This document shows, piece after piece, positions 1-64,000 of a stretch of 64,000 bases of DNA. The stretch's first letter is position 1. Every line of letters starts with the position of its first letter. This DNA comes from Iamia majanohamensis. GTDB lineage: Bacteria; Actinomycetota; Acidimicrobiia; Acidimicrobiales; Iamiaceae. The notes beneath the pieces are model-generated. The model saw only the letters and a program-made list of their open reading frames with translations. It was not told the origin of the DNA and did not search any database. Where the stretch lies: NCBI RefSeq assembly GCF_028532485.1, contig NZ_CP116942.1:248001-312000 (forward strand). Reading direction: 5' to 3'. Both the position numbers and the translations under genes were made by a program.

Positions 1-480
1 GGCCCGGTCGGTGAGGCGGTCGAAGGCGCCCGGGTCGATGCGGCTGAGGGCGTCGTCGAAGCTGGGCGCCAGGGTCCCGCCGTCCTGGCCGAAGCTGACG
101 TCGCCCTCCACCGTGTCGAGCGGGTGCACCACCACGATGGCGGTGTCGGGCCGGGTGCGCTCGATGACGAGCCCGGCCCAGTCGTCGATGACCGAGAGGG
201 GGGCGTTCAGGAACCCGGCGTTGAAGGCGGGCTCGCCGCCCGCGGCGGTGAAGGTCGCGGGGATGAACGCCCCGTCGAGCATCGAGTTGCCGAAGGCGAC
301 GGTGCGGGGCGGCGCGTCGCTGGCGGTGAGCTCGGCGGCCAGGTCCCACTTGTACTCGAGCTCGGGGTGGCCCCGCTCGTCGGTCTCGGGGATGTGGCCG
401 TCGATCAGGCGGGCCCCGCCCTCGGCCAGGAGGAGCACGGCCAGCACCGCGGCCAGCCAGCGGGCACGGGGGAGCCTCAC
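1..480 (-). CDS. SGNH-hydrolase-like membrane protein (3' end outside window)
   Basis: This partial gene shows 160 codons from a GTG at 480 and runs off the window start. Residues 8-20 form a hydrophobic N-terminal anchor. The motif FGNSM at about residues 63-67 (Ser66) matches the nucleophile block of SGNH/GDSL esterases and of DltD/AlgJ-like proteins, in the GNS rather than GDS form. The next gene upstream, 13 bp away on the same strand, has the same architecture, so the two look like tandem paralogues in one operon. The role is inferred to be extracytoplasmic acyl transfer or hydrolysis beside the MBOAT protein at 3650. The rest of the catalytic triad cannot be seen. Confidence 0.72.
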   Translation of the reverse strand, partial: MRLPRARWLAAVLAVLLLAEGGARLIDGHIPETDERGHPELEYKWDLAAELTASDAPPRTVAFGNSMLDGAFIPATFTAAGGEPAFNAGFLNAPLSVIDDWAGLVIERTRPDTAIVVVHPLDTVEGDVSFGQDGGTLAPSFDDALSRIDPGAFDRLTDRA

Positions 481-493
481 GGTCCGGTCCCGC

Positions 494-1771
494 TCAGGCG
501 CCGGCGTCGAGCGCCACGGCCAGCTCGCGGCTGAAGCGCTCGCTGCCGAGCCGGTTGAGGTGGGCCACGTCGGCGAAGGCGTCGAGTGGGTAGCCGTCGG
601 CCGACAGGTCGAGGACCTCGACGTCGTACTCGGCGGCGATGGTCGTCATCTCGGCCACGCCGTCGGCCAGGCGGCCGGCTGCGGCCGGCTGCGAGGCGAG
701 GGTCTCGGTGGCGATCGGCGGCACCGCGACGACCACCTCGCGGCCGGGGGCGGTCACCGCGTCGAGGAGGGTCCGGAGGCGGCCGAAGCGGTAGTCGGCC
801 CGGGCCGCGGCCAGGGCCATGCGCCCCTCCAGCTCGGGGTTGCGGGTCTCGGCCAGGCTGCGGTCGTGGTACTGCTGGATGCCACCGGTGGGCCGCAGGT
901 TCCCCTGCCAGAAGGTGAGGTCGCGGGGGACGACCTCGCCGTCCTCCACCGTCGCCACCTCGGGGATGCCCTCGCGGGGCGGGGCGCCGCTGAGGGTGTC
1001 GCTCACCGCCCGGCCCAGGGTGCCGGGGTTCCGCAGCGACGAGCGGTGCTCGACGAGGGCCGAGGCGTCGCCCACCCGCTCCTCCAGCTGCTGGCCGGCA
1101 CTCGGGCGGAGGCGGTCGAGGGAGTCGTCGAAGGCGGCCTGCACGGCCTGGCTCCGTCCCTGGCCGGAGGTGACGTCGAGCAGGTCGAGGGGGTTGACGT
1201 CGAGCAGGTCGAGGGGGCTGACCCCGAGCACCAGGACCTCCGGGTCGAGCCCGTCGAGCACGAAGTCCTCGGCCCAGCGGGCCTGGGACCCGACCGGCGC
1301 CCCGACCAGGGCGGCGTTGTAGGCCCGGTCGTAGCTCCCCGAGGTGGTGGCGAAGGTCTCGGGTGACACGCCGGCGTCGGTCATCGAGTTGCCCAGGAAG
1401 ACCACCTCGGGCTGGTCGGCGACGGGACCGGCGGCCAGCTCCTCCAGCCGCTCGGACTTGAGCTGCATCTCGTAGCTGTCGCCGGTGAGCAGCGGGGGGA
1501 GGTGCGAGCTCACGACCCGGGCGAAGAGCTCGGCCACCAGCAGGGTCGCGACCAGGGCCACGATCGCCTTCTCGCCCAGCAGGAGGCGCGACCGGGGCCG
1601 GCTCGGGCGTCCACCCCGCCCGGCGGTGGCGGCCGCGGCCGGCCGAGGGGGGCGCCCGCCGGCGTCGGTGGCGCGCGCCGCGGGCTCGGCCGTGGCCGTG
1701 GCGGCGCGGGCCGACCCCGGCCCGGGCGCCGCGCTGGTCTCCTCGGATGTCGTGGGCCGGTCGGCTGCCAT
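494..1771 (-). CDS. SGNH-hydrolase-like membrane-anchored protein
   Basis: This protein has 425 residues. Residues 1-60 are a Pro/Ala/Arg-rich cytoplasmic tail, about 64-86 form one membrane anchor, and the rest is probably extracytoplasmic. The nucleophile block reads FLGNSMTD with Ser129, and a DVAH motif near residues 401-404 supplies the Asp and His of an SGNH triad, so it looks catalytically complete. Proteins of this kind (DltD, AlgX/AlgJ, PatB) partner with MBOAT acyltransferases in envelope polymer acylation. The cluster that starts divergently at 1817 contains exactly such an MBOAT and a carrier protein. A GGGGAG ribosome site precedes the ATG. The family is well supported, but the substrate is unknown. 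Confidence 0.78.
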   Translation of the reverse strand: MAADRPTTSEETSAAPGPGSARAATATAEPAARATDAGGRPPRPAAAATAGRGGRPSRPRSRLLLGEKAIVALVATLLVAELFARVVSSHLPPLLTGDSYEMQLKSERLEELAAGPVADQPEVVFLGNSMTDAGVSPETFATTSGSYDRAYNAALVGAPVGSQARWAEDFVLDGLDPEVLVLGVSPLDLLDVNPLDLLDVTSGQGRSQAVQAAFDDSLDRLRPSAGQQLEERVGDASALVEHRSSLRNPGTLGRAVSDTLSGAPPREGIPEVATVEDGEVVPRDLTFWQGNLRPTGGIQQYHDRSLAETRNPELEGRMALAAARADYRFGRLRTLLDAVTAPGREVVVAVPPIATETLASQPAAAGRLADGVAEMTTIAAEYDVEVLDLSADGYPLDAFADVAHLNRLGSERFSRELAVALDAGA

Positions 1772-1802
1772 GGGCTCCCCGCACAGGCGCGCGCTGCCCT
1801 CC

Positions 1803-1809
1803 TACACTA
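1803..1809. promoter_or_regulatory. Overlapping divergent -10 boxes
   Basis: The 7-bp stretch contains TACACT on the plus strand (8 nt before the GTG at 1817) and TAGTGT on the minus strand (a short leader before the ATG at 1771). The SGNH operon and the acyl-chain operon therefore appear to fire from one shared point and may compete or be co-regulated. Confidence 0.5.
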
Positions 1810-1816
1810 CGCAGCC

Positions 1817-2755
1817 GTGCCCGCCGTCTCCCTGGCGGCCCGGCCCGGCGAGGTGGTGGCCTTCCCCGGCCAGGGCGTCGACCCCGTGGCCGCCTGCGGG
1901 GTGCTCGACGCCCACGCCGGGCACCCGCTGGTGGCCCACCTGGCGGAGGTCACCGGGCAGGCCGCCTGGGCCCCCGCCGACCTGGCCGACACCCGCGTGG
2001 CCCAACCCGTCATCGTCGCCGCCGGGCTCCTCGCCGCGGCCGACGCCGGGCTCACCCCGGAGGGCGCCGCCCTGGCCGTGGGCCACAGCCTGGGCGAGAT
2101 CACCGCCCTGGCCTTCGCCGGGGCCCTCGACCCCACCGACGCCCTCGACCTGGTCGCGGCGCGGGCGGCCCTCGGCCACGAGGCCCACCAGGTCCGGCCG
2201 GGCCGGATGGTGGCCGCCCTCAAGCTCGACGCCGCCACCGTCGAGTGGGTCCGGCGCCGGGCGGTGGCCGACGCCGGCGGCGTGCTGGACGTGGCCGTGG
2301 TGAACGGTCCCGCAGCCCTCGTCCTGTCGGGGGACCGGGCCACGGCCGACCGGGCCGGCGACCTCGTCGCCGAGGCCGGGGGCGTGCCCCGCCGCCTGGG
2401 CATCGGCGGCGCGTTCCACTCCTCCCTGCTCGTCGGGGCCGTCGCGCCGTTCCGCGCCCGGGTCGCCGCCCTCGCCCCGGCCCCGCCCCGGGTGCCCGTG
2501 GCCCTGTCGACGGCCCCCGTGGTCGTCGGCCCCGGGCCCGAGGACCGCGGTCCCGACGACCTGCCCGAGCTGCTGGCCCGGGCCCTGGTCCTCCCGGTGG
2601 CCTGGGAGCGCACCCTGGACGTGCTGCGGTCCCGGGGTGCCCGCGCCGCGGTGGACGTGGGGCCGGGACGCACCCTCGCCAACCTGGCCGCCCACCTCCC
2701 GGTGCTCCCCTTCCGGGCCCTGGTCGACGCCCCGCCCGCCGCCGGGCCCCGCTGA
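1817..2755 (+). CDS. Malonyl-CoA:ACP transacylase-like protein (FabD family)
   Basis: The product is 312 residues, as expected for FabD, which loads malonyl units onto acyl carrier protein. It carries FPGQG (16-20), the GHSLGE nucleophile elbow with Ser91, an Arg at position 116 where FabD binds the malonyl carboxylate, and GAFHSS with His201. GTG is chosen because a -10 box (1803-1808) sits 8 nt upstream and FPGQG then falls at the usual distance from the N-terminus. It opens the plus-strand operon and is followed after 1 nt by the MaoC gene. This is probably a pathway-dedicated copy, since no other housekeeping fab genes are here. Another short acyl-CoA extender is possible. Confidence 0.85.
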   Translation: MPAVSLAARPGEVVAFPGQGVDPVAACGVLDAHAGHPLVAHLAEVTGQAAWAPADLADTRVAQPVIVAAGLLAAADAGLTPEGAALAVGHSLGEITALAFAGALDPTDALDLVAARAALGHEAHQVRPGRMVAALKLDAATVEWVRRRAVADAGGVLDVAVVNGPAALVLSGDRATADRAGDLVAEAGGVPRRLGIGGAFHSSLLVGAVAPFRARVAALAPAPPRVPVALSTAPVVVGPGPEDRGPDDLPELLARALVLPVAWERTLDVLRSRGARAAVDVGPGRTLANLAAHLPVLPFRALVDAPPAAGPR

Positions 2756-2756
2756 G

Positions 2757-3638
2757 GTGGAGGTCGGCGCCGCCTGGTCGGTGGCCGGGGTCGCGCCGAC
2801 CGCGGCCGACGACGCCCTCGTCGGCCGGGTCACGGGCTGGCCCGCGGACCCGGCGGTCGGCCCCTCGCCGCTGCGCTGGGCCCGGGTGGTGATGGCCGGG
2901 GTCAACGCCGTGGTCGCCGCCGCCGGCGAGGTCGACCCCCTGAGCCTGCGCCTGGTCGACGCCTGGCTGCAGGTCGCGCCCGGCCCGCCGCCGGACCCCG
3001 ACCGGGCCCCGACCTGGGTCGACCGGGCCGAGCCCGGCCGACACGTCGCGGCGGAGGCCCGGCTCCGGGAGGTCGTCGACCTCGGGGCCCTCACCGGCCT
3101 GCGCATCGACGTCGCGGTGGCGGCCGAGGACGGTGCGGACCTCGCCCGCGCCGGGCTCACCCTCGCCGGCCGGGGGGCCGGCCTCGCCGGGGGCACCCGG
3201 CCGGGCCCGCCCGACGGCCCCGGCCCGCCACCGGCCGGGGCCCCCGACGCCGCCCTCGAGCGTCGGGTGGAGGTGGGGGACGAGGCGGTGGCGGGCTTCT
3301 CCGGCTGGGTGGGCGACCCCACACCGATCCACACGGACCGGGAGGCCGCAGCGGCGGCCGGGCTCCGGGGTCCGATCGCCCCCGGCCTGTTCGTGCTCGG
3401 GGTGCTGGCCGCCCACGCGGCCGAGGCCGCCCGCCTGGCGGTCACCGGCGTCGGTGCCCGCTTCGTGCGCCCCGCGGTGGTGGGCGACGAGCTCACGGTC
3501 GGCGTCGGCGGCGCCGCGCCCGGTGCCGGTCCCCGCCTGCGGGCCACGGCGGTCGGGCCGGAGGGCCCGGTCGTGCGCCGGGCCTGGGTCGAGGTCGGCG
3601 GCCCCAGCGGCTCCGACCCGCCGGGCACGCTTCGGTAG
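2757..3638 (+). CDS. MaoC-like hot-dog dehydratase
   Basis: This is a 293-residue protein. The C-terminal part (about 165-270) is a MaoC hot-dog domain with the hydratase signature GDPTPIHTD (Asp187, His192) followed by GPIAPG. The N-terminal half resembles the non-catalytic hot-dog half of double-hot-dog enoyl hydratases, but that is weak. The expected reaction is dehydration of a 3-hydroxyacyl-ACP or -CoA. GTG at 2757 begins 1 nt after the fabD-like stop, implying translational coupling. In context it supplies the dehydration step between the ketoreductases and a reductase. No stand-alone enoyl reductase of the FabI or FabK type is present in the locus. Confidence 0.8.
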   Translation: MEVGAAWSVAGVAPTAADDALVGRVTGWPADPAVGPSPLRWARVVMAGVNAVVAAAGEVDPLSLRLVDAWLQVAPGPPPDPDRAPTWVDRAEPGRHVAAEARLREVVDLGALTGLRIDVAVAAEDGADLARAGLTLAGRGAGLAGGTRPGPPDGPGPPPAGAPDAALERRVEVGDEAVAGFSGWVGDPTPIHTDREAAAAAGLRGPIAPGLFVLGVLAAHAAEAARLAVTGVGARFVRPAVVGDELTVGVGGAAPGAGPRLRATAVGPEGPVVRRAWVEVGGPSGSDPPGTLR

Positions 3639-3649
3639 CCTCGCCGCCG

Positions 3650-5275
3650 GTGACGTTCAACTCCTTCCAGTACGCGCTGCTGCTGCTGTTCGTCGTCGCC
3701 GCGTTCTGGGCCCTCCGGCCCCCGGGCCGGCGCTGGTTGCTGCTCGTCTCGTCCTACGTCTTCTACGCATCGTGGGACGTCCGCTTCACCGCCCTGCTGT
3801 TCGTCTCCACCACCGTCGCCTTCCTCGCCGGCGGGGTGCTCAGCCGCAGCGACGACGACCGCACCCGCAAGCGGGTGCTGGCCGCGACCGTCGTCTTCAA
3901 CGTGGGGTTGCTGGGGTTCTTCAAGTACTTCAACTTCTTCATCGACAGCACCGAGGCCCTGCTCGACCGCCTCGGCACCACCACCCCCACCTGGGCCCTG
4001 CAGATCGCCCTGCCGGTGGGCATCTCGTTCTTCACCTTCCAGATGCTCTCCTACGTCGTCGACGTGTACCGGCGGGAGGCCGACGCCACCGACTCGTACC
4101 TGACGTTCCTGATCTTCGGGTCGTTCTTCCCGCACCTGCTGGCCGGGCCCATCTGCCGGGCTCGGCGCCTCATCCCCCAGCTGGGCTGCACCAAGCGGGC
4201 CCCGGACCCGACCCAGGTCGCCGAGGGCCTGGAGCTCATCCTCATCGGCCTCTTCCAGAAGGTGGCCGTGGGCGACGCCCTCAACCAGGCCACCGGCCCG
4301 ATCTTCGCCTCCTTCACCGACCCCGCCGTGGCCCGTCCGTCGTGGGCCACGCTGTGGGCCGCCACCCTGGCGTCGGTCATCCAGTTCGTCCTCGACTTCG
4401 CCGGCTACTCCAACATCGCCCGGGGCTCGGCCAAGCTCCTCGGGATCGAGCTGCCGTACAACTTCCGCCAGCCCCTCACCCGCTCCAAGGACTTCCAGGA
4501 CTTCTGGCGGCGCGAGCACATGACGCTGATGGCGTGGTTCCGCGACTACGTGTACCGGCCCCTCCACCGCCGCGACGCCAGCCCCTGGTACGACCACGGC
4601 GTCCTGCTGGTGCTCTTCGCCCTCTCGGGCCTGTGGCACGGCGCGGCCTGGGTGTGGGTCACCTGGGGCCTCCTCGTCGGCTCGGTGCTGGTCATCGAGC
4701 TGGAGGTCAAGCGGCGCCGCCACGCCCGCACCCGTGCCGCCCGGAAGGCGGAGCGGGCCGCCCAGCGCGAGGAGGAGCGGCGGGCCGCGGCCGGGGGACC
4801 GGTGCGCCTCGAACCCGACGCCGCCGCCCTCGACGACCCCGACGCCGCCCTGCTGGGCGAGGCCGACCACGTGGCCCCCGAGGCGGGCCCGCCGCTGGTG
4901 GTGCGGGCCCGGCCCCGCGCCCGCCCGAAGGCCGACCCGTGGTGGCGCAGCCTCCCGGTCCACACCTACGTCTTCGTGCTCATCGCCCTGCAGGTCGCGT
5001 GGATCCGCACCGGGGCCATCGGCTCGGGCCTGGAGCTCTACGGCGCCCTGTTCACCCCGTCCGCCGGGGGCATCGACGTCGACATGGCCTTCCTGTTCCT
5101 CTACGCCCTGGTGGCCATGGTGCTGACCGACAACCGCCAGGTGCAGATGGAGCGGGTCGAGGGCACCCCGGACCCGGTCACCCTGCCCCGGGCCGTGGGC
5201 TTCGGCGTCATGGTGGTGCTGATCGTCGTCTTCAGCGGCGCCCCGCCGCAGCCGTTCGTCTACTTCCAGTTCTGA
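3650..5275 (+). CDS. MBOAT-family O-acyltransferase
   Basis: This polytopic membrane protein of 541 residues carries the MBOAT hallmarks seen in AlgI and DltB: FWRREHMTLMAWFRDYVY, then the invariant His330 in SGLWHGAAW. MBOATs move an acyl group across the membrane from a carrier protein or CoA onto an exported acceptor. About residues 350-440 form a long charged Arg/Ala/Glu-rich insertion before the last membrane segments, probably cytosolic. The GTG start is fixed by a TAGCCT box at 3636-3641, 8 nt upstream, so it can also be transcribed without fabD and maoC. The ACP gene follows after 35 nt, supporting an ACP-linked acyl donor. Confidence 0.88.
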   Translation: MTFNSFQYALLLLFVVAAFWALRPPGRRWLLLVSSYVFYASWDVRFTALLFVSTTVAFLAGGVLSRSDDDRTRKRVLAATVVFNVGLLGFFKYFNFFIDSTEALLDRLGTTTPTWALQIALPVGISFFTFQMLSYVVDVYRREADATDSYLTFLIFGSFFPHLLAGPICRARRLIPQLGCTKRAPDPTQVAEGLELILIGLFQKVAVGDALNQATGPIFASFTDPAVARPSWATLWAATLASVIQFVLDFAGYSNIARGSAKLLGIELPYNFRQPLTRSKDFQDFWRREHMTLMAWFRDYVYRPLHRRDASPWYDHGVLLVLFALSGLWHGAAWVWVTWGLLVGSVLVIELEVKRRRHARTRAARKAERAAQREEERRAAAGGPVRLEPDAAALDDPDAALLGEADHVAPEAGPPLVVRARPRARPKADPWWRSLPVHTYVFVLIALQVAWIRTGAIGSGLELYGALFTPSAGGIDVDMAFLFLYALVAMVLTDNRQVQMERVEGTPDPVTLPRAVGFGVMVVLIVVFSGAPPQPFVYFQF

Positions 5276-5310
5276 CGCCCGGGGGCGGGGCGGGCGGTAG
5301 TGTCGCCCCG

Positions 5311-5568
5311 GTGAGCGTGACCGATGCCGAGATCCTCGAGTTCATCCAGGCCCAGGCGCACGAGATCCTCGACGCCGACCCGGCCGAGGTGACCCCCGAG
5401 GTCAGCCTGGCCAAGGACTTCGACGCCGACAGCATCGACGTCATCGAGATGGCGAGCGCGGCCGAGCGGCGCTGGGACATCACCATCGAGGACCACGAGG
5501 TCTACGACCTGACCTGCGTGGGCGACTTCGTGCACCTCATCGCGGGCAAGGTCGCCGCCTCCGGCTGA
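5311..5568 (+). CDS. Acyl carrier protein
   Basis: This acidic 85-residue protein has the phosphopantetheine attachment motif DADSIDVIE with Ser41 as the modified residue. The size and helix pattern are those of ACP/DltC-type carriers. A -10 box TAGTGT at 5298-5303 lies 7 nt before the GTG start. The stop overlaps the ATG of the next acyltransferase (TGATG), so the two are coupled. Its position between an MBOAT and an acyltransferase-3 gene, with FabD, FabG and ketosynthase genes in the same locus, suggests a private carrier for the acyl chain rather than the housekeeping AcpP. Confidence 0.9.
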   Translation: MSVTDAEILEFIQAQAHEILDADPAEVTPEVSLAKDFDADSIDVIEMASAAERRWDITIEDHEVYDLTCVGDFVHLIAGKVAASG

Positions 5569-6938
5569 TGGCCACCCCCGCGGCCGCCGGAGCGCCCCCG
5601 GCGCCCAGGCCGGCCTCGCGGCTGCGCCCCCCCAACGTCCCCAACCCGGCCATGGCCGGCATCCGGGGCCTGGCCGCCCTGGCGGTGCTCGTCTTCCACG
5701 TCGGCAGCCAGCCCGGCGGCGACGGCGAGCCGCTGCTGCGCGGCATCCCCGCCCAGTGGATCTCCCCGCTGGCCATCGTCGCCGTCGGCATCTTCATCGG
5801 CATGTCGGGCTTCTTCCTCTACCACCCGATGTCGCTGGCCCACCTCCAGGGCACCAAGCAGCGGCCCCTCGACTTCTACCTCGCCCGCCGGCTGGGCCGG
5901 ATCTACCCGCCGTACTGGGTGGCCCTCGTCGGCATCGTCGTCCTCTTCGGCTACACGGGGCTCACCGGCTGGGACTGGATCCCCGTCCTCACCCTCACCC
6001 ACGTCTACGACCCCCGCCTGGCCAACGTCGGGCTCTACGTCTCTTGGACCCTCGCGGTGGAGGCGACCTTCTACGTCACCCTCCCGATGTTCGCCTGGGT
6101 CCTGCGGCGCCTCGCCCCCCCGTCGCGGACCACGGTGCGCCAGCGCTTCCGGGCCCAGCTCATCGGCGTGGCCTGCGTGTACCTCACCGGGATCCTGTGT
6201 CGCACGCTCGTCCTGCTGGGCCCCGACAGCTGGCTCACCTACACCAAGTACGCCCTGTTCAACTTCCTCGACGGCTTCGGCGGGGGGATGCTCTTCGCCG
6301 TCCTGCTCAGCTGGCGCAAGGTGGGCCACGAGCTGCCCCGGTGGATGAGCTGGCTGGTCCGCCACCCCTGGGTGTGCCTGCTCTTCGCCCTCGAGCTCTA
6401 CTGGCTCGGCACCACCCTGGGCTTCCCGCCCGGCCTGGAGCTCACCGGCCTGCCCGCCGGCCGTCTCGCCCTGTTCGCGGTGTCGCTGCTGCTCATCATC
6501 CCGCTGCTGTGCCTGCCCGGCATCTTCGACGAGCACGGCACCTCGGCCTACCACCGGGTCTTCGGCAGCACCCCGCTGCTGTGGCTGGGCGGCATCTCCT
6601 ACGGCGTCTACCTCTGGAACCTGCCCTGGACACAGCAGCTGAGCACCCTCCAGCAGACCGGGACCACGACCTTCGGCAGCGACCTCATCGGCACCTGGAC
6701 GCTCACCGCGGACGTGCCCGGCGGCTTCTGGTTCCTGCTCGGCACCGTGTTCCTGGGCTCGGTGGTGGTCGCCGCGGCCAGCTACCTGCTGCTCGAGCAG
6801 CCCCTCATGGCCCGGGTGAAGCGCTACTTCGTCGCCGGGCGGGGCGCCCCCCGGATCCGGACCCCCGAGGGTGGCCCGCAGCGGGCGCCGGCCCCCGGCG
6901 TGCCGGTGGGCGGCGAGCCCGACCCCACCGAGATCTAG
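5568..6938 (+). CDS. Acyltransferase family 3 membrane protein
   Basis: This 456-residue integral membrane protein starts its conserved region with the family signature GIRGLAALAVLVFH (Arg33, His44), followed by about ten membrane segments. Acyltransferase-3 proteins (OafA, WecH type) acetylate or acylate cell-surface glycans or small molecules. It lacks a fused SGNH domain, but two separate SGNH proteins are encoded at 1-1771. The start overlaps the ACP stop, so this protein, the ACP and the MBOAT are probably made together. It could be a second transferase acting on the same polymer, or a modifier of the acyl chain itself. Confidence 0.87.
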   Translation: MATPAAAGAPPAPRPASRLRPPNVPNPAMAGIRGLAALAVLVFHVGSQPGGDGEPLLRGIPAQWISPLAIVAVGIFIGMSGFFLYHPMSLAHLQGTKQRPLDFYLARRLGRIYPPYWVALVGIVVLFGYTGLTGWDWIPVLTLTHVYDPRLANVGLYVSWTLAVEATFYVTLPMFAWVLRRLAPPSRTTVRQRFRAQLIGVACVYLTGILCRTLVLLGPDSWLTYTKYALFNFLDGFGGGMLFAVLLSWRKVGHELPRWMSWLVRHPWVCLLFALELYWLGTTLGFPPGLELTGLPAGRLALFAVSLLLIIPLLCLPGIFDEHGTSAYHRVFGSTPLLWLGGISYGVYLWNLPWTQQLSTLQQTGTTTFGSDLIGTWTLTADVPGGFWFLLGTVFLGSVVVAAASYLLLEQPLMARVKRYFVAGRGAPRIRTPEGGPQRAPAPGVPVGGEPDPTEI

Positions 6939-6947
6939 GGCGCCCCG

Positions 6948-7676
6948 CTAGAGGCCCATGGCCAGGCCGCCGTCGACGGGCAGCACGGCGCCGTTGACGT
7001 AGGACGCCTCCTCGGAGGCCAGGAACCGCACCGCGGCGGCCACCTCCTCGGGCCGCCCGGCCCGGCCCGCCGGGCAGATGTCGGTGGCCCAGGTCCGGAG
7101 GTCGTCGCTGGCGATGCCGAGCAGGTCGGTCTCCACCATCCCGGGGGCGACCACGTTGCAGGTGACCCCGCGGGGGCCGACCTCCCGGGTGAGCGAGCGG
7201 GCCAGGCCCGTGAGGGCGGCCTTGGAGGCGGCGTAGACCCCGGCGCCCGGCGCCCCGTAGGCGGCCACGATCGACGAGACGAACACGATGCGCCCCGAGC
7301 GGCGCCGGGCCATGGACGCCGCCGCCCGGCGGGCCAGGCGGAGCACGCCGAGCACGTTGGTGTCGAGCACCCGCAGGGCCTCCTCGTCGGTGGCCCGCAT
7401 GACCAGCTGGCGGGTGCCGATGGCGGCGTTGGCCACGAGCACGTCGACGGGGCCCAGCTCCCGCTCCACCTCGTCGTAGGCCGCGTCCACCGCCGCGGTG
7501 TCGGTGACGTCGCAGCGCACGGCCAGGAACCCCTCGGGCGGGTCGGTGCGGTAGGTGACCGCCACCCGGTCCCCGGCGGCGGCGAAGGCCTCGGCGCAGG
7601 CCCGCCCCAGGCCGCGGTTCCCGCCGGACACGAGCACCACCCGTCCGGGCCGGTCGGAGGGGGCGGCGTCGGCCAT
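6948..7676 (-). CDS. SDR-family oxidoreductase, FabG-like
   Basis: The 242-residue short-chain dehydrogenase has the nucleotide-binding motif GGNRGLG (18-24), the VFVSS serine block, the YAASK catalytic Tyr/Lys and a C-terminal PVDGG. The probable reaction is NADPH-dependent reduction of a 3-ketoacyl thioester. It lies on the opposite strand to the rest of the locus, convergent with the acyltransferase gene 9 bp away. A TACGCT -10 box at 7684-7689 is 7 nt from the ATG, indicating a leaderless message and separate control. It is one of two FabG-like enzymes here. It may be an unrelated dehydrogenase that merely neighbours the cluster. Confidence 0.8.
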   Translation of the reverse strand: MADAAPSDRPGRVVLVSGGNRGLGRACAEAFAAAGDRVAVTYRTDPPEGFLAVRCDVTDTAAVDAAYDEVERELGPVDVLVANAAIGTRQLVMRATDEEALRVLDTNVLGVLRLARRAAASMARRRSGRIVFVSSIVAAYGAPGAGVYAASKAALTGLARSLTREVGPRGVTCNVVAPGMVETDLLGIASDDLRTWATDICPAGRAGRPEEVAAAVRFLASEEASYVNGAVLPVDGGLAMGL

Positions 7677-7768
7677 CGGCGGGAGCGTACCGGTGTCCCG
7701 CCGGCCCGCCCGTCCCCGGTGGGGCGCGGTCGGCTCGGTCCGGGCCGGGGGCGGCCTACTGTCGGGTC

Positions 7769-8506
7769 GTGCCCGTGCCCGACGGCGTCCCGCCCACCGC
7801 CCTCGTCACCGGGGCGTCGGGTGCCGTCGGCGCCGCCGTCGCCGGCCACCTCTCGGGCCGGGGCTTCGCCGTCGGCCTGCACGCCCACGGCGGCCGCGAC
7901 GCGGCCGAGGGGCTGGCGGCCACCTTGCCCGGGCCCACCGCGGTCGTCACCGCCGACGTGGCCGACGCCGCCGCGGTGGAGGGCGCGGTCGAGGAGGTGG
8001 CCGGGCGCCTGGGCCCCGTCGGGGTCCTCGTCACCTGCGCCGGGGTCCGCGTCGACGGGCTCCTCAGCGCCCAGGACCCCGAGGTCTGGACCCGCACCGT
8101 CGCGGTCAACCTGCTGGGCACCTTCCACGCCTGCCGGGCGGTGCTGCCGGCCATGCTGAGGGCCCGGGCGGGGCGGATCGTGGCCGTCACCTCGCCCACC
8201 GCGACCCAGGGCCGCAGCGGGCAGACCGCGTACGGCGCGTCCAAGGCCGGGGTCGAGGGCCTGGTGCGGAGCCTGGCCCGGGAGGTGGGCCGCCGCCAGG
8301 TCACCGTGAACGCCCTCTCGCCCGGGTTCATCGAGTCGACCATCAACGCCTCGCTGCCCGACGACGTGGTCGACGAGCTGCGCGGCCGCACCGACCTGGG
8401 TCGCTTCGCCGTGCCCGACGACGTGCTGCCCGCCCTCGACATGCTGGTCGACTCGCCCTACGTCACCGGCCAGGTGGTCGGCGTGGACGGCGGCATCCGG
8501 CTGTGA
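7769..8506 (+). CDS. 3-oxoacyl-ACP reductase-like SDR (FabG family)
   Basis: This 245-residue SDR has TGASGAVG near residue 14, an NxxG-type region, the AYGASKAG catalytic Tyr/Lys block and a closing VDGGI. It matches FabG in length and motifs. The GTG start is 6 nt after a TACTGT box (7757-7762), facing away from the minus-strand SDR. Its stop overlaps the GTG of the luciferase-like gene. The expected job is the ketoreduction step for the two downstream ketosynthases. Confidence 0.85.
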   Translation: MPVPDGVPPTALVTGASGAVGAAVAGHLSGRGFAVGLHAHGGRDAAEGLAATLPGPTAVVTADVADAAAVEGAVEEVAGRLGPVGVLVTCAGVRVDGLLSAQDPEVWTRTVAVNLLGTFHACRAVLPAMLRARAGRIVAVTSPTATQGRSGQTAYGASKAGVEGLVRSLAREVGRRQVTVNALSPGFIESTINASLPDDVVDELRGRTDLGRFAVPDDVLPALDMLVDSPYVTGQVVGVDGGIRL

Positions 8507-9348
8507 GGCTGGGCCTGACGACGGGCTTCGGCACCGTCGGACCGCCCGACGACGTGGCCGCCCTCGTGGCCCACGCCGAGGCGGTGGGGTTCGACTCGGT
8601 GTGGCTCACCGAGCACGTGGTGGTGCCCGTCGACCACGCCCCCCGCTACCCCTACACCGACGACGGGCGGCTGCCCATCGGGGCCGGGGCGGACCTGCCC
8701 GACCCGCTCACCTGGCTCGCCTTCGCCGCCGCCCACACCCGCCGTCTGCTGCTCGGGACCGGCTGCCTGGTGCTGCCCCAGCGCAACCCGGTGGTGCTGG
8801 CCAAGGAGGCGGCCACCGTCGACCGGCTGAGCGGCGGGCGGCTGCGCCTCGGCGTCGGCCTGGGGTGGATGCGCGAGGAGGCCGAGGCGGTGGGCAGCGC
8901 GTGGGAGGACCGCGCCGACCGAGTGGAGGAGGGCATCGCCCTGCTCCGGGACCTGTGGTCCCCCGGGCCCTCGGCCCTGCCCGGCGGACCCGCCCTCAGC
9001 CTGCCCGCCCCGTCGGCGGGCACCGTGCCCATCGTCGTGTGCGGCCCCAGCCGGGCCGCGGCCCGGCGCGCCGGCCGGGTCGGCGACGGCTACCTCTGCG
9101 GCCACCGCGACCCCGAGGTCGTCGCCGACCGCCTGGCCGCCCTGCGCGCCGCGGCCACCGACGCCGGTCGCGACCCCGACGGCATCGAGGTCACGGTGGG
9201 CGCCACCCCCCGGCTGCGGACCCTGGAGGCCATGGCCGCCCTGGGCGTGCACCGGGCCTTCGTCACCCTGCCGTGCCGGGGCGCCGAGCGCGACCGGGCC
9301 GCCCTCGACCGCCTGGCGCCCCTGGTGGAGGCGGCTGCCGCCCTCTGA
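8503..9348 (+). CDS. Luciferase-like (LLM) flavin/F420-dependent oxidoreductase
   Basis: This 281-residue TIM-barrel enzyme carries the LLM family blocks: GFDSVWLTEH near residue 30, LLGTGCLVLPQRNP, and GRLRLGVGLGW with the typical Glu-rich helix after it. Actinobacterial members often use F420 or FMNH2. The exact reaction cannot be read from sequence. The GTG overlaps the preceding FabG stop (GTGA), and the ketosynthase pair follows, so it is almost certainly part of the acyl-chain pathway. An oxidation or double-bond reduction of the acyl-ACP is possible, which could substitute for the missing classical enoyl reductase. Confidence 0.8.
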   Translation: MRLGLTTGFGTVGPPDDVAALVAHAEAVGFDSVWLTEHVVVPVDHAPRYPYTDDGRLPIGAGADLPDPLTWLAFAAAHTRRLLLGTGCLVLPQRNPVVLAKEAATVDRLSGGRLRLGVGLGWMREEAEAVGSAWEDRADRVEEGIALLRDLWSPGPSALPGGPALSLPAPSAGTVPIVVCGPSRAAARRAGRVGDGYLCGHRDPEVVADRLAALRAAATDAGRDPDGIEVTVGATPRLRTLEAMAALGVHRAFVTLPCRGAERDRAALDRLAPLVEAAAAL

Positions 9349-9397
9349 CCGGGCCCGACGGGGCCGGGCGGCGCGCCCCGTCGGTAGGGTGCCGGAC

Positions 9398-10573
9398 ATG
9401 GCCTCCAGGGACGGGCGCAGGGCGGTCGTCACCGGCGTCGGCGTGGTCACCGTCGGGGGCGGCGACCCCGAGGCGCTGTGGGCCCACCTGCTCGACCCCG
9501 AGGCCGGTCCGGGCGACGGCTTCCTCCACGGCTTCGACCCCTCGGTCGCCATCCCGCGGCGCCGGTCGCGCCGGATGGACCCGGCGACCCAGTACGCGGT
9601 GGTGGCCACCGCCGCCGCGCTGGCCCAGGCGGGCGACCTCGACCTCGCCCCCCACCGGGGCGCGGTGCTCATGGCCAGCACCTACGGGGGCATCACCTCC
9701 TACGACGACGCGGTGCGGGCCCAGGTGGCCGAGGGCCCCGCCGGGGTCAACCCGCTGGTCTCCACCGCCGCGGCCGCCAGCACCGGGGCCTCCGCGGTGG
9801 CGGTCGAGGCCGGCTTCACCGGCCCCACCCTCTCGGTCGGCGCGGCCTGCGCCTCGGGCTCGACGGTGCTGGTGGAGGCCCTGGACAAGATCCGCGCCGG
9901 CCGGGCCGACGTCGTCGTCGCCGGGGGCACAGAAGCCCCCCTCACCCCGACGATCCTCACCGCCTTCTCCGGGCTCAAGGTCTTCACCGCCAGCCGGCCC
10001 CGCCCCTTCGACGCCGAGCGCGACGGCTTCGCCTTCGCCGAGGGGGCCGGCGTCCTCGTCGTGGAGGAGCGGGAGCGGGCCCTCGCCCGGGGGGCCACGG
10101 TGCTGGCCGAGGTCGCGGGCGGCTCGGCCGCCACCGACGTGTCCGGCGTGTACGCGCCCAGCGACGGGGCGGCCGTGGTCGAGCAGTGCATCCGGGCCGC
10201 CCTCGACGACGCCGGGGTGGACCCGGCCGACATCGCCCACGTCAACGCCCACGGCACCGGGACCCGCGCCAACGACGCCTCCGAGGGGGCCGCCCTGGAG
10301 CGGGTCTTCGGCCCCGACGTGGTCGTCACCGCCAACAAGGGGGCGGTCGGCCACGCCGGCGCGGCCGCCGGCGCCATCGAGGCGGTGGCCACCCTGCTGG
10401 CCATGGAGCACCGGCTCATCCCGCCCACCGCCGGGCACCGCACCCTCGACCCCGAGCTGCACCTCGACGTGGTGGCCGGGGCGCCCCGCCCGTGGGAGCC
10501 GGGCCCCGTCCTGTCCAACGCCCTGGGCCTCGGCGGCTACGTGGGCTCGCTCGTGCTCCTCCCGCCGCCGTGA
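9398..10573 (+). CDS. Beta-ketoacyl-ACP synthase, KAS II (FabF)-like, first copy
   Basis: This is a 391-residue thiolase-fold ketosynthase. The active-site block is GAACASGS with Cys151, followed by VNAHGTGT and GAVGHAGAAAG, giving the complete Cys-His-His triad. ATG at 9398 is preferred over the GTG at 9389 because a TAGGGT box (9385-9390) ends 7 nt before it. The gene condenses malonyl-ACP with an acyl primer. It overlaps the start of a second ketosynthase. Both keep their cysteine, so this is not a classical KS-alpha/chain-length-factor pair. Confidence 0.88.
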   Translation: MASRDGRRAVVTGVGVVTVGGGDPEALWAHLLDPEAGPGDGFLHGFDPSVAIPRRRSRRMDPATQYAVVATAAALAQAGDLDLAPHRGAVLMASTYGGITSYDDAVRAQVAEGPAGVNPLVSTAAAASTGASAVAVEAGFTGPTLSVGAACASGSTVLVEALDKIRAGRADVVVAGGTEAPLTPTILTAFSGLKVFTASRPRPFDAERDGFAFAEGAGVLVVEERERALARGATVLAEVAGGSAATDVSGVYAPSDGAAVVEQCIRAALDDAGVDPADIAHVNAHGTGTRANDASEGAALERVFGPDVVVTANKGAVGHAGAAAGAIEAVATLLAMEHRLIPPTAGHRTLDPELHLDVVAGAPRPWEPGPVLSNALGLGGYVGSLVLLPPP

Positions 10574-11751
10574 GCGCGCCGGCGCGCCGGCGGGTGGCGG
10601 TGACCGGGCTCGGAGCGGTGAGCCCCGGCGGGGTCGGGGCCGAGGCCCTCTGGGCGCTGGTGACCCGCGACCACGACGCCCCGGTGCGGCGGGACGTGCC
10701 CGACTTCGACGGGGGCCGGTGGCTGGAGCGGCGCGACCTGCGGCGCACCGGCCGTGCCGCCCAGTACGCGGTGGCCGCCTGCGTCGAGGCCTGGGAGGCC
10801 GCGGGCCTGGCCGGCGCGGTCGACCCGGCCCGGGTGGGGATCGTGCTCGGCAACGCCTTCGGGGCGTCGGACACGCTCCACGAGGCGGCCCGGCTCCACC
10901 TCGAGGAGGGCCCCGAGGCGGTGCCCCCCGCGTCGGGGCTGCTGGCCTGCAGCAGCTCCCTCGCGGCCGTGCCGGCCCGCCACCTGGGCGTGCGGGGCCC
11001 GGTGCTGGTCGCCTCCGGGGCCTGCGCCAGCGGCGTCTACGGGGTGGCCGACGGCGCCCGCCTGGTGGCCCACGGCGAGGCCGACGTCGTCCTGGCCGGC
11101 GGGGTCGAGGGCCCCATCTCGGCCTCGGTCACCGCCGCCTACGCCAACCTGCGGGCCTCCTCCCGGTCGGGCTGGGAGCGGCCCTTCGACCGCCGGCGCG
11201 ACGGCTTCGTCTACGCCGAGGGGGCCGGGGTGCTGGTGCTGGAGGCGTGGGACGAGGCCGAGGCCCGGGGCGCCCGGGTCCTGGGCGAGGTGGCGGGGTG
11301 GGCCAACACCAACGACGCCCACGACATGGTGCGCCCCACCGGGACCGGGGCCGAGGACTGCATGCGCCTGGCCGTGGCCTCGGCCGGGCTGTCGCCGGCC
11401 GAGGTCGTCCACGTGAACGCCCACGGCACCGGCACGGCCCTCAACGACCCGGTCGAGGCCGAGGCCATCACCGCGGCCCTGGAGGGGGCCCGCCCGTCGG
11501 TGACCTCGGTCAAGGGGGCCACCGGCCACGGGGCGGGGGCGGCCGGGGCGGTGGAGGCGGTGGTCGTGGTCCAGTCCTTCGCCCACCGGCTGCTGCCCCC
11601 GGTCGGCGTCGACGTCGACGTCGACCCCGCCATCGACCTCGACCTGGTGGTGGGGGCGCCCCGGCCCTGGGTGCCGGGGCCGACCCTCGACAACGCCTTC
11701 GGCATCGGGGGCCAGAACGGCACCGTGGTGCTGGTGCCGCCGGCGCCCTGA
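10570..11751 (+). CDS. Beta-ketoacyl-ACP synthase, FabF-like, second copy
   Basis: This 393-residue ketosynthase has GACASGVYG (Cys152), VNAHGTGT and GATGHGAGAAG, again a full triad. The GTG start overlaps the first synthase's stop (GTGA), so the two proteins are probably produced in equal amounts and may form a heterodimer. The two copies are clearly divergent in sequence, which suggests different chain-length or primer preference. This is the last gene of the acyl-chain operon. The convergent tadA gene ends 35 bp away. Confidence 0.88.
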   Translation: MSAPARRRVAVTGLGAVSPGGVGAEALWALVTRDHDAPVRRDVPDFDGGRWLERRDLRRTGRAAQYAVAACVEAWEAAGLAGAVDPARVGIVLGNAFGASDTLHEAARLHLEEGPEAVPPASGLLACSSSLAAVPARHLGVRGPVLVASGACASGVYGVADGARLVAHGEADVVLAGGVEGPISASVTAAYANLRASSRSGWERPFDRRRDGFVYAEGAGVLVLEAWDEAEARGARVLGEVAGWANTNDAHDMVRPTGTGAEDCMRLAVASAGLSPAEVVHVNAHGTGTALNDPVEAEAITAALEGARPSVTSVKGATGHGAGAAGAVEAVVVVQSFAHRLLPPVGVDVDVDPAIDLDLVVGAPRPWVPGPTLDNAFGIGGQNGTVVLVPPAP

Positions 11752-11786
11752 CCCGGCCGGCGCCCAGCCGGGGCGTCCGCCGTCGG

Positions 11787-12260
11787 TCAGCCGTCCCGGC
11801 GAGCGGCGAAGAAGGCGGTCAGCAGCGCCGCGGCCTCCTCGGCCCGCACGCCGCTGGTCACCTCGGAGGTGTGGTTGAGGCGGGGGTCGACGGCCAGGTT
11901 GTAGAGCGACCCGGTGGCCCCCGCCCGGGGGTCGTGGGCGCCGAAGGCGATGCGCCCCACCTGGGCGGCCCACGCCGCCCCCGCGCACATCGGGCACGGC
12001 TCCAGGGTGACCACGAGGGTGGCGGCCCGGAGGCGGCGGTCGCCCACCACGGCGGCGGCGTCCCGCAGGGCCAGCACCTCGGCGTGGGCGGTGGGGTCCC
12101 CGGTGCGCTCCCGCTCGTTGCCCCGGCGGGCCACGATCCGTCCCTCGACGGCGACGACCGCGCCCACCGGCACCTCGCCGGCCTCGGCCGCGGCCCGGGC
12201 CTCGTCGAGGGCGACGCCCATGAGCCGGTCGTCGTCCTGGTCGGGCTGCTCGGCGCTCAT
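11787..12260 (-). CDS. tadA: tRNA-specific adenosine deaminase
   Basis: The 157-residue protein converts A34 to inosine in tRNA-Arg(ACG). The zinc-deaminase motifs are HAE (His59, Glu61 as proton shuttle) and PCPMC (Cys89, Cys92), followed by the TadA-type GSLYN segment. The length is normal. The ATG is 8 nt from a TACCGT -10 box at 12269-12274, implying a leaderless transcript. It is a single gene separated from the upstream ABC operon by a 12-bp hairpin. Confidence 0.92.
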   Translation of the reverse strand: MSAEQPDQDDDRLMGVALDEARAAAEAGEVPVGAVVAVEGRIVARRGNERERTGDPTAHAEVLALRDAAAVVGDRRLRAATLVVTLEPCPMCAGAAWAAQVGRIAFGAHDPRAGATGSLYNLAVDPRLNHTSEVTSGVRAEEAAALLTAFFAARRDG

Positions 12261-12292
12261 CGGGGCCGACGGTACCGCCGTGCCGCCGGGGT

Positions 12293-12329
12293 CCCCGGCC
12301 GTGGCCCCGAGGAGAGCCCACGGCCGGGG
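12293..12329. terminator. 12-bp hairpin between tadA and the ABC exporter operon
   Basis: The arms 12293-12304 and 12318-12329 (CCCCGGCCGTGG and its complement) pair perfectly around a 13-nt loop. The hairpin lies 15 nt beyond the permease stop, so it most likely ends the minus-strand exporter transcript. No U-tract follows, as is common in this window. Confidence 0.6.
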
Positions 12330-12343
12330 AGGGCGAGCGACCG

Positions 12344-14875
12344 TCAGCCGGTCGAGATGGCGTCGAGCACGTCGGTCCGCGCCGCCCGGGCCGCGGGCCG
12401 GGCCGAGGCCAGCACCCCGGCGGCCGCCCCGACCAGGGCGACCACGACCAGGGTGGGCACCGGCACGGCGACGGTGTCGAAGTCGCCGCCTGCGGCCCGC
12501 AGCACCATCCACGCCGCGCTCACCCCGACGGCGAGCCCGGCCAGGGTGCCGATGGACGACACCATCACCGCCTCCCAGCGGACCATGGACCGCACCTGGC
12601 GGCGGGTCTGGCCGACCGCCCGGAGCAGGCCGATCTCGTGGCCGCGCTCCAGGGTGGAGAGGGAGATGGTGTTGGCGATGCCCATGAGGGCGATGCCGAT
12701 GGAGAGGGCCAGCAGGACGTAGACCAGCACCAGCATCTGGTCGACGCTGCGACCCTGGGTCTCGGCGAACTCGGCGCGGGTCTCGATGCTCGTGCCCGGC
12801 CACTCGCCGGTGGCGGCCTGGGCCGCGCCGTCGAGCTCCTCGGCGCTGACCCCGTCGGTCGCCCTCAGCAGCATCACCGTGGGGTTGACCTCGGGCACGT
12901 GGGGGGCGACGGTCCCGACGTCGACGAACCCGGAGCCGGCGAAGGTGGTGGTGTCGTAGACGAGCCCGACGGTGAGGTCCTCCTCGGCGCCGTCGATGTG
13001 GCGCGCCGGCACGGGGTCGCCGAGGGCCAGGTCGTGGTCCTCGGCGTAGCCGGTCGACACGGCCAGCTGGCCGGGGCCGAAGTCGGCCAGGTCGCCCTCG
13101 GTCACGCCCAGGTCGATGACCCGGTCGAGGTCGGGGGCGTCGGCGTAGGTGAGGAGCTGGTCCTCGCCGTCGAGGGTGATGGGCACGTCGCCGACGCCGA
13201 CGGCTGCCCCCGTCTCGGGCAGGCCGGCGAGGCGCTCCTGGAGGGAGGGGGCCAGCCCGCTGAAGCCGTCGACCTGGGGTCCCTGGACGACCACGTCGCC
13301 GGCGACCTGCTCGTCGATGACCTCGTCGAGCGACGCCCGGATCGACGCGCCCACGACGGTGAAGAGGGCGACGACGGTGACGCCGATGATGAGGGCGGTG
13401 GCCGTGCTGCCGGTGCGGCGCGGGTTGCGCACCGCGTTGCGGCGGGCCATCACCCCGGTCACGCCCCGGACCCGGGCGAGGGGCGCGCCGAGGAGGCGGA
13501 CGAGGGGCCCGGCCACGCTCGGGGCCAGCACGATGGCGGCCAGCATGAGCAGGGCCGCGGCCGTGCCCGCGGGGGTGGCGCCGGAGTGGCGGACCGCGGC
13601 GGTGATCCCGAGGCCGCCGCCCGTCACGAGGAGGGCCAGGCCGACGGCCGTGCGGACCCGGCCCACGCGGCCGCCGTCCACCGCCAGGTCGCGCAGGGCG
13701 GCCACGGGCGGGACGCGGGAGGCCCGGCGGGCGGGGAGCAGTGCGGCGACCACGGTGACGCCGATGCCGACGCTGAGGGACAGGGCCACGGTGGCCCCGC
13801 TGACCACGAGCGACGAGGTGGACAGGCCGGTGGCCCCGGCCATGACCGCCGACAGCCCGGCGGCCAGCCCCAGGCCGAGGGCCAGGCCCAGGCCGGCGCC
13901 GACCAGGCCCACGATCCCGGCCTCGAGGAGGGTGGCGCCGGTGATCTGGCGGCGGGAGGCGCCGATGGCCCGCAGCAGGGCGGCGTCGCGGGTCCGCTGG
14001 GCGACCACGATGGCGAAGGTGTTGTAGATGCTGAACGCACCCACCACCAGGGCGATGAGGGCGAAGGCCAGGAGGGCCGGGCGCAGGAGGCCGACGAAGT
14101 CCTCGCCGATCTGCTGGGACTCCTCGGTGAGCTGCTGGCCGGTGATGGCCTCGACGCCGTCGGGCAGGCGCTCCCCGAGGGCGGCGGTCACCTCGGCCTC
14201 GCCGACCCCGTCGTCGGCCGCCACGAGGAAGCCGTCCACCTGCCCGGGCGTCCCCCCGAGGTGAGCGACGGCGCCCTCCTCGGAGAAGAGGGCCTGGGTG
14301 AGGGGCCCGGCCGAGTCGGCCGACCCGTAGGTCGCCACCCCGACGACGGTGACGTCGACGGGCTCGGGGGTGAAGACCCGGGTCCGGTCGCCCACCGCCA
14401 GGTCGCCGTCGCGGGCCGAGGCGGCGTCGACGACGACCTCGTCGGGGCCCTCCGGGGCCCGGCCGTCGGCCAGCTCCCACGGGTTGAGGGCGGCGACGTC
14501 GATCCACTGCGACCCCACCTGCGGCGGTCCGCCGCCGCCGATGATCTCGCCGTCGGCCCCCTCGATCTGCGCGGTGCCGTCGCGCTGGGGGGCGACCGCG
14601 GCCACGCCGGGGGTGGCGGCGACGTCGGTGGCCAGGGCGGCGTCGACCTCGCCCCGGGCGGTGTCGCCGAAGTCGAGCTCGATGCCGTCGGCGGCCCGGA
14701 CGACGGCGGCGGTCCCGTCGGTGCCGGTGGCGAACATGTCGTCGAAGCTCCGTTGGAACGTCGCCACCAGGACCAGCACGCCGGCCAGGAAGGCGACGCC
14801 CAGGGCGACGGCGACGACGGTGGACGTGAAGCGGCGGGCGTGGGCCCGCAGGGTGCGGAGCGAGAGGCGCAGCAC
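12344..14875 (-). CDS. ABC transporter permease, FtsX/MacB type (two FtsX domains)
   Basis: This 843-residue membrane protein begins with a membrane helix at about 18-42, followed by a large extracytoplasmic domain, a first FtsX block of three helices at about 250-400, and a second extracytoplasmic domain. A second FtsX block ends near the C-terminus. This duplicated layout is typical of large actinobacterial FtsX-family permeases that act with a LolD/MacB ATPase on lipids, lipoproteins, peptides or envelope stress signals. A GAGGAGA site precedes the GTG start. The ATPase gene lies just upstream on the same strand. The substrate is unknown. Confidence 0.88.
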   Translation of the reverse strand: MLRLSLRTLRAHARRFTSTVVAVALGVAFLAGVLVLVATFQRSFDDMFATGTDGTAAVVRAADGIELDFGDTARGEVDAALATDVAATPGVAAVAPQRDGTAQIEGADGEIIGGGGPPQVGSQWIDVAALNPWELADGRAPEGPDEVVVDAASARDGDLAVGDRTRVFTPEPVDVTVVGVATYGSADSAGPLTQALFSEEGAVAHLGGTPGQVDGFLVAADDGVGEAEVTAALGERLPDGVEAITGQQLTEESQQIGEDFVGLLRPALLAFALIALVVGAFSIYNTFAIVVAQRTRDAALLRAIGASRRQITGATLLEAGIVGLVGAGLGLALGLGLAAGLSAVMAGATGLSTSSLVVSGATVALSLSVGIGVTVVAALLPARRASRVPPVAALRDLAVDGGRVGRVRTAVGLALLVTGGGLGITAAVRHSGATPAGTAAALLMLAAIVLAPSVAGPLVRLLGAPLARVRGVTGVMARRNAVRNPRRTGSTATALIIGVTVVALFTVVGASIRASLDEVIDEQVAGDVVVQGPQVDGFSGLAPSLQERLAGLPETGAAVGVGDVPITLDGEDQLLTYADAPDLDRVIDLGVTEGDLADFGPGQLAVSTGYAEDHDLALGDPVPARHIDGAEEDLTVGLVYDTTTFAGSGFVDVGTVAPHVPEVNPTVMLLRATDGVSAEELDGAAQAATGEWPGTSIETRAEFAETQGRSVDQMLVLVYVLLALSIGIALMGIANTISLSTLERGHEIGLLRAVGQTRRQVRSMVRWEAVMVSSIGTLAGLAVGVSAAWMVLRAAGGDFDTVAVPVPTLVVVALVGAAAGVLASARPAARAARTDVLDAISTG

Positions 14876-14914
14876 GGTGATCTCCTCGGGGTGGGTGCGG
14901 GTGGGGGCGGTCGG

Positions 14915-15742
14915 TCAGTCGCCGAAGCGCTTCATGCGGTCGAGGACGCGGGCGGCGGTGGGGTCGGCCATCTCGTCGACCACCGCCCCGTCGGCCAGGA
15001 ACAGGACCCGGTCGGCGTAGCCGGCGGCCACCGGGTCGTGGGTCACCATCACGACGGTCTGGTCCATGGTGTCGACGGCGCGCCGGAGGAAGCCGAGCAC
15101 CTCGGCGCCGGCGCGGGAGTCGAGGTTGCCGGTGGGCTCGTCGGCGAAGGTCACCTCGGGTCGGGCCACCAGGGCCCGGGCCACCGCGACCCGCTGCTGC
15201 TGGCCGCCGGAGAGCGCGGAGGGCCGGTGGCTGAGGCGGTCGGCGAGGCCCACGGTGGCGACGACCTCGGCCAGCCAGGCGGGGTCGACCTTGCGCCCGG
15301 CCAGCAGCGCCGGGAGGGTCATGTTCTCCTCCGCGGTGAGGGTCGGGACCAGGTTGAACGACTGGAAGACGAACCCGACCCGGTCACGGCGCAGCCGGGT
15401 GAGCTGGGCGTCGGAGAGCCGGGACAGGTCGGTGCCGGCCACCTCGACGGTGCCGGAGGTGACGGTGTCGAGCCCGGCCAGGCAGTGCAGCAGGGTGGAC
15501 TTGCCCGAGCCCGACGGGCCCATCACCGCGAGGAAGCTGCCGCGGGGCACGCCCACGGTGACGTCGTCGAGGGCGGTGACCGCCGAGGAGCCGGAGCCGT
15601 AGACCTTGCGGAGGGCGAAGGCCCGGACCGCGGCGGCGGTGGCGGGGGCGTCGCCGCCGGCGGCGGGGGCGGGGTGGCTCTGCGGGGGAGCGGTGGTGGG
15701 CACGGGGTCCTCCTCGGGACGGGTCGCGTGGGACCCCGTCAT
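14915..15742 (-). CDS. ABC transporter ATP-binding protein (MacB/LolD type)
   Basis: This 275-residue ATPase has Walker A GPSGSGKST (75-83), signature LSGGQQQRVAVARAL, Walker B VTFADEPTGN and an H-loop VMVTHD. Residues 1-38 are a low-complexity Pro/Ala tail. It is the partner of the FtsX-type permease 39 bp downstream. Upstream, at 15813-15834, is an inverted repeat identical over 19 nt to one before the histidine kinase gene, suggesting that this exporter is the target of that two-component system. Confidence 0.9.
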   Translation of the reverse strand: MTGSHATRPEEDPVPTTAPPQSHPAPAAGGDAPATAAAVRAFALRKVYGSGSSAVTALDDVTVGVPRGSFLAVMGPSGSGKSTLLHCLAGLDTVTSGTVEVAGTDLSRLSDAQLTRLRRDRVGFVFQSFNLVPTLTAEENMTLPALLAGRKVDPAWLAEVVATVGLADRLSHRPSALSGGQQQRVAVARALVARPEVTFADEPTGNLDSRAGAEVLGFLRRAVDTMDQTVVMVTHDPVAAGYADRVLFLADGAVVDEMADPTAARVLDRMKRFGD

Positions 15743-15812
15743 CGTCCGCCTCGGGCCCGCTCCCTCCCATGGCGTGGGCCACCGGCCGCGGGGAGGGGTC
15801 CACCCACCGGTG

Positions 15813-15834
15813 GGGGTGGGGCTGTCCCCACCCC
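15813..15834. promoter_or_regulatory. Inverted-repeat operator candidate, copy 1
   Basis: The site is GGGGTGGGG-CTGT-CCCCACCCC, a perfect 9-bp dyad with a 4-nt spacer, about 70 bp upstream of the exporter ATPase start. Its core 15814-15832 is identical to 18750-18768. It could fold as an RNA hairpin closing the DUF4097 operon, which ends 8 bp away, but the identical copy in front of another promoter argues for a DNA operator. Confidence 0.55.
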
Positions 15835-15841
15835 TGCGACC

Positions 15842-16690
15842 TCAGCCTCGGCCGTAGCGGACCTCGACGCTGCCGGCGCCGGTGCTGGCCCGGACGCGGC
15901 GCGGCGAGGCGGGGTCGGTGGCGACCCGCACGTCCTGGGAGCCCGCCCCCGCGGTGGCGTCCACCCGGTAGGCGGTGCCGTCGGGGGGCAGCACGACGAC
16001 CACCGAGCCGGCGCCGGTGCTCGCCTCCACGTCCGACGGTGGGCGGGTCATCTCCAGCTCGACCGCTCCCGCCCCCACCGAGGCCCGGACCTGGTCGCTG
16101 CGGAGGTCGCGGCCGACCACCGAACCCCCGCCGGTGCGGACGTCGATCGGGCCCGAGAGGTCGGTCAGCTCCACCGCCCCGCCGTCGGCGTCGGCCTCCA
16201 CCGGGCCGCTGGTGCCGGTGACCGTGACGTGCTCGCCGGTGACGGCGACCTCGGCGGTGGCCGGCAGGGTCACGGTCACGTCGCTCGAGCACAGCCCGGG
16301 CAGGTCCCCGCAGGTGACCTGCACGCTGAGCAGGCCGTCCACCAGGGTCCGCCGCACCGAGGGGCGGCGCAGCCCGAAGGTCGAGCTGCGCTCGACGCGC
16401 GCCCGGTCGTCGGGCCCGACGACCACGTCGATGCGCCCGTCGACGTCGACCACGGCGCGGGTGACGGGACCCTCGAGGGTCCGGACGTCGGACTCGGTCG
16501 TGCGCACCAGCAGGTTGGCGGCCGCGAACGAGGTCGCGGCCAGGAGGGCCAGCGTGAGCAGCCCGCCGGTGGCGAGGGCCGTGACCCGCACCGCCGGGTG
16601 GCGGCCGGCCCGGGCCATGGTGCCCGGGCCCCACCCCCCGGGCGGTGCGGCGGGGGACGCGGGGCCGGGCCCGCCGGCCGGTGCGGTCAC
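15842..16690 (-). CDS. DUF4097-type beta-helical membrane-anchored protein
   Basis: The 282-residue protein has one membrane segment at about residues 38-60. After it comes a beta-rich region with repeated short strands (SGPVEADADG, SGPIDVRTGGG, STGAGSVVV, STGAGSVEV) typical of DUF4097/DUF2807 adhesin-like domains. Such proteins often travel with two-component systems or anti-sigma modules and are thought to sense or modulate envelope stress. The GTG overlaps the response regulator stop (GTGA), so it is the third gene of the kinase-regulator operon. An internal ATG at 16618 is an alternative start that would drop a Pro-rich tail. Confidence 0.75.
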   Translation of the reverse strand: MTAPAGGPGPASPAAPPGGWGPGTMARAGRHPAVRVTALATGGLLTLALLAATSFAAANLLVRTTESDVRTLEGPVTRAVVDVDGRIDVVVGPDDRARVERSSTFGLRRPSVRRTLVDGLLSVQVTCGDLPGLCSSDVTVTLPATAEVAVTGEHVTVTGTSGPVEADADGGAVELTDLSGPIDVRTGGGSVVGRDLRSDQVRASVGAGAVELEMTRPPSDVEASTGAGSVVVVLPPDGTAYRVDATAGAGSQDVRVATDPASPRRVRASTGAGSVEVRYGRG

Positions 16691-17337
16691 GGGGCCGCCT
16701 CCAGGTAGCGGAGCACGGCCTGGACCCGGCGGTGGGTGGCCTCGGCGATGGGCAGGTCGAGCTTCATGAAGATGTTGGAGACGTGCTTCTCCACCGCCCC
16801 GTCCGACACGACCAGGGCGGCGGCCACGGCCCGGTTGCTCCGCCCCTCGGCCATCAGCTTCAGCACCTCCGTCTCCCGGGGGGTGAGGGCGGCGAGCGGG
16901 CTGCGGTTGCGGCTGGTGGCGAGCAGCTGCGACACCACGTCGGGGTCGAGGGCCGTGCCCCCGGCCCCCACCCGGCGGACGGCCTCGACGAAGTCGGACA
17001 CGTCGGCCACCCGGTCCTTGAGCAGGTAGCCCACGCCGTCGGTGGCGCCGGCGAGCAGCTCGGTGGCGTAGCGCTCCTCGACCCACTGGGACAGCACGAG
17101 CACGGCGGTGCCGGGCCAGCGGCGGCGGATCTCGATGGCGGCCCGCAGGCCCTCGTCGCTGTGGCCGGGGGGCATGCGGACGTCGGTGACCACGATGTCG
17201 GGGGCCGTCTGCTCGACCACCGCCATGGTCTCCTCGGCGTCGCCCGCGGTGCCCACCACCTCCTCGCCGGCGTCCACGAGCAGACGGGTGAGGCCCTCGC
17301 GGAGCAGCACGGAGTCCTCGGCGATCACGATGCGCAT
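16687..17337 (-). CDS. NarL/LuxR-family response regulator
   Basis: This 216-residue regulator has a receiver domain at 1-120 with phosphoacceptor Asp52 in VVTDVRMP, the conserved Lys in YLLKDR, and a LuxR-type helix-turn-helix at about 150-212 (LTPRETEVLKLMAEG). It overlaps the kinase gene by 4 bp (ATGA) and is surely its cognate partner. The dyad GGTGGGG-CTGT-CCCCACC upstream of both this operon and the ABC exporter is a plausible binding site, as NarL-family dimers recognise short inverted repeats. Confidence 0.92.
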   Translation of the reverse strand: MRIVIAEDSVLLREGLTRLLVDAGEEVVGTAGDAEETMAVVEQTAPDIVVTDVRMPPGHSDEGLRAAIEIRRRWPGTAVLVLSQWVEERYATELLAGATDGVGYLLKDRVADVSDFVEAVRRVGAGGTALDPDVVSQLLATSRNRSPLAALTPRETEVLKLMAEGRSNRAVAAALVVSDGAVEKHVSNIFMKLDLPIAEATHRRVQAVLRYLEAAP

Positions 17338-18692
17338 CAGCTGGCTCCCGGGGTGGGGGGGACGGGGGCGGCGGGCGCCCGGGTCGGGTCGACGGCGGCC
17401 GGCAGGGGCAGGTCGGCCCGCAGGGTGGTGGGTCCGCCGGGCGGGCTGGACACGAGGAAGGTCCCGTCGACGGCGCCCACCCGGTCGGCCAGGCCCCGCA
17501 GGCCCGTCCCCCGCTCGGCCGAGGCGCCGCCCACCCCGTCGTCGGACACCTCGACGAGCAGGTCGCGCCCGGACTCGGCCACCCGGACCCGGGCCCGGGT
17601 CGCGCCGCTGTGGCGGGCCACGTTGGTGAGGGCCTCGGAGATGACGAAGTAGGCGATGCCCTCGATCGAGGGCGGGGCCCGGCGGTCGAGGGCCACGTCG
17701 ACCTCCACCGGCACCGGCGCACGGGACGCCAGCCCGGCGATGGCGGCCCGCAGGCCGCGGTCGCTCAGCACCGGCGGGTGCAGGCCCCGGGCCAGGTCCC
17801 GGAGCTCGACCAGCGCGCCCTTGGCCTCGCGGTGGGCCTCCTCGACGAGCGCCCTGGCCCCCTCGGGGTCGCGGTCCATCTTCTCCTTGGCCATGCCGAG
17901 GGTCATGGCCAGGGCCACCAGCCGCTGCTGGGCGCCGTCGTGGAGGTCGCGCTCGATGCGCCGCCGCTCCTCCTCGGCCGACACGACGACGTCGGCCCGG
18001 CTGGCGGCGAGGTGGTCGACCTGGGCGCGGAGGACCGCGGCCTCGCCCCCGCCGAGCAGCCCCTCGGCCATGCCGAGGCCCAGGCGGGAGAGGCCCCGGG
18101 TGACCCAGGGCGCGGTGAGGAGCACGACCAGGCCCAGGGCCCCGGCGAGGAGCGCCTCGCCGCCCGGCTCGACGGTCCACCAGAGGAGGGTCGCCTGCTC
18201 GGCCGGGGCCGCGGCCACGTAGGCGGGCAGGAGCACCAGGGAGAGGGCGAGGGACCAGGTGGCCACGACCACGGCGCAGGCGACGACCGCCTCGGGGACG
18301 ACGACGAGGTGGTAGCCCAGCTCCTTCCACGTCGCCCCGGAGCGCAGCCAGGTCAGGGCCCGGCGCCAGAGCGGGCCGGTCGTGGGCCGGTGGGGGCTGG
18401 CGATCTGCACGCCGGTCAGGGCGGCGATGCGGAAGCGCTCGACGTGGCCGGCGGCGCGCGAGCCGACCAGGGTGAGGGCGAAGAGGAGCGCGGAGAGGGG
18501 CAGCACGGGCAGGGTGCCGAGGGCCACGGCGAGCACGAGGACGACCGGCAGGGAGATCACCAGGGCGCTGGGCGGCCCCACCACGACGTGGACGAGGGCG
18601 ACGAGGGTCCTCGGGGCCAGCGGCGCGACGAGGCCCTGGCCGAGCGCCCGGGCCACCGGGACCCGGGTCGGGGCAGGCGTCGCCGCGGTCAC
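17337..18692 (-). CDS. Sensor histidine kinase (HisKA_3 family, membrane sensor)
   Basis: The 451-residue kinase has an N-terminal set of membrane helices over about 1-225, resembling the putative-sensor domain of actinobacterial kinases. A HisKA_3 dimerisation helix with ERDLHDGAQQRL follows, and then an HATPase_c domain with the N-box EALTNVARHS and the G-box DDGVGG. GTG at 18692 is chosen because a TAGGGT box sits 7 nt upstream. The operon order is kinase, regulator, DUF4097 protein. The proximity of an FtsX-type exporter suggests a cell-envelope or antimicrobial-peptide stress sensor, but the ligand is not evident. Confidence 0.9.
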   Translation of the reverse strand: MTAATPAPTRVPVARALGQGLVAPLAPRTLVALVHVVVGPPSALVISLPVVLVLAVALGTLPVLPLSALLFALTLVGSRAAGHVERFRIAALTGVQIASPHRPTTGPLWRRALTWLRSGATWKELGYHLVVVPEAVVACAVVVATWSLALSLVLLPAYVAAAPAEQATLLWWTVEPGGEALLAGALGLVVLLTAPWVTRGLSRLGLGMAEGLLGGGEAAVLRAQVDHLAASRADVVVSAEEERRRIERDLHDGAQQRLVALAMTLGMAKEKMDRDPEGARALVEEAHREAKGALVELRDLARGLHPPVLSDRGLRAAIAGLASRAPVPVEVDVALDRRAPPSIEGIAYFVISEALTNVARHSGATRARVRVAESGRDLLVEVSDDGVGGASAERGTGLRGLADRVGAVDGTFLVSSPPGGPTTLRADLPLPAAVDPTRAPAAPVPPTPGAS

Positions 18693-18699
18693 GGGACGG

Positions 18700-18705
18700 A
18701 CCCTA
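18700..18705 (-). promoter_or_regulatory. -10 box of the kinase operon
   Basis: TAGGGT on the minus strand ends 7 nt before the GTG of the kinase gene, so the transcript probably begins at the start codon. The inverted repeat at 18750-18768 then lies at about -57 to -75, the usual place for an activator site. Confidence 0.55.
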
Positions 18706-18749
18706 CGGACGAGGCCGCGACCCGGCCATCCCGTCAGCCGGTGGCCGCA

Positions 18750-18768
18750 GGGTGGGGCTGTCCCCACC
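18750..18768. promoter_or_regulatory. Inverted-repeat operator candidate, copy 2
   Basis: This is a 7-bp dyad with a CTGT spacer (GGTGGGG-CTGT-CCCCACC), identical over 19 nt to the site at 15814-15832. It stands between the kinase operon and the divergent membrane-protein gene at 18815, so it could act on both. Confidence 0.58.
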
Positions 18769-18814
18769 GGGACCGGGATCGACCGGCCCGTGCGGCACGG
18801 GCCAAGATCGACCC

Positions 18815-19375
18815 ATGCACCACCGGGAGGACCCCGAGGACCCCTTCGAGCTCAACGCCGACCCGGGGTGGCGTCCCGGCCCCCGCGGCGGGCGGCCCGA
18901 CGGCCTGGTCGCCCTGCGCATGGTGTTCCTCGCCGTCTGCGGCGGGCTGCTCGTCGTCGGCGTGGTCGTCGGCATCCTCGCCACCGACGCCGACCGGGCC
19001 GACGGCTCGCTGTCGACGGCCGCCGGTGCGGCAGGGGTCGTCGCCGCCGGCGTGCTCTCGCTGCTGTTCGTCCGGTTCGTGCCCGTGCGTCTCGACTGCG
19101 CCGACGAGCTGGCCCTGGCCCGGTCGTGGCGCACCCGGTTCTTCGGTCGGGTGGCCGGGGCCGAGGCCGCCGCCCTGGTCGCGTTCGTCGTCTACCTGCT
19201 CAACGGGACGCCGGCCCTCTACCCCCTGGGGCTGGTGTTCAGCGCCCTGGGCCTGGCCTACGGCGGCCCCTTCCGGGCCACCCTGGTGCGGGACCAGGAG
19301 GAGCTGGCCCTGCGGGGCTGTCCCATCGCCCTGGTCCCCGCCCTGCGCCGGGCGGTCACCCCCGACACCCGCTAG
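18815..19375 (+). CDS. Hypothetical membrane protein with four predicted helices
   Basis: I do not recognise this 186-residue protein. The first 40 residues are hydrophilic (Asp/Pro/Gly-rich). Four hydrophobic segments follow at about 48-66, 76-95, 112-130 and 140-158. It is divergent from the two-component operon and shares the region holding operator copy 2, so it may belong to the same regulon. ATG at 18815 is preferred because the upstream in-frame sequence overlaps the operator and looks non-coding. Its stop overlaps the convergent DUF4214 gene by 4 bp. Confidence 0.7.
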   Translation: MHHREDPEDPFELNADPGWRPGPRGGRPDGLVALRMVFLAVCGGLLVVGVVVGILATDADRADGSLSTAAGAAGVVAAGVLSLLFVRFVPVRLDCADELALARSWRTRFFGRVAGAEAAALVAFVVYLLNGTPALYPLGLVFSALGLAYGGPFRATLVRDQEELALRGCPIALVPALRRAVTPDTR

Positions 19376-22300
19376 CCGCCCTCCCGGTAGGCGGGGCTGG
19401 AGGCCACGGCGGTGGTGAGGTCGACCACCGTCCCCCGTCGCAGCACCGTCTCCCACCGGGCCGCCTCGGTCGGCGTCGGGTCGCGGTCGAGCAGCAGCCG
19501 GGCCACGTCGCGCACCCGGCGGGCCCCCACCTCGTCGAGGGCGGCGAGGGTGTGGCCCAGGGCGGCGCGGGACAGACCGGCGTCGAGGCGGGCGACCCAG
19601 TAGTCCCGCCCGGCGGCGTCGGGGGCCCGGCCCAGGACGCGGGCGAAGGCCAGGTCCACCAGGGCCCCGGGGTCCCGCCCGGCGGCGGCGTAGAAGGCCT
19701 CGGTCCCGACCAGGGCCGCCACCAGGGCGCGCACCGAGGTGCCCGACGCCAGGGCCTCGACCCAGAACCGGCGCCCGTCGGCGTCGGGCGCGGCCCCGGC
19801 CACCTCCTGGTAGGTGGCGTCCACGACCCGACCGAGCCAGGCCGGGTCGGTGGCCAGGACCCGGGCCAGGCCCTCCCGGGTGAGGGTGCCGGTGCGGAGG
19901 CGGTCGGCCAGGTCGGCCCGGCGGGCGGGGGCGAGGGCGTCCTCGGTCAGGTCGTCGGCCAGGCGGTCGACGTCGGCCTCCACCGCGCCCGGGCCCGGCC
20001 CGTCGACGGCGACCTCGGCGGCGGCGGTCGCCGGGTCCGTGGCCCCCGAGGCGGTCACCTCGGTGCGGACCACGCCGGCCCCACCGGCCCAGCCGGCCAC
20101 CTCGACGGGCCAGCTGACGGCGTCGGGCGGGCCCGATGCGGCGGCGGTGACCCGTCGGTCGACGGGCCCGGGGCCGCCGAGGACCTCGGCGCCGGGGCGC
20201 AGCGCCCCGGTGCGGCCGTCGCGACCGGTCGCGCCCACGGCGGCGGGTGCGGCCAGGCCCTCGGTCGACGGCGTCCGCCCGGCCGGGTAGGCGAGGGCCA
20301 CGTCGTGGGCCCCGTCCTGGCCCAGCCAGGCCTGGAAGGTGCGGCGCGCCCCGGTGCCGACGACGGCCAGGCGCCACTCGACGACGACCCAGCGCCGGGC
20401 CCCGTCGGTCACCGCGGCCACCGAGATGCCGGGTGCGCCCGTGCCGGTCAGGTCGGTCCAGAACGGGGCCACCACGCCGTCGGGGGTGGCCTCGTCGGAC
20501 GTCCGAGAGGGGCAGCACACCAGCTCGGTCGGGTCGTCGATGCCCCCGACCACCAGGTAGCCGTCGGAGCTCACGCCCAGGCGGTCGGAGGTGGTCCCGT
20601 CGAAGGTGACGGGTCGGTCCAGGGCGACCTCGAGGCCCTCCCGGTCGCCGACGGGCACCGGGGCCACCCCCAGGGAGTCGAGCGGGACGTAGCCGTCGGT
20701 CCCCGTGGGCTCCAGGGCCAGGGCGCCCGGCTCCCGGCCCGACAGGGTGGTGGGGGCGAGGGCCGTCGACCGGGGCCCGGTGACCGCGGCCGGGGCCCCG
20801 GCGGCGTCGACGCGCAGGTGGTCGTCGACCACCGTGGTGCCCGCCACGGTCGTGGCCCCGACCCCCTCGTTGGTGGCGGTGGCGGTGCAGGGGGTGCGAT
20901 CGGTGACGGCGACCGTCGTCGCCGCGCAGGCCGTCGTGACCCGCACGTCGGCGGCGGGGCCGACGACCCGGACGGGGAGGTGCACCGGTGGCCGGGCGTC
21001 GGCCACGAGGCGCACCTCGCCGGTGACCGCCCCGCTCGCCTCCACCGTGATCGCCAGCTCCTTGCGCGCCCCCGGTCCCAGGGTGAAGCGCGCCGGGCGC
21101 ACCTCGACGGTGGCGCCGGGGACGTCGGCCTCGGCACGGTAGGTCGCCGGGCCGTCGCTCACGTTGGTCACCGTGCGGGTGGTGGCCAGCCGTCCCCCGT
21201 CGAGGGTGGCCTCCACCGCGGGGGTGTTCAGGTGGGTGCCCTCGGCCCCCAAGGCGAGGGTGCGGGCCAGGGTCTCGTCGAAGGTCAGCCCCGGCGCGGC
21301 GACGGTCGCGGGGTCGAGCCCCTCGCCGGGGCCGGCGGCGAGGGCGGACCGGACCTGGGCCGGGCTCCACCCCGGAGCCGCAGCCGCGGTCGCGGCCAGG
21401 GCCCCGGCGGTGCGGCCGGTGCGGGCCACGACCTGGTCGTCGGGCCCGTCGACCGTGGCCGTCCAGGGCGCGCCGCTCCCGTCGACCACCACGGTGCCGG
21501 CGGCGTCGGCCCCGAGGGCGGCCAGGGCCACCGGGTCGGTGCGGGGGTCGGCCGGGGCGGGGAGCAGGTGGGTGGCGACGTCGGCCCCGTCGAGGACGGC
21601 GGCCTCCAGGCCGGCGACGACGGTGGACGGGGCGCAGGTCGCCGCCTCGGCGCAGACCCGGTACGACCCCAGCGCGGCCGCGGGTGCGGTCGCGGCCACG
21701 GCTGCGGCCAGCTCGGTCGAGGCCCGGCTGGCGGGCCCGCGGGCCGAGGGATCGGTCACCAGGTCCCGGTCCTCGGCGACGGGCCCGGCCAGGCGGTCGT
21801 CGCCCCGGTCGACGGCGCCGCCGAGCACGGCCACCGTGGTCCCCTCGCCCGCGGCGAGGTCCCCGCCGGGGGCGTCGGGCACGGGGTCGGGGCCGGTGCG
21901 GAGGGGGCGGGGGGCGTCGCTCTGCACGGCGACCACGCCGGGGACGGCGAGCACCGCGGCGACCTGGTCGGCGGGCACGGTGGCGGCCAGGCCGCCGTAG
22001 AGCACCGGCAGGCGGCGGACGACCCGGAGCCCGGGCACCGCAGCGCGCAGGGCCCGGGTGACCTCGGCCTCCCGGGTGGCGGCCCGGCGGGCGTGGCTGC
22101 TGGTCGCAGCCACCTCGGCGGTGAGCGGGCGGCCGGTGGCGGCCGGGCTGGTGGCGGGGGCGCCGTCGACCCCACCCGTGTAGGTGGCGAGCGGGTCCTG
22201 GTCGAGGCGGACGAGCACGGCGACCCGCTCGGCGCTAGCGGGCGCCCGGAGGTCCGGGTCGCTGCGGGCCAGGCGGGCCGAAGCCACCTCGGCCCCCCGC

Positions 22301-22443
22301 ACCCGGCCGACCGGGTCGAGGGCGGTGGCCGTGAACCGGGCCGGGTCCTGCTGGGCATGGACGGGTCCGGCGGGCACGACCCCGCCCAGCACCCCGAGGA
22401 CCGTCACCGCGACGACCAGGAGGGCGGGAGCGCGGCTGCGCAT
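19372..22443 (-). CDS. Secreted S8-protease-like pseudoenzyme with C-terminal DUF4214
   Basis: This 1023-residue protein has a signal peptide (about 1-30, ending VHA) and an inhibitor-I9-like propeptide (about 75-180, YGGLAATVPADQVAAVL). An S8-like core follows that still aligns in places (GSYRVC, AAVLDGADV, WSPAQVRSALAAG), but the Asp block reads VAVLGGAVD, the HGTHVAG block is absent and the Ser block GTSMA reads GRTAGA. No catalytic triad is left. Next are an Fn3-like domain (about 400-470), a further beta-rich region, and DUF4214-type repeats from about 850 to the end. AGGGGGATCC precedes the ATG, and a TAGGGT box at 22516-22521 gives a ~65-nt leader. It is probably a surface scaffold or binding protein. 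Confidence 0.78.
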   Translation of the reverse strand: MRSRAPALLVVAVTVLGVLGGVVPAGPVHAQQDPARFTATALDPVGRVRGAEVASARLARSDPDLRAPASAERVAVLVRLDQDPLATYTGGVDGAPATSPAATGRPLTAEVAATSSHARRAATREAEVTRALRAAVPGLRVVRRLPVLYGGLAATVPADQVAAVLAVPGVVAVQSDAPRPLRTGPDPVPDAPGGDLAAGEGTTVAVLGGAVDRGDDRLAGPVAEDRDLVTDPSARGPASRASTELAAAVAATAPAAALGSYRVCAEAATCAPSTVVAGLEAAVLDGADVATHLLPAPADPRTDPVALAALGADAAGTVVVDGSGAPWTATVDGPDDQVVARTGRTAGALAATAAAAPGWSPAQVRSALAAGPGEGLDPATVAAPGLTFDETLARTLALGAEGTHLNTPAVEATLDGGRLATTRTVTNVSDGPATYRAEADVPGATVEVRPARFTLGPGARKELAITVEASGAVTGEVRLVADARPPVHLPVRVVGPAADVRVTTACAATTVAVTDRTPCTATATNEGVGATTVAGTTVVDDHLRVDAAGAPAAVTGPRSTALAPTTLSGREPGALALEPTGTDGYVPLDSLGVAPVPVGDREGLEVALDRPVTFDGTTSDRLGVSSDGYLVVGGIDDPTELVCCPSRTSDEATPDGVVAPFWTDLTGTGAPGISVAAVTDGARRWVVVEWRLAVVGTGARRTFQAWLGQDGAHDVALAYPAGRTPSTEGLAAPAAVGATGRDGRTGALRPGAEVLGGPGPVDRRVTAAASGPPDAVSWPVEVAGWAGGAGVVRTEVTASGATDPATAAAEVAVDGPGPGAVEADVDRLADDLTEDALAPARRADLADRLRTGTLTREGLARVLATDPAWLGRVVDATYQEVAGAAPDADGRRFWVEALASGTSVRALVAALVGTEAFYAAAGRDPGALVDLAFARVLGRAPDAAGRDYWVARLDAGLSRAALGHTLAALDEVGARRVRDVARLLLDRDPTPTEAARWETVLRRGTVVDLTTAVASSPAYREGG

Positions 22444-22548
22444 GCGGGATCCCCCTGAGGTGGCGCGTGGTCGACGGTCCCGCGGTCGGTCGCCCGGTCC
22501 CGCCCGCGTGCCGTCACCCTAGGGGGTGGTCGGCCCCCGCTGCCGAGC

Positions 22549-22581
22549 GTGATCAGGGTGGGCCAGGCACACTCTGATCAC
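22549..22581. terminator. Hairpin with loop GGCCAGGCA
   Basis: Arms GTGATCAGGGTG and CACTCTGATCAC form 12 pairs (one G-U) around the 9-nt loop GGCCAGGCA. It sits 18 nt past the stop of the AlkA-like gene on the minus strand and probably ends that transcript. The same loop and closing GTG/CAC occur at 32938-32968 on an unrelated stem. Confidence 0.62.
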
Positions 22582-22598
22582 GGTGGGCGCAGGTCCGG

Positions 22599-23567
22599 TC
22601 AGAGGCGGCTGATGCGGGGGTTGACCCGCTTGGGCCCGAAGCGGGGGACGCCCGCCCCGGCCAGGCCCACCAGGCGGAGCACCCGGCCCCGTTGGCCCCG
22701 GTAGGGCGCCAGGAGCTCGAGCATCTCCTCGTCGCTGCTCCGGGGCACCCGGCGGAGGAGCCAGGACACCATGTGGGGCAGGTGGAGGTCGCCCACCACC
22801 ACGGCGTCGGGGTCGCCCAAGGCGACGCCACCGATGCCGCCCGCGGTCCAGGGCCCGACCCCGGGGATCGCCCGCACCCGCCGGTAGGCGTCGTCGAGGG
22901 GCAGGTCGGCGGCCGCGTCGAGGGCCCGGCCCCGGGTGGCCACCCGGCGGATGGTGTCGGCCCGGCGGCGCTCGACCTCGTGGTGGTGGAAGGTCCACGA
23001 CGGCAGCCGGGCCAGCCGGGCCGGGGTGGGCGGCAGACGGAGCCGACCGGCCACCTCGGGTGGGCCGGGGGCGGGGGCGCCGTGGGCCAGCACCAGCGAG
23101 CGGTGGCTGCGCCGGGCCCCGGCGCTGGTGACCCGCTGCTCGAGGATGGTCGGCACCAGGGCCTCGACCACCGCCGCGGTGCGGGGCACCCGGACCCCGG
23201 CGTGGCGCCGGTGGAGGTCCCGCAGCAGGCCCACCTCGGGTCGATCCACGGTGGCCAGCAGGGCGGTCAGCTCGTCGGGGTCGCGGCCCTCGCCCACCAG
23301 GTCGGGCACCTGGTCGGCCGCCCACCGGGCGCCCGGGCCCCAGGCCCGCACCCGCAGCTCGTCGCCCTCGTGGCGGACCCAGGTGGTGGCCGGTCCTTCC
23401 GGGGTGCGCGCCGCCCGCACCGCGTCGGTGCCGGCCACGTGCAGGCACGGGTCGCCCCGGCCCCGTCGGACGGGGCCGAGGGTGCGGGCCAGGTCGAGGG
23501 GCCGCTCGAGGCGGAACCGGACGTCGACGGCGTGGCGGGGCCCGGCGGCGAGGACGGGGGCGACCAC
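22599..23567 (-). CDS. DNA-3-methyladenine glycosylase-like HhH-GPD protein (AlkA family)
   Basis: The 322-residue protein begins with an AlkA-like N-terminal fold (FRLERPLDLARTLGP). An HhH-GPD domain follows at about 130-300 with the helix-hairpin-helix IPGVGPWTAGGIG and the catalytic Asp in VVVGDLHLPHMV. It should remove alkylated bases in base-excision repair. No second zinc or iron-sulfur motif is seen. GTG at 23567 is 6 nt from a TACCGT box at 23574-23579, which decides the start in a region open further upstream. The gene just upstream encodes a SRPBCC protein with its own ribosome site. Confidence 0.82.
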   Translation of the reverse strand: MVAPVLAAGPRHAVDVRFRLERPLDLARTLGPVRRGRGDPCLHVAGTDAVRAARTPEGPATTWVRHEGDELRVRAWGPGARWAADQVPDLVGEGRDPDELTALLATVDRPEVGLLRDLHRRHAGVRVPRTAAVVEALVPTILEQRVTSAGARRSHRSLVLAHGAPAPGPPEVAGRLRLPPTPARLARLPSWTFHHHEVERRRADTIRRVATRGRALDAAADLPLDDAYRRVRAIPGVGPWTAGGIGGVALGDPDAVVVGDLHLPHMVSWLLRRVPRSSDEEMLELLAPYRGQRGRVLRLVGLAGAGVPRFGPKRVNPRISRL

Positions 23568-23643
23568 GCCGGCACGGTAGTCGTGGTCTCGGAGGCCTCC
23601 GGTGACGGGCGTCGGTGCCCCCGCCCGCCCGGCGACGGGGTGG

Positions 23644-24057
23644 TCAGATCCCCTCGACCTCGGCCTTGAAGCGGCCCAGGTCGTAGCCGGCCAGCACGTC
23701 GTCGAGGTTGGTGAGGGCCCCGAGGACCTGGAGGAACCCCTCGGGCTCGTACTCGATCTGGAGGGCGACCCGGCTGTGGCCGTCGTCGAGGTGGTGGAAG
23801 GTGACCACCCCGGCGTGCTCGACGCCCTCGACGGTGCGCCAGGCGATGCGCTCGCCGGGCCGCACCTCGGTGAGCTCGGCGGTGAAGCCCTCGTCGGCGC
23901 CGGCCACCCGGAGCCACCAGTGGAAGGTGGTGTCGTCGATGCGGGCCACGCGCTCGACGTGGGGCAGGAAGTCGGGCCAGCGCTCGACCTGGCTCCAGAG
24001 GGCGTAGGCGTCCTCGACGGGCACGTCGACGTCGACGGTCTCCAGGACCGATGCCAT
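23644..24057 (-). CDS. SRPBCC (polyketide cyclase/START-like) family protein
   Basis: This 137-residue protein starts VLETVDVDVPVEDAYALW, the beginning typical of the coenzyme-Q-binding/polyketide-cyclase START-like fold, and continues with WPDFLPHVERV and the C-terminal helix region. It probably binds a hydrophobic ligand, but the function is unassigned. GAGGAGG lies 8-14 nt before the ATG. It is located between a tRNA gene and the glycosylase gene. Confidence 0.8.
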   Translation of the reverse strand: MASVLETVDVDVPVEDAYALWSQVERWPDFLPHVERVARIDDTTFHWWLRVAGADEGFTAELTEVRPGERIAWRTVEGVEHAGVVTFHHLDDGHSRVALQIEYEPEGFLQVLGALTNLDDVLAGYDLGRFKAEVEGI

Positions 24058-24147
24058 GGGTGGGGCCTCCTCGTCGGGGTCCCCCGGCGCTGCGCCGGGG
24101 TGGACCGGACCCCTTCCCGGTCGTCCGCCGACGACGCAGGGAGGCGT

Positions 24148-24235
24148 TGGCGGAGGGTGTGGGATTCGAACCCACGGTGGGTCTCCCCACACACGCTTTC
24201 CAAGCGTGCCGATTCGGCCGCTCTCGCAACCCTCC
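24148..24235 (-). tRNA. tRNA-Ser(GGA)
   Basis: On the minus strand the sequence folds as a class II tRNA. The acceptor arms GGAGGGT/ACCCTCC pair and the anticodon stem-loop is CACGC-TTGGAAA-GCGTG with anticodon GGA. A long variable arm (TGGGGAGACCCA) follows, then the T-arm GTGGG-TTCGAAT-CCCAC. Discriminator G is followed by an encoded CCA (24148-24150). A TATCCT -10 box lies at 24265-24270. Confidence 0.96.
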
Positions 24236-24349
24236 TCGTCCCGGCGGGCCGGGATCGGCCGACCAGGATAGGCCGCGACCCCCGGCGGCCCCCCAGCCGG
24301 GGCCGGCGGGTGCGGTGGGCGGGCGGGGCGCTACCGTGGTCACCGTCCG

Positions 24350-24471
24350 TCCCCGCAGGGGCGGCCGGGTCCTGTGCGACCGCACGCCGTGAACCGAGTC
24401 AGGGCCGGAAGGCAGCAGCTCTCAGCGGACCGAGCGGAGCGCCGCAGATCGCCTGGCCGCCACCTGCGGGG
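24350..24471 (+). ncRNA. ffs: Signal recognition particle RNA (small bacterial type)
   Basis: The conserved domain IV core GTCAGGGCCGGAAGGCAGC is present at about 24398-24416. The ends pair: CCCGCAGG (24352-24359) with CCTGCGGG (24463-24470), and GGCGGCC (24360-24366) with GGCCGCC (24455-24461), one bulged A between. This makes a ~120-nt rod. A TACCGT box at 24332-24337 fits a start at about 24344-24350. Lying directly before dnaX is a common actinobacterial arrangement. It binds Ffh for membrane-protein targeting. Confidence 0.93.
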
Positions 24472-24572
24472 ACGGGCCGCGTCCGGCCCCGGTCGCCGCC
24501 GGCACCGCTGCGACCAGCGGGTCCGGACCCCGGGACGGGACCCCGGCGGCGATCGGTAGCATCGGCCGCCTG

Positions 24573-26590
24573 ATGGCGCACCAGGCTCTCTACCGGCGCT
24601 ACCGGTCCCAGCGCTTCTCCGAGGTGAAGGGGCAGGAGCAGGTCACCACCGCCCTGCGCAGCGCGGTGGCCGAGGGCCGGGTGGGCCACGCCTACCTCTT
24701 CAGCGGGCCCCGGGGCACGGGCAAGACCTCCACCGCCCGCATCCTGGCCAAGGCCCTCAACTGCGAGGACCTCCAGGACGGCGAGCCCTGCGGCGTGTGC
24801 GCGGCCTGCGTGTCCATGCAGGCCGGCACCTCGTACGACCTCCAGGAGCTCGACGCCGCCAGCAAGAGCAAGGTCGAGGACGTCCGCACCCTCATCGAGA
24901 GCGTGGCCCTGGGCAGCCCGGGCCGCACCAAGGTGTACATCCTCGACGAGGTCCACATGCTCTCGACGGGCGCGTCCAACGCCCTGCTGAAGACGCTGGA
25001 GGAGCCGCCCGACCACGTCGTGTTCGTGCTGGCCACCACCGACCCGCAGAAGGTGCTGCCCACCATCCGGAGCCGCACCCAGCACTTCGAGTTCCACCTC
25101 CTTCCGGCCGACGTGCTCGCCGACCACGTCCGCTGGGTCATCGCCGATGCCGGCCTCGACGTCGACGAGGCCGACGTCGAGCACGTGCTGCGCGCCGGCG
25201 GCGGCTCCGCCCGCGACACCCTCTCGGCCCTCGACCAGGCCGTGGCCGGCGGGGTCAGCACCGAGGGCGACCACGCCGAGGCCCTGGCCGCCGCCCTGGT
25301 CGCGGTCGACACCGCGGCGGCCCTGAGCGCGGTGGCCACGGCCACCGCCGCCGGGCGCGACCCCCGGGTGCTGGGCGAGGCCCTGCTCGCACACCTGCGC
25401 GACGTGTTCCTCCACCGCATGGGCGGCCCGCTGGGCCACCTCTCCGAGCCGGCCCTGGCCCGGGTCGAGGGCTGGTCGGCCCAGGTCACCGACCGCCAGG
25501 CCACCCGCGCCCTGGAGGAGGTGGGCGAGGCCCTGCTGGCCATGCGCCAGGCGCCCGACCCCCGCATCCCCCTCGAGGTGGCCCTGGTGCGCCTCACCCG
25601 CTCGGCCCCCGCCGGCGGCGACGGGGGCGCCGCCCTCGACGACCTCGAGGCCCGGGTGGCGCGCCTGGAGCGGGGCGCGCCCGCCCCGTCGGCCGACACC
25701 GCCGCCCGGCGGCCGACCCCGCGGCGGCCGACCCCGCGGCGGCCGACCCCGCCCCACCGGCGGCCGCGGACGCCCCCAGGGCGGCGGACCCGCCGCCCTC
25801 GGCCCCGCCCGACCCGGCCCCGACGGCCCCCCGTGGGCCCGGTGCCCCCTCGGGCCGGGAGGCGGCCCGGGCCGCGGTGGCCGGCAGCGGCTCGGCCTCG
25901 ACGCCGCCCCCACCCGCTCCCTCGGGCGCTGCCTCGTCGCCCCCGCCGCCGCCCCCCTCGCCCCGCCGGGCCGAGGCCGCGCCCCCACCCCCGCCCGGGC
26001 CCGCCCCCTCCGCCGCCCCTCCCGAGCCGGCCCCATCGCCCGAGCCCGACCCGGCGCCCCCGGCACCGACGCAGGCCGAGACGGCGCCCCCTCCGCAGGA
26101 GCCCTCCCCGGCCCCTGCGCCCGAGCCTGGCCCCGCCGAGGCCGACACGGCCCGCGCGGCGGAGGCCGAGGCACCCGCCGCGCCCGACCCCGTCCGGGTG
26201 TGGGCCGACGACGTGGTGCCCCGCCTGAAGGGCATGGCCAAGGCCCTGTTCAAGCTGGGCGAGGTGGTCGACGCCGACGACGACAGCGTCACCGTGGGCC
26301 TGCCCAACAGCGCCCACCTCGAGCGCTGCGAGCAGAAGCGCGACGAGGCCGAGGCGGCCCTGGCCGCCGCCTTCGGCCGCCCGGTGCGCCTGGCCCTGGT
26401 GGTCGGCGGCGACGGCGGCGGCCCCGTACCCGTGGCCGAGGGCCGCGGCGGCGGTGGCCGCGGCCCGGCGCCCGACGACCCCGTGGAGGACGTCGACATG
26501 GACGCCCTCGTCGATGCCCCCACCGAGGCCCGCTCCGGCGTCGACCGGGTCACCGAGGCCTTCCCCGGCGCCCAGGTCGTCGACCCCTGA
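24573..26590 (+). CDS. dnaX: DNA polymerase III gamma/tau subunit, frame-split
   Basis: The N-terminal 370 residues in the ATG 24573 frame are a clear clamp-loader ATPase: Walker A GPRGTGKTS, a four-Cys zinc motif (CEDLQDGEPCGVCAAC), Walker B VYILDEVHML and sensor-1 FVLATTDP. After about 25690 this frame turns into Arg/Pro repeats and stops at 26228. The -1 frame carries an acidic Ala/Pro linker and a conserved C-terminal domain (VRVWADDVVPRLKGMAKALF) to the stop at 26590. A full-length tau therefore needs a -1 frameshift, or the sequence lacks one base, most likely in the CCC run at about 25705. TAGCAT at 24557-24562 is the -10 box. Confidence 0.88.
25706..25750 (+). repeat. Three tandem 15-nt units inside dnaX
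   Basis: Units GCGGCGGCCGACCCC at 25721-25735 and 25736-25750 are identical. The first unit (25706-25720) differs by one base. In the -1 frame each reads Ala-Ala-Ala-Asp-Pro; in the initial frame they read Arg-Arg-Pro-Thr-Pro. The frame change occurs at or just after this repeat. Confidence 0.85.
25952..25958 (+). promoter_or_regulatory. Candidate -1 slippery heptamer C CCC CCT
   Basis: In the frame of the dnaX ATG, the run reads CG-C CCC CCT, which fits the X XXY YYZ phasing needed for -1 slippage. It lies inside the region where both frames are open (25690-26228). It is only a candidate, because homopolymeric C runs are frequent here and composition suggests the change happens earlier. Confidence 0.25.
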
Positions 26591-26614
26591 TCCCCCGACC
26601 CGAGAGGTCCCGCC

Positions 26615-27079
26615 ATGGCTGACACCCCGAACACCGACGACACCGGCGACGAGCCCGACGGCCCCACCGCGTCCGGGCCCTCGATCCCGGCCGAGGTGGT
26701 GCGCGAGGGCCACGGCGCGGGCCCGGTGGACGAGGACGGCGACGCCTTCGACCTGGAGGGCCTCCTCGGGGGCGGCGGCCTCGACCTCGGCAGCCTCATG
26801 GAGCAGGCCAGCCAGATGCAGCAGCAGATGGCCCAGGCCCAGGCCGAGGCCGCGTCCACCCTCCTCGAGGGCGTGGCCGGCGGCGGCGCCGTCCGGGTCA
26901 CCGTCACCGGCACCGGCGAGTACCGGTCGGTCTCCATCGACCCGGCCGCGGTCGACCCCGACGACGTGGGCATGCTCGAGGACCTCGTCCTCGCCGCCCT
27001 CCACGACGCCGCGGCCCGCATCCAGGAGGTGCAGTCGCAGTCCATGGGTGGCCTGGGCGACCTCCTCGGCGGGGGCTGA
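26615..27079 (+). CDS. YbaB/EbfC nucleoid-associated protein with acidic N-terminal extension
   Basis: This 154-residue protein has the YbaB core over about 60-145 ([18 protein letters not shown], then [14 protein letters not shown]). Typical YbaB is 100-110 residues. Here about 55 extra N-terminal residues are acidic and probably disordered ([11 protein letters not shown]). The core binds DNA as a dimer. The order dnaX-ybaB-recR is the classical bacterial arrangement, which supports the call. GAGAGG precedes the ATG. Confidence 0.9.
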
Positions 27080-27087
27080 CACCGGGG

Positions 27088-27690
27088 ATGGCCGTCTACA
27101 CCGGCCCGGTCCAGGACCTGGTCGACGAGCTGGGCAAGCTCCCCGGCATCGGGCCCAAGTCGGCCCAGCGCATCGCCTTCCACCTGCTGAAGCTGCCGCG
27201 CGACGACGCCCAGCGGCTGGCCTCGGCCATCACCGAGGCCAAGGCCCGGGTGTCGTGGTGCGAGCGGTGCTTCAACGTGGCCTCGTCGACCTACTGCGAC
27301 ATCTGCGCCGACGAGCGGCGCGATGGCTCGGTCATCTGCGTGGTGGAGGAGCCCCGGGACGTGGTGGCGGTGGAGAAGACCCACGAGTACCGGGGCCGCT
27401 ACCACGTCCTCGGCGGGGCCATGAACCCGCTGGAGGGGATCGGCGCCGACCAGCTCCGCATGAAGGAGCTCTTCGCCCGCATCGGCAGCGAGGAGATCAC
27501 CGAGGTCATCCTCTGCACCAACCCCAACGTGGAGGGCGAGGCCACGGCCATGTACCTGGCCCGGATGCTGAAGGACATGCCCCTCACGGTGTCGCGCATC
27601 GCCAGCGGGGTGCCGGTGGGTGGCGACCTGGAGTACGCCGACGAGCTCACCCTGGGCCGGGCCCTGGAGGGCCGGCGCGCCGTCGACTGA
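27088..27690 (+). CDS. recR: Recombination mediator protein RecR
   Basis: The 200-residue protein has the usual RecR length. It has an N-terminal helix-hairpin-helix ([17 protein letters not shown]), a four-cysteine zinc finger ([16 protein letters not shown]), a Toprim domain ([14 protein letters not shown], and [13 protein letters not shown]) and a C-terminal Walker-B-like segment. It acts with RecF/RecO to load RecA on gapped DNA. It follows ybaB after 8 nt in one operon with dnaX. Confidence 0.94.
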
Positions 27691-27742
27691 CCTCGTCGCC
27701 CCGGGCGGCGGGCTGACGGGGGACCCGGGGCCAAAACGAGCA

Positions 27743-27817
27743 CTCGGGGCAACGCTTCCCGGCGAGCCGGGTGCGGGCGGTCAGACCGACCCACCGTTGA
27801 GGAAGCGATGCCCCGAG
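27743..27817. terminator. Long imperfect hairpin downstream of recR
   Basis: Arms 27743-27759 and 27801-27817 pair over 17 positions with one mismatch (CTCGGGGCAACGCTTCC against GGAAGCGATGCCCCGAG). The 41-nt loop contains its own small stem CCGGC/GCCGG. It lies in the 250-bp gap between recR and the convergent thiolase gene. It may be a terminator or part of an unrecognised structured RNA. Confidence 0.45.
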
Positions 27818-27826
27818 CGATTGGGT

Positions 27827-27845
27827 CCGGGAGGGTGCCTCCCGG
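27827..27845. terminator. Short perfect hairpin in the recR-thiolase gap
   Basis: CCGGGAGG (27827-27834) and CCTCCCGG (27838-27845) pair around a GTG loop. With the larger hairpin just before it, it probably insulates the convergent transcription units. The rest of the gap to 27940 is less GC-rich and I see no gene in it. Confidence 0.5.
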
Positions 27846-27940
27846 TGTGAAGGTGACGTTACCCGACCGTCATGACTTCGACACATCGCGAAGGGGTGAA
27901 ATCTTCGCCGATCTGTCGCCGCCGGCGACCGGGTGCCGGA

Positions 27941-29125
27941 TCAGGCGAGCGAGCGCACCAGGAGGGCGTCGCCCTGGCCGCCGCCGCCGCACAGGGCGGC
28001 CGCACCGAGGCCGCCGCCCTTGCGCTGGAGCTCCAGCAGGATGTGCAGCGCCAGGCGGGTGCCGGACATGCCCACGGGGTGGCCCAGGGCGATGGCGCCG
28101 CCGTTGATGTTGGTCACCTCGTCGGTGATGCCGAGGTCGTCCATGGACGCCAGGCCGACGGCGGCGAAGGCCTCGTTCAGCTCGAAGAGGTCGATGTCGC
28201 CGATCGAGAGGTCGGTGCCCTCGAGGGCGTCCTTGATGGCCCGGGCCGGCTGGGTGAGCAGCGACGGGTCGGGGCCGGCCACCTGGCCGTAGCCGACGAC
28301 CTCGCCGAGGGGCGTGGTGCCGATGCGCTCGGCCGCGGCCTTGGAGCAGACGATGACCGCGGCGCCGCCGTCGCTGATCTGGCTGGCGTTGCCGGCGGTG
28401 ATGTTGCCGGCCTTGTCGAAGGCGGGGCGGAGCTTGGCCAGGCCCTCGGCGCTGGTGTCGCCGCGGACGCCCTCGTCGGCGGCCACGGTGATGGGGTCGC
28501 CCTTGCGCTGGGGGACCTCGACGGGGACGATCTCCTCGTCGAACAGGCCGTTCTTGGCCGCGGCCGCGGCCCGCTGGTGGCTCTGGGCCGACAGCGCGTC
28601 CTGGGCCTCGCGCTCGATGCCGGCCGACGCCGCGTACCTCTCGGTCCCGGCGCCCATGGCCACCTGGTCGAAGGCGCAGAAGAGGCCGTCGTACATCATC
28701 GAGTCGACCACCTTCTGGTCGCCGATGCGGTAGCCGCCCCGGGCGCCCGGGAGCAGGTAGGGGGCGTTCGTCATGGACTCCATGCCCCCGGCCACCACCA
28801 CGTCGGCCAGGCCGGCCTGGATGTAGAGGTCGGCCAGCATGATGGTGTTGAGGCCGCTCAGGCAGACCTTGTTCACGGTGGTGGCGGGCACCGACATGGG
28901 GATGCCGGCGCCGACGGCGGCCTGGCGGGCCGTGATCTGGCCCGCACCGGCCTGGATGACCTGGCCCATGAAGACGTAGTCCACGTCGTCGGCGGCCACG
29001 CCGGCGCGCTCGAGGGCGGCGGTGATGGCCTTGGCCCCGAGGTCGGCGCCGCTGAAGGACGCCAGGCCTCCCGAGAGCTTGCCGATCGGGGTGCGGGCAC
29101 CGGCGAGGATGACGGATCCGGCCAT
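27941..29125 (-). CDS. Acetyl-CoA C-acyltransferase (thiolase)
   Basis: This 394-residue thiolase has the acylated cysteine in NKVCLSGLNTIML (about residue 90), the GGMESMTNAPY signature, NINGGAIALGHPVGMSG with the catalytic His, and CGGGGQGDAL near the C-terminus with the second Cys. It condenses two acetyl-CoA or cleaves 3-ketoacyl-CoA. A TAGGCT box at 29165-29170 gives a ~33-nt leader. With crotonyl-CoA carboxylase/reductase and methylmalonyl-CoA epimerase nearby, a role in acetyl-CoA assimilation through C4-C5 acyl-CoAs is plausible. Confidence 0.92.
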   Translation of the reverse strand: MAGSVILAGARTPIGKLSGGLASFSGADLGAKAITAALERAGVAADDVDYVFMGQVIQAGAGQITARQAAVGAGIPMSVPATTVNKVCLSGLNTIMLADLYIQAGLADVVVAGGMESMTNAPYLLPGARGGYRIGDQKVVDSMMYDGLFCAFDQVAMGAGTERYAASAGIEREAQDALSAQSHQRAAAAAKNGLFDEEIVPVEVPQRKGDPITVAADEGVRGDTSAEGLAKLRPAFDKAGNITAGNASQISDGGAAVIVCSKAAAERIGTTPLGEVVGYGQVAGPDPSLLTQPARAIKDALEGTDLSIGDIDLFELNEAFAAVGLASMDDLGITDEVTNINGGAIALGHPVGMSGTRLALHILLELQRKGGGLGAAALCGGGGQGDALLVRSLA

Positions 29126-29247
29126 GGGGGGTCTCCGAGGGATCAGGGGACGAGTGTCACCGTGAGCCTAGGAGGCCCCTGCGAGGACCGCCCAACGAGC
29201 GGAGCCCCGAGCGTTGTCGACGACGGCCCGTCGGGCCGCCGCCGGTG

Positions 29248-30075
29248 TCAGCTGCCGACGCTGATGGAGCCGTAGCCGACCGGGAACGAGGCCTCGGGGG
29301 TCTCGGGGTCGTCCTCGGCCGCGGTGACGAGGTCGACCGGGTCCGGGAGGGTGGGCTCGGGGGTGGCGGCGCCACCGTCGGCCATGGCCGACAGCTCGTC
29401 GCGCAGGCGCTCGAGGCGGGCCCGCACGGTGCGCTCCTGCTCCAGCAGGGGCGAGAGGCGGGAGCGGGCGTCCTCCAGGACGGCGTCGGCCTCGGCCTGG
29501 GCCCGGTCGTGGGCGCCGGCCAGCACGGCCTCGGCCCGGCGCTGGGCCTGGTCGACGACGTGGAGGGCCTCCTCCTGGGCCTGGGCCAGCTCGGTGCGGG
29601 CCTGGGCCCGGTCGAGCTCGGCCGCCTTGCGCTCGGCGTAGGCCGCGGTGCGGTCGCGCTCGGCCTCGGCCCGGGTGCCCTCGGCCTCGGGGGCGGGGGC
29701 GGGCTCGGGCTCGGGCTCGGCGACGGCGGCCACCGGGGCGGGCTCGGAGGTGTCGAAGGCGGGGGTGGGGGCCAGGGCCGGCTCCTCGGCCGCAGGCGGC
29801 GGGGCCGGCGCGGCGAAGGCCTCGTCGCCCACGGGGGCGGCGAAGGGGTCGGTGCGCTCCGGGACGGCGTCGTCGCCCTGGCTGCCGGCGAGGGCGGCCA
29901 TGGCCGAGGACGACAGGCCGTTGATCGGCGGTGTGGAGGACAGGGAGGACCGCCAGGCCTCGGCGGCCTGGCCGAGGAAGGCGTCGACCTCGTCGCGGTC
30001 GTAGCCCCGCAGGCCGATGGCGAACTCGCGCCCGACCAGGTCGTCGGGGCCGAGTCGGGTCTCGTTGCCGGTCAT
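29248..30075 (-). CDS. DivIVA-domain coiled-coil protein
   Basis: The 275-residue protein has an N-terminal DivIVA-type lipid-binding segment (about 10-40: LVGREFAIGLRGYDRDEVDAFL), a Pro/Ala/Glu-rich linker (about 50-150) and a long coiled coil (about 150-250) rich in Ala, Glu, Arg and Gln. DivIVA-like proteins mark curved membrane and organise polar growth or septation. This one is shorter than Wag31. GGGAGA precedes the ATG. A TACCAT box at about 30212-30217 would give a ~125-nt leader in which I recognise nothing. Confidence 0.8.
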   Translation of the reverse strand: MTGNETRLGPDDLVGREFAIGLRGYDRDEVDAFLGQAAEAWRSSLSSTPPINGLSSSAMAALAGSQGDDAVPERTDPFAAPVGDEAFAAPAPPPAAEEPALAPTPAFDTSEPAPVAAVAEPEPEPAPAPEAEGTRAEAERDRTAAYAERKAAELDRAQARTELAQAQEEALHVVDQAQRRAEAVLAGAHDRAQAEADAVLEDARSRLSPLLEQERTVRARLERLRDELSAMADGGAATPEPTLPDPVDLVTAAEDDPETPEASFPVGYGSISVGS

Positions 30076-30368
30076 GTCTCTCCCTTGTCTCGTGGTCCGT
30101 CTCGGGTCGCAGGACCGGTGCCACCGGGGTGACACCACCCATGATCGGCCGGGGCGGACCAGGTGTGAGGGAGACGCGCTGGGCATCCCTCCCACGCTCG
30201 ACCGCACATGGTAGGGGTGGACGGCCCCCAGCGGTAGGGCGGCGGCCGTGGGTGCGCCTCGACCGGTGGCGGCGCGCACCCGGTCCGCGGACGTCCGCCG
30301 GGGGCCGTCGCGGCGCCGGCGGGCGGCCCTTGGGAGGCGGACGAGCACCCCGCCTAGGCTCCGCGGCC

Positions 30369-31709
30369 ATGCAGGAGATCCTCACCGCCATCCAGGAGGG
30401 CGCCCCGGGCGAGGACCTGGCCGCCCTGGCCGTCCCCGAGTCCTACCGGGCCGCCTTCGTCCGCCGGGACGAGACCGAGCTGTTCGAGGGCCTGGACTCG
30501 GCCGACAAGGACCCTCGCAAGTCGGTCCACGTCGACGAGGTCGCCACCCCCGAGCTGGCCCCCGACGAGGCCTACGTGGCCGTCATGGCCTCGGCCATCA
30601 ACTTCAACACGGTGTGGACCTCGATCTTCGAGCCGCTGCCCACCTTCGGCTTCCTCGACCGCCTCGGTCGGGAGTCGGTGTGGGGCGAGCGCCACGTCCG
30701 CGACGAGCACATCATGGGCTCCGACGCCGCCGGCGTGGTGGTGAAGGTCGGCTCCGCCGTCCGCAACTGGAAGCCCGGCGACCGGGTCACCGTCCACTGC
30801 AACCACGTGGACGACCAGGACCCGACGGCCCACGACGACTCCATGCTCGCCGCCAACCAGCGCATCTGGGGCTTCGAGACCAACTTCGGCAGTCTGGCCG
30901 ACCTCACCGTGGTCAAGGCCAACCAGCTCATGCCCAAGCCGGCCCACCTCACCTGGGAGGAGGCGGCCTGCAACGCGCTGTGCAACTCCACCTCCTACCG
31001 GATGATCGTGTCGCCCCACGCCGGGGCCATGAAGCAGGGCGACGCCGTGCTCATCTGGGGCGCCACCGGCGGCATCGGCGGCTACGCCACCCAGTACGTC
31101 CTCAACGGCGGCGGCACCCCCGTCGGCGTGGTGTCCTCCCCCGAGCGGGCCGAGCTGCTGCGGGCCATGGGCTGCGAGCACGTGATCGACCGCAAGGAGG
31201 CCGGCTACAAGTTCTGGAGCGACGAGCACACCCAGGACGAGAAGGAGTGGCGCCGCCTGGGCAAGGACGTGCGGGGCCTCATCGGGCGCGACCCCGAGAT
31301 CGTCTTCGAGCACCCGGGCCGCTCCACCATGGGCGCCTCGGTGTTCGTCGCCGCCCGCGGCGGCAAGGTCGTCACCTGCGCCGCCACCAGCGGCTACATG
31401 ATCGAGTACGACAACCGCCACCTGTGGATGAAGCTGAAGCGCATCGTCAGCTCCCACTTCGCCAACTACCGCGAGGCGTGGGCGGCCAACCGGCTCATCT
31501 GCGAGGGCAAGGTCCAGCCCCTGCTGTCCCGGGTCCACCCCCTCACCGAGACCGGCGAGGCCGCCCTGGCCGTCCACCGCAACGAGGTCGAGGGCAAGGT
31601 CGGCGTGCTGTGCCTCGCCCCCGAGGAGGGCCTGGGCATCGACGACCCGGAGATGCGCGAGCGCGTGGGCGAGGACAAGATCACCCTGTTCCGCCGCCTC
31701 GGCAGCTGA
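30369..31709 (+). CDS. ccr: Crotonyl-CoA carboxylase/reductase
   Basis: This 446-residue medium-chain dehydrogenase/reductase matches the length and layout of Ccr, which carboxylates and reduces crotonyl-CoA to ethylmalonyl-CoA using NADPH and CO2. Visible are AINFNTVWTSIFEP, the GSDAAGVVVKVG segment, WGATGGIGGYATQ (nucleotide binding) and FEHPGRSTMGASVFV, a block characteristic of Ccr rather than of simple quinone oxidoreductases. The ATG is 8 nt after TAGGCT (30355-30360). It supplies ethylmalonyl-CoA for the ethylmalonyl-CoA pathway or as a polyketide extender. The gene for the epimerase of that pathway lies at 32450. Confidence 0.93.
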   Translation: MQEILTAIQEGAPGEDLAALAVPESYRAAFVRRDETELFEGLDSADKDPRKSVHVDEVATPELAPDEAYVAVMASAINFNTVWTSIFEPLPTFGFLDRLGRESVWGERHVRDEHIMGSDAAGVVVKVGSAVRNWKPGDRVTVHCNHVDDQDPTAHDDSMLAANQRIWGFETNFGSLADLTVVKANQLMPKPAHLTWEEAACNALCNSTSYRMIVSPHAGAMKQGDAVLIWGATGGIGGYATQYVLNGGGTPVGVVSSPERAELLRAMGCEHVIDRKEAGYKFWSDEHTQDEKEWRRLGKDVRGLIGRDPEIVFEHPGRSTMGASVFVAARGGKVVTCAATSGYMIEYDNRHLWMKLKRIVSSHFANYREAWAANRLICEGKVQPLLSRVHPLTETGEAALAVHRNEVEGKVGVLCLAPEEGLGIDDPEMRERVGEDKITLFRRLGS

Positions 31710-31792
31710 CGCCCGGCGCCCGCCCGGGCGCCCCGCCACGACGACCCGCCTGCGGCGGGCGCACGCCGCGGTCGGCTCCCGGCCCGCGTCCC

Positions 31793-31844
31793 CGAACCAG
31801 AGACCAGACGCGTCGCCCTGGCCACGCGCCTGGTCTCTGGTTCG
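31793..31844. terminator. 20-bp-class hairpin after ccr
   Basis: Outer arms 31793-31807 and 31830-31844 pair perfectly for 15 bp (CGAACCAGAGACCAG). After one mismatch five more pairs form, leaving the loop CGCCCTGGCC. It lies 83 nt after the ccr stop and just before the promoter of the NYN gene. Confidence 0.7.
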
Positions 31845-31884
31845 TCGGGTCGGGGTGCGGCGGTGGCTGGGTACGGTCGCACCC

Positions 31885-32292
31885 GTGCTCTGGGTGGTCG
31901 ACGGCAACAACGTGATGGGCGCCGGGGCCGACGGCTGGTGGAACGACCCCGTCGGCGCCGCGGAGCGCCTCACCCAGGCCGTGGCCACCTGGTGCCGGGA
32001 CCACGACGACGACGTGCTGGTGGTCTTCGACGGCCGTCCCGAGGAGCGCCTGTCGGTCCTGGCCGGCGGGAACCTGGAGGTCGACTTCGCCCGCCGGTCC
32101 GGGCGCGACGCGGCCGACGACCGGATCGTCGAGGTGGTCGAGCAGCGCTACGGCGCCGAGCCCCACCTCACCGTGGTCACCTCGGACAAGGGGCTGCGGG
32201 ACCGGCTCCCCCCGGGGGTCGGCACCGAGGGGGCCGGCGCCTTCCGCACCCGGGCCGGCCTCCCCGGCCGTGGGGGCGGCCGCCGCCGCTGA
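31885..32292 (+). CDS. NYN-domain (YacP/Rae1-like) putative ribonuclease
   Basis: This 135-residue protein opens with WVVDGNNVMGAGADGWW, the Asp-containing first strand of PIN/NYN nucleases. It continues with VLVVFDGRP, a region ending GRDAADDRIVEVV (further acidic residues), and VVTSDKGLRDRL. This matches the YacP-like NYN family of small RNases. GTG at 31885 is 7 nt after TACGGT (31872-31877), deciding against the earlier GTG at 31855. The target RNA is unknown. Confidence 0.82.
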   Translation: MLWVVDGNNVMGAGADGWWNDPVGAAERLTQAVATWCRDHDDDVLVVFDGRPEERLSVLAGGNLEVDFARRSGRDAADDRIVEVVEQRYGAEPHLTVVTSDKGLRDRLPPGVGTEGAGAFRTRAGLPGRGGGRRR

Positions 32293-32449
32293 GCCCCGTC
32301 CCGTGCGGGACCGCCACCCTGGGGGGCGCCCCGCGCCCACGAGGGCCGCGGTCTCCCGGGAGGGGCGGGTCGGCTGGCACCGGACGCCGGTCGCGTGCCA
32401 CGTTGTGCGCGTCGGCGTGGGATCCACGCCCCCCGTCCCGGAGGTCCGC

Positions 32450-32923
32450 ATGCCCCTCACCGCCCGCAACCCCAACGAGTCCGAGAACGAGCAGGACGCC
32501 TCGCAGTCGGGCGACGAGAAGCCGGTGCTGATCGAGATCGACCACGTGGCCATCGCCGTCAACGACCTGGGTGAGGCCATCGACTCCTACCGGGAGTCCT
32601 TCGGCGCCGTCGTCGACCACCGCGAGGTCGTCGACAGCGACGGCGTGGAGGAGGCCCTCCTCAAGGTGGCCGAGAGCTACGTGCAGCTCATGGCCCCCAC
32701 CCGGGACGACTCGCCCGTGGCCAAGTACCTGGCCAAGAAGGGCGAGGGCCTCCACCACATCGGCTACCGGGTGGCCGACTGCGACGAGGCCCTCGAGCGC
32801 CTGAAGTCCCTGGGCCACAAGGTCATCGACGAGCACCCCCGCCCCGGCAGCCGGGGCACCACGGTGGCCTTCGTCCACCCCAAGGCCATCCACGGCACCC
32901 TGATCGAGCTCGTCCAGGAGTAG
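32450..32923 (+). CDS. mce: Methylmalonyl-CoA epimerase (VOC family)
   Basis: The 157-residue protein has a ~25-residue hydrophilic N-terminal tail. Two VOC half-domains follow, with metal ligands in EIDHVAIAV, in GEGLHHIGYRV and in HGTLIELVQ. It interconverts the methylmalonyl-CoA (and often ethylmalonyl-CoA) stereoisomers for the mutases. Being close to ccr and a thiolase supports an ethylmalonyl-/methylmalonyl-CoA function. ATG is preceded by GGAGGT. The upstream region 32293-32449 shows no gene. Confidence 0.92.
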   Translation: MPLTARNPNESENEQDASQSGDEKPVLIEIDHVAIAVNDLGEAIDSYRESFGAVVDHREVVDSDGVEEALLKVAESYVQLMAPTRDDSPVAKYLAKKGEGLHHIGYRVADCDEALERLKSLGHKVIDEHPRPGSRGTTVAFVHPKAIHGTLIELVQE

Positions 32924-32937
32924 CCCCCGGCCCGCGA

Positions 32938-32968
32938 CCGACGAGGTGGGCCAGGCACACCTCGTCGG
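32938..32968. terminator. Perfect 11-bp hairpin with loop GGCCAGGCA
   Basis: CCGACGAGGTG and CACCTCGTCGG flank the loop GGCCAGGCA, between the convergent epimerase (ends 32923) and FixH-like (ends 32983) genes. It should stop transcription from both sides. The loop plus closing GTG/CAC equals that of the hairpin at 22549-22581. Confidence 0.72.
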
Positions 32969-32982
32969 CCCCGGCCCCCTGG

Positions 32983-33648
32983 TCAGGTGGGTGGGGGCGT
33001 CCCCGTCCCGGTGGCGTCGGGCTCGTCCTCGTCCTCGCGCCCCTTGCCGAGGTTGAGGGCGGCCCAGATGCCGAGACCGGCGATGACCACCACGCCGGCG
33101 CCGATGGCCACCAGCACGCCGGTCGACAGGCCGCCGTCGTCGTCGTCCTCCACCACCACGTCGGTGGTGGGGGCCTCGGTGGTGGTGGGGGCGGGCTCGG
33201 TGGTCGGGGCCGCCGTCGTGGTGGGGGCCTCGGTGGTCGAGGTGGTGGGGGCCTCGGTGGTGGCGGCCGCGACGGGGGCGGGCACCTCGAGGGTCGTGAC
33301 CGGCTCGACCGAGGTGACCCGGATGGTGCTGCCCGCGGGCGCCTCGACCACGCCCTGGTACTGACCCTCGGCCGCGGTGGCCGCGAGCGTGACGGCGGCG
33401 GAGTCGCCCACCACGGCCGTGACGGTGGCGTCGGGGACCCCGTGGCCGTCCTCCACGTAGATGAGCTCGACGGTGAGGTCGACCTCGTCGCCCGCGCCGC
33501 GGGTGGCCGAGACCAGGGTCATCTCGCCGTCGCCCCCGTGGGCGCCGGCCACGGTGGGGGCCAGGCCCAGGGCGAGGGCCACGGCGGCCAGCACGGCGAC
33601 CAGGGCGGCGGGGGCGCGACGGGCGCGGGGCGGGGCGGGGACGGTCAT
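32983..33648 (-). CDS. Secreted membrane-anchored protein following CopC/CopD
   Basis: The 221-residue protein has a signal peptide ending about residue 36 (VAGAHGGDGE, which exposes a His near the mature N-terminus), a small beta domain (about 40-120) and a Thr/Glu/Pro-rich stalk with repeated TTEAPTT. Then come an acidic stretch, one C-terminal membrane helix (about 172-194) and a short cytoplasmic tail. The ATG overlaps the stop of the CopC/CopD fusion by 4 bp. A copper-linked extracytoplasmic role is inferred from the neighbour and the N-terminal His only. I cannot name a family with confidence. Confidence 0.7.
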   Translation of the reverse strand: MTVPAPPRARRAPAALVAVLAAVALALGLAPTVAGAHGGDGEMTLVSATRGAGDEVDLTVELIYVEDGHGVPDATVTAVVGDSAAVTLAATAAEGQYQGVVEAPAGSTIRVTSVEPVTTLEVPAPVAAATTEAPTTSTTEAPTTTAAPTTEPAPTTTEAPTTDVVVEDDDDGGLSTGVLVAIGAGVVVIAGLGIWAALNLGKGREDEDEPDATGTGTPPPT

Positions 33649-35414
33649 CGGATCGGGACCTCGAATCGGAACTGGCGGGGGACTCCCACCCTCACAGTCG
33701 TCACGTCGACCGCCCAGGTTCCCGGGGTGGGGAACGACGCCCCGTAGACGACGGCGTGGTCGGGGCTGATCTGCTCGACCGGGAGCTTGCGCTCGGGCAC
33801 GCCCTCCCGGCCGACGGCCACCTCGAGGGCGTCGACGGGGGCGGGGTTGCCGGTCTCGTCGGTGACGTAGAGGTGCATCGCGTTGGTGCCGGCCCGGGCG
33901 GGCTCGACCTCGAACAGCATGGTGGCGCCGTCGACGGTCTGGGTGGTGGTGAAGGGCTGCTCGAGCACGTCGCGGCCAGGCGGCTGGTTGACCAGGGCGG
34001 CCGTGGCCACCAGCACCAGCGCCCCGACCACCAGCTCCACCCGGACGACCTGCAGCAGGCGGGCCAGGGCCCCGCGACCGGTCGGGACCGGGCCGGGCTC
34101 GGCCGCGCCCTCGTCGTCCTCGCCCGGCCCGCCGTCGTCGGGGAGGGACGGCGACCCGCCCCCGGCCGCCACCAGGGCGGGAGCCCGCTCCGTCGACGCA
34201 CCCTGGACGCCGACCGCCCGTCCCAGCAGCGGCACCAGGCGGCTCCGGTTGACCCAGCCCAGGGACACGAGGACGCCGAAGCCGACGACCTTGGCGATCA
34301 CCAGCTGGCCCGAGGCGGTGCGCAGCAGGGCCTCGACCGAGCCGAGCAGCAGCCACGCCGACGCCGTCCCGGTGACCAGGAGCACGAGGGATGTGACCAG
34401 CGCGGCCCGGGACACGGCGCGCACCGCCGCGACCGGGTCGGGGAGGCGGGCCGCAGCGGCGGCCAGGGCGGCCAGCAGGCCGAGCCAGACCGAGGCGGCC
34501 AGGAGGTGAGCACCGTCGGCGGTGACGGCGAGGGCTCGTCCGTCGGCGGTCCACGGGTGCCCGGCCACCGGGGCCAGCAGCCCGCCCGCGGCGACGACGG
34601 CCCCGGCGGCGACCAGGCCCGCCTCCCGGCGCCGGGACACGAGGGCGAGGAGCGCCACCAGGGCGCCGAGGGCCAGGACCCCGGCTCGCACCAGGGCCAC
34701 CCCCACCGGGCGGCTGTCGGCCGCGACCTCGGCCACCAGCCCGACGGCACCGGTGACGGGACGTCCGGTGGTGAGGGCGACCTGGGCCAGGACGGCGAGG
34801 GCGGCCCCCAGGGCGCCGGCCACGGCACCCCCTGCGACGAGGCGACCGAGCAGCCGACCGGCCCCGCCGACACCGGCGCCCCGCCGCACCACCACCAGGA
34901 GGAGGGCGGCGCCGACGGCGACGATGGGCCCGGCGTAGGAGAGCCACCGACCCACGCCCCCGACGGCGGAGGTGAGCAGGGGGATGGACTGGTCGACGTC
35001 GGCTGCGCCGGTGGAGGTCTGGACGTCGAACACGAACGACCCGGTGATCGTGTGGCCGTCGTCGCTCACCACCCGGAAGGCCACCGTGTAGGTGCCCACC
35101 GCGTCGCCGTCGACGGCGACCGCGACGGTGCGACCACCGGCGCGGGACTCGGTGCCCCCGTCGACCCGGCCGCCCGACGGGTCGATCACCTGGACCGACC
35201 CGGTGGTCGCGGTGACGGGCTCGTCGAAGGTGAGGGTGACCTCGGCCGGCACCTCCTCGACCCGCACGTCGCCCGCCGGGCTGGTGTCCTGGAGCGTGGC
35301 GTGGGCGGCCGCGGGTCGGGCCGGGCCGGCGACCACCAGGGCCACGAGGAGGGCGAGCGCCACCGCGGCGGTGCGGGCCGGGGCCCGGGTGCGATGGGGG
35401 CGGGGACCGTCCAC
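33645..35414 (-). CDS. CopC/CopD fusion copper-resistance protein
   Basis: This 589-residue protein has a signal peptide ending AAA and a CopC domain at about 34-130, with the Cu-ligand His at the mature N-terminus (HATLQDTSP) and a second in DDGHTITGSF. Next are eight or so CopD membrane helices over about 150-450 (TADGAHLLAASVWLGLL). A C-terminal extracytoplasmic beta domain (about 480-589) resembles YtkA-like modules. It binds and imports or buffers copper at the membrane. The GTG is 7 nt after a TAGGTT box (35422-35427). It is the first gene of a two-gene operon. Confidence 0.88.
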   Translation of the reverse strand: MDGPRPHRTRAPARTAAVALALLVALVVAGPARPAAAHATLQDTSPAGDVRVEEVPAEVTLTFDEPVTATTGSVQVIDPSGGRVDGGTESRAGGRTVAVAVDGDAVGTYTVAFRVVSDDGHTITGSFVFDVQTSTGAADVDQSIPLLTSAVGGVGRWLSYAGPIVAVGAALLLVVVRRGAGVGGAGRLLGRLVAGGAVAGALGAALAVLAQVALTTGRPVTGAVGLVAEVAADSRPVGVALVRAGVLALGALVALLALVSRRREAGLVAAGAVVAAGGLLAPVAGHPWTADGRALAVTADGAHLLAASVWLGLLAALAAAAARLPDPVAAVRAVSRAALVTSLVLLVTGTASAWLLLGSVEALLRTASGQLVIAKVVGFGVLVSLGWVNRSRLVPLLGRAVGVQGASTERAPALVAAGGGSPSLPDDGGPGEDDEGAAEPGPVPTGRGALARLLQVVRVELVVGALVLVATAALVNQPPGRDVLEQPFTTTQTVDGATMLFEVEPARAGTNAMHLYVTDETGNPAPVDALEVAVGREGVPERKLPVEQISPDHAVVYGASFPTPGTWAVDVTTVRVGVPRQFRFEVPIR

Positions 35415-35507
35415 GGCGGCCAACCTAGGGGCGGGGCACCCGGGGCGAGGGGCCGGGCCGGTCCGCGGCTGGGATCGGCGAGGGGCGCAGGCGTAGCGTC
35501 GTCGGAC

Positions 35508-37220
35508 GTGCCTGCCGATCTCCTCGTCGCCGAGCCCGACGAGGACGCGCCCGAGATCCCGGTCGACCCGGTCCACCTCGAGGACCTCCGTCGGGCCCGG
35601 CGCCGTCGGCGCATCAAGGACATCCACTGGGTCGACGCGCTGTACCACGTGTACCTGGCCGCCCTGTTCGGCACGCTCGCGGTGGCCCTGGCCACCGGGG
35701 CGGTGGGCGACACCGCCCTGAGCCCCGGCCAGGTCGACGACGTGACCGCCCACGGCCCCGCCGTCATCGGCCTGCTCGCAGCGGTGGCCGTCGGGGTCGG
35801 GCTCCGGTCGGGGAGCCGGGGCGGCCCCCTGGCGGTGGAGGCGGGCGACGTCCGCTACGTGCTGCTGGCCCCGGTCGACCGCGGCCGCGCCCTGCGGGGC
35901 CCGGCCCTGCGCCAGGTGCGCACCGGCCTGTTCGTGGCCCTGCTGGTGGGCGCCGCCCTCGGCCGCCTGGCCGACCCGCGCTTCCCCGAGCCGGCCCCTG
36001 CGTGGATCGCGTCGGGCGCCGCGGCCGCCGCCGTGCTCGTGGCCCTGAGCCTGGGCGCAGCCCTGCTCGCCAGCGGGCGCCGGCTGCCCCGCGCCGCGGC
36101 CAACGCGGTGGCGGGCGTCCTCGTCCTGTGGTCGGCGCTCGACGTCGCCGGGGTGGAGGTCGGCGGGACCGCGGTGCCCGCCTCGCCCGGTCGGGCCGTC
36201 GGCTGGCTGGCCCTGGCACCCCTCGACCTGCACGTCGCCGCCGCCCTGGCCGTGGTGGCCGCGGCGGCGCTGGTCGTGCTGGGGATGGCGGGCCTGGCCG
36301 GGATCTCGATCGAGGCGGCCGAGCGTCGCACCGCCCTGGTCGGCCAGCTGCGCTTCGCGGCCACCCTGCAGGACGTCCGCACCGTGCTCGTGCTGCGCCG
36401 CCAGCTGGCCGCCGACGAGCCGCGCGACCGGCCGTGGGTCGGCCGACGCCACCACAGCCGGCGCGCCGGGTGGCGCCGCTCGTGGGACGGCCTGCTGCGC
36501 TTCCCCGCCACCCGCCTGCTGCGGATGCTGCTCATGGCGGCCATCGCCGGCCTCGCCCTCCGGGGTGCGTGGGCGGGCACCGCCCCGCTGGTCGTGGCGT
36601 CCGGCCTGGCCTTCTGGATCGCCGGGCTCGACGTGGTCGAGCCCCTCGCCCAGGAGGTCGACCACCCCAGCCGCCGCACCCTCTACCCCGACCCCGAGGG
36701 CGACCTCTACGTCCGGCTCCTCGCCGCCCCCGCGGTGGTGGCGGTGCTGCTCGGCCTGGGGGCCGGGACCGTCGCGGTGGTGCCCGGCGCGGGCCAGGTG
36801 CCCCTGGTCGCCGGCCTGGTCACCGGGGTGATCACCGCCCTCACGGGGATGGCCGGCGCGGTGGTGAACACCGTGAGCGGCGCCCCGTCGCAGGGCGAGG
36901 CGTCCCAGGAGCTGACGATGATCGCCCCCGAGGTGGCCGGCACCAAGACGGTGGTGCGCACCGCCCTGCCCCTGGTGGTCGCGGTGGTCGGGGCCCTGCC
37001 CCTGCTCATCGTGGAGGCCAACGACCACGCCGGCCGCCCGCTGGCCCAGGGCGCCCTCCAGGCCTGGGTCGCGGTCGGGGCGGTCGTGGTCCTGGTCGGC
37101 GGCTGGGTGCACCAGCGGGAGGCCATCCGGGCGTGGTGGGCCGAGGCCATGGAGGCCCAGGCCGCCCTCAAGCGGTCCGGCGACGACGAAGACGACGACG
37201 AGTCCGAGGAGGACCGATGA
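35508..37220 (+). CDS. ABC-2-like exporter membrane subunit
   Basis: This 570-residue polytopic protein has a charged N-terminus (DEDAPEIPVDPVHLEDL), about twelve hydrophobic segments, a large polar loop near 300-330 and an acidic C-terminal tail (DDEDDDESEEDR). No ATPase motif is present. The ATPase gene follows 16 bp downstream, so this is read as its permease, of the large-duplicated ABC-2 kind. The substrate is unknown. A TAGCGT box at 35494-35499, 8 nt upstream, fixes the GTG start. Confidence 0.75.
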   Translation: MPADLLVAEPDEDAPEIPVDPVHLEDLRRARRRRRIKDIHWVDALYHVYLAALFGTLAVALATGAVGDTALSPGQVDDVTAHGPAVIGLLAAVAVGVGLRSGSRGGPLAVEAGDVRYVLLAPVDRGRALRGPALRQVRTGLFVALLVGAALGRLADPRFPEPAPAWIASGAAAAAVLVALSLGAALLASGRRLPRAAANAVAGVLVLWSALDVAGVEVGGTAVPASPGRAVGWLALAPLDLHVAAALAVVAAAALVVLGMAGLAGISIEAAERRTALVGQLRFAATLQDVRTVLVLRRQLAADEPRDRPWVGRRHHSRRAGWRRSWDGLLRFPATRLLRMLLMAAIAGLALRGAWAGTAPLVVASGLAFWIAGLDVVEPLAQEVDHPSRRTLYPDPEGDLYVRLLAAPAVVAVLLGLGAGTVAVVPGAGQVPLVAGLVTGVITALTGMAGAVVNTVSGAPSQGEASQELTMIAPEVAGTKTVVRTALPLVVAVVGALPLLIVEANDHAGRPLAQGALQAWVAVGAVVVLVGGWVHQREAIRAWWAEAMEAQAALKRSGDDEDDDESEEDR

Positions 37221-37236
37221 CCGACGAGTGCGGCCG

Positions 37237-37929
37237 ATGAGCGCCCCGGCGGCCTTCCCGGCACTGCTGGTGGAGGGGGTCGAGCGGGCCTACGGCGGCG
37301 TCCCCGCCCTGGGACCGGTCGACCTGGAGGTGGCCGCGGGCGAGCGGGTCGCCCTCATCGGCCACAACGGCTCGGGCAAGTCCACCCTGCTGCGCATCGT
37401 GGCCGGCCTCCTCGAGGCCGACGAGGGCACCGTCGAGGTGGCGGGGTGGTCCACCGACGACGTCCACGCCCGGGCCACCACCTCCTACCTGCCCGACGAG
37501 CCCGTGCTGTACGACGACCTTTCGGTCCACGAGCACGTGGAGTACGTCTCCCGCCTGTTCGGGGGCGACGGCTTCGACGAGTACGCCGAGGAGGTGGCCG
37601 ACCGCCTGGGCCTCTCCGAGCGGCTCGACGACCTGCCCAGCCGCTTCAGCCGCGGCCTGCGCCAGAAGGCGTCGCTGCTGCTGGGCCTGGCCCGGCCCTT
37701 CTCCCTGCTGCTGGTCGACGAGCCCTTCGTGGGCCTCGACGCCCCCGGCCGGGCCGCGCTGATGGACCTGCTCGACGAGGTCCACGCCGACGGTGCCGCC
37801 GTGGTGGTGGCCACCCACGACCCCGAGTTCGTGGAGCGGGTCGACCGCTGCGTCGCCCTGCGCGACGGCGAGGTGGTCTTCTCCGGCGCGGCCACCCCGG
37901 CCGAGGTCCTCCGCCTCGTCGGCGCCTGA
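37237..37929 (+). CDS. ABC transporter ATP-binding protein
   Basis: This 230-residue ATPase has Walker A GHNGSGKST (about 45), a signature-like FSRGLRQKASLLLGLA, Walker B LLLVDEPFVGLD and an H-loop VVVATHD. The signature SRGLRQ is the variant seen in CcmA/ABC-2 exporters. ATG at 37237 is preferred to an in-frame GTG at 37228. It forms a pair with the membrane gene just upstream. Confidence 0.9.
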   Translation: MSAPAAFPALLVEGVERAYGGVPALGPVDLEVAAGERVALIGHNGSGKSTLLRIVAGLLEADEGTVEVAGWSTDDVHARATTSYLPDEPVLYDDLSVHEHVEYVSRLFGGDGFDEYAEEVADRLGLSERLDDLPSRFSRGLRQKASLLLGLARPFSLLLVDEPFVGLDAPGRAALMDLLDEVHADGAAVVVATHDPEFVERVDRCVALRDGEVVFSGAATPAEVLRLVGA

Positions 37930-37941
37930 GCGCCCCGGTCC

Positions 37942-38772
37942 TCAGCCCTCGCAGCCCACGCCGTCGCCGCCGCCGTCGAAGCGGTGCGGGTCGGGGGCCA
38001 GCACGGTGAAGTCGCGCTCGCCGACGTCGCCGCAGTCGAGGTCGGGCGGCGGGGGCGGGATGCACACGTCGGGGTAGGACGGGTCGCACCCGGTCCCGCC
38101 GGTGCCGTCGTCGGTCGGGGACGGCCCGGCGTCGGGCGGTGCGGTGGTGCTGGCCGGGGGCGCGTCCCCGCCCTCGGCGTCGGGGCAGGCCGACCACAGC
38201 CCCCGTCGGTCGGCCCGGGCCTCGGCCACCGCAGCGGCGACGTCGTCGGCGTGGGCCACGTTGGGGGCGATGGACAGGGCGTCGGCGAAGCCGTCGCGGG
38301 CCAGGGCCAGGTTGACGAAGGCCCCGTCGGCCAGCCGGTAGACGTAGGCGAGGGTGCGGTCGTAGCGGTCCTCGGGCTCGACGTCGAGCACGAGGCGGAC
38401 CTCCGTGCCGGGCGGGATCATCCCGGCGAGGGCGTCGCTGGCCTCGGGGCCGAAGCACTCCACCGGACCGGACACCTCGGGGGTGTCGATGCCGGTGAGC
38501 CGCACCCGCTCCTCGCCGGCCCGGAACGTGTCGCCGTCGGTGATGGAGGTGACCACCACGTCGCGGCCCTCGGGCAGGTCCCCCGGCGGGGCGGGGGCGT
38601 CACCCTCGGGCGCGGCCGTCGACGCGGGGCCGGTGGCACCGGCGCCGGCCGCGGCGGTGGTGGAGGCCCCCGTCGTCGCCCCGTCGTCGGCGGCGACGCA
38701 GGCCCCGGCCAGCACGGCGAGCACGGCCACGACCAGCGCGACGAGACCCGGCGACGGCGTCCTCCTCCCCAC
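37942..38772 (-). CDS. Secreted thermonuclease (SNase) with excalibur motif
   Basis: The 276-residue protein has a signal peptide with a lipobox-like LAGAC (weak), a Thr/Ala/Pro-rich linker and a staphylococcal-nuclease domain at about 85-205. That domain shows RVRLTGIDTPE (catalytic Arg) and DRYDRTLAYVY (second catalytic Arg). A Pro-rich spacer follows, then a C-terminal excalibur calcium-binding motif ending DGGGDGVGCEG. It degrades extracellular nucleic acids with Ca2+. GTG at 38772 is 7 nt after TACTGT (38780-38785), which decides against the upstream GTG at 38781. Confidence 0.88.
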   Translation of the reverse strand: MGRRTPSPGLVALVVAVLAVLAGACVAADDGATTGASTTAAAGAGATGPASTAAPEGDAPAPPGDLPEGRDVVVTSITDGDTFRAGEERVRLTGIDTPEVSGPVECFGPEASDALAGMIPPGTEVRLVLDVEPEDRYDRTLAYVYRLADGAFVNLALARDGFADALSIAPNVAHADDVAAAVAEARADRRGLWSACPDAEGGDAPPASTTAPPDAGPSPTDDGTGGTGCDPSYPDVCIPPPPPDLDCGDVGERDFTVLAPDPHRFDGGGDGVGCEG

Positions 38773-38823
38773 GGACCCCACAGTACGGGCCCGGTGTGAC
38801 AGCGAGCCCCCTACCGTGGCGGC

Positions 38824-39411
38824 GTGCAGGTGCAGGCGCGGTACCGGGAGCCCATCGCCCGGGGCGAGGTCACGGTGCTGTTCCGGCGCTGGCGCCGCTG
38901 CCAGGTGGTGGCCGGGCGCACCTACCGCACCGCCGCCGGCCGCCTGGAGGTGACCGCGGTCGACGAGGTCGACCCGGCCCGCATCACCCGGGCCGACGCC
39001 CGCCGGGCCGGCGAGGCCGACGCCGACGCGGTGCGGGCGTCGCTGCGGGGCGAGGCCGACCTGCCCACCTACCGCATCGCCGTGCGCACCGCCGCCGGCC
39101 CCGATCCCCGCACCGTGCTGGCCCACGACGACGACCTCGACGACGAGGCCGTGGCCGAGATCGACCGACGCCTCGACCGCCTGGACCGGGCCAGCAGCCA
39201 CGGCCCCTGGACCGAGGAGACCCTGGCGCTCATCGAGGCCCGGCCGGCGACGCTGGCCGCCGACCTGGCCGCCTCGGTGGGGCGGGAGCGGGACCCCTTC
39301 AAGCTCGACGTGCGCAAGCTCAAGGCCCTCGGCCTCACCGAGAGCCTGCGGGTCGGCTACCGCCTCTCGGCGCGGGGCCGGGCCCACCGGGCCCGCTCGC
39401 GCCGCCGCTGA
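38824..39411 (+). CDS. ASCH-like protein with C-terminal helical domain
   Basis: This 195-residue protein has residues 1-75 that resemble an ASCH/PUA-like beta-barrel (FRRWRRCQVVAGRTYRTAAG, VTAVDEVDPARIT). The C-terminal 90 residues are helical and end in a basic Arg tail; they look like a small winged-helix domain (TLAADLAASVGRERD). RNA or nucleotide binding is inferred from the fold. A TACCGT box at 38812-38817 lies 6 nt before the GTG, so the message is probably leaderless. Confidence 0.62.
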   Translation: MQVQARYREPIARGEVTVLFRRWRRCQVVAGRTYRTAAGRLEVTAVDEVDPARITRADARRAGEADADAVRASLRGEADLPTYRIAVRTAAGPDPRTVLAHDDDLDDEAVAEIDRRLDRLDRASSHGPWTEETLALIEARPATLAADLAASVGRERDPFKLDVRKLKALGLTESLRVGYRLSARGRAHRARSRRR

Positions 39412-39414
39412 CCG

Positions 39415-39786
39415 TCAGCCCAGGCCGCCGGTCAGGGCCAGGCCCAGCCCCGCCGCCGCCGCGCCCAGCACGAGCGACGTGGCCACGATGCCCGCCGCCT
39501 CGCGGCCGTCGCCGCCCTCGAGCCGCTCGGCCGCGTCGACGACGAACGTCGACCAGGTGGTGAGGGCGCCGCAGAGGCCCGTGCCGGCCACGGTGAGGGT
39601 GGTGGCCGTGACGTCGCCGGCGAGCCGGGCGCCGACCAGGGCGCCGAGGAGCAGGCTGCCGCCCACGTTGGCCATCACGATGCCGACCGGCAGCCGGCGC
39701 CGGGGCCGGGACTCCAGGACCACGACGAGCAGGTGGCGACCCAGGGCCCCGACGGCCCCGGCCAGGAGCACGCCCAGGACGGTCAC
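39415..39786 (-). CDS. crcB: Fluoride channel subunit (Fluc/CrcB), copy 2
   Basis: This 123-residue protein has four membrane helices. It carries ANVGGSLLLG, with the conserved Asn, and GLCGALTTWSTF, with the Thr/Ser and Phe residues of the fluoride pathway. Its GTG overlaps the stop of the paired copy by 4 bp. Two unequal subunits imply a heterodimeric antiparallel channel, known in other bacteria. Confidence 0.9.
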   Translation of the reverse strand: MTVLGVLLAGAVGALGRHLLVVVLESRPRRRLPVGIVMANVGGSLLLGALVGARLAGDVTATTLTVAGTGLCGALTTWSTFVVDAAERLEGGDGREAAGIVATSLVLGAAAAGLGLALTGGLG

Positions 39787-40247
39787 GACGTCGGCACCAG
39801 GCGGCGTCCGGCCGCGGTGCCCGCCGCGGCCAGGGCCAGGCCGCCCACGAGCGACACCAGCAGGGCGGTGGCGGCCACGCCCGGGCGCCCGGCGTCGAGG
39901 GCCCGGTCGACCTCGACCATCAGCGTGGAGAACGTCGTCCAGCCCCCGAGGACGCCGGTGCCGAGGCCGAGCCGGGCCAGGTGGTGCCACGCCGGCGCCC
40001 CGCCCCGCCGGGCCGCGGTCCCCGCCAGCCCCGCGAGCAGGAGCCCCAGGAGGAAGGCGCCGGACAGGTTGACCACGGCCGTCGACCACCCCAGGCCGCC
40101 CGCCGGGGTGGGCAGCGCCCCCGAGAGGGCCCAGCGCAGCACGGCCCCGAGCGCCCCGCCCGCAGCCACCGCGCCGAGCGCCGCGGGCCCGGTCGGGGAC
40201 GGGGGGTGGTGGGCGCCGGGCACCACCGCCGGGTCGGACGGGGCCAT
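39783..40247 (-). CDS. crcB: Fluoride channel subunit (Fluc/CrcB), copy 1
   Basis: The 154-residue protein has a ~20-residue Pro-rich N-terminal tail and then four helices with VVNLSGAFLLG and GVLGGWTTFSTLMVE. A TAGGGT box at 40257-40262 leaves only 9 nt before the ATG, so there is no room for a fluoride riboswitch in front of this pair. Confidence 0.9.
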   Translation of the reverse strand: MAPSDPAVVPGAHHPPSPTGPAALGAVAAGGALGAVLRWALSGALPTPAGGLGWSTAVVNLSGAFLLGLLLAGLAGTAARRGGAPAWHHLARLGLGTGVLGGWTTFSTLMVEVDRALDAGRPGVAATALLVSLVGGLALAAAGTAAGRRLVPTS

Positions 40248-40268
40248 CGCCCGTGCACCCTACGGCGA

Positions 40269-40289
40269 CGTCCCGGCGGCCCCGGGACG
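40269..40289. terminator. 8-bp hairpin after the CNNM gene
   Basis: CGTCCCGG (40269-40276) and CCGGGACG (40282-40289) pair around CGGCC, 6 nt beyond the minus-strand stop at 40295. It probably terminates the CNNM transcript just before the crcB promoter. Confidence 0.55.
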
Positions 40290-40294
40290 GGGGC

Positions 40295-41608
40295 TCAGGC
40301 CGTGCGAGCGGCCTCGCGGGGGTCGCCGTCGGGCGTCGGCCCGGGGGCGTCGGGGTCGGGCCGGAGCCGGACCTCGCTGATGGCCAGGCCGTCGACGGCC
40401 AGCACCTCGAGCTGCCAGCCGTCGAGGGTGACCACGTCGCCCGGCTGCTCGGGGATGAAGCCCAGCTGGTGGAGGACCAGCCCGGCCACCGTCGAGTAGG
40501 GCCCGTCGGGCAGGGTGACGCCGATGTCGGGGAGGTCGTGCCAGGGGAAGCGGCCCGGGAGCACCCGGGCCCCGTCGGGCTCGGTGCGGACGTCGAGCAC
40601 GTCCTTGTCGGTCTCGTCGTAGATCTCGCCCACCAGCTCCTCGAGCAGGTCCTCGACGGTGACGATGCCCTCGGTCCCCCCGTGCTCGTTGATGATGATC
40701 GCCATCTGGTGGCGCCCGGCCTGCATGGTGCGGAGGGCGTCGAGCACCGTCCCCGTCTCGGGCAGGGCGGGGGCCGGCTGGGTGACCTCGCCGACGGTGA
40801 GGCCGGCCACCCCCACCAGGTCCCGCAGGTGGACGGTGCCGAGCACGTCGTCGAGCTTGCCGTCCTCGGCCACCGGGGCCCGGGTGTGGCTCGACGCGGC
40901 CAGGTCCACCAGGGCCGCCTCGCACGGCTGGTCGGCGGCCAGCACGAACACGTCGCGCCGGGGGCGGATCACCTCGTCGAGGGTGCGCCCGGCGATCTCG
41001 AAGGCGCCCGAGAGGATGGTGCGGTGCTGGTCGGTGAAGCCGGGCTGGTTGGTCACCATGTCCCGCAGCTCCTCCTCGGTGACCTCCTCCGCGGTGCGGT
41101 GGGGGTCGCCGCCCATGAGGCGCACGGCCAGGTCGGTCGACCGGCTGAGCACCCACACCGCAGGGCGGGTGAAGGCGGAGAAGAGGGCGAGGGGGCGGGC
41201 GGCCAGCAGGCCCCACCCCTCGGCCCGCTGCATGGCGATGCGCTTGGGGGCCAGCTCGCCGAAGACGAGGGTGATGTAGGACAGGACGAGGGTGACGGCG
41301 ACGATCGAGACCGGCCCGGCGGCCCCGCCGAGGAACGACAGCGGCTCCTCCAGGGGCTCGGCCAGCGACACCGCGGCGGCGGCCGAGGCCAGGAACCCGG
41401 CCAGGGTGATGCCGATCTGGATGGTGGCGAGGAAGCGGTTCGGGTCGCGCGCCAGGGTGGCCAGGGCCCGGGCCCGGCGGCCGCCCTCCTCCAGGCGCTG
41501 GAGCTGGGTCTCGCGCAGGCTGACGAGGGCGATCTCGCTGCCGGCCAGCGCCCCGTTCAGGATGACGAGGACGGCCACCAGGCCCAGCTGGGGCAGGGCC
41601 TCAGACAT
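40295..41608 (-). CDS. CNNM/CorC-family (hemolysin-like) membrane protein
   Basis: The 437-residue protein has a DUF21 domain with three to four helices (1-190: LNGALAGSEIALVSLRETQL, FGELAPKRIA). A CBS pair follows at about 210-330 (VEDLLEELVGEIYDE), then a CorC/HlyC domain at the C-terminus (PGRFPWHDLPDIG, VAGLVLHQLGFIP). The architecture is that of Mg2+ or other divalent-cation exporters. A TACGCT box at 41754-41759 predicts a ~139-nt leader. It contains GC-rich stems but no riboswitch I can name. Confidence 0.9.
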   Translation of the reverse strand: MSEALPQLGLVAVLVILNGALAGSEIALVSLRETQLQRLEEGGRRARALATLARDPNRFLATIQIGITLAGFLASAAAAVSLAEPLEEPLSFLGGAAGPVSIVAVTLVLSYITLVFGELAPKRIAMQRAEGWGLLAARPLALFSAFTRPAVWVLSRSTDLAVRLMGGDPHRTAEEVTEEELRDMVTNQPGFTDQHRTILSGAFEIAGRTLDEVIRPRRDVFVLAADQPCEAALVDLAASSHTRAPVAEDGKLDDVLGTVHLRDLVGVAGLTVGEVTQPAPALPETGTVLDALRTMQAGRHQMAIIINEHGGTEGIVTVEDLLEELVGEIYDETDKDVLDVRTEPDGARVLPGRFPWHDLPDIGVTLPDGPYSTVAGLVLHQLGFIPEQPGDVVTLDGWQLEVLAVDGLAISEVRLRPDPDAPGPTPDGDPREAARTA

Positions 41609-41827
41609 GGTCGCCCCGCGACGGGTGGCGGGACAGGACGGGTCGACCGGCCCCGTGGGGGCCGGGCGGTCGGAGGCGCCGGGCGCCGCTGCGGGGTGAG
41701 CGGGGACCCGGCCCGGGACTCCCGGGGTCGTCGGTGCACGCGGGCACGGCGCCAGCGTAGCGACCCGTCCGGGGTCCGCCCTCGGCGGCGTCGGTCGCGG
41801 CGCGCGCACCGGTAGCGTCGCCCCGCC

Positions 41828-43429
41828 ATGCCTGCTCCCGTGCCGTCCACCCAGCCCTGGCCCACCACCTACTCGCCCGGGGGGATGGTGTGCTCGGTCG
41901 ACCACCTGGCCTCCTCGGCCGGGGCCGAGGTGCTGGCCGCGGGCGGCTCGGCGGTCGACGCCGCGGTGGCCGCCAGCGCGGTCCTGGCCGTGACCACCCC
42001 CCACATGTGCGGCATGGGCGGCGACCTCTTCGCCCTGGTGCACCACCGGAGCGGGCCGCCCGAGGTGCTCGACGCCTCGGGGCGGGCGGGGAGCGGGGCC
42101 GACCCGCAGCGCCTTCGGGCCGAGGGCCACCAGGCCATGCCCTTCCGGGGCGACGTGCGGGCGGCCACGGTGCCCGGGTGCGTCGACGGCTGGTGCGCCC
42201 TGCTGGAGCGCCACGGCCGCCTCGGGCGCGCCGCGGTCCTCGCCCCCGCCCGCCGCCTGGCCGAGGACGGCTTCCCCGCCTCGCCCATGCTCGCCTTCAT
42301 GCTCCACGCCCTCGACGGGGTGGAGGGCTGCGACGAGCTGGCCGGGGTCCGCCCCGACGTGGGGGCACGGGTCCTGCGCCCGGACCTGGCCCGCATGCTC
42401 GCCGCGGTGGCCGACGGCGGCCGGGCCGCGTTCTACGAGGGCGAGTTCGGGCGGTCCCTGGTGGAGGTCGGTGGCGGCGAGTACGCCCCCGCCGACCTGG
42501 CCGCCCCGGCCGCCCGCTGGCGCGACCCCCTCGGGGCCCGGGTCTGGGGCCACGACGTGTGGACCGTGCCCCCCACCTCCCAGGGCTACCTCACCCTGCT
42601 GTCCGCGCTCGTGGTGGAGCGCCTCGCCGGCGACGACCTCCCGCCGGTCGACGACGCGGCGTGGGCCCACCTGCTCGTCGAGGCCTCCCGGCTGGCCGCG
42701 GCCGACCGCCCCGCGGTGCTCCACGACGGGGCCGACGGCGCCGCCCTGCTGGACGAGGCCCGGGTCGCAGCCGCCGTCGCCGGCTTCGACCCGGACCGCC
42801 GGTGGCCCGGCGGCGCCCCCGTGCGCGAGGGCGGCACCATCCACCTCTGCGCCGTCGACCGGGAGGGCACCGGCGTCAGCCTCATCCAGTCCAACGCGTC
42901 GGGCTTCGGGTGCCACGTGGCCGTGCCCGGCACCGGCATCCTCCTCCACAACCGCGGCATCGGCTTCTCCCTGGAGGAGGGCCACCCGGCCGAGTACGGG
43001 CCCGGGCGGGTGCCGCCCCACACGCTGGCGCCCGCCCTGGTCACCCGTCCCGACGGCACCCTGCGGGCCGTGCTCGGCACCATGGGCGGCGACTCCCAGC
43101 CCCAGGTCGTCCTCCAGCTGCTGGCCCGCCTCCTGGCCGGTGGCGAGGAGCCCGGCGCCGCCCTCGACGCCCCCCGGGCCGTGGTCGCCTCGGGCAGTGC
43201 CCAGGGCTTCGACACCTGGACCGACCCCCGCCAGCTGGTGCGCCTCGAGGGCCACGCCCCCGACGGGTGGGCCGGGGGACTGGAGGCCCGGGGCCACGAG
43301 GTGGAGGTGGTCGGGGCCGACCCGGCCGGCTTCGGCCACGCCCACGTCATCGAGGTCCGCCCCGACGGGGTGCGGGCCGGCGCCTCCGACGTCCGGGCCA
43401 TGACCGGCGCCGCCGTCGCCGCCCCCTGA
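41828..43429 (+). CDS. Gamma-glutamyltransferase-family protein
   Basis: This 533-residue Ntn-hydrolase precursor has the large-subunit start GGMVCSVDHLAS, the self-cleavage nucleophile Thr337 in GGTIHLCAVDREG, QSNASGFG, and the PHTLAPALV and GTMGGDSQPQ blocks. Classical GGT has TTH at the cleavage site; here the second residue is Ile. No signal peptide is visible, so it may be cytoplasmic, as in several actinobacterial and acylase-type members. A TAGCGT box at 41813-41818, 9 nt upstream, sets the ATG. Glutathione is unlikely in a mycothiol organism, so the substrate may be another gamma-glutamyl compound. Confidence 0.88.
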   Translation: MPAPVPSTQPWPTTYSPGGMVCSVDHLASSAGAEVLAAGGSAVDAAVAASAVLAVTTPHMCGMGGDLFALVHHRSGPPEVLDASGRAGSGADPQRLRAEGHQAMPFRGDVRAATVPGCVDGWCALLERHGRLGRAAVLAPARRLAEDGFPASPMLAFMLHALDGVEGCDELAGVRPDVGARVLRPDLARMLAAVADGGRAAFYEGEFGRSLVEVGGGEYAPADLAAPAARWRDPLGARVWGHDVWTVPPTSQGYLTLLSALVVERLAGDDLPPVDDAAWAHLLVEASRLAAADRPAVLHDGADGAALLDEARVAAAVAGFDPDRRWPGGAPVREGGTIHLCAVDREGTGVSLIQSNASGFGCHVAVPGTGILLHNRGIGFSLEEGHPAEYGPGRVPPHTLAPALVTRPDGTLRAVLGTMGGDSQPQVVLQLLARLLAGGEEPGAALDAPRAVVASGSAQGFDTWTDPRQLVRLEGHAPDGWAGGLEARGHEVEVVGADPAGFGHAHVIEVRPDGVRAGASDVRAMTGAAVAAP

Positions 43430-43456
43430 GGCCCCGGGCCGACGGCGGTCGGGCCG

Positions 43457-43485
43457 ACCGGACCTGACGCTCCGTCAGGTCCGGT
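43457..43485. terminator. Perfect 13-bp hairpin with 3-nt loop
   Basis: ACCGGACCTGACG and CGTCAGGTCCGGT pair around CTC, 27 nt after the gamma-glutamyltransferase stop. It is a strong terminator candidate, without a T-tract. Confidence 0.75.
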
Positions 43486-43509
43486 TGGGACGGGTCCCGC
43501 CGGGCTCGC

Positions 43510-43515
43510 TACGGT
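43510..43515 (+). promoter_or_regulatory. -10 box of the DUF4214 gene
   Basis: TACGGT is followed by an expected start near 43522, which coincides with the 5' base of the hairpin 43521-43551. The resulting leader is about 60 nt. Confidence 0.5.
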
Positions 43516-43520
43516 CTCCG

Positions 43521-43551
43521 CCGTCGCCACCCGATCAGCGGGTGGCGACGG
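43521..43551 (+). promoter_or_regulatory. 5'-terminal mRNA hairpin before the DUF4214 gene
   Basis: CCGTCGCCACCCG and CGGGTGGCGACGG make a perfect 13-bp stem with loop ATCAG, ending 29 nt before the ATG. Because it follows a -10 box directly, it is better read as a 5'-end structure of the message (stability or regulation) than as a terminator. Confidence 0.5.
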
Positions 43552-43580
43552 GGACCGACACCAGCCCCAGGGGGGATCCG

Positions 43581-45212
43581 ATGCACCTGACCGTCCGTCG
43601 CGCGCTCGTCGCGCTCGTGGCCGCCGCCCTCGCGGCGGTCGGCCTGGGCCTGGCCGCGTCGCCGGCCTCGGCCGTCACCGAGACCTCGACGGTGACCTGG
43701 CGCCACGTGGGGGCGTGCGGCAGCGTCGCCTCGACCACGGCGCCCGAGGGCGCGGTGTCCATGGCGGTCACCGTGCGCGGTGCCGACGGCGGCCGGGGCG
43801 GCCAGGTCGCAGGGGCCACCGGCGGCGCCGGTGGGGCCGGCGGCGAGGCCACCGCGACCGTGCCCGTCAGCGGGGGCCAGGTCGTCTCGGCCGTCACCGG
43901 CTGCGTCGGCAGCACCGGCACCTCCAGCTCCGGGCCCGGGGGCGCCGGGTTCGCCGTCGGTGGGTCCGGGGGCGAGGGCCACGGCGTGCTCACCAGCGAC
44001 CACCACGGCGGGGGCGGGGGCGGGGCCTCGGCCCTGTGCCTCGGCCCGGCCTGCCTGGCGGGGGCACAGGGCGTGACCCCGCTCGTCGTCGCCGGCGGCG
44101 GAGGTGGCGGGGGGAGCCTCAACTGCGCCGGCACCAGCGTCGGCACCGGCGGCGCCGCAGGCGGCGGCTCGGTGACCTCCGACGGCGCCGGGGCCGGGGC
44201 CTCGGGCGCGCCCGGGGGCGGCGGCCTGCACTCGAACGGCGGCGCCGGCGGGGTGAACAGCACGCCCGGCCTGCCCGGTGGCGGCACGGGCGGCGACGGC
44301 CGCCAGGGCAGCGGCACCAACTCCGGCGGCGGGGGCGGCGGCGCCGGGTACCGCGGCGGGGCGGGCGGCACCGGCACCTCCGGCGGTGCGGCGCTGTGCG
44401 CCGGCGGCGGTGGGGGCGGCGCAGGCTCGTCCTGGGTGGCGAGCTCGGGGACGGCGACGTCGTTCTCGACCCGGCCCGCCGGGACCGTCCCCAGCGTCAC
44501 GGTGACCTTCACGGTCGAGACCGAGGTCGTCGACCACGTGCCCTTCGCCTCGCTCGACGCCCTCATCGTGCGCCAGCACCAGGACCTCCTCGGCCGGGAC
44601 CCCACCGCAGAGGAGCTGGCCGGGTGGCGGACCGCCATCACCGACGGCTCGGCCACCGCCGACGAGCTGGTCGTCAGCCTGCTGCCCGACGACCAGGACG
44701 CCCTCGACGCCCGGGTCGTCCGCCTCTACCTGGCCTACTTCCTGCGCCCACCCGACCTCGACGGGTTCCGCTACTGGCGGGACCAGCTGGCGGGCGGCCG
44801 CTCCCTGCAGAGCACCTCGAACCTGTTCTCCGGCACCAGCGAGTTCCGGGCCCGCTACGGGTCCCTCGACGACGGCCAGTTCGTGGACCTCATCTACCGC
44901 AACGTCCTGGACCGGGAGGGCGAGCCCGCGGGCCGGGCGTTCTGGACCGACCAGCTGACCCGGGGGATCCGCAGCCGGGGCTGGGTGATGACCTACTTCT
45001 CGGAGTCGATCGAGAACGGCATCCGCAAGACGGCCCACGTGGGCGTGGTCCGCCTGCACCTGGCGATGCTGGGGCGCATGCCGACCAAGGCCGAGCTGTC
45101 CGGCGCGGTGGCGCCGGTCGTGGCCGGCACCGCCAACGCGGACGAGGTGCTGCTCGCCGTGGCCCACGGCATCCGCACCAGCCCGGAGTACGCCACCCGG
45201 GTCGGCGCCTGA
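43581..45212 (+). CDS. Secreted glycine-rich protein with C-terminal DUF4214
   Basis: The 543-residue protein has a signal peptide (1-30, ending SPASA), a small N-terminal beta segment and a Gly/Ala-rich region (about 65-290) made of irregular GG-A-GG repeats with several Cys. A short strand (VTVTFTVETEV) follows, then DUF4214-type helical repeats from about 325 to the end (LLGRDPTAEELAGW, YWRDQLAGGRS, FWTDQLTRGI). DUF4214 domains are found in secreted and S-layer-associated proteins. A strong AGGGGGGA site precedes the ATG, in the same context as the other DUF4214 gene (22443). A surface or matrix role is inferred. Confidence 0.82.
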   Translation: MHLTVRRALVALVAAALAAVGLGLAASPASAVTETSTVTWRHVGACGSVASTTAPEGAVSMAVTVRGADGGRGGQVAGATGGAGGAGGEATATVPVSGGQVVSAVTGCVGSTGTSSSGPGGAGFAVGGSGGEGHGVLTSDHHGGGGGGASALCLGPACLAGAQGVTPLVVAGGGGGGGSLNCAGTSVGTGGAAGGGSVTSDGAGAGASGAPGGGGLHSNGGAGGVNSTPGLPGGGTGGDGRQGSGTNSGGGGGGAGYRGGAGGTGTSGGAALCAGGGGGGAGSSWVASSGTATSFSTRPAGTVPSVTVTFTVETEVVDHVPFASLDALIVRQHQDLLGRDPTAEELAGWRTAITDGSATADELVVSLLPDDQDALDARVVRLYLAYFLRPPDLDGFRYWRDQLAGGRSLQSTSNLFSGTSEFRARYGSLDDGQFVDLIYRNVLDREGEPAGRAFWTDQLTRGIRSRGWVMTYFSESIENGIRKTAHVGVVRLHLAMLGRMPTKAELSGAVAPVVAGTANADEVLLAVAHGIRTSPEYATRVGA

Positions 45213-45248
45213 CGTCGCGCCGGTCGCCTCCGCCCACACTGCGGAGCG

Positions 45249-45277
45249 ACGGGGGCGGGCGCGCCGCCCGCCCCCGT
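45249..45277. terminator. Perfect 13-bp bidirectional hairpin
   Basis: ACGGGGGCGGGCG and CGCCCGCCCCCGT pair around CGC between the convergent DUF4214 and plsY genes. The last base is shared with the plsY stop codon. Confidence 0.7.
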
Positions 45278-45891
45278 CAGCGACCGGCGGCCCGGCGGTT
45301 GACCGCCAGGCGGGCCAGCATCACCGCCGAGCCCAGCCCGGCGAAGGCGGGCAGCGATGCGGTGGGCGGTGGCCCCCAGGCGTTGGGGAGGCCCCGCCGC
45401 CACCAGACCAGGGCGGCGACGGTCCACGCCGTGCACGAGATCTGGATGGCCCGGTCGGCGTCCTGGGTCCGGGTGGCCGACAGGTAGGCCACGGCGGCGT
45501 CGAGGGGGAAGTAGGCCGGGAACAGCACGAGCGAGGCCCCCGCTGAGGTGGCCACCCCCTTGCCGCCGCGGAACCGGGAGGGGGCGGGGAACACGTGGCC
45601 GGCGATCGACGCGGCGCCAGCCGCGGCGCCACCGGCGGGGCCGCCGAGGGCCCGGCCCAGCGCAGCGGCGGCCGCGCCCTTGCCCATGTCCAGGACGAGG
45701 ACGGCCACGCCCCAGCCCGGGCCCAGCAGGCTGGCCGCGTTGGTGGCGCCGGGGTTGCCGGACCCCGACGTGTGCAGGTCGACCCCGCCCCCGCGGGCCA
45801 GCCGGGCGGCGAGGGTCGCCGACGGCAGCAGCCCGGCCCCGTACCCGGCGACGCCGGCGAGCAGCACCCGGAGGGTGCCGGGCGCGGCCAC
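45277..45891 (-). CDS. plsY: Acyl-phosphate:glycerol-3-phosphate acyltransferase-like protein
   Basis: This 204-residue protein has about five membrane helices and the PlsY signatures SGNPGATNA and RGGKGVATS plus GHVFPAPSRFRGG. PlsY transfers an acyl group from acyl phosphate to glycerol-3-phosphate in phospholipid synthesis. GTG at 45891 begins 1 nt after the degV stop, so the two genes are coupled, which makes sense because DegV proteins bind fatty acids. No plsX is in the window. Confidence 0.88.
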   Translation of the reverse strand: MAAPGTLRVLLAGVAGYGAGLLPSATLAARLARGGGVDLHTSGSGNPGATNAASLLGPGWGVAVLVLDMGKGAAAAALGRALGGPAGGAAAGAASIAGHVFPAPSRFRGGKGVATSAGASLVLFPAYFPLDAAVAYLSATRTQDADRAIQISCTAWTVAALVWWRRGLPNAWGPPPTASLPAFAGLGSAVMLARLAVNRRAAGR

Positions 45892-45892
45892 C

Positions 45893-46714
45893 TCAGGCCC
45901 CGCCGTCGAGCGGGTGGAACACGGCGCCGAAGGTCCCGGCCCCGGTGTGGGCCGCCACCGAGGGGCCGACGACGTAGCGCACCACCTCGGCCACCTGGGG
46001 GAGGTCGCGGAGCACCGCCTCCAGGGCGTCCGCGGCCTCTGGGGCGTCGGCGTCGCCCACGCCGACCCGCAGCGGGCCCTCGGCCTCGGCGACGGCTGCG
46101 GCCATGGCGGCAGCGGCCTCGTCGACGTCGCCGACCCGGGCCAGCTCGCGCATGTCGGGCCCGGCCGAGCAGTAGACGGGCACACCCTCGCCGGCGGCGA
46201 CGGGCAGCCGGCCGCCGTCGTTGGCCCGGGCGATCTCGCCGATGGTGAACACCGACGCCGCCGAGCTCGCGATGCGGGCCGCGGCGGCCCCGGCGGCCTC
46301 GACGTCGGCCCCGCCGGCGAGGGCCTCGGCCGCCCGCCAGACGCAGCAGCCCTCGATGAACGAGGCCGTGCCGGTGTCGACGACCCGCACCGGGATGTCG
46401 GCCATGCCCGCCGCGACCCCGGCCGCGGCCACGGTGGCGGACTGGTTCGCGCCCACGTGGACCGACAGCACGGCGTCGGCCCCGGAGGTCGCAGCGGCCT
46501 CGTAGGCGGCGAGCAGCTGCCCGGGGGCGGGCGCGGCGGTGGACACCTCGGCCCCGGCGCGCAGCCGGGCGCAGAACCAGGTCGCGTCGAGGTCGGTCTC
46601 GTGGTGGGCCTGGCCGTCGACCACCACGGTGAGGGGGACCACGGCGATGCCGAAGCGGTCCCGGAGCGAGGCGGGGAGCATGGCGTTGGAGTCGGTGACC
46701 ACGCGCACGTCCAC
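45893..46714 (-). CDS. DegV-family fatty-acid-binding protein
   Basis: The 273-residue protein begins VRVVTDSNAMLP, the DegV signature, and continues with the second-domain SVFTIGEIARANDGGR and a C-terminal HTGAGTFGAVF. DegV/FakB proteins hold a fatty acid for phosphorylation by FakA. Its coupling to plsY fits acyl-phosphate use in lipid synthesis. GTG at 46714 is 8 nt after a TAGCGT box at 46723-46728. A FakA gene is not in the window. Confidence 0.9.
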   Translation of the reverse strand: MDVRVVTDSNAMLPASLRDRFGIAVVPLTVVVDGQAHHETDLDATWFCARLRAGAEVSTAAPAPGQLLAAYEAAATSGADAVLSVHVGANQSATVAAAGVAAGMADIPVRVVDTGTASFIEGCCVWRAAEALAGGADVEAAGAAAARIASSAASVFTIGEIARANDGGRLPVAAGEGVPVYCSAGPDMRELARVGDVDEAAAAMAAAVAEAEGPLRVGVGDADAPEAADALEAVLRDLPQVAEVVRYVVGPSVAAHTGAGTFGAVFHPLDGGA

Positions 46715-46826
46715 GGCGCCGGACGCTAGAGGGCCGCGGGGCCACGGGTGGCGCGGTGCGCCCGCCGCCGCCCTCCGGTAGAAGGACGACCACGTCCGGG
46801 CCCGCCGGGCCCGAGGAGGCAGCCCC

Positions 46827-47324
46827 ATGGCCCTGACCCGACTGCACAACGAGGACTGGGGCTTCGCCTCCAACTGCTTCGTCTGCGAGCCGCGCAACGA
46901 CGGCGGCCTCCGCATCCCGTTCCACCACGACACCGACCGCGACGTGGTGGTCGCCTCCTTCACGCTCGACGACACCTTCTCCGGCGCGCCCAGCTACGTC
47001 CACGGCGGGGTCAGCCTGGCCGTGCTCGACGAGGCCCAGGCGTGGGCCACCATCGCCGTCGCCGGCCGCTTCGCGGTCACGACCGAGACCACCACCCGCT
47101 TCCTCCGCCCCGTGCTGGTCGGCGAGGCCTACGACGTGGAGGCCCGGCTCACCGAGCGCGGCGACGAGCGCCTGGCCACCGAGGGCCGCATCACCGACGT
47201 CCGGGGGAAGGTGTGCGCCGAGACCACGGCGACCTTCGCCGTCCTCGGTCCCGCCCAGGCGGCCCGGGCCACCGGCGTCGACGAGGGCGCGCTCGACCCG
47301 GCCTACCTCCGCGACGACGGCTGA
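46827..47324 (+). CDS. PaaI-like hot-dog thioesterase
   Basis: The 165-residue protein has FSGAPSYVHGGVSLAVLDEAQ, the hot-dog thioesterase motif with HGG and an acidic residue on the central helix, then TETTTRFLRPV. CFVC near residue 18 recalls the THEM4/PaaI subgroup. It probably hydrolyses acyl-CoA. GAGGAGG lies 8 nt before the ATG. It is a single gene, divergent from the degV-plsY pair. Confidence 0.86.
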   Translation: MALTRLHNEDWGFASNCFVCEPRNDGGLRIPFHHDTDRDVVVASFTLDDTFSGAPSYVHGGVSLAVLDEAQAWATIAVAGRFAVTTETTTRFLRPVLVGEAYDVEARLTERGDERLATEGRITDVRGKVCAETTATFAVLGPAQAARATGVDEGALDPAYLRDDG

Positions 47325-47414
47325 CCGAGCCCTCCGGGTGGGCCCGCCCCCGGGGTGCGCCCCGGGCCGCCCGGTGGGCCAGGATGACCCCGTGCACAGC
47401 CGGGTCGCCCACGG

Positions 47415-48455
47415 ATGACCGAGGTGGAGGAGCCCGACGGGCCCACCGACGAGGAGCTCGCCCGTCAGGTCGACGAGCGTCTCCACGAGCTCTACCAGCG
47501 GGCGCGCGGGCCCATCGACCGGCGCGAGGCCCGCTACTACGAGCCGGGCCGGGGCTACCACAGCCTCCAGGAGGCCGACCGCCGGGAGTCCACCTTCGGC
47601 GTGGCCATGGTCGGCCTCGACGGCGACGTCCACGGCGCCGGGGCCTGGGAGCAGCCCTTCGCGGTGCAGTCGATCTCCAAGGTGTTCGCGTACCTGCTGG
47701 CCCTGGAGGACCACGGGCGCGAGGCGGTGCTGCGGCGCGTCGGCGTCGAGCCCAGCGGCGACTCCTTCAGCTCGATCGTCTTCGACGAGGCCAGCCGGCG
47801 GCCCTACAACCCCATGGTCAACGCGGGCGCCCTCGTCACCGCCGACCTGGTGCGGGGCACGGGCGGGGTCGAGGTCGCCTGCGAGCGGGTCGTCGACCTC
47901 ATGCGGCGCCACGCCGGCAACCCCGACCTCCACGTCGACGAGGGCGTCTACGCCCGGGAGCAGGAGGGGGCCGACCGCAACCGGGCCACCGCCTACCTCC
48001 TCCGCAGCGAGGACATGATCGAGGGCTCGGCCGACGAGGTGCTCGCCCTGTACCTGCGCCAGTGCTCGGTGCAGGTCACCTGCCGCGACCTGGCGGCGAT
48101 GGCCGCGACCCTCGCCAACGGCGGCGTGAACCCGATCACCGGCGCCCGGGCGTGCGACCGCCGCCACGTCCGGGACGTCCTCACCGTCATGTACACGTGC
48201 GGCATGTACGACTTCGCCGGCGAGTGGGCCTTCGAGGTCGGGGTCCCGGCCAAGAGCGGGGTCGGCGGCGGCATCCTCGTCCCCATCCCCGGCAAGCTCG
48301 GCCTGGCCGTGTTCTCGCCCGGCCTCGACAGCCACGGCAACAGCATCCGCGGGGTCGAGGTGTGCCGGGAGATCTCCGATCGCCTCGGTCTCCACGTGTT
48401 CGCCTCCGAGGAGGAGGACGCCGTCCTGGGCGACCCCACCGCGGTGGCCGACTGA
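47415..48455 (+). CDS. glsA: Glutaminase
   Basis: The 346-residue enzyme of the beta-lactamase-like glutaminase family deaminates L-glutamine to glutamate. It has the catalytic QSISKVFAY motif (Ser86, Lys89), NPMVNAGALVT, an ATAYLLRSED-like block and CGMYDFAGEWAFEVG, with GVPAKSGVGGGI. The length exceeds the usual 310 by an N-terminal acidic extension and a C-terminal tail. The start ATG lies in a GC-rich stretch without a clear ribosome site. Confidence 0.93.
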   Translation: MTEVEEPDGPTDEELARQVDERLHELYQRARGPIDRREARYYEPGRGYHSLQEADRRESTFGVAMVGLDGDVHGAGAWEQPFAVQSISKVFAYLLALEDHGREAVLRRVGVEPSGDSFSSIVFDEASRRPYNPMVNAGALVTADLVRGTGGVEVACERVVDLMRRHAGNPDLHVDEGVYAREQEGADRNRATAYLLRSEDMIEGSADEVLALYLRQCSVQVTCRDLAAMAATLANGGVNPITGARACDRRHVRDVLTVMYTCGMYDFAGEWAFEVGVPAKSGVGGGILVPIPGKLGLAVFSPGLDSHGNSIRGVEVCREISDRLGLHVFASEEEDAVLGDPTAVAD

Positions 48456-48548
48456 CAGAACCGAGGGAGACGTCGGCCGCATCGTTCTGAGGCACGCACC
48501 CGCCACCCATGGCAGCTCCGTGCCTCAGAACCGAGGGGACGCCGGCCG
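48456..48548 (+). other. Direct repeats overlapping two mutually exclusive hairpins
   Basis: A 24/23-nt near-identical direct repeat starts at 48456 and 48526 (CAGAACCGAGGG then GACG-CGGCCG). Between them GTTCTGAGGCACG (48484-48496) pairs perfectly for 13 bp with 48519-48531, whose end is the CAGAAC of repeat 2. The GTTCTG can instead pair with the CAGAAC of repeat 1. Repeat 1 starts directly after the glutaminase stop. Confidence 0.6.
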
Positions 48549-48573
48549 GCGGCACGTCGGCAAGGATGCGGCC

Positions 48574-49455
48574 ATGAGCATCGAGGTCCACCTGGTCGAC
48601 GGCACCTACGAGCTGTTCCGGCACTTCTTCGCCGTGCCCTCGCACGTCACCGAGGACGGCCGCGAGGTCGGGGCGGTGCGGGGCACCGCGGGGTCGGTGC
48701 TGCGGATGCTGGAGGAGGGGGCCACCCACGTCGCCGTGGCCACCGACCACGTGATCGAGTCGTTCCGCAACGACCTCTACGGCCCCTACAAGGACGGCTC
48801 CGGCGTCGACCCCGCCCTCCTGTCGCAGTTCACCCTCCTCGAGGAGGTGCTCGAGGCCCTCGGCGTGACGGTGACGGCCATGGTGGAGCACGAGGCCGAC
48901 GACGCCCTCGCCGCCCTGGCCGCGGTGGCCGCGGCCGACGACCGGGTGGACAAGGTGTGGATCTGCACGCCCGACAAGGACCTGGCCCAGTGCGTGGGCG
49001 GCAAGGTGGCCCAGCTCGACCGACGCAAGGGCGTGGTGGTCGACGCCGCCGGCGTGGAGGAGAAGTACGGCGTGCCGCCGGAGTCGATCCCGGACTGGCT
49101 GGGCCTGGTGGGCGACAGCGCCGACGGCTTCCCGGGCCTGCCCGGGTGGGGGGCCAAGTCCGCCGCCGCCGTGCTGCGCGCCTTCGGCCACATCGACGCC
49201 ATCCCGGCCGACCCCGCGGCCTGGCACGTCAAGGTGCGCAGCGCCGCCGCCCTGGCCGACACCCTGGCCGAGAACATGGCCGACGCCCTGCTGTTCCGCC
49301 GCCTGGCCACCCTCGAGGTCGACGCCCCGGTGCCGGGCGACGTCGACGCCCTGCGCTGGCGCGGTCCGGCCGAGGGGGCCGAGGCGCTCTGCGCGTCGAT
49401 CGACGCCGACGGCCTGGCCCGGCGGGCTGCGGCCCTGGCCGAGGCCCGGGCCTGA
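48574..49455 (+). CDS. 5'-3' exonuclease (PolA N-terminal/flap family)
   Basis: This 293-residue stand-alone exonuclease starts VHLVDGTYELFRHFF, with the first metal-ligand Asp. It continues with EHEADDALAAL (acidic cluster), KVWICTPDKDLAQCV and the helix-hairpin-helix GLPGWGAKSAAAVL. It is like the N-terminal domain of DNA polymerase I and would trim flaps or RNA primers. It could serve the NHEJ-type ligase genes downstream, but the 467-bp gap argues against one operon. Confidence 0.88.
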   Translation: MSIEVHLVDGTYELFRHFFAVPSHVTEDGREVGAVRGTAGSVLRMLEEGATHVAVATDHVIESFRNDLYGPYKDGSGVDPALLSQFTLLEEVLEALGVTVTAMVEHEADDALAALAAVAAADDRVDKVWICTPDKDLAQCVGGKVAQLDRRKGVVVDAAGVEEKYGVPPESIPDWLGLVGDSADGFPGLPGWGAKSAAAVLRAFGHIDAIPADPAAWHVKVRSAAALADTLAENMADALLFRRLATLEVDAPVPGDVDALRWRGPAEGAEALCASIDADGLARRAAALAEARA

Positions 49456-49538
49456 GCGACCGCCCGGCCCGGATGCGGCCGGCGGGCCACCGCGGCGGGC
49501 GTCGCCGTGCGGTGGTCCCGGGCCCACACGCCGGAGAA

Positions 49539-49578
49539 GCGGTGACCCGGAGCCCCCTCCCAAGCTCCGGGCCACCGC
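49539..49578. terminator. 14-bp hairpin downstream of the exonuclease gene
   Basis: GCGGTG-A-CCCGGAGC pairs with GCTCCGGG-C-CACCGC around a 10-nt C-rich loop, one A-C mismatch within the stem. It is probably a terminator for the gene ending at 49455. Confidence 0.55.
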
Positions 49579-49678
49579 CTCCGCGGTGTGGTTCTCCCCC
49601 CAGGCGCAGCACGTCGACCTGCTCGGATCCCCCGAACCGGGCCGGTCGACTGGGCGCTTGGTGCATCGCGTGCGCTGC

Positions 49679-49753
49679 ATGACGCCCTGCTGCTGCGCAC
49701 ACTGTGCAAGAACTTCCCCCGTGAGCGGTATGGCCCGAAAGGATGGTTTCTGA
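49679..49753 (+). CDS. Cysteine-rich micro-ORF, possible leader peptide
   Basis: This is a 24-codon frame from ATG beginning MTPCCCAHCARTSP, with three consecutive Cys codons and a fourth three codons later. Short frames with Cys runs serve as cysteine-sensing leader peptides before sulfur genes in actinobacteria. The next gene here (LigD polymerase) is not a sulfur gene and has its own promoter, so the frame may be coincidental. Confidence 0.25.
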   Translation: MTPCCCAHCARTSPVSGMARKDGF

Positions 49754-49804
49754 ACTAGTCACCAGTCTTGTGCCGTTCCTCGGGGTCCACTGACCAGGGG
49801 CGCG

Positions 49805-49842
49805 TCGACACAGCGTGAGGATCTCCGCACCCGGTGTGTCGA
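49805..49842. promoter_or_regulatory. 8-bp inverted repeat upstream of ligD polymerase gene
   Basis: TCGACACA (49805-49812) and TGTGTCGA (49835-49842) are separated by 22 nt, about 70 bp before the -10 box of the gene at 49923. It could be an operator or a small hairpin. Confidence 0.35.
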
Positions 49843-49922
49843 GAAGTGGCAGTTTGGCGGGCTGGCCCGACCGGTCGGTCGGTCCCTGCACGGGTCCCGG
49901 CCGCGCCCTAGGTTGCCCGGCG

Positions 49923-50975
49923 ATGGCGTCCCCGGCGATCGAGGTCGAGGTGCCGGTGGGCGAGGGCGCCACCCGCACCGTCAGGGTGTCGAGCCCGGAC
50001 AAGACCTTCTTCCCGACCCGGGGGGAGACCAAGCGGGACCTGGTGGCCTACTACGAGGCGGTGGCCGAGCCCCTGCTGGCCGCCATGGGCGGGCGCCCGA
50101 CCATGCTCCAGCGCTTCCCGGACGGGGCCGCGGGCAAGTCGTTCTTCCAGAAGCGGGTGCCGAAGAACCCGCCCGACTGGCTGCAGACCACGGTGGTCTC
50201 CACCCCCAACGGCACCACCAGCGACGCCCTCGTGGTGGCCGACGTCGCCCACGTGGTGTGGGCCGTCAACCTCGGCTGCCTCGGCTTCCACCCCTGGCCC
50301 TACCGGGCGGCCACCCCCGAGGTGGCCGACGAGGCCCGCATCGACCTCGACCCCGGGCCGCGGACGACCTTCGACCAGGTGCGGGAGGCGGCGGCCGAGG
50401 TCCGCTCGCTGCTCGACGAGGTCGGCATCGCCGGCCACCCCAAGACCACCGGGAACCGGGGCCTGCACGTGTACGTCAGCGTCGAGCCCCGCTGGAGCTC
50501 CACCGAGGTGCGCGCCGCCGTGGTGGCCCTGGCCCGCGAGCTGGAGCGGCGCCGGCCCGACCTCATCACGGCCCAGTGGTGGAAGGAGGAGCGGGGCGAC
50601 GACCTCGTCTTCATCGACTTCAACCAGAACGCCCCCCACAAGACCGTGTTCGGGGCCTGGTGCGTGCGGCCGCGGGTCGGGGGCCAGGTGTCGACGCCGC
50701 TGGCGTGGGACGAGGTGGCCACCGTCGACCCCCAGGCCCTCACCCTGGCGAACGTCCCGGCCAAGGTGGCGGCCGAGGGCGACCCGTGGGCCGGCAAGGA
50801 CGACCGCCCCCAGTCGCTCGAGCCGCTGCTGGCCTGGTTCCAGCGCGACATCGACGACGGGCTCATGGACGCGCCCTGGCCGCCGGTGTACCCCAAGCAG
50901 CCCCTGGAGCCGCCCCGGGTGGCGCCCAGCCGGGCCCGCAAGGAGGACCCCGGCGACCCGCCGGAGCCCGGCTGA
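49923..50975 (+). CDS. LigD-type polymerase/primase domain protein
   Basis: The 350-residue protein corresponds to the polymerase domain of bacterial NHEJ ligase LigD. It has VSSPDKTFFP at the N-terminus, FQKRVPKNPPDW, the catalytic IDLDPGP (Asp141, Asp143), TTGNRGLHVYV, and a late DFNQNAPHKTVF. It adds ribo- or deoxynucleotides at double-strand breaks. In many bacteria this is fused to ligase and nuclease domains; here it stands alone, and the ligase gene lies at 53562. TAGGTT at 49909-49914, 8 nt upstream, fixes the ATG. No Ku gene is in the window. Confidence 0.9.
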   Translation: MASPAIEVEVPVGEGATRTVRVSSPDKTFFPTRGETKRDLVAYYEAVAEPLLAAMGGRPTMLQRFPDGAAGKSFFQKRVPKNPPDWLQTTVVSTPNGTTSDALVVADVAHVVWAVNLGCLGFHPWPYRAATPEVADEARIDLDPGPRTTFDQVREAAAEVRSLLDEVGIAGHPKTTGNRGLHVYVSVEPRWSSTEVRAAVVALARELERRRPDLITAQWWKEERGDDLVFIDFNQNAPHKTVFGAWCVRPRVGGQVSTPLAWDEVATVDPQALTLANVPAKVAAEGDPWAGKDDRPQSLEPLLAWFQRDIDDGLMDAPWPPVYPKQPLEPPRVAPSRARKEDPGDPPEPG

Positions 50976-51044
50976 CGCGCCGCGGTCGACCTGGCACCGT
51001 CCGTGCGCGAACCTGTCGGGGCGGGCTCCTGGCGAGGAGGACCC

Positions 51045-52202
51045 ATGCACGCCCCCCACCCCGGCCGCCCCCGGCGGACAGCGCGACCGCGACGGCTCGT
51101 CGCCGGACTCGCCGCGCTGCTCCTCGGCCTCACCGCCCTGGGCGGCTGCGCGCCGCCCACCCTGCGGGCCCAGACCCTGGTCTCGGGGCTCTCCAACCCG
51201 TGGGACCTCTCCTTCACCCCGTCGGGCTCGATGATCTGGACCGAGCGGGGCGGGCGCATCATGCGCCGCACCAGCTCGGGCGCGGTCAACCAGGTCCAGG
51301 CCGACCTGTCGGACCTGTTCGCCTCGGGCGAGACCGGCCTCATGGGCGTCCTGGTCGACCGCCGGTTCAACAGCAACCGCCGCCTCTACACCTGCCAGGG
51401 CTGGACCGACGGCAGCCGCCGCGACGTGCGGGTGATCGCCTGGCAGTTCAACACCCGGGGCGACGCCCTCACCCGGGTCCGCACCATCGTCAGCGGCATC
51501 CCGGCCAGCTCCGGCCGCCACGGCGGGTGCCGCCTGTTCATGGACTCCTCGGCCCGCCTCTACGTCGCCACCGGCGACGCCGCGGTGGGCACCAACCCGC
51601 AGGACCTCAGGTCCCTCGGCGGCAAGGTGCTGCGGGTCGACCCCGACACCGGGGCCGGGCTCTCGTCGAACCCGTTCGCCAGCAGCGGCAACGCCAACAC
51701 CCGCAAGATCCTCAGCTACGGCCACCGCAACCTGCAGGGCATCGCCGTCCGCCCCGCCGACGGCACCCTCTGGACCGCGGAGCACGGCCCCGACCGCGAC
51801 GACGAGATCAACCGGGGCACGACGGGCAACTTCGGGTGGAACCCGGTGCCCGGCTACAACGAGGGCGTCCCCATGACCGACACCGCCGAGTTCCCCGGTG
51901 CGGTGCGGGCCCGGTGGAGCTCGGGGGCGCCCACGGTGGCCACCTCCGGCATCACCTGGCTGACCGGCGAGCAGTGGGGCGGCTGGCAGGACCGGATGGT
52001 GGTGGCCACGCTCAAGGGCCAGAGCCTGCTGGTGATGCAGCCCAACGCCGACGGCACCCTCACCCAGATCGACCGGATCTACCAGGGCACCTTCGGCCGC
52101 CTCCGCACCGCCGTGCTCGGCCCCGACGGCAACCTCTACATCACCACCTCGAACGGCTCCGGCGACCGCATCATCCGGATCATCCCGACCCCGGCGGAGT
52201 AG
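51045..52202 (+). CDS. PQQ-type soluble sugar dehydrogenase-like lipoprotein
   Basis: This 385-residue protein has a lipoprotein signal (LTALGGC at about 27-33) and then a six-bladed beta-propeller of the glucose/sorbosone dehydrogenase family. Visible blocks are LVSGLSNPWDLSFTPSG, GRHGGCRLFMDSSARLYVAT (with the family Gly-Arg-His) and YGHRNLQGIAVRP, followed by TAEHGPDRDDEIN. It probably oxidises sugars at the cell surface. GAGGAGG precedes the ATG. Its 3' end overlaps the convergent MFS gene by 23 bp. Confidence 0.87.
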   Translation: MHAPHPGRPRRTARPRRLVAGLAALLLGLTALGGCAPPTLRAQTLVSGLSNPWDLSFTPSGSMIWTERGGRIMRRTSSGAVNQVQADLSDLFASGETGLMGVLVDRRFNSNRRLYTCQGWTDGSRRDVRVIAWQFNTRGDALTRVRTIVSGIPASSGRHGGCRLFMDSSARLYVATGDAAVGTNPQDLRSLGGKVLRVDPDTGAGLSSNPFASSGNANTRKILSYGHRNLQGIAVRPADGTLWTAEHGPDRDDEINRGTTGNFGWNPVPGYNEGVPMTDTAEFPGAVRARWSSGAPTVATSGITWLTGEQWGGWQDRMVVATLKGQSLLVMQPNADGTLTQIDRIYQGTFGRLRTAVLGPDGNLYITTSNGSGDRIIRIIPTPAE

Positions 52203-53565
52203 GCGCCGGCGCCGGGGCGGGGGCGGTCGGCTCCGGGTCCCGGCCCGTCACCAGCACGACCACCGCGGCGAGCGGCAGCAGGGCGACCGCGGCGAGGCCC
52301 GCGGCCGGTCCGCCGGCCCCGGCGAAGCCCCCGACCACGGCCGGGCCGACGGCGCCGCCCACGAACATCAGGAGCTCGAGCACGCCGAGGGCCAGGTTCC
52401 GCACCGGGGCCGGCACGCCGGTGGCCACGTGGTCGAGCAGGGCGGCCTGGCCGGCGCCGAAGGCCACGGCGGTGGTGGCCACGGCGAGCACCAGGAACGG
52501 CACCGAGGTCGAGGCGGCGGCTGCCGCCAGCAGGGCGGCCGCGCAGGTGGCGCTGGTGGCCACGAGCAGGGCCCGGCGCCCCCGCCAGGCGACGAGGCGC
52601 TCGACGACCCAGGACGAGCCCGCGCCGGCGACCGCGGCGGGGAGCAGGAGCAGCCCGATGCCGAGGGGGCCGAGGTCGAGGCCGTCGGCCAGCAGCTGCG
52701 GCACGGCCAGCAGGGCGGCGAAGTAGGCGGCCAGCAGGGCGAAGCCGACCAGCCCGCCACGCACGACGGTGGCGTCGGTGACGATGCGGCGGGGGAGGAA
52801 GCCCTCGGGCCGGACCCGCACGTGGCGCACGAGCAGCGCCCCGCAGGCCGCGGTCACCGCCGTGGCCGGCACGCCGACGAGGGGCCCGGCGGTGGGCCAC
52901 TGCACGGCGAGGGCCAGCCCGAGCGAGGCGGCGACGACCAGCGCGGTGCCGGCGTGGTCGGCGGCGGGCGGGTGGGTGGCGGTGGGCCCGGGGACGCGGG
53001 GCAGCAGCAGGGGCACCAGCACCACGACCAGGGCGGAGAGGCCGATGACGGGGCGCCAGCCGAGCCCTGCGGTCAGGAGCCCGCCGACCAGCGGCCCCGA
53101 GCCCGACGCCACCGCGACCACGGCGATCACCCGGCCGAACGCCCGCGACCGCGCCGGCCCCTCCCAGGTGGCGGCGACCACCCCGTTGGCGACCACCGGG
53201 ATGGCGCCGGCCCCGGCGCCGGTGAGGGCGCGCCCGGCCACCAGCAGCGGGGCACTGCCGGCGGTGGCGGCCACGACCGAGCCCACCGCCATCAGGGCCG
53301 CCCCCAGGAGCAGCGGCCCGCGCAGGCCGCGGGCGTCGGCCGCCCGTCCGAACGGCAGCGAGGTGGCGGCGAAGGCGACCAGGTAGGAGGTGAACACCCA
53401 GGCCGCGGCGGCCTCGGACAGGCCGAGGTCGTCGGCCAGCTCGGGCACGGCCACGGCGACGGCCGACGAGCCGACGACGGTGATGGCGACCAGGGTCCCC
53501 AGGATCGCGACGAGGGGACCGCGGCCCCGGGCGGGCGGCGGGTGGTCGGCGGCGGGGGACCTCAG
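52180..53565 (-). CDS. MFS-family transporter, 12-14 helix type
   Basis: This is about 461 residues of almost continuous membrane helices. It has the MFS loop motif GRAADARGLRGPLL after helix 2 and motif-C-like GSGPLVGGLLTAGLGWR, as in drug/H+ antiporters. No ATG or GTG lies before helix 1. A CTG at 53565 overlaps the ligase stop (CTGA) and is in frame, so translation may begin there or inside the ligase gene. The next in-frame GTG (about 53463) would cut the first helix. The gene is coupled to the upstream ligase gene. Confidence 0.78.
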   Translation of the reverse strand: MRSPAADHPPPARGRGPLVAILGTLVAITVVGSSAVAVAVPELADDLGLSEAAAAWVFTSYLVAFAATSLPFGRAADARGLRGPLLLGAALMAVGSVVAATAGSAPLLVAGRALTGAGAGAIPVVANGVVAATWEGPARSRAFGRVIAVVAVASGSGPLVGGLLTAGLGWRPVIGLSALVVVLVPLLLPRVPGPTATHPPAADHAGTALVVAASLGLALAVQWPTAGPLVGVPATAVTAACGALLVRHVRVRPEGFLPRRIVTDATVVRGGLVGFALLAAYFAALLAVPQLLADGLDLGPLGIGLLLLPAAVAGAGSSWVVERLVAWRGRRALLVATSATCAAALLAAAAASTSVPFLVLAVATTAVAFGAGQAALLDHVATGVPAPVRNLALGVLELLMFVGGAVGPAVVGGFAGAGGPAAGLAAVALLPLAAVVVLVTGRDPEPTAPAPAPAPTPPGSG

Positions 53566-54638
53566 GAGCCCAGGACCTCGCGGAGCTCGACCGGCGGGAC
53601 GACCTCGAGCTGGTCGTAGCGGCACGAGGCCGGCTCCCGGTCGGGGCGCCAGCGCAGGAAGCGGCTGGTGTGGCGGAAGCGGCCGTGGTCGACCCGCTCG
53701 TAGGCCACCTCGGCCACCCGCTCGATCCGCAGGGCGGTGAAGGAGAGGTCCTTGCCGTTGTTCCAGCGGGACGGGCCGCCGGGCAGGCGCCCCTCCTCGT
53801 GGGCCTCGGGGTCGGCCCACTGCGCCCAGGGGTGCTCGCCCATGTCCCCGGGCCGCAGGACCAGCGGCTCCAGCTCGGCCATCAGCTCGGTGCGCTGGGC
53901 GGCCTTGAACGACGAGGCCACCCCGATGCTGTGGAGGCGGCCGTCGTCGTCGTGGAGCCCGAGCATCAGCGAGCCCACGCCCTTGCCGTCCTTGTGCACG
54001 CGGTAGCCGGCCACGACCACGTCCGCGGTGCGCTTGTGCTTGACCTTGATCCAGCCCCGCTCACCCGGCTGGTACGGGCTGTCGTGGGGCTTGGCGATGA
54101 CGCCGTCGAGGCCGGCCCCCTCGAAGCGGACGAACCAGTCCTGGGCGGTGGTGCGGTCGAACGTGCCGGGGTTGAGGTGGACCTGGTCGCCGGTGGCGAG
54201 GGCCGCCTCCAGCGCCTCCCGTCGCTCGGCCAGGGGGGCGGCGGTGAGGTCGTCGTCGCCCCGGGCCAGCAGGTCGAAGGCCACCACCTCGGCGGGGGTC
54301 TCGCCGGCCAGGCGCTCGATGCGCGAGGCGGCGGGGTGGATGCGCTGGCCCAGCAGGTCGAAGTCGAGGCCGTCGGGGGTCGGCACCACGATCTCGCCGT
54401 CGACCACGGCCCGCTCGGGCAGGGCGGCGCGCAGCGGGTCCAGCACCTCGGGGAAGTAGCGGGTCAGGGGCTTGCCGTTGCGCGACGCCAGCTCGACGTC
54501 GTCGCCGTCGCGGAACACCAGCACCCGGAAGCCGTCCCACTTGGGCTCGAACCACCAGTCGCCCTCCTCGCCCGGCGGCAGCCCGTCGTGGGCCTTGGCC
54601 AGCATGGGCGTGAGCGGGAAGGCGACGGGCAGGTCCAT
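53562..54638 (-). CDS. ATP-dependent DNA ligase (LigD ligase-domain type)
   Basis: The 358-residue ligase has the nucleotidyl-lysine motif EPKWDGFR (Lys33), the later motifs VVDGEIV, GVIAKPHDSPYQPG and WIKVKHKRTADVVV, and a C-terminal OB fold (DLSFTALRIERVAEVAYE). This is the arrangement of the ligase domain of LigD or LigC. Together with the polymerase gene at 49923 it makes a split NHEJ set. TACGGT at 54646-54651, 7 nt upstream, fixes the ATG. Confidence 0.92.
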   Translation of the reverse strand: MDLPVAFPLTPMLAKAHDGLPPGEEGDWWFEPKWDGFRVLVFRDGDDVELASRNGKPLTRYFPEVLDPLRAALPERAVVDGEIVVPTPDGLDFDLLGQRIHPAASRIERLAGETPAEVVAFDLLARGDDDLTAAPLAERREALEAALATGDQVHLNPGTFDRTTAQDWFVRFEGAGLDGVIAKPHDSPYQPGERGWIKVKHKRTADVVVAGYRVHKDGKGVGSLMLGLHDDDGRLHSIGVASSFKAAQRTELMAELEPLVLRPGDMGEHPWAQWADPEAHEEGRLPGGPSRWNNGKDLSFTALRIERVAEVAYERVDHGRFRHTSRFLRWRPDREPASCRYDQLEVVPPVELREVLGS

Positions 54639-54738
54639 GCCGTCGACCGTACCGATGCCGGCGGGGCGTCACGAGGTGCCGGGGACCTCGTGTCGCCGAC
54701 CCGCAGACGTCGCAGGCACGTGTCGTTCGCCTGTGGCG

Positions 54739-55494
54739 TCAGGTGACGTGGACGGCGTCGAGGATCGCCTCGGCGCGGGCCGCGTCGCCCACCACGTCGA
54801 GGGCGGCGATCCCTTGGCGGTGCCAGACGGCGAGGAACAGCTCCGCGGCCGGGGCGCGGAGGGCGGCGTCCCCCTTGGCGTGGGCCCGCTCCACCTCGCA
54901 GCCCTCGGCGGTGAGGCGCAGCAGCCACTCGCCGGTGCCTTCGATGCCGCCCTCGTCGGTGCAGTGCAGGTGGAGGGTGGCGCCCACCAGGTCGTCGGGC
55001 ACGCCCGTGCGGGCGAGGAAGCGGGGGACGAAGACCTCGAGCCACTCGTCGACGCCGTCGGCGGCCAGCTCGGCACCGATGGGGCTCTCCTCGCCCGGTG
55101 CCACCGCGTGCTGGGCGTCCCAGCGGTGCACGGCCAGCTCGTGGGCCTGGCGGCGGAACCAGAAGGCCACCGTGGTCGGCCCGGCGAAGCCGGCGGTGGC
55201 CTCGTCGGGGTCGTGGCGGCCCAGCTCCTCGACCAGGTCCTCCAGCCGGTCGCGGTACCAGGGCAGGAGGGCGGCGCCGGTCGGGGGACGGGGCCCGGGG
55301 TCGGGGTCGCCCCCGTGGGGGCCGAGGGCGAGGAACGAGGCGGCCCAGGCGTGGACCCGGCCCAGGTGGCCCACCAGGCGGGCCACGTCCCAGCCCGGGC
55401 AGGCCGCCACCGGGGCGTCGAGGGCCGAGGGCGGCAGGTCGGCCACCAGCCTCCCCTCGGCGACCACGGCGGCGAGGTGCGTCTGCGCGTCCAT
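54739..55494 (-). CDS. Maleylpyruvate-isomerase-family mycothiol-dependent enzyme
   Basis: This 251-residue DinB-like four-helix protein has CPGWDVARLVGHLGRVH (first metal His) and RRQAHELAVHRWDAQ (HxxxH), the metal site of the mycothiol-dependent maleylpyruvate isomerase family. A C-terminal SCP2-like region follows. The family conjugates or isomerises substrates with mycothiol, or has unknown roles. TACGCT at 55502-55507 is 7 nt from the ATG. It is divergent from the carboxylase gene. Confidence 0.85.
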   Translation of the reverse strand: MDAQTHLAAVVAEGRLVADLPPSALDAPVAACPGWDVARLVGHLGRVHAWAASFLALGPHGGDPDPGPRPPTGAALLPWYRDRLEDLVEELGRHDPDEATAGFAGPTTVAFWFRRQAHELAVHRWDAQHAVAPGEESPIGAELAADGVDEWLEVFVPRFLARTGVPDDLVGATLHLHCTDEGGIEGTGEWLLRLTAEGCEVERAHAKGDAALRAPAAELFLAVWHRQGIAALDVVGDAARAEAILDAVHVT

Positions 55495-55581
55495 GGGCGG
55501 GAGCGTAGGCACGGCGCGGGGGGGTGCGACCGGGCCGGCGCCGTTGGGTTCGCCTCGCGGGGCGCGTCTAGGTTCCGAACC

Positions 55582-57128
<1,547 letters not shown>

Positions 57129-57132
<4 letters not shown>

Positions 57133-57317
57133 GCGAAGGGGGCGTGAGCAGCATCCGACCGGCGCCGACCGACGAGGAGGCGGTGGCCATCGTGGCCGCC
57201 GTCGAGGCCGCCTGGCCCCGCGCCGCAGCCCCGGTCGAGGAGCCGCCGGCCCGCTGGCGCTGGAGCGGGCGCTGGTGGTCGAAGCCGGTGCCCCTGCGCC
57301 GCACCCGTCCCTGGTAG
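57129..57317 (+). CDS. Acyl-CoA carboxylase epsilon subunit
   Basis: This 62-residue protein follows the AccE family pattern: IRPAPTDEEAVAIVAAVEA at the N-terminus and a tryptophan-rich end with WRWSGRWW. It stabilises the alpha-beta carboxylase complex in actinobacteria. The GTG overlaps the beta-subunit stop by 4 bp. The family is defined by this position and by the PTDEE and Trp blocks. Confidence 0.85.
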
Positions 57318-57327
57318 CGCCCGTCGC

Positions 57328-58005
57328 TCAGCTGTGGGCGGCGTAGTACGCCGCGTTCCGGCTGTTCCAGAGCAGGGCCAGGACCGCCACGGCGACGACC
57401 AGGTTGATCGCTGCGCTGGCGAGTGACAGCGGGGTGGTCGGGGCCCCGACGCCCCCTCCGGCCAAGCCGACGAGGGCGAAGACGATGCCGAGGCCGCCGC
57501 ACATGGTGGCCACGACCCGGGCCCAGCTGCGTCCGCGGCCGTTCATCACCGCCATCCAGATCCACACCGCGACGGTGGCGAGCCCGGTGACGACCCCGAC
57601 GACGAGCCCGGCGATCACGGCCGCGTCGACGGTCGACCCCGAGACCTGCGTCCCGCTCTCGGCCAGCTGCTCCTCGACCTGCTCGCGCGTCTCGTCGAGG
57701 AAGAGGAAGCCGCCGAGCATGCTGAGCAGGGCCCACCCGGCCCCGACCCACATGAGCCGCACGGCGGCGGTGAGGGGACCCGGGCGGGGCGGCGGGGGCC
57801 CCGGCGGTCCCGGCTGGGCCCACTGCGGGGCACCGGCGGCGGGCCCGGGCCCGGGGGGCGGCCACGACGGCGCCGGAGGTGCACCCCACCCGGCCTGGGC
57901 CGGCACCGCGCCCCACCCGCCGGGCGGGCGCGGCGGTGCGTCCCCGGTGGGGGGACCGGGCGGGGGCTCGCCCGGTCCGGTCCGGTCGTCCCAGGGGCTC
58001 GTCAT
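57328..58005 (-). CDS. Hypothetical Pro-rich membrane protein with four helices
   Basis: In this 225-residue protein, residues 1-80 are Pro/Gly-rich and hydrophilic. Hydrophobic helices follow at about 82-102, 128-150, 162-182 and 190-210. A short Glu-rich stretch sits between the first and second helices. Such Pro-rich tails followed by four helices are common in actinobacteria (DUF4064/DUF4190-like), but no family can be named securely. GGAGGG lies before the ATG. Confidence 0.7.
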   Translation of the reverse strand: MTSPWDDRTGPGEPPPGPPTGDAPPRPPGGWGAVPAQAGWGAPPAPSWPPPGPGPAAGAPQWAQPGPPGPPPPRPGPLTAAVRLMWVGAGWALLSMLGGFLFLDETREQVEEQLAESGTQVSGSTVDAAVIAGLVVGVVTGLATVAVWIWMAVMNGRGRSWARVVATMCGGLGIVFALVGLAGGGVGAPTTPLSLASAAINLVVAVAVLALLWNSRNAAYYAAHS

Positions 58006-58118
58006 CGCCTGTCCCTCCGCTCACCGACGCCCTCGCCGCGTCGCACCCCGCCAGTGTGGCCGACGGCCCCGGCCGGCCCGGCTGCGTCGCCGGCGGAGGG
58101 CGGCGCCATCATGGGTGG

Positions 58119-58742
58119 GTGCCCCCCGTCCACCTCGTCCTGGCCTCCGCGTCGCCGGCCCGCCTGGCCCTGCTGCGCGCCGCCGGGATCGAGCCCGAGG
58201 TGGTGGTGAGCCACGTCGACGAGGACGCGGTGGCCGCCGACCTCGGCACCGACGACCCGGGCGAGCTGGTGGCCGCCCTGGCCCGGGCCAAGGCCGGGGC
58301 GGTCGCGTCGTCGACGGCGCCCGGCGACCGCCCGACCCTGGTGCTGGGCTGCGACTCGCTGTTCACCTTCGCCGGCACGACGTGGGGCAAGCCGGCGTCG
58401 GCCGAGGAGGCCGTGGCCCGCATCCGGGCCATGCGGGAGGGCGAGGGCGTCCTGCGCACCGGCCACCACCTGGTCGACCTGGGCGCCGGCCGCGAGGTCG
58501 GCGGCGTCGAGGCCACGACGGTGCGCTTCGGGCCCATGACCGACGCCGAGGTCGACGCCTACGTCGCCTCCGGCGAGCCCCTCCGGGTCGCCGGGTCCTT
58601 CACCCTCGACGGGCGCTCGGCCCCCTTCGTCGACGGCGTGGAGGGCGACCACACCAACGTGGTGGGCCTCTCGCTGCCGCTGCTGCGCCGCCTCCTGGCC
58701 GACCTCGACCGCTCGGTCACCGACCTGTGGGCCGCCCCGTGA
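58119..58742 (+). CDS. maf: Maf-family nucleotide pyrophosphatase
   Basis: The 207-residue protein has LVLASASPARLALLRAAG at the N-terminus and LGCDSLFTFAGTTWGKP, the Maf signature loops, plus GSFTLDGRSAPFVDGVEGD. Maf hydrolyses modified or canonical NTPs (dTTP/UTP or m7GTP). The usual actinobacterial order, carboxylase beta-epsilon-maf, is kept here except for the inverted gene at 57328. Its stop overlaps the dusB start. Confidence 0.9.
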   Translation: MPPVHLVLASASPARLALLRAAGIEPEVVVSHVDEDAVAADLGTDDPGELVAALARAKAGAVASSTAPGDRPTLVLGCDSLFTFAGTTWGKPASAEEAVARIRAMREGEGVLRTGHHLVDLGAGREVGGVEATTVRFGPMTDAEVDAYVASGEPLRVAGSFTLDGRSAPFVDGVEGDHTNVVGLSLPLLRRLLADLDRSVTDLWAAP

Positions 58743-59875
58743 CCGCCACCGCGGCCCCGCCCGCCCTCCGCATCGGGCCCCTCGCCCTCGACGTGCCCGT
58801 GGTGCTGGCCCCCATGGCCGGGGTGACCAACCGGGCCTTCCGGCGCCTGTGCCGGGAGATGGGCGCGGGGCTCTACGTGAGCGAGATGATCACGGCCCGG
58901 GCCCTGGTCGAGGGCAACGCCCGCACCCTCGACATGGTGGCCTTCGACCCCGACGAGTCGCCCCGCAGTGTGCAGGTCTACGGGGTCGACCCGACGGTGG
59001 TGGGCGAGGCCGTCCGCCGCCTGGTCGACGACCACGGCGCCGAGCACGTCGACCTCAACGTGGGCTGCCCGGCGGCCAAGGTGACCCGCAAGGGCGGCGG
59101 CTCGGCCCTGCCGGTGCGCCGGGCCCTCTTCGCCGCCATCGTCCGGGCCGCGGTCGCGGCTGCCGGGCCGGTGCCGTTCACGGTGAAGATGCGCCTCGGC
59201 GTCGACGACGCCCACCCCACCTACCTCGAGGCGGCCCGCATCGCCGAGGGGGAGGGGGCCGCGGCGGTGGCCCTCCACGCCCGCACCGCCGAGCAGCTCT
59301 ACTCGGGGGCGGCCGACTGGTCGGCGATCGCCCGGCTCAAGGAGGCGGTGACCACCATCCCCGTGCTCGGCAACGGCGACGTGCTCGAGGCCCACGACGC
59401 CCTGCGCATGGTGGCCGAGACCGGCTGCGACGGCGTCGTGGTCGGCCGGGGCTGCCTGGGCCGGCCCTGGCTCTTCCGCGACCTGGCCGACGCCTTCGCC
59501 GGCCGGCCCGTCCGGCCCCACCCGCCGCTCGGCGACGTCGCCGCCGTGCTGCGCCGCCACGCCGAGCTGCTGGTCGAGGTGCTGGGCCCCGAGCGCGGCG
59601 TGCGCGACGTCCGCAAGCACACCGGCTGGTACCTGGCCGGCTACCCGGTGGGCGGCGAGGCCCGGCGGGGGCTCTCGCAGGTCTCGTCGCTGGCCGAGCT
59701 GGACGCCCGCCTCGACGCCCTCGACCCCGCCCTCACCCTCCACCCCGGCTCGGAGCGCACGGTGCGGGGCCACACCAACGGCCCCCGGCGGGTGCCGGTG
59801 CCCGAGGGCTGGTTCGACCGGGTCGACGACCCCACCCCGCCGGTGGGGGCGGAGGCGGCCGTCTCGGGGGGCTGA
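58739..59875 (+). CDS. dusB: tRNA-dihydrouridine synthase (DusB type)
   Basis: The 378-residue flavoenzyme reduces uridine to dihydrouridine in tRNA. It starts LAPMAGVTNRAFRRLCRE, then SVQVYGVDP, LNVGCPAAKVTRKGGGSAL with catalytic Cys110, the phosphate-binding GNGDV, and a C-terminal helical RNA-binding domain (RDVRKHTGWYLAGYP). The GTG overlaps the maf stop (GTGA). Confidence 0.92.
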   Translation: MTATAAPPALRIGPLALDVPVVLAPMAGVTNRAFRRLCREMGAGLYVSEMITARALVEGNARTLDMVAFDPDESPRSVQVYGVDPTVVGEAVRRLVDDHGAEHVDLNVGCPAAKVTRKGGGSALPVRRALFAAIVRAAVAAAGPVPFTVKMRLGVDDAHPTYLEAARIAEGEGAAAVALHARTAEQLYSGAADWSAIARLKEAVTTIPVLGNGDVLEAHDALRMVAETGCDGVVVGRGCLGRPWLFRDLADAFAGRPVRPHPPLGDVAAVLRRHAELLVEVLGPERGVRDVRKHTGWYLAGYPVGGEARRGLSQVSSLAELDARLDALDPALTLHPGSERTVRGHTNGPRRVPVPEGWFDRVDDPTPPVGAEAAVSGG

Positions 59876-59884
59876 GCGCCCGGG

Positions 59885-60688
59885 CTAGCGGCGGGGCGTG
59901 CGGCGCCGGGGCACCATCGACTGCTGCCGGCGGTAGGCCCAGGCGGTGGCGCTCTCGAGCGAGACGCTGTCGCCGGCGCGCAGGTGCCCGATGTACCAGC
60001 CGACCCGGCCGGCCCGCACCCACTCGGGCGGGAGGTCGACGCCGTCGGAGTGCTCCGGGTCGCCCCACCCGGGCTCGGGCTCCGAGCTGCTCCAGATCTT
60101 GAACTCGACCCGGGCCCCGACGGCCCGGGCGCAGAAGCTCCAGGGGAAGGCCACGAAGCCGTCGTGGAAGAAGCGGTAGCGCATGTCGATCTGGCCCACC
60201 AGCTGCACCGGCAGGCCGCCGCGGTCGGTGTCCCAGGTGTGGACGTTGAAGGTGAAGGGGTTCACCCAGATGTTCTGGGTGACGGTGATGGCCCGCACCC
60301 GGCCGCCCTCGTCGGTGACCCGCAGGGCGGCGCCCAGCTGGATGATGTCGCCCCGGCGGTCGCCCCAGCTGGCGCAGCTCTCGCCGTCGACCACCGAGGG
60401 GCTGCCCTCCCGGCTGACCACGGCCCGGCTGTTGGAGCCGCCGTTGGCCCCGTCGGCCAGCACCCGGATGCCGGCCGCGTCGCTGCCGATCGCGTAGCGG
60501 TCGTCGCCGTCGCGGGTGAGCATGCTCACCTGCACCTGGCGCGGGTCGCCCGTGCCCCACAGCGGCTGGCGGGGGGCGAGGGCTCCGCTCGGGGCCGAGG
60601 GCAGGGCGAGCGCGACGAGGAGGGCGGCCACCAGGGCCGCCAGCACGCCTCGTGTCCCCCTCGCGTCCAGTCCTGGCGGTCGGCGCAA
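59885..60688 (-). CDS. Secreted protein of unknown function
   Basis: I do not recognise this 267-residue protein. It has a signal peptide (about residues 12-34, ending SGALA) and a beta-rich mature part with DGDDRYAIGSDAAGIRVL, VTQNIWVNPFTFNVHTW and FPWSFCARAVGARVEFKIW; four Cys or fewer are visible, so one disulfide is possible. TTG at 60688 is favoured by AGGGAG 8-13 nt upstream and a TACGCT box at about 60729-60734. A GTG at 60715 is an alternative. It may be a cell-surface or virion-like beta-sandwich, but there is no direct evidence. Confidence 0.66.
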   Translation of the reverse strand: MRRPPGLDARGTRGVLAALVAALLVALALPSAPSGALAPRQPLWGTGDPRQVQVSMLTRDGDDRYAIGSDAAGIRVLADGANGGSNSRAVVSREGSPSVVDGESCASWGDRRGDIIQLGAALRVTDEGGRVRAITVTQNIWVNPFTFNVHTWDTDRGGLPVQLVGQIDMRYRFFHDGFVAFPWSFCARAVGARVEFKIWSSSEPEPGWGDPEHSDGVDLPPEWVRAGRVGWYIGHLRAGDSVSLESATAWAYRRQQSMVPRRRTPRR

Positions 60689-60809
60689 CCCTCGCTCCCT
60701 CGACGTTCCCCACACGGTCCGGCGGGCGAGCGTACCCGGTCGCGCTGTGACGCACGGCACCCGGGATGGGGCCGTCGCCGGGTCGGGGCCCGTCGGTACG
60801 CTCGCCCCG

Positions 60810-61835
60810 ATGTCCGACGCCCCACCGCCCGTCGAGCTGACCACCGTCGGGCCCCGTGGCGCGACGGCCCACCAGGGCGACCGCGTGCTGCGGGTCGACG
60901 GCCTCGAGCCCGACACCGACGCCGAGCTGGGCGGGGTCGCCTTCCGCACCCTGCCCGAGCCGGGCGAGCACCTGGCCACCTTCGCCACCGTCAACGACGT
61001 GCACTTCGGCGAGGAGGTGTGCGGGCTGGTGAGCGGCACCGACGTGGGCCCGGTGTTCTCGGCCGAGCCCGGCGACCCGCCCTACCCCGAGGTGATGAAC
61101 CGGGGGGCGGTGGCCGAGATCGCCGAGCTCGACCCCGACGCGCTGGTGGTGAAGGGCGACCTCACCAGCGGCGGCACCGACGCCGAGGTCGACGCCTTCC
61201 TCGCCGCCTACGCCCCGCTGGCCGACCGCATGACCTGGGTGCGGGGCAACCACGAGTCGTACCACCGCCTCGACCGGGGGGCGGTGCCGACCCAGGAGGT
61301 CGTGCTCCCCGGCGTGCGCCTGGCCGTGCTCGACACCTCCCTGGACGGCGTCGAGTACGGCGGCGTGTCGGCCGACCAGCTGGCGTGGCTCGACGACCTG
61401 GCCGCCACCTCCGACCGCCCCGTCGTCGTCCTCGGCCACCACCACGTGTGGGACCCGGGGTCGGCCGAGCGCCCGGAGCGCTACTTCGGCGTCGACCCCG
61501 ACGACTCGGTGGCCCTGGTGGCGCTGGTCGCCCGCCGGCCCCGCATCGTCGCCTACCTGGCCGGCCACACCCACCGGAACCGGGTGCGGCGGTTCGGCCC
61601 CACCGGCGACGTTCCGTGGGTCGAGGTCGCCTGCGTGAAGGACTACCCCGGGGCCTGGGCCGAGTACCGGGTGCACGAGGGCGGCATCCTCCAGGTCGTG
61701 CACCGCATCTCGTCGCCCGAGGCCCTGGCCTGGACCGAGAAGACCCGGCACATGTACCACGACCTCTACGCCGACTACGCCTTCGGCGCCCTCGACGAGA
61801 GGTGCTTCGTGATCCCGACCGAGAGGGCCGACTGA
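60810..61835 (+). CDS. Calcineurin-like metallophosphoesterase
   Basis: The 341-residue protein has the full set of metallophosphoesterase motifs: TVNDVHFGEE, VVKGDLTSGG, VRGNHESYH, VLGHHHVW and YLAGHTHRNR. A ~45-residue N-terminal beta segment precedes the catalytic fold. No signal peptide is visible. The substrate (phosphodiester or 3',5'-cyclic nucleotide) cannot be told. TACGCT at 60797-60802, 7 nt before the ATG, sets the start. The stop overlaps the next ATG. Confidence 0.9.
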   Translation: MSDAPPPVELTTVGPRGATAHQGDRVLRVDGLEPDTDAELGGVAFRTLPEPGEHLATFATVNDVHFGEEVCGLVSGTDVGPVFSAEPGDPPYPEVMNRGAVAEIAELDPDALVVKGDLTSGGTDAEVDAFLAAYAPLADRMTWVRGNHESYHRLDRGAVPTQEVVLPGVRLAVLDTSLDGVEYGGVSADQLAWLDDLAATSDRPVVVLGHHHVWDPGSAERPERYFGVDPDDSVALVALVARRPRIVAYLAGHTHRNRVRRFGPTGDVPWVEVACVKDYPGAWAEYRVHEGGILQVVHRISSPEALAWTEKTRHMYHDLYADYAFGALDERCFVIPTERAD

Positions 61836-62272
61836 TGGCACGCGACCAGATGCCCGCCGACGATCCCCACATCCGGCCCGAGGGGGCCGACGACGCCACC
61901 GTCGAGGCGGTGGGCAAGCTGACCGAGGCCCTGGAGTGGGTCGAGCGGGCCCGGGGCGACCTCTACGACTTCCACCAGAAGATGGGCCACGCGGACCTCA
62001 CCATCGGCAAGGCCGCCGACGCCCTCGAGGAGGCGGGTCACGCCGAGGTGGCCGAGCGCATCCGCACCGAGCTGGTGGGCCGCAACACGATCGTCGGGCG
62101 CTGGACCTTCCAGATCGTCGAGGAGTTCGACGACGGCTACTGGTCCGACGTCCGCGCCGGCGAGAAGCGCGTCCGTGACGAGCTCCTCGACGGCCGCCGC
62201 CACGTCTTCGAGTCCGAGATGAAAGAAGACCGCCGCACCCACGGTCGGAAGGACCACGAGTCCCGCCCGTAG
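61835..62272 (+). CDS. Conserved hypothetical protein, all-helical
   Basis: The 145-residue hydrophilic protein has long helices (AVGKLTEALEWVERARGDLYDFHQ, cut here to its start) and a mid-segment VGRNTIVGRWTFQIVEEFD with a basic/acidic tail. I recognise it only as a type frequently encoded in actinobacterial genomes, without known function. It is coupled to the metallophosphoesterase by a TGATG overlap. Confidence 0.75.
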   Translation: MARDQMPADDPHIRPEGADDATVEAVGKLTEALEWVERARGDLYDFHQKMGHADLTIGKAADALEEAGHAEVAERIRTELVGRNTIVGRWTFQIVEEFDDGYWSDVRAGEKRVRDELLDGRRHVFESEMKEDRRTHGRKDHESRP

Positions 62273-62460
62273 CGGCAGGGAACGGGCGCTCGGGGCCTCC
62301 TCGCCGTCGCCGATGTGCCCGTCGCCCACCACGACCCACGTAGGCGCCTGGGCCGAGCGGGTCCCCCGCTGAGCTTATTCGCAGTGGACGATGCAGACTC
62401 CAGGAGACCGCCGACGGACACTGAGGACAAGCAACTTCACGAAGATGGTGGAAGACACCC

Positions 62461-63738
62461 TCATTTGTGCGAGAACTGACGATCAGCGAGATGAAGAAAA
62501 TATAGGTCTTTCAGTTCAATGGCCGACTTGTCTTCAAGGAACTTTGAGTGCCCCACCACCGGGGCACCGAGGAGAGTTGCGAGTCCAGGTGCAATGATAA
62601 GAGGCATCGCGGTCACGAGACCAACGACCGTTGTCAACGCACCTACCGCAACACCGCCAAGCATCTTCTTGTCAAGAACGCTTCGTGCTTTCGACAGTGA
62701 GAGCCGCAGCTTGGCAAGTTCCGGAGCTACGATGTCCGACTCAACTTCTCTTGCAACTTGTGCCGGGTCTTTGCCTGGGTCGGCCCGGAGTTTCGCATCG
62801 ATGGCGGCCGTGATGGCGGCTCTGAAGATCTCGAACTCGTCTTCATGATCGCCGCGTACCTTCAGGAGTTCCCTCGTCGACAAACCTGCCAAAACGGGTA
62901 GTTGCAAAGAAAGCGCTACGTCCGCAAGGCTCGGGTCACGGCTGTTGGTAGGGGCGAGATCTACAAGCCGTCTGGCATCGGCAGTTAGCGGCGCACCGAG
63001 GTGTTGTGACATGGCGGCGTCACCAACTAGTGAGGTACAGATCTTTCTGAACTCGCTGTCTGCGTACCCTTCGATTGACGGCGGTTCTTCGCCAGGATGC
63101 TGTATGTACTGGCTGCCGGTTTCAAGAACTGGCGAGGTGAAGTAGTACCAAGTGTCCTCACCCATGTTCTCAGTCTCCATCTTTGCGCCGGTTGCGATGA
63201 GCTCTATCGCTGCCGTAGACAAATCCGGATCCAATGCCGTCGTTAGACCAATCTCAGCGGCATGAGTCTCAAAATGATCGGAACAGAAGCGGTTAGGCTT
63301 CGTGCGGAAATCAAGATGAGGTTCTACCCCGATTTGAGCAGCACGCAGCAAGACACTCGCGTGGTTCTTTAAGTCCCACGACGCCTCATCTCGATCCGTC
63401 TCAATGTCAGAGCAGAAGTTGAACGGCGCGTACCCTTCAACAACGATGGTATCGAAGTATTGAAAGGCGTGGCTGAGACCATGCTCGAGGTCCCGCTGGA
63501 GACATGGCGATCCCTTGCAAGTGGTAATTCCTGAGAGGTCATTGACTCGTGAGGCGATCGCTGTCTTTGGTCCTGCGGACTCGGAACTATCGCTGAACTC
63601 GGCCGCAGCTGCAGCAGCGGCGAGGGTTTCCGCTAGATCTAGGTTGGCAGCGTTCTTTATAGCCTCGCCGACGCTTGTCACATCGCTTAGATCCAGGGCA
63701 TCCAGCCATTGTCGAATCCAGTACTCCCGCACTTGCAT
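62461..63738 (-). CDS. Hypothetical protein, low-GC, C-terminal hydrophobic hairpin
   Basis: I do not recognise this 425-residue protein. It is mostly soluble and acidic, with several His and Cys (KGSPCLQRDLEHGLSHAF, FCSDHFETHAAEIG). A long helical region with charged residues is followed by a hydrophobic stretch at about 345-385 (GVAVGALTTVVGLVTAMPLI), probably a membrane hairpin. GGAGG lies 4 nt before the ATG at 63738. The frame stays open upstream to 63798 and beyond, so a longer protein is possible. Composition marks it as acquired. A defence or mobile-element cargo role is speculation. Confidence 0.7.
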   Translation of the reverse strand: MQVREYWIRQWLDALDLSDVTSVGEAIKNAANLDLAETLAAAAAAAEFSDSSESAGPKTAIASRVNDLSGITTCKGSPCLQRDLEHGLSHAFQYFDTIVVEGYAPFNFCSDIETDRDEASWDLKNHASVLLRAAQIGVEPHLDFRTKPNRFCSDHFETHAAEIGLTTALDPDLSTAAIELIATGAKMETENMGEDTWYYFTSPVLETGSQYIQHPGEEPPSIEGYADSEFRKICTSLVGDAAMSQHLGAPLTADARRLVDLAPTNSRDPSLADVALSLQLPVLAGLSTRELLKVRGDHEDEFEIFRAAITAAIDAKLRADPGKDPAQVAREVESDIVAPELAKLRLSLSKARSVLDKKMLGGVAVGALTTVVGLVTAMPLIIAPGLATLLGAPVVGHSKFLEDKSAIELKDLYFLHLADRQFSHK

Positions 63739-63799
63739 AAAGCCTCCGACGATGACGTGAGGAAAGTGTACCGAGGGCTGAGGTCGCGAGGCCGCCACT

Positions 63800-64000
63800 T
63801 CACTTGTAGTAGCAACGAACCTCGTCGGGCGTGCAGGTGGGGCCCTTGACGGGTGGGTGACATGGGTGTAGCTCCGCCCGCTCAGGTTTTCGCAAGCTAC
63901 GACGTGGCGCCAACCTTGAGTGAAGGCGATGCCCTTGGAGCCCGGCTTTGGCTGGGCAGGGCGAAGTGCGCAGGCTCGTCTTCGAGAGTCACTGCCTGCC
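63800..64000 (-). pseudogene. Possible frameshifted gene fragment at the window edge
   Basis: On the minus strand one frame reads like protein (GIAFTQGWRHVVACENLSG, then YTHVTHP). A second frame continues it (PVKGPTCTPDEVRCYYK) to a stop at 63800-63802. Joining them needs a one-base shift near 63845-63850. It may be a degraded gene, an error, or chance. No family is recognised. Confidence 0.3.

What the first reader, a model, noticed from the sequence alone, without database searches (positions are those of the whole stretch)
1..11751. Candidate system: private type II acyl-chain line coupled to a Dlt-like envelope O-acylation core
Seen: MBOAT, acyl carrier protein, acyltransferase-3 and two SGNH-like membrane proteins lie with FabD-like, MaoC, two FabG-like, two complete ketosynthases and a luciferase-like oxidoreductase, most with overlapping starts and stops. 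Known: DltB (MBOAT), DltC (carrier protein) and DltD (SGNH-like) D-alanylate teichoic acids, and AlgI/AlgJ/AlgX acetylate alginate. Inference: here the carrier is charged by a dedicated fatty-acid/polyketide-like pathway instead of by an amino-acid ligase. The MBOAT would then pass a tailor-made acyl chain across the membrane, and the SGNH proteins would place it on an exported polymer or lipid. I know of no described system with exactly this gene set.
Basis: partly seen in the sequence, partly recalled or inferred. Interest (0 to 1): 0.88.

Follow-up and report, generated by a model that had tools for sequence, protein, structure and literature searches.

The report
Private acyl-chain line feeding envelope acylation
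A rare, conserved bacterial gene set seems to build its own small fatty chain on a dedicated carrier protein and pass it through the membrane to decorate something on the cell surface, combining parts of two known surface-acylation machines.

Summary
The gene set is real and not a chance neighbourhood. A dedicated FabD-type acyltransferase sits beside an MBOAT in six genomes of two families of one order. The six FabDs form one clade (100/94), as do the six MBOATs (99/97). The six carrier proteins assigned to the system separate from housekeeping AcpP (98/95). The shared core is SGNH-FabD-MBOAT; ACP and KS are linked to it in four of six.

DltB takes its acyl group from a carrier protein and lacks the acyl-shuttle hexapeptide. 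PatA-type MBOATs carry FXYXXF at their own C-terminus, and PatA uses acetyl-CoA. This MBOAT ends in FVYFQF and also has a private ACP: a hybrid.

The loop equivalent to DltB's DltC-docking helix diverges from 34 other MBOATs of the order more than the rest of the protein (p = 1.6e-4; segment bounded after looking).

Best reading: the line builds acyl-ACP, the MBOAT moves the chain to Tyr538, and DltD-like SGNH proteins place it on an extracytoplasmic acceptor. Donor transfer, chain and acceptor are inferred. Against it: in G265 the nearest KS lies on another contig.

The parts
1..447 (-). SGNH2: DltD-like SGNH acyltransferase, 332 aa; begins left of the window (L003:9449-10447) and overlaps by 4 bases a PMT_2 glycosyltransferase gene further left
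   Evidence: no Pfam match of its own; catalytic Ser and DxxH aligned in 7 of 7 SGNH proteins
494..1771 (-). SGNH1: DltD-like SGNH protein with an N-terminal hydrophobic stretch, 425 aa; Ser129, Asp401, His404
   Evidence: (Lipase_GDSL_2 5.5e-4, below cut-off); the G265 counterpart passes Pfam DltD
1817..2755 (+). FabD-type malonyl/acyl transferase dedicated to the locus (GHSLGE, AFHS)
   Evidence: Pfam PF00698 1.8e-15; own clade of six, 100/94
2757..3638 (+). MaoC-type dehydratase/hydratase with GDPTPIHTD
   Evidence: PF01575 1.4e-12; motif
3650..5275 (+). MBOAT, 541 aa; His330; C-terminal acyl-shuttle hexapeptide FVYFQF with Tyr538
   Evidence: PF03062 3e-22; DltB 8e-21; motif; clade of six 99/97
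5311..5568 (+). private acyl carrier protein, 85 aa, DSIDVIE, Ser41
   Evidence: PF00550 9.4e-10; separate from AcpP 98/95
5568..6938 (+). acyltransferase-3 membrane protein; earliest ATG overlaps the ACP stop
   Evidence: PF01757 4.7e-17; start choice:
6948..7676 (-). KR1: SDR/FabG-type ketoreductase, YAASK
   Evidence: PF13561 8.1e-57
7769..8506 (+). KR2: SDR/FabG-type ketoreductase, YGASK
   Evidence: PF00106 1.3e-46
8503..9348 (+). F420-dependent LLM-class oxidoreductase (TIGR03619)
   Evidence: 211.8 bits against cut-off 166.9; PF00296
9389..10573 (+). KS1: FabF-type ketosynthase, complete active site
10570..11751 (+). KS2: FabF-type ketosynthase, complete active site; of the KS group found beside MBOAT in G160, G418 and G421

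Best explanation
It is an envelope-acylation machine with its own type II fatty-acid/polyketide-like synthase. FabD loads malonyl units onto the private ACP. KS1/KS2 elongate, KR1/KR2 reduce and MaoC dehydrates. No enoyl reductase is apparent in the locus, so the chain is probably short to medium, 3-hydroxy or unsaturated, unless the F420-type LLM enzyme or a housekeeping enzyme reduces it. The acyl-ACP docks on the cytoplasmic face of the MBOAT, which moves the chain through its tunnel (His330) to Tyr538 of its own C-terminal FXYXXF peptide. That peptide hands it to the catalytic Ser of the DltD-like SGNH proteins, which esterify an extracytoplasmic acceptor, perhaps a glycan made with the neighbouring PMT-type glycosyltransferase. 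SHOWN: gene set, active-site residues, shuttle motif, conserved synteny, separate clades of FabD, MBOAT and ACP, divergence of the docking loop. INFERRED: that acyl-ACP is the donor, the chemistry of the chain, the acceptor, and the role of AT3.
For: Conserved coupling: FabD beside MBOAT in G000, G160, G231, G265, G418, G421. SGNH is in the same locus in 6 of 6, ACP and KS in 4 of 6 (G160 through a 127-base exact overlap of two contig ends). Six FabDs form a clade 100/94; six MBOATs form a clade 99/97 against 34 others. Six system ACPs are separate from 9 AcpPs, 98/95. KS2 groups with the MBOAT-linked KSs of G160, G418 and G421, 97/97, outside housekeeping FabF. FXYXXF is present in all 5 system MBOATs with a complete C-terminus. 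SGNH triad in 7 of 7; their profile's best PDB matches are DltD, and the G265 SGNH passes Pfam DltD (9.7e-11). In residues 300-326, the stretch equivalent to DltB's DltC-docking helix HC and the region behind it, 8 of 14 conserved columns changed in the system MBOATs against 14 of 128 elsewhere, p = 1.6e-4; residue 306 is Gly in 32 of 34 others and His/Arg in 6 of 6 here. DltC contacts from PMC11035591 (passages).
Against: In G265 the KS of the KS2 clade is in the interior of another contig (30.6 of 56.7 kb), so it is not beside that FabD-MBOAT; whether another KS follows the cut MBOAT contig is unknown. In G231 the ACP, KR and KS genes found are on another contig with no overlap. No biochemistry and no complex model: both single-sequence folds were too poor to use (pLDDT 36.5 and 45.2). 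DltB's DltC-contact residues are not conserved here. The docking-loop segment was bounded after seeing the data, and its net positive charge is not higher than in other MBOATs. PatA, the built-in-FXYXXF MBOAT tested in PMC12148441, uses acetyl-CoA, and its authors infer acyl-CoA for the others. KR and MaoC/hotdog genes are seen in two of six loci only (window, G160); most other contigs end early.
Confidence: 0.55

Rival explanations
1. Two steps of one product, not one relay. The FabD/KS/KR/ACP line makes a lipid or polyketide that becomes part of an exported glycolipid, and MBOAT/SGNH (with or without AT3) merely acetylates that product from acetyl-CoA. The ACP never meets the MBOAT.
For: PatA, with the same built-in FXYXXF, uses acetyl-CoA (PMC12148441). 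G018 has a related FabD/KR/KS/ACP set without MBOAT in the 20 kb read (L086), G265 has its KS2-type KS on another contig, and G160 and G265 have ACP-methyltransferase-KR-KS lines, so the line can stand apart. AT3 and a glycosyltransferase are nearby.
Against: FabD-MBOAT adjacency is the most conserved feature (6 of 6), with ACP and KS next to it in G418 and G421. The loop equivalent to the DltC-docking helix is where these MBOATs differ most. The system MBOATs are one clade matched by one FabD clade.
Confidence: 0.29
2. The line only supplies a private short donor. FabD makes malonyl-ACP, the KS decarboxylates it or adds a single unit, and the MBOAT transfers acetyl or another very short acyl group from ACP.
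For: In G418 and G421 the visible set is FabD, ACP and one KS without KR or dehydratase. The MBOAT-SGNH pairs described in PMC12148441 move acetyl or D-alanyl groups.
Against: All ten KSs compared keep Cys-His-His-Lys, whereas dedicated decarboxylating KSs have Gln for Cys (recalled). The window and G160 add KR and MaoC/hotdog genes. The G418 and G421 contigs end just after the KS, so reductases may be out of sight.
Confidence: 0.12
3. Chance neighbourhood of an ordinary MBOAT-SGNH pair and an unrelated fab cluster.
For: MBOATs are common in the order (177 of 397 genomes). Of the 20 MBOAT regions first fetched, one (G265) had a match to this FabD and none to its KSs or ACP.
Against: The unit recurs in six genomes of two families, and FabD and MBOAT each form one clade there.
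Confidence: 0.01

Closest known systems
Dlt D-alanylation system (DltA-DltB-DltC-DltD-DltX)
   Same: MBOAT + carrier protein + DltD-like SGNH; DltB gives the only PDB sequence matches of the MBOAT (8e-21), DltD the best of the SGNH profile
   Different: No amino-acid ligase in the locus; the carrier is an ACP flanked by FabD/KS/KR/MaoC; the shuttle Tyr is on the MBOAT itself, not on DltX; DltB's DltC-docking residues are absent
PatA/PatB, AlgI/AlgJ/AlgX, WssH/WssI (MBOAT-SGNH O-acetylation)
   Same: MBOAT with C-terminal FXYXXF plus an SGNH partner (PMC12148441, passages and section 9 seen)
   Different: Those systems have no carrier protein and PatA uses acetyl-CoA; here a private ACP and chain-building enzymes are linked
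Rhizobial acpXL-fabZXL-fabF2XL-fabF1XL-adhlA2XL-lpxXL locus (very-long-chain acyl group of lipid A)
   Same: Private ACP, dehydratase, two FabF-type KSs, a dehydrogenase and a dedicated acyltransferase in one locus (PMC11901934, passages)
   Different: LpxXL is a cytoplasmic-side lipid A acyltransferase (recalled); its six listed genes hold no MBOAT, SGNH or FabD
Aryl polyene clusters; NodE/NodF/NodA (the latter recalled)
   Same: FAS-like private line whose product ends up in a surface lipid or signal molecule (PMC8041823, abstract opening in the listing)
   Different: Different transferases; no MBOAT-SGNH relay known to me

Membership tests
Dlt system | DltA D-alanine ligase (AMP-binding) in the locus | tested here: not met
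   no AMP-binding domain among the 14 locus proteins scanned with Pfam; rest of the genome not searched
Dlt system | MBOAT is DltB by curated model | tested here: not met
   TIGR04091 135.3 bits against cut-off 375
Dlt system | carrier protein partner | tested here: met
   ACP 35 bases after the MBOAT in the window; ACP also follows the MBOAT in G418 and G421; the 12 NCBIfam matches are general or other ACP models, none named DltC
Dlt system | DltD-type SGNH partner | tested here: met
   profile of 7 SGNH proteins: best four PDB sequences are three DltD and one D-alanyl-lipoteichoic acid synthetase, E 1.5e-5 to 0.04, C-terminal part only; G265 SGNH passes Pfam DltD, 42 bits against 22.7; the window's own two do not
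Dlt system | shuttle Tyr on separate microprotein DltX, not on the MBOAT | tested here: not met
   FVYFQF at the MBOAT's own C-terminus
Dlt system | DltC-contact residues of DltB helix HC (Met302, Val305, Ile306, Met309) | tested here: not met
   phmmer alignment: Arg303 and His306 opposite Met302 and Met309, gap at 305-308 (positions counted by me; contacts from PMC11035591)
PatA/AlgI-type MBOAT-SGNH | C-terminal FXYXXF on the MBOAT | tested here: met
   5 of 5 system MBOATs with complete C-terminus; 35 of 36 complete MBOATs in all
PatA/AlgI-type MBOAT-SGNH | no carrier protein in the pathway | tested here: not met
   ACP of its own clade in the locus; that it belongs to the pathway is inferred from linkage
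PatA/AlgI-type MBOAT-SGNH | acyl-CoA donor | not testable with these tools
   needs biochemistry
acpXL-type private fatty-acid line | private ACP and KSs distinct from housekeeping AcpP/FabF | tested here: met
   ACP 98/95; KS2 clade 97/97, wider KS1/KS2 clade 99/98, outside FabF
acpXL-type private fatty-acid line | LpxXL-family acyltransferase | tested here: not met
   transferase-type Pfam matches in the locus are MBOAT, AT3 and Acyl_transf_1, with a weak GDSL

The most novel reading that the evidence does not exclude
A third class of MBOAT-SGNH envelope acylation: a private type II synthase builds a custom chain on its own ACP, a PatA-type MBOAT with a built-in Tyr shuttle takes it directly from that ACP through a re-modelled docking loop, and DltD-like proteins attach it outside the membrane. 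The neighbouring MBOAT clade (G011), where one MBOAT gene overlaps SGNH and LLM genes beside a KAS III gene, would be a second, differently furnished version.
Probability: 0.48. Interest if true: 0.78.

Novelty: new variant of a known kind. Interest (0 to 1): 0.62.

Why it matters
The MBOAT-SGNH pairs described in the paper read move acetyl or D-alanyl groups. A line that makes its own chain would let a bacterium put tailored acyl groups on surface polymers or lipids. It would also show how an MBOAT switches its donor between CoA and a carrier protein. The prediction is sharp: one Tyr, one ACP Ser and one loop can be tested.

Tried and rejected
1. Single-sequence AlphaFold models of SGNH1 and MBOAT: mean pLDDT 36.5 and 45.2, not used and not searched against fold libraries. 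I added no relatives because the tool's text accepts only window proteins and loci from the search for related loci, the DNA search or the look-up of encoding contigs, and my relatives came from the genome search.

None of the 80 loci had a tblastn match to the window MBOAT at 1e-3. L089 (Nocardioidaceae, 45%) falls in the wider FabD clade but has no such match in 16.5 kb. An absence here is weak evidence.

3. Phylum and class draws: the only match at E below 1e-50 beyond G000 and G018 was G681 (172.5 bits, a little above the best other FabD of the two families, 166). Its 4.6 kb contig holds FabD, KR, ACP and KS matches like a housekeeping fab operon and no MBOAT. These draws and one search scored only the best six or seven candidates a genome, so they can miss members.

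4. A 'more basic docking loop' idea: net charge of the loop (0 to +5 in six system MBOATs) is not above that of the 29 others scored, 26 of them +2 to +4. Rejected. Only the position-specific changes stand.

5. FabD alignment A1 held one row on the wrong strand; replaced by A2. In one search the column printed for the first His was wrong because the motif was not found; the motif was checked.

6. Literature: MBOAT + ketosynthase + acyl carrier protein, 0 papers; DltB + SGNH + acyl carrier protein + MBOAT, 0. Looser searches (30 of 215, 25 of 1,433, 15 of 669 and 15 of 72 papers listed) showed no such system in the titles and abstract openings seen. Only the held open-access library was searched.

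Full report
WHAT IS THERE. The window is bases 248001-312000 of a single 4.58 Mb contig and is about 77% GC. Gene calling with upstream sequence added gives, on the minus strand, PMT_2 glycosyltransferase - SGNH2 - SGNH1. Divergent from these on the plus strand are FabD - MaoC - MBOAT - ACP - AT3, then KR1 (minus), then KR2 - LLM - KS1 - KS2 (plus), ending at 11751; a deaminase gene follows on the other strand. Two to four of twelve junctions overlap, depending on the start codons chosen, and the rest are 1-92 bases apart, so 'most overlapping' is too strong. Both KSs keep Cys, two His and Lys. MaoC keeps Asp and His (GDPTPIHTD), the AT has GHSLGE and AFHS, and the ACP has DSID. Both SDRs have the YxxxK of FabG-type enzymes. 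The LLM enzyme is above the cut-off of an F420-dependent family.

IS IT A UNIT? I searched 397 genomes of the order with the window FabD. Five gave 182.7 bits or more (G000, G231, G265, G160, G018) and the next 104. A profile search of the two families concerned, 24 and 37 genomes, added G418 and G421 (333 and 318 bits; next 166). Neighbourhoods: G231 AT3, MBOAT, FabD, SGNH; G265 MBOAT (cut by the contig end), FabD, SGNH; G160 KR, MBOAT, FabD, a 4HBT hotdog protein, KS; G418 and G421 SGNH, FabD, MBOAT, ACP, KS. A second G160 contig carries KS, KR, ACP, methyltransferase, SGNH, ACP, methyltransferase, KR and the start of a KS. Its end overlaps the first contig by 127 exact bases, so G160 appears to have the whole set in one place. 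So of six genomes, FabD is beside MBOAT in six (MaoC between them in the window), SGNH is in the locus in six, and ACP and KS in four.

RESULTS THAT DO NOT FIT NEATLY. In G265 the KS of the KS2 group lies in the interior of another contig (30.6 of 56.7 kb) with no other system gene in the 20 kb read. In G231 the KS, KR and ACP genes found are on another contig, which ends inside a KS and has no overlap with the MBOAT contig. G018 has the related FabD with ACP, KS and KR but no MBOAT in the 20 kb read, and L089 (Nocardioidaceae) has it without MBOAT. So the chain genes can lie apart from the MBOAT.

CONTROLS. Of 20 regions fetched around high-scoring MBOATs, only G265 showed this FabD, and none showed its KSs or ACP; 11 of 20 showed an SGNH match. 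The search used would not find a KAS III. The six system MBOATs form one clade, 99/97, against 34 others, which are among the best-scoring ones rather than a random sample. The six FabDs form one clade, 100/94, among 56. Six system ACPs (window, G418, G421, two of G160, and the G231 one from the other contig) separate from nine AcpPs, the genome's own included, at 98/95, with one G265 ACP on their side. KS2 groups with the MBOAT-linked KSs of G418, G421 and G160 and the lone G265 KS at 97/97. KS1 and further KSs of G160, G231 and G265 fall in the wider clade, 99/98, outside the housekeeping FabFs.

MECHANISM. PMC12148441 (abstract, passages and one section seen) sets out two kinds of MBOAT-SGNH relay. 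In Dlt a carrier protein is the donor, and the acyl-carrying Tyr is in an FXYXXF peptide on the microprotein DltX. In PatA and its like the peptide is at the MBOAT's own C-terminus and there is no carrier protein; PatA uses acetyl-CoA, and the authors infer acyl-CoA for the others. The window MBOAT ends in FVYFQF. All five system MBOATs with complete ends have the motif, as do 35 of 36 complete MBOATs examined. So the relay side is PatA-like, while the supply side has a carrier protein. The SGNH proteins keep Ser, Asp and His in 7 of 7. Their profile finds DltD first in the PDB (1.5e-5, C-terminal part only), and the G265 member passes Pfam DltD.

DOES THE CARRIER FEED THE MBOAT? Direct proof is lacking. 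Indirect: in DltB the DltC contacts are Met302, Val305, Ile306 and Met309 on helix HC, with Lys312 and Arg317 (PMC11035591, passages). In the alignment the window MBOAT has a four-residue gap there. Comparing six system with 34 other MBOATs, residues 300-326 hold 8 changed of 14 conserved columns against 14 of 128 elsewhere (Fisher p = 1.6e-4). I set the bounds after seeing the list, though I had noted the segment beforehand. Residue 306 is Gly in 32 of 34 others and His or Arg in all six; Arg309, present in 31 of 34 others, is lost in all six. Net charge shows no trend. This fits a changed donor site but does not prove an ACP donor.

CHAIN AND ACCEPTOR (inference). Malonyl loading, condensation, ketoreduction and dehydration are encoded. 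No enoyl reductase is apparent in the locus, so an unsaturated or 3-hydroxy chain is likely unless the LLM or a housekeeping enzyme reduces it. The acceptor is unknown; the PMT_2 gene overlapping SGNH2 hints at a glycan. In the second family the neighbours are a methyltransferase, a large membrane protein and an unassigned protein.

A SECOND, LOOSER CASE. The nearest outside MBOATs (three of G011; joined to the system clade at 100/100 in a midpoint-rooted tree) include one whose gene overlaps its SGNH gene, which in turn overlaps an LLM enzyme, with a KAS III gene next to it. A condensing enzyme beside MBOAT-SGNH has thus appeared there too.

NOVELTY. Dlt, PatA-type relays and private fatty-acid lines for lipid A (acpXL, PMC11901934, passages) are each known. 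I found no paper joining them: searches returned none, and searches listed none among the titles and abstract openings shown, in the held library only. I rate it a new variant of a known kind. It is rare: six genomes, all in one order, in searches that were partly capped. The organism's name was not given and not established.

Noticed in passing
L034:14846-19504 (G011, outside the window): MBOAT, SGNH and LLM genes overlapping end to end, with an adjacent KAS III gene, in the clade next to the system MBOATs.
   Followed up: partly
L086:6973-15208 (G018): Cluster with ACP, KS, KR2-like (53%), FabD, reductase-like and MaoC-like genes beside ABC transporter, UbiA-like, AMP-ligase-like and sugar-nucleotide genes, without MBOAT; product unknown (labels outside FabD/KS/KR are by reading only).
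   Followed up: no
L255:6300-10766 (G265) and L252:5682-14717 (G160): ACP - SAM methyltransferase - KR - KS lines next to large proteins that are radical-SAM by Pfam in L252 and by reading in L255; in G265 also a Rieske oxygenase.
   Followed up: no
L256 (G000:C1:522000-541999): The window's genome also has a large multidomain frame (2430 aa) with two tandem ACPs, AT and KS matches, resembling a PUFA- or polyketide-type synthase.
   Followed up: no
L193:874-2768, L194:7016-8676 and L039:3415-4954: A SAM methyltransferase and an unassigned protein (no Pfam match in L193) lie next to SGNH in G265, G418 and G421.
   Followed up: no
window 62001-64000: GC falls to 0.595 against 0.72-0.81 elsewhere in the window.
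   Followed up: no
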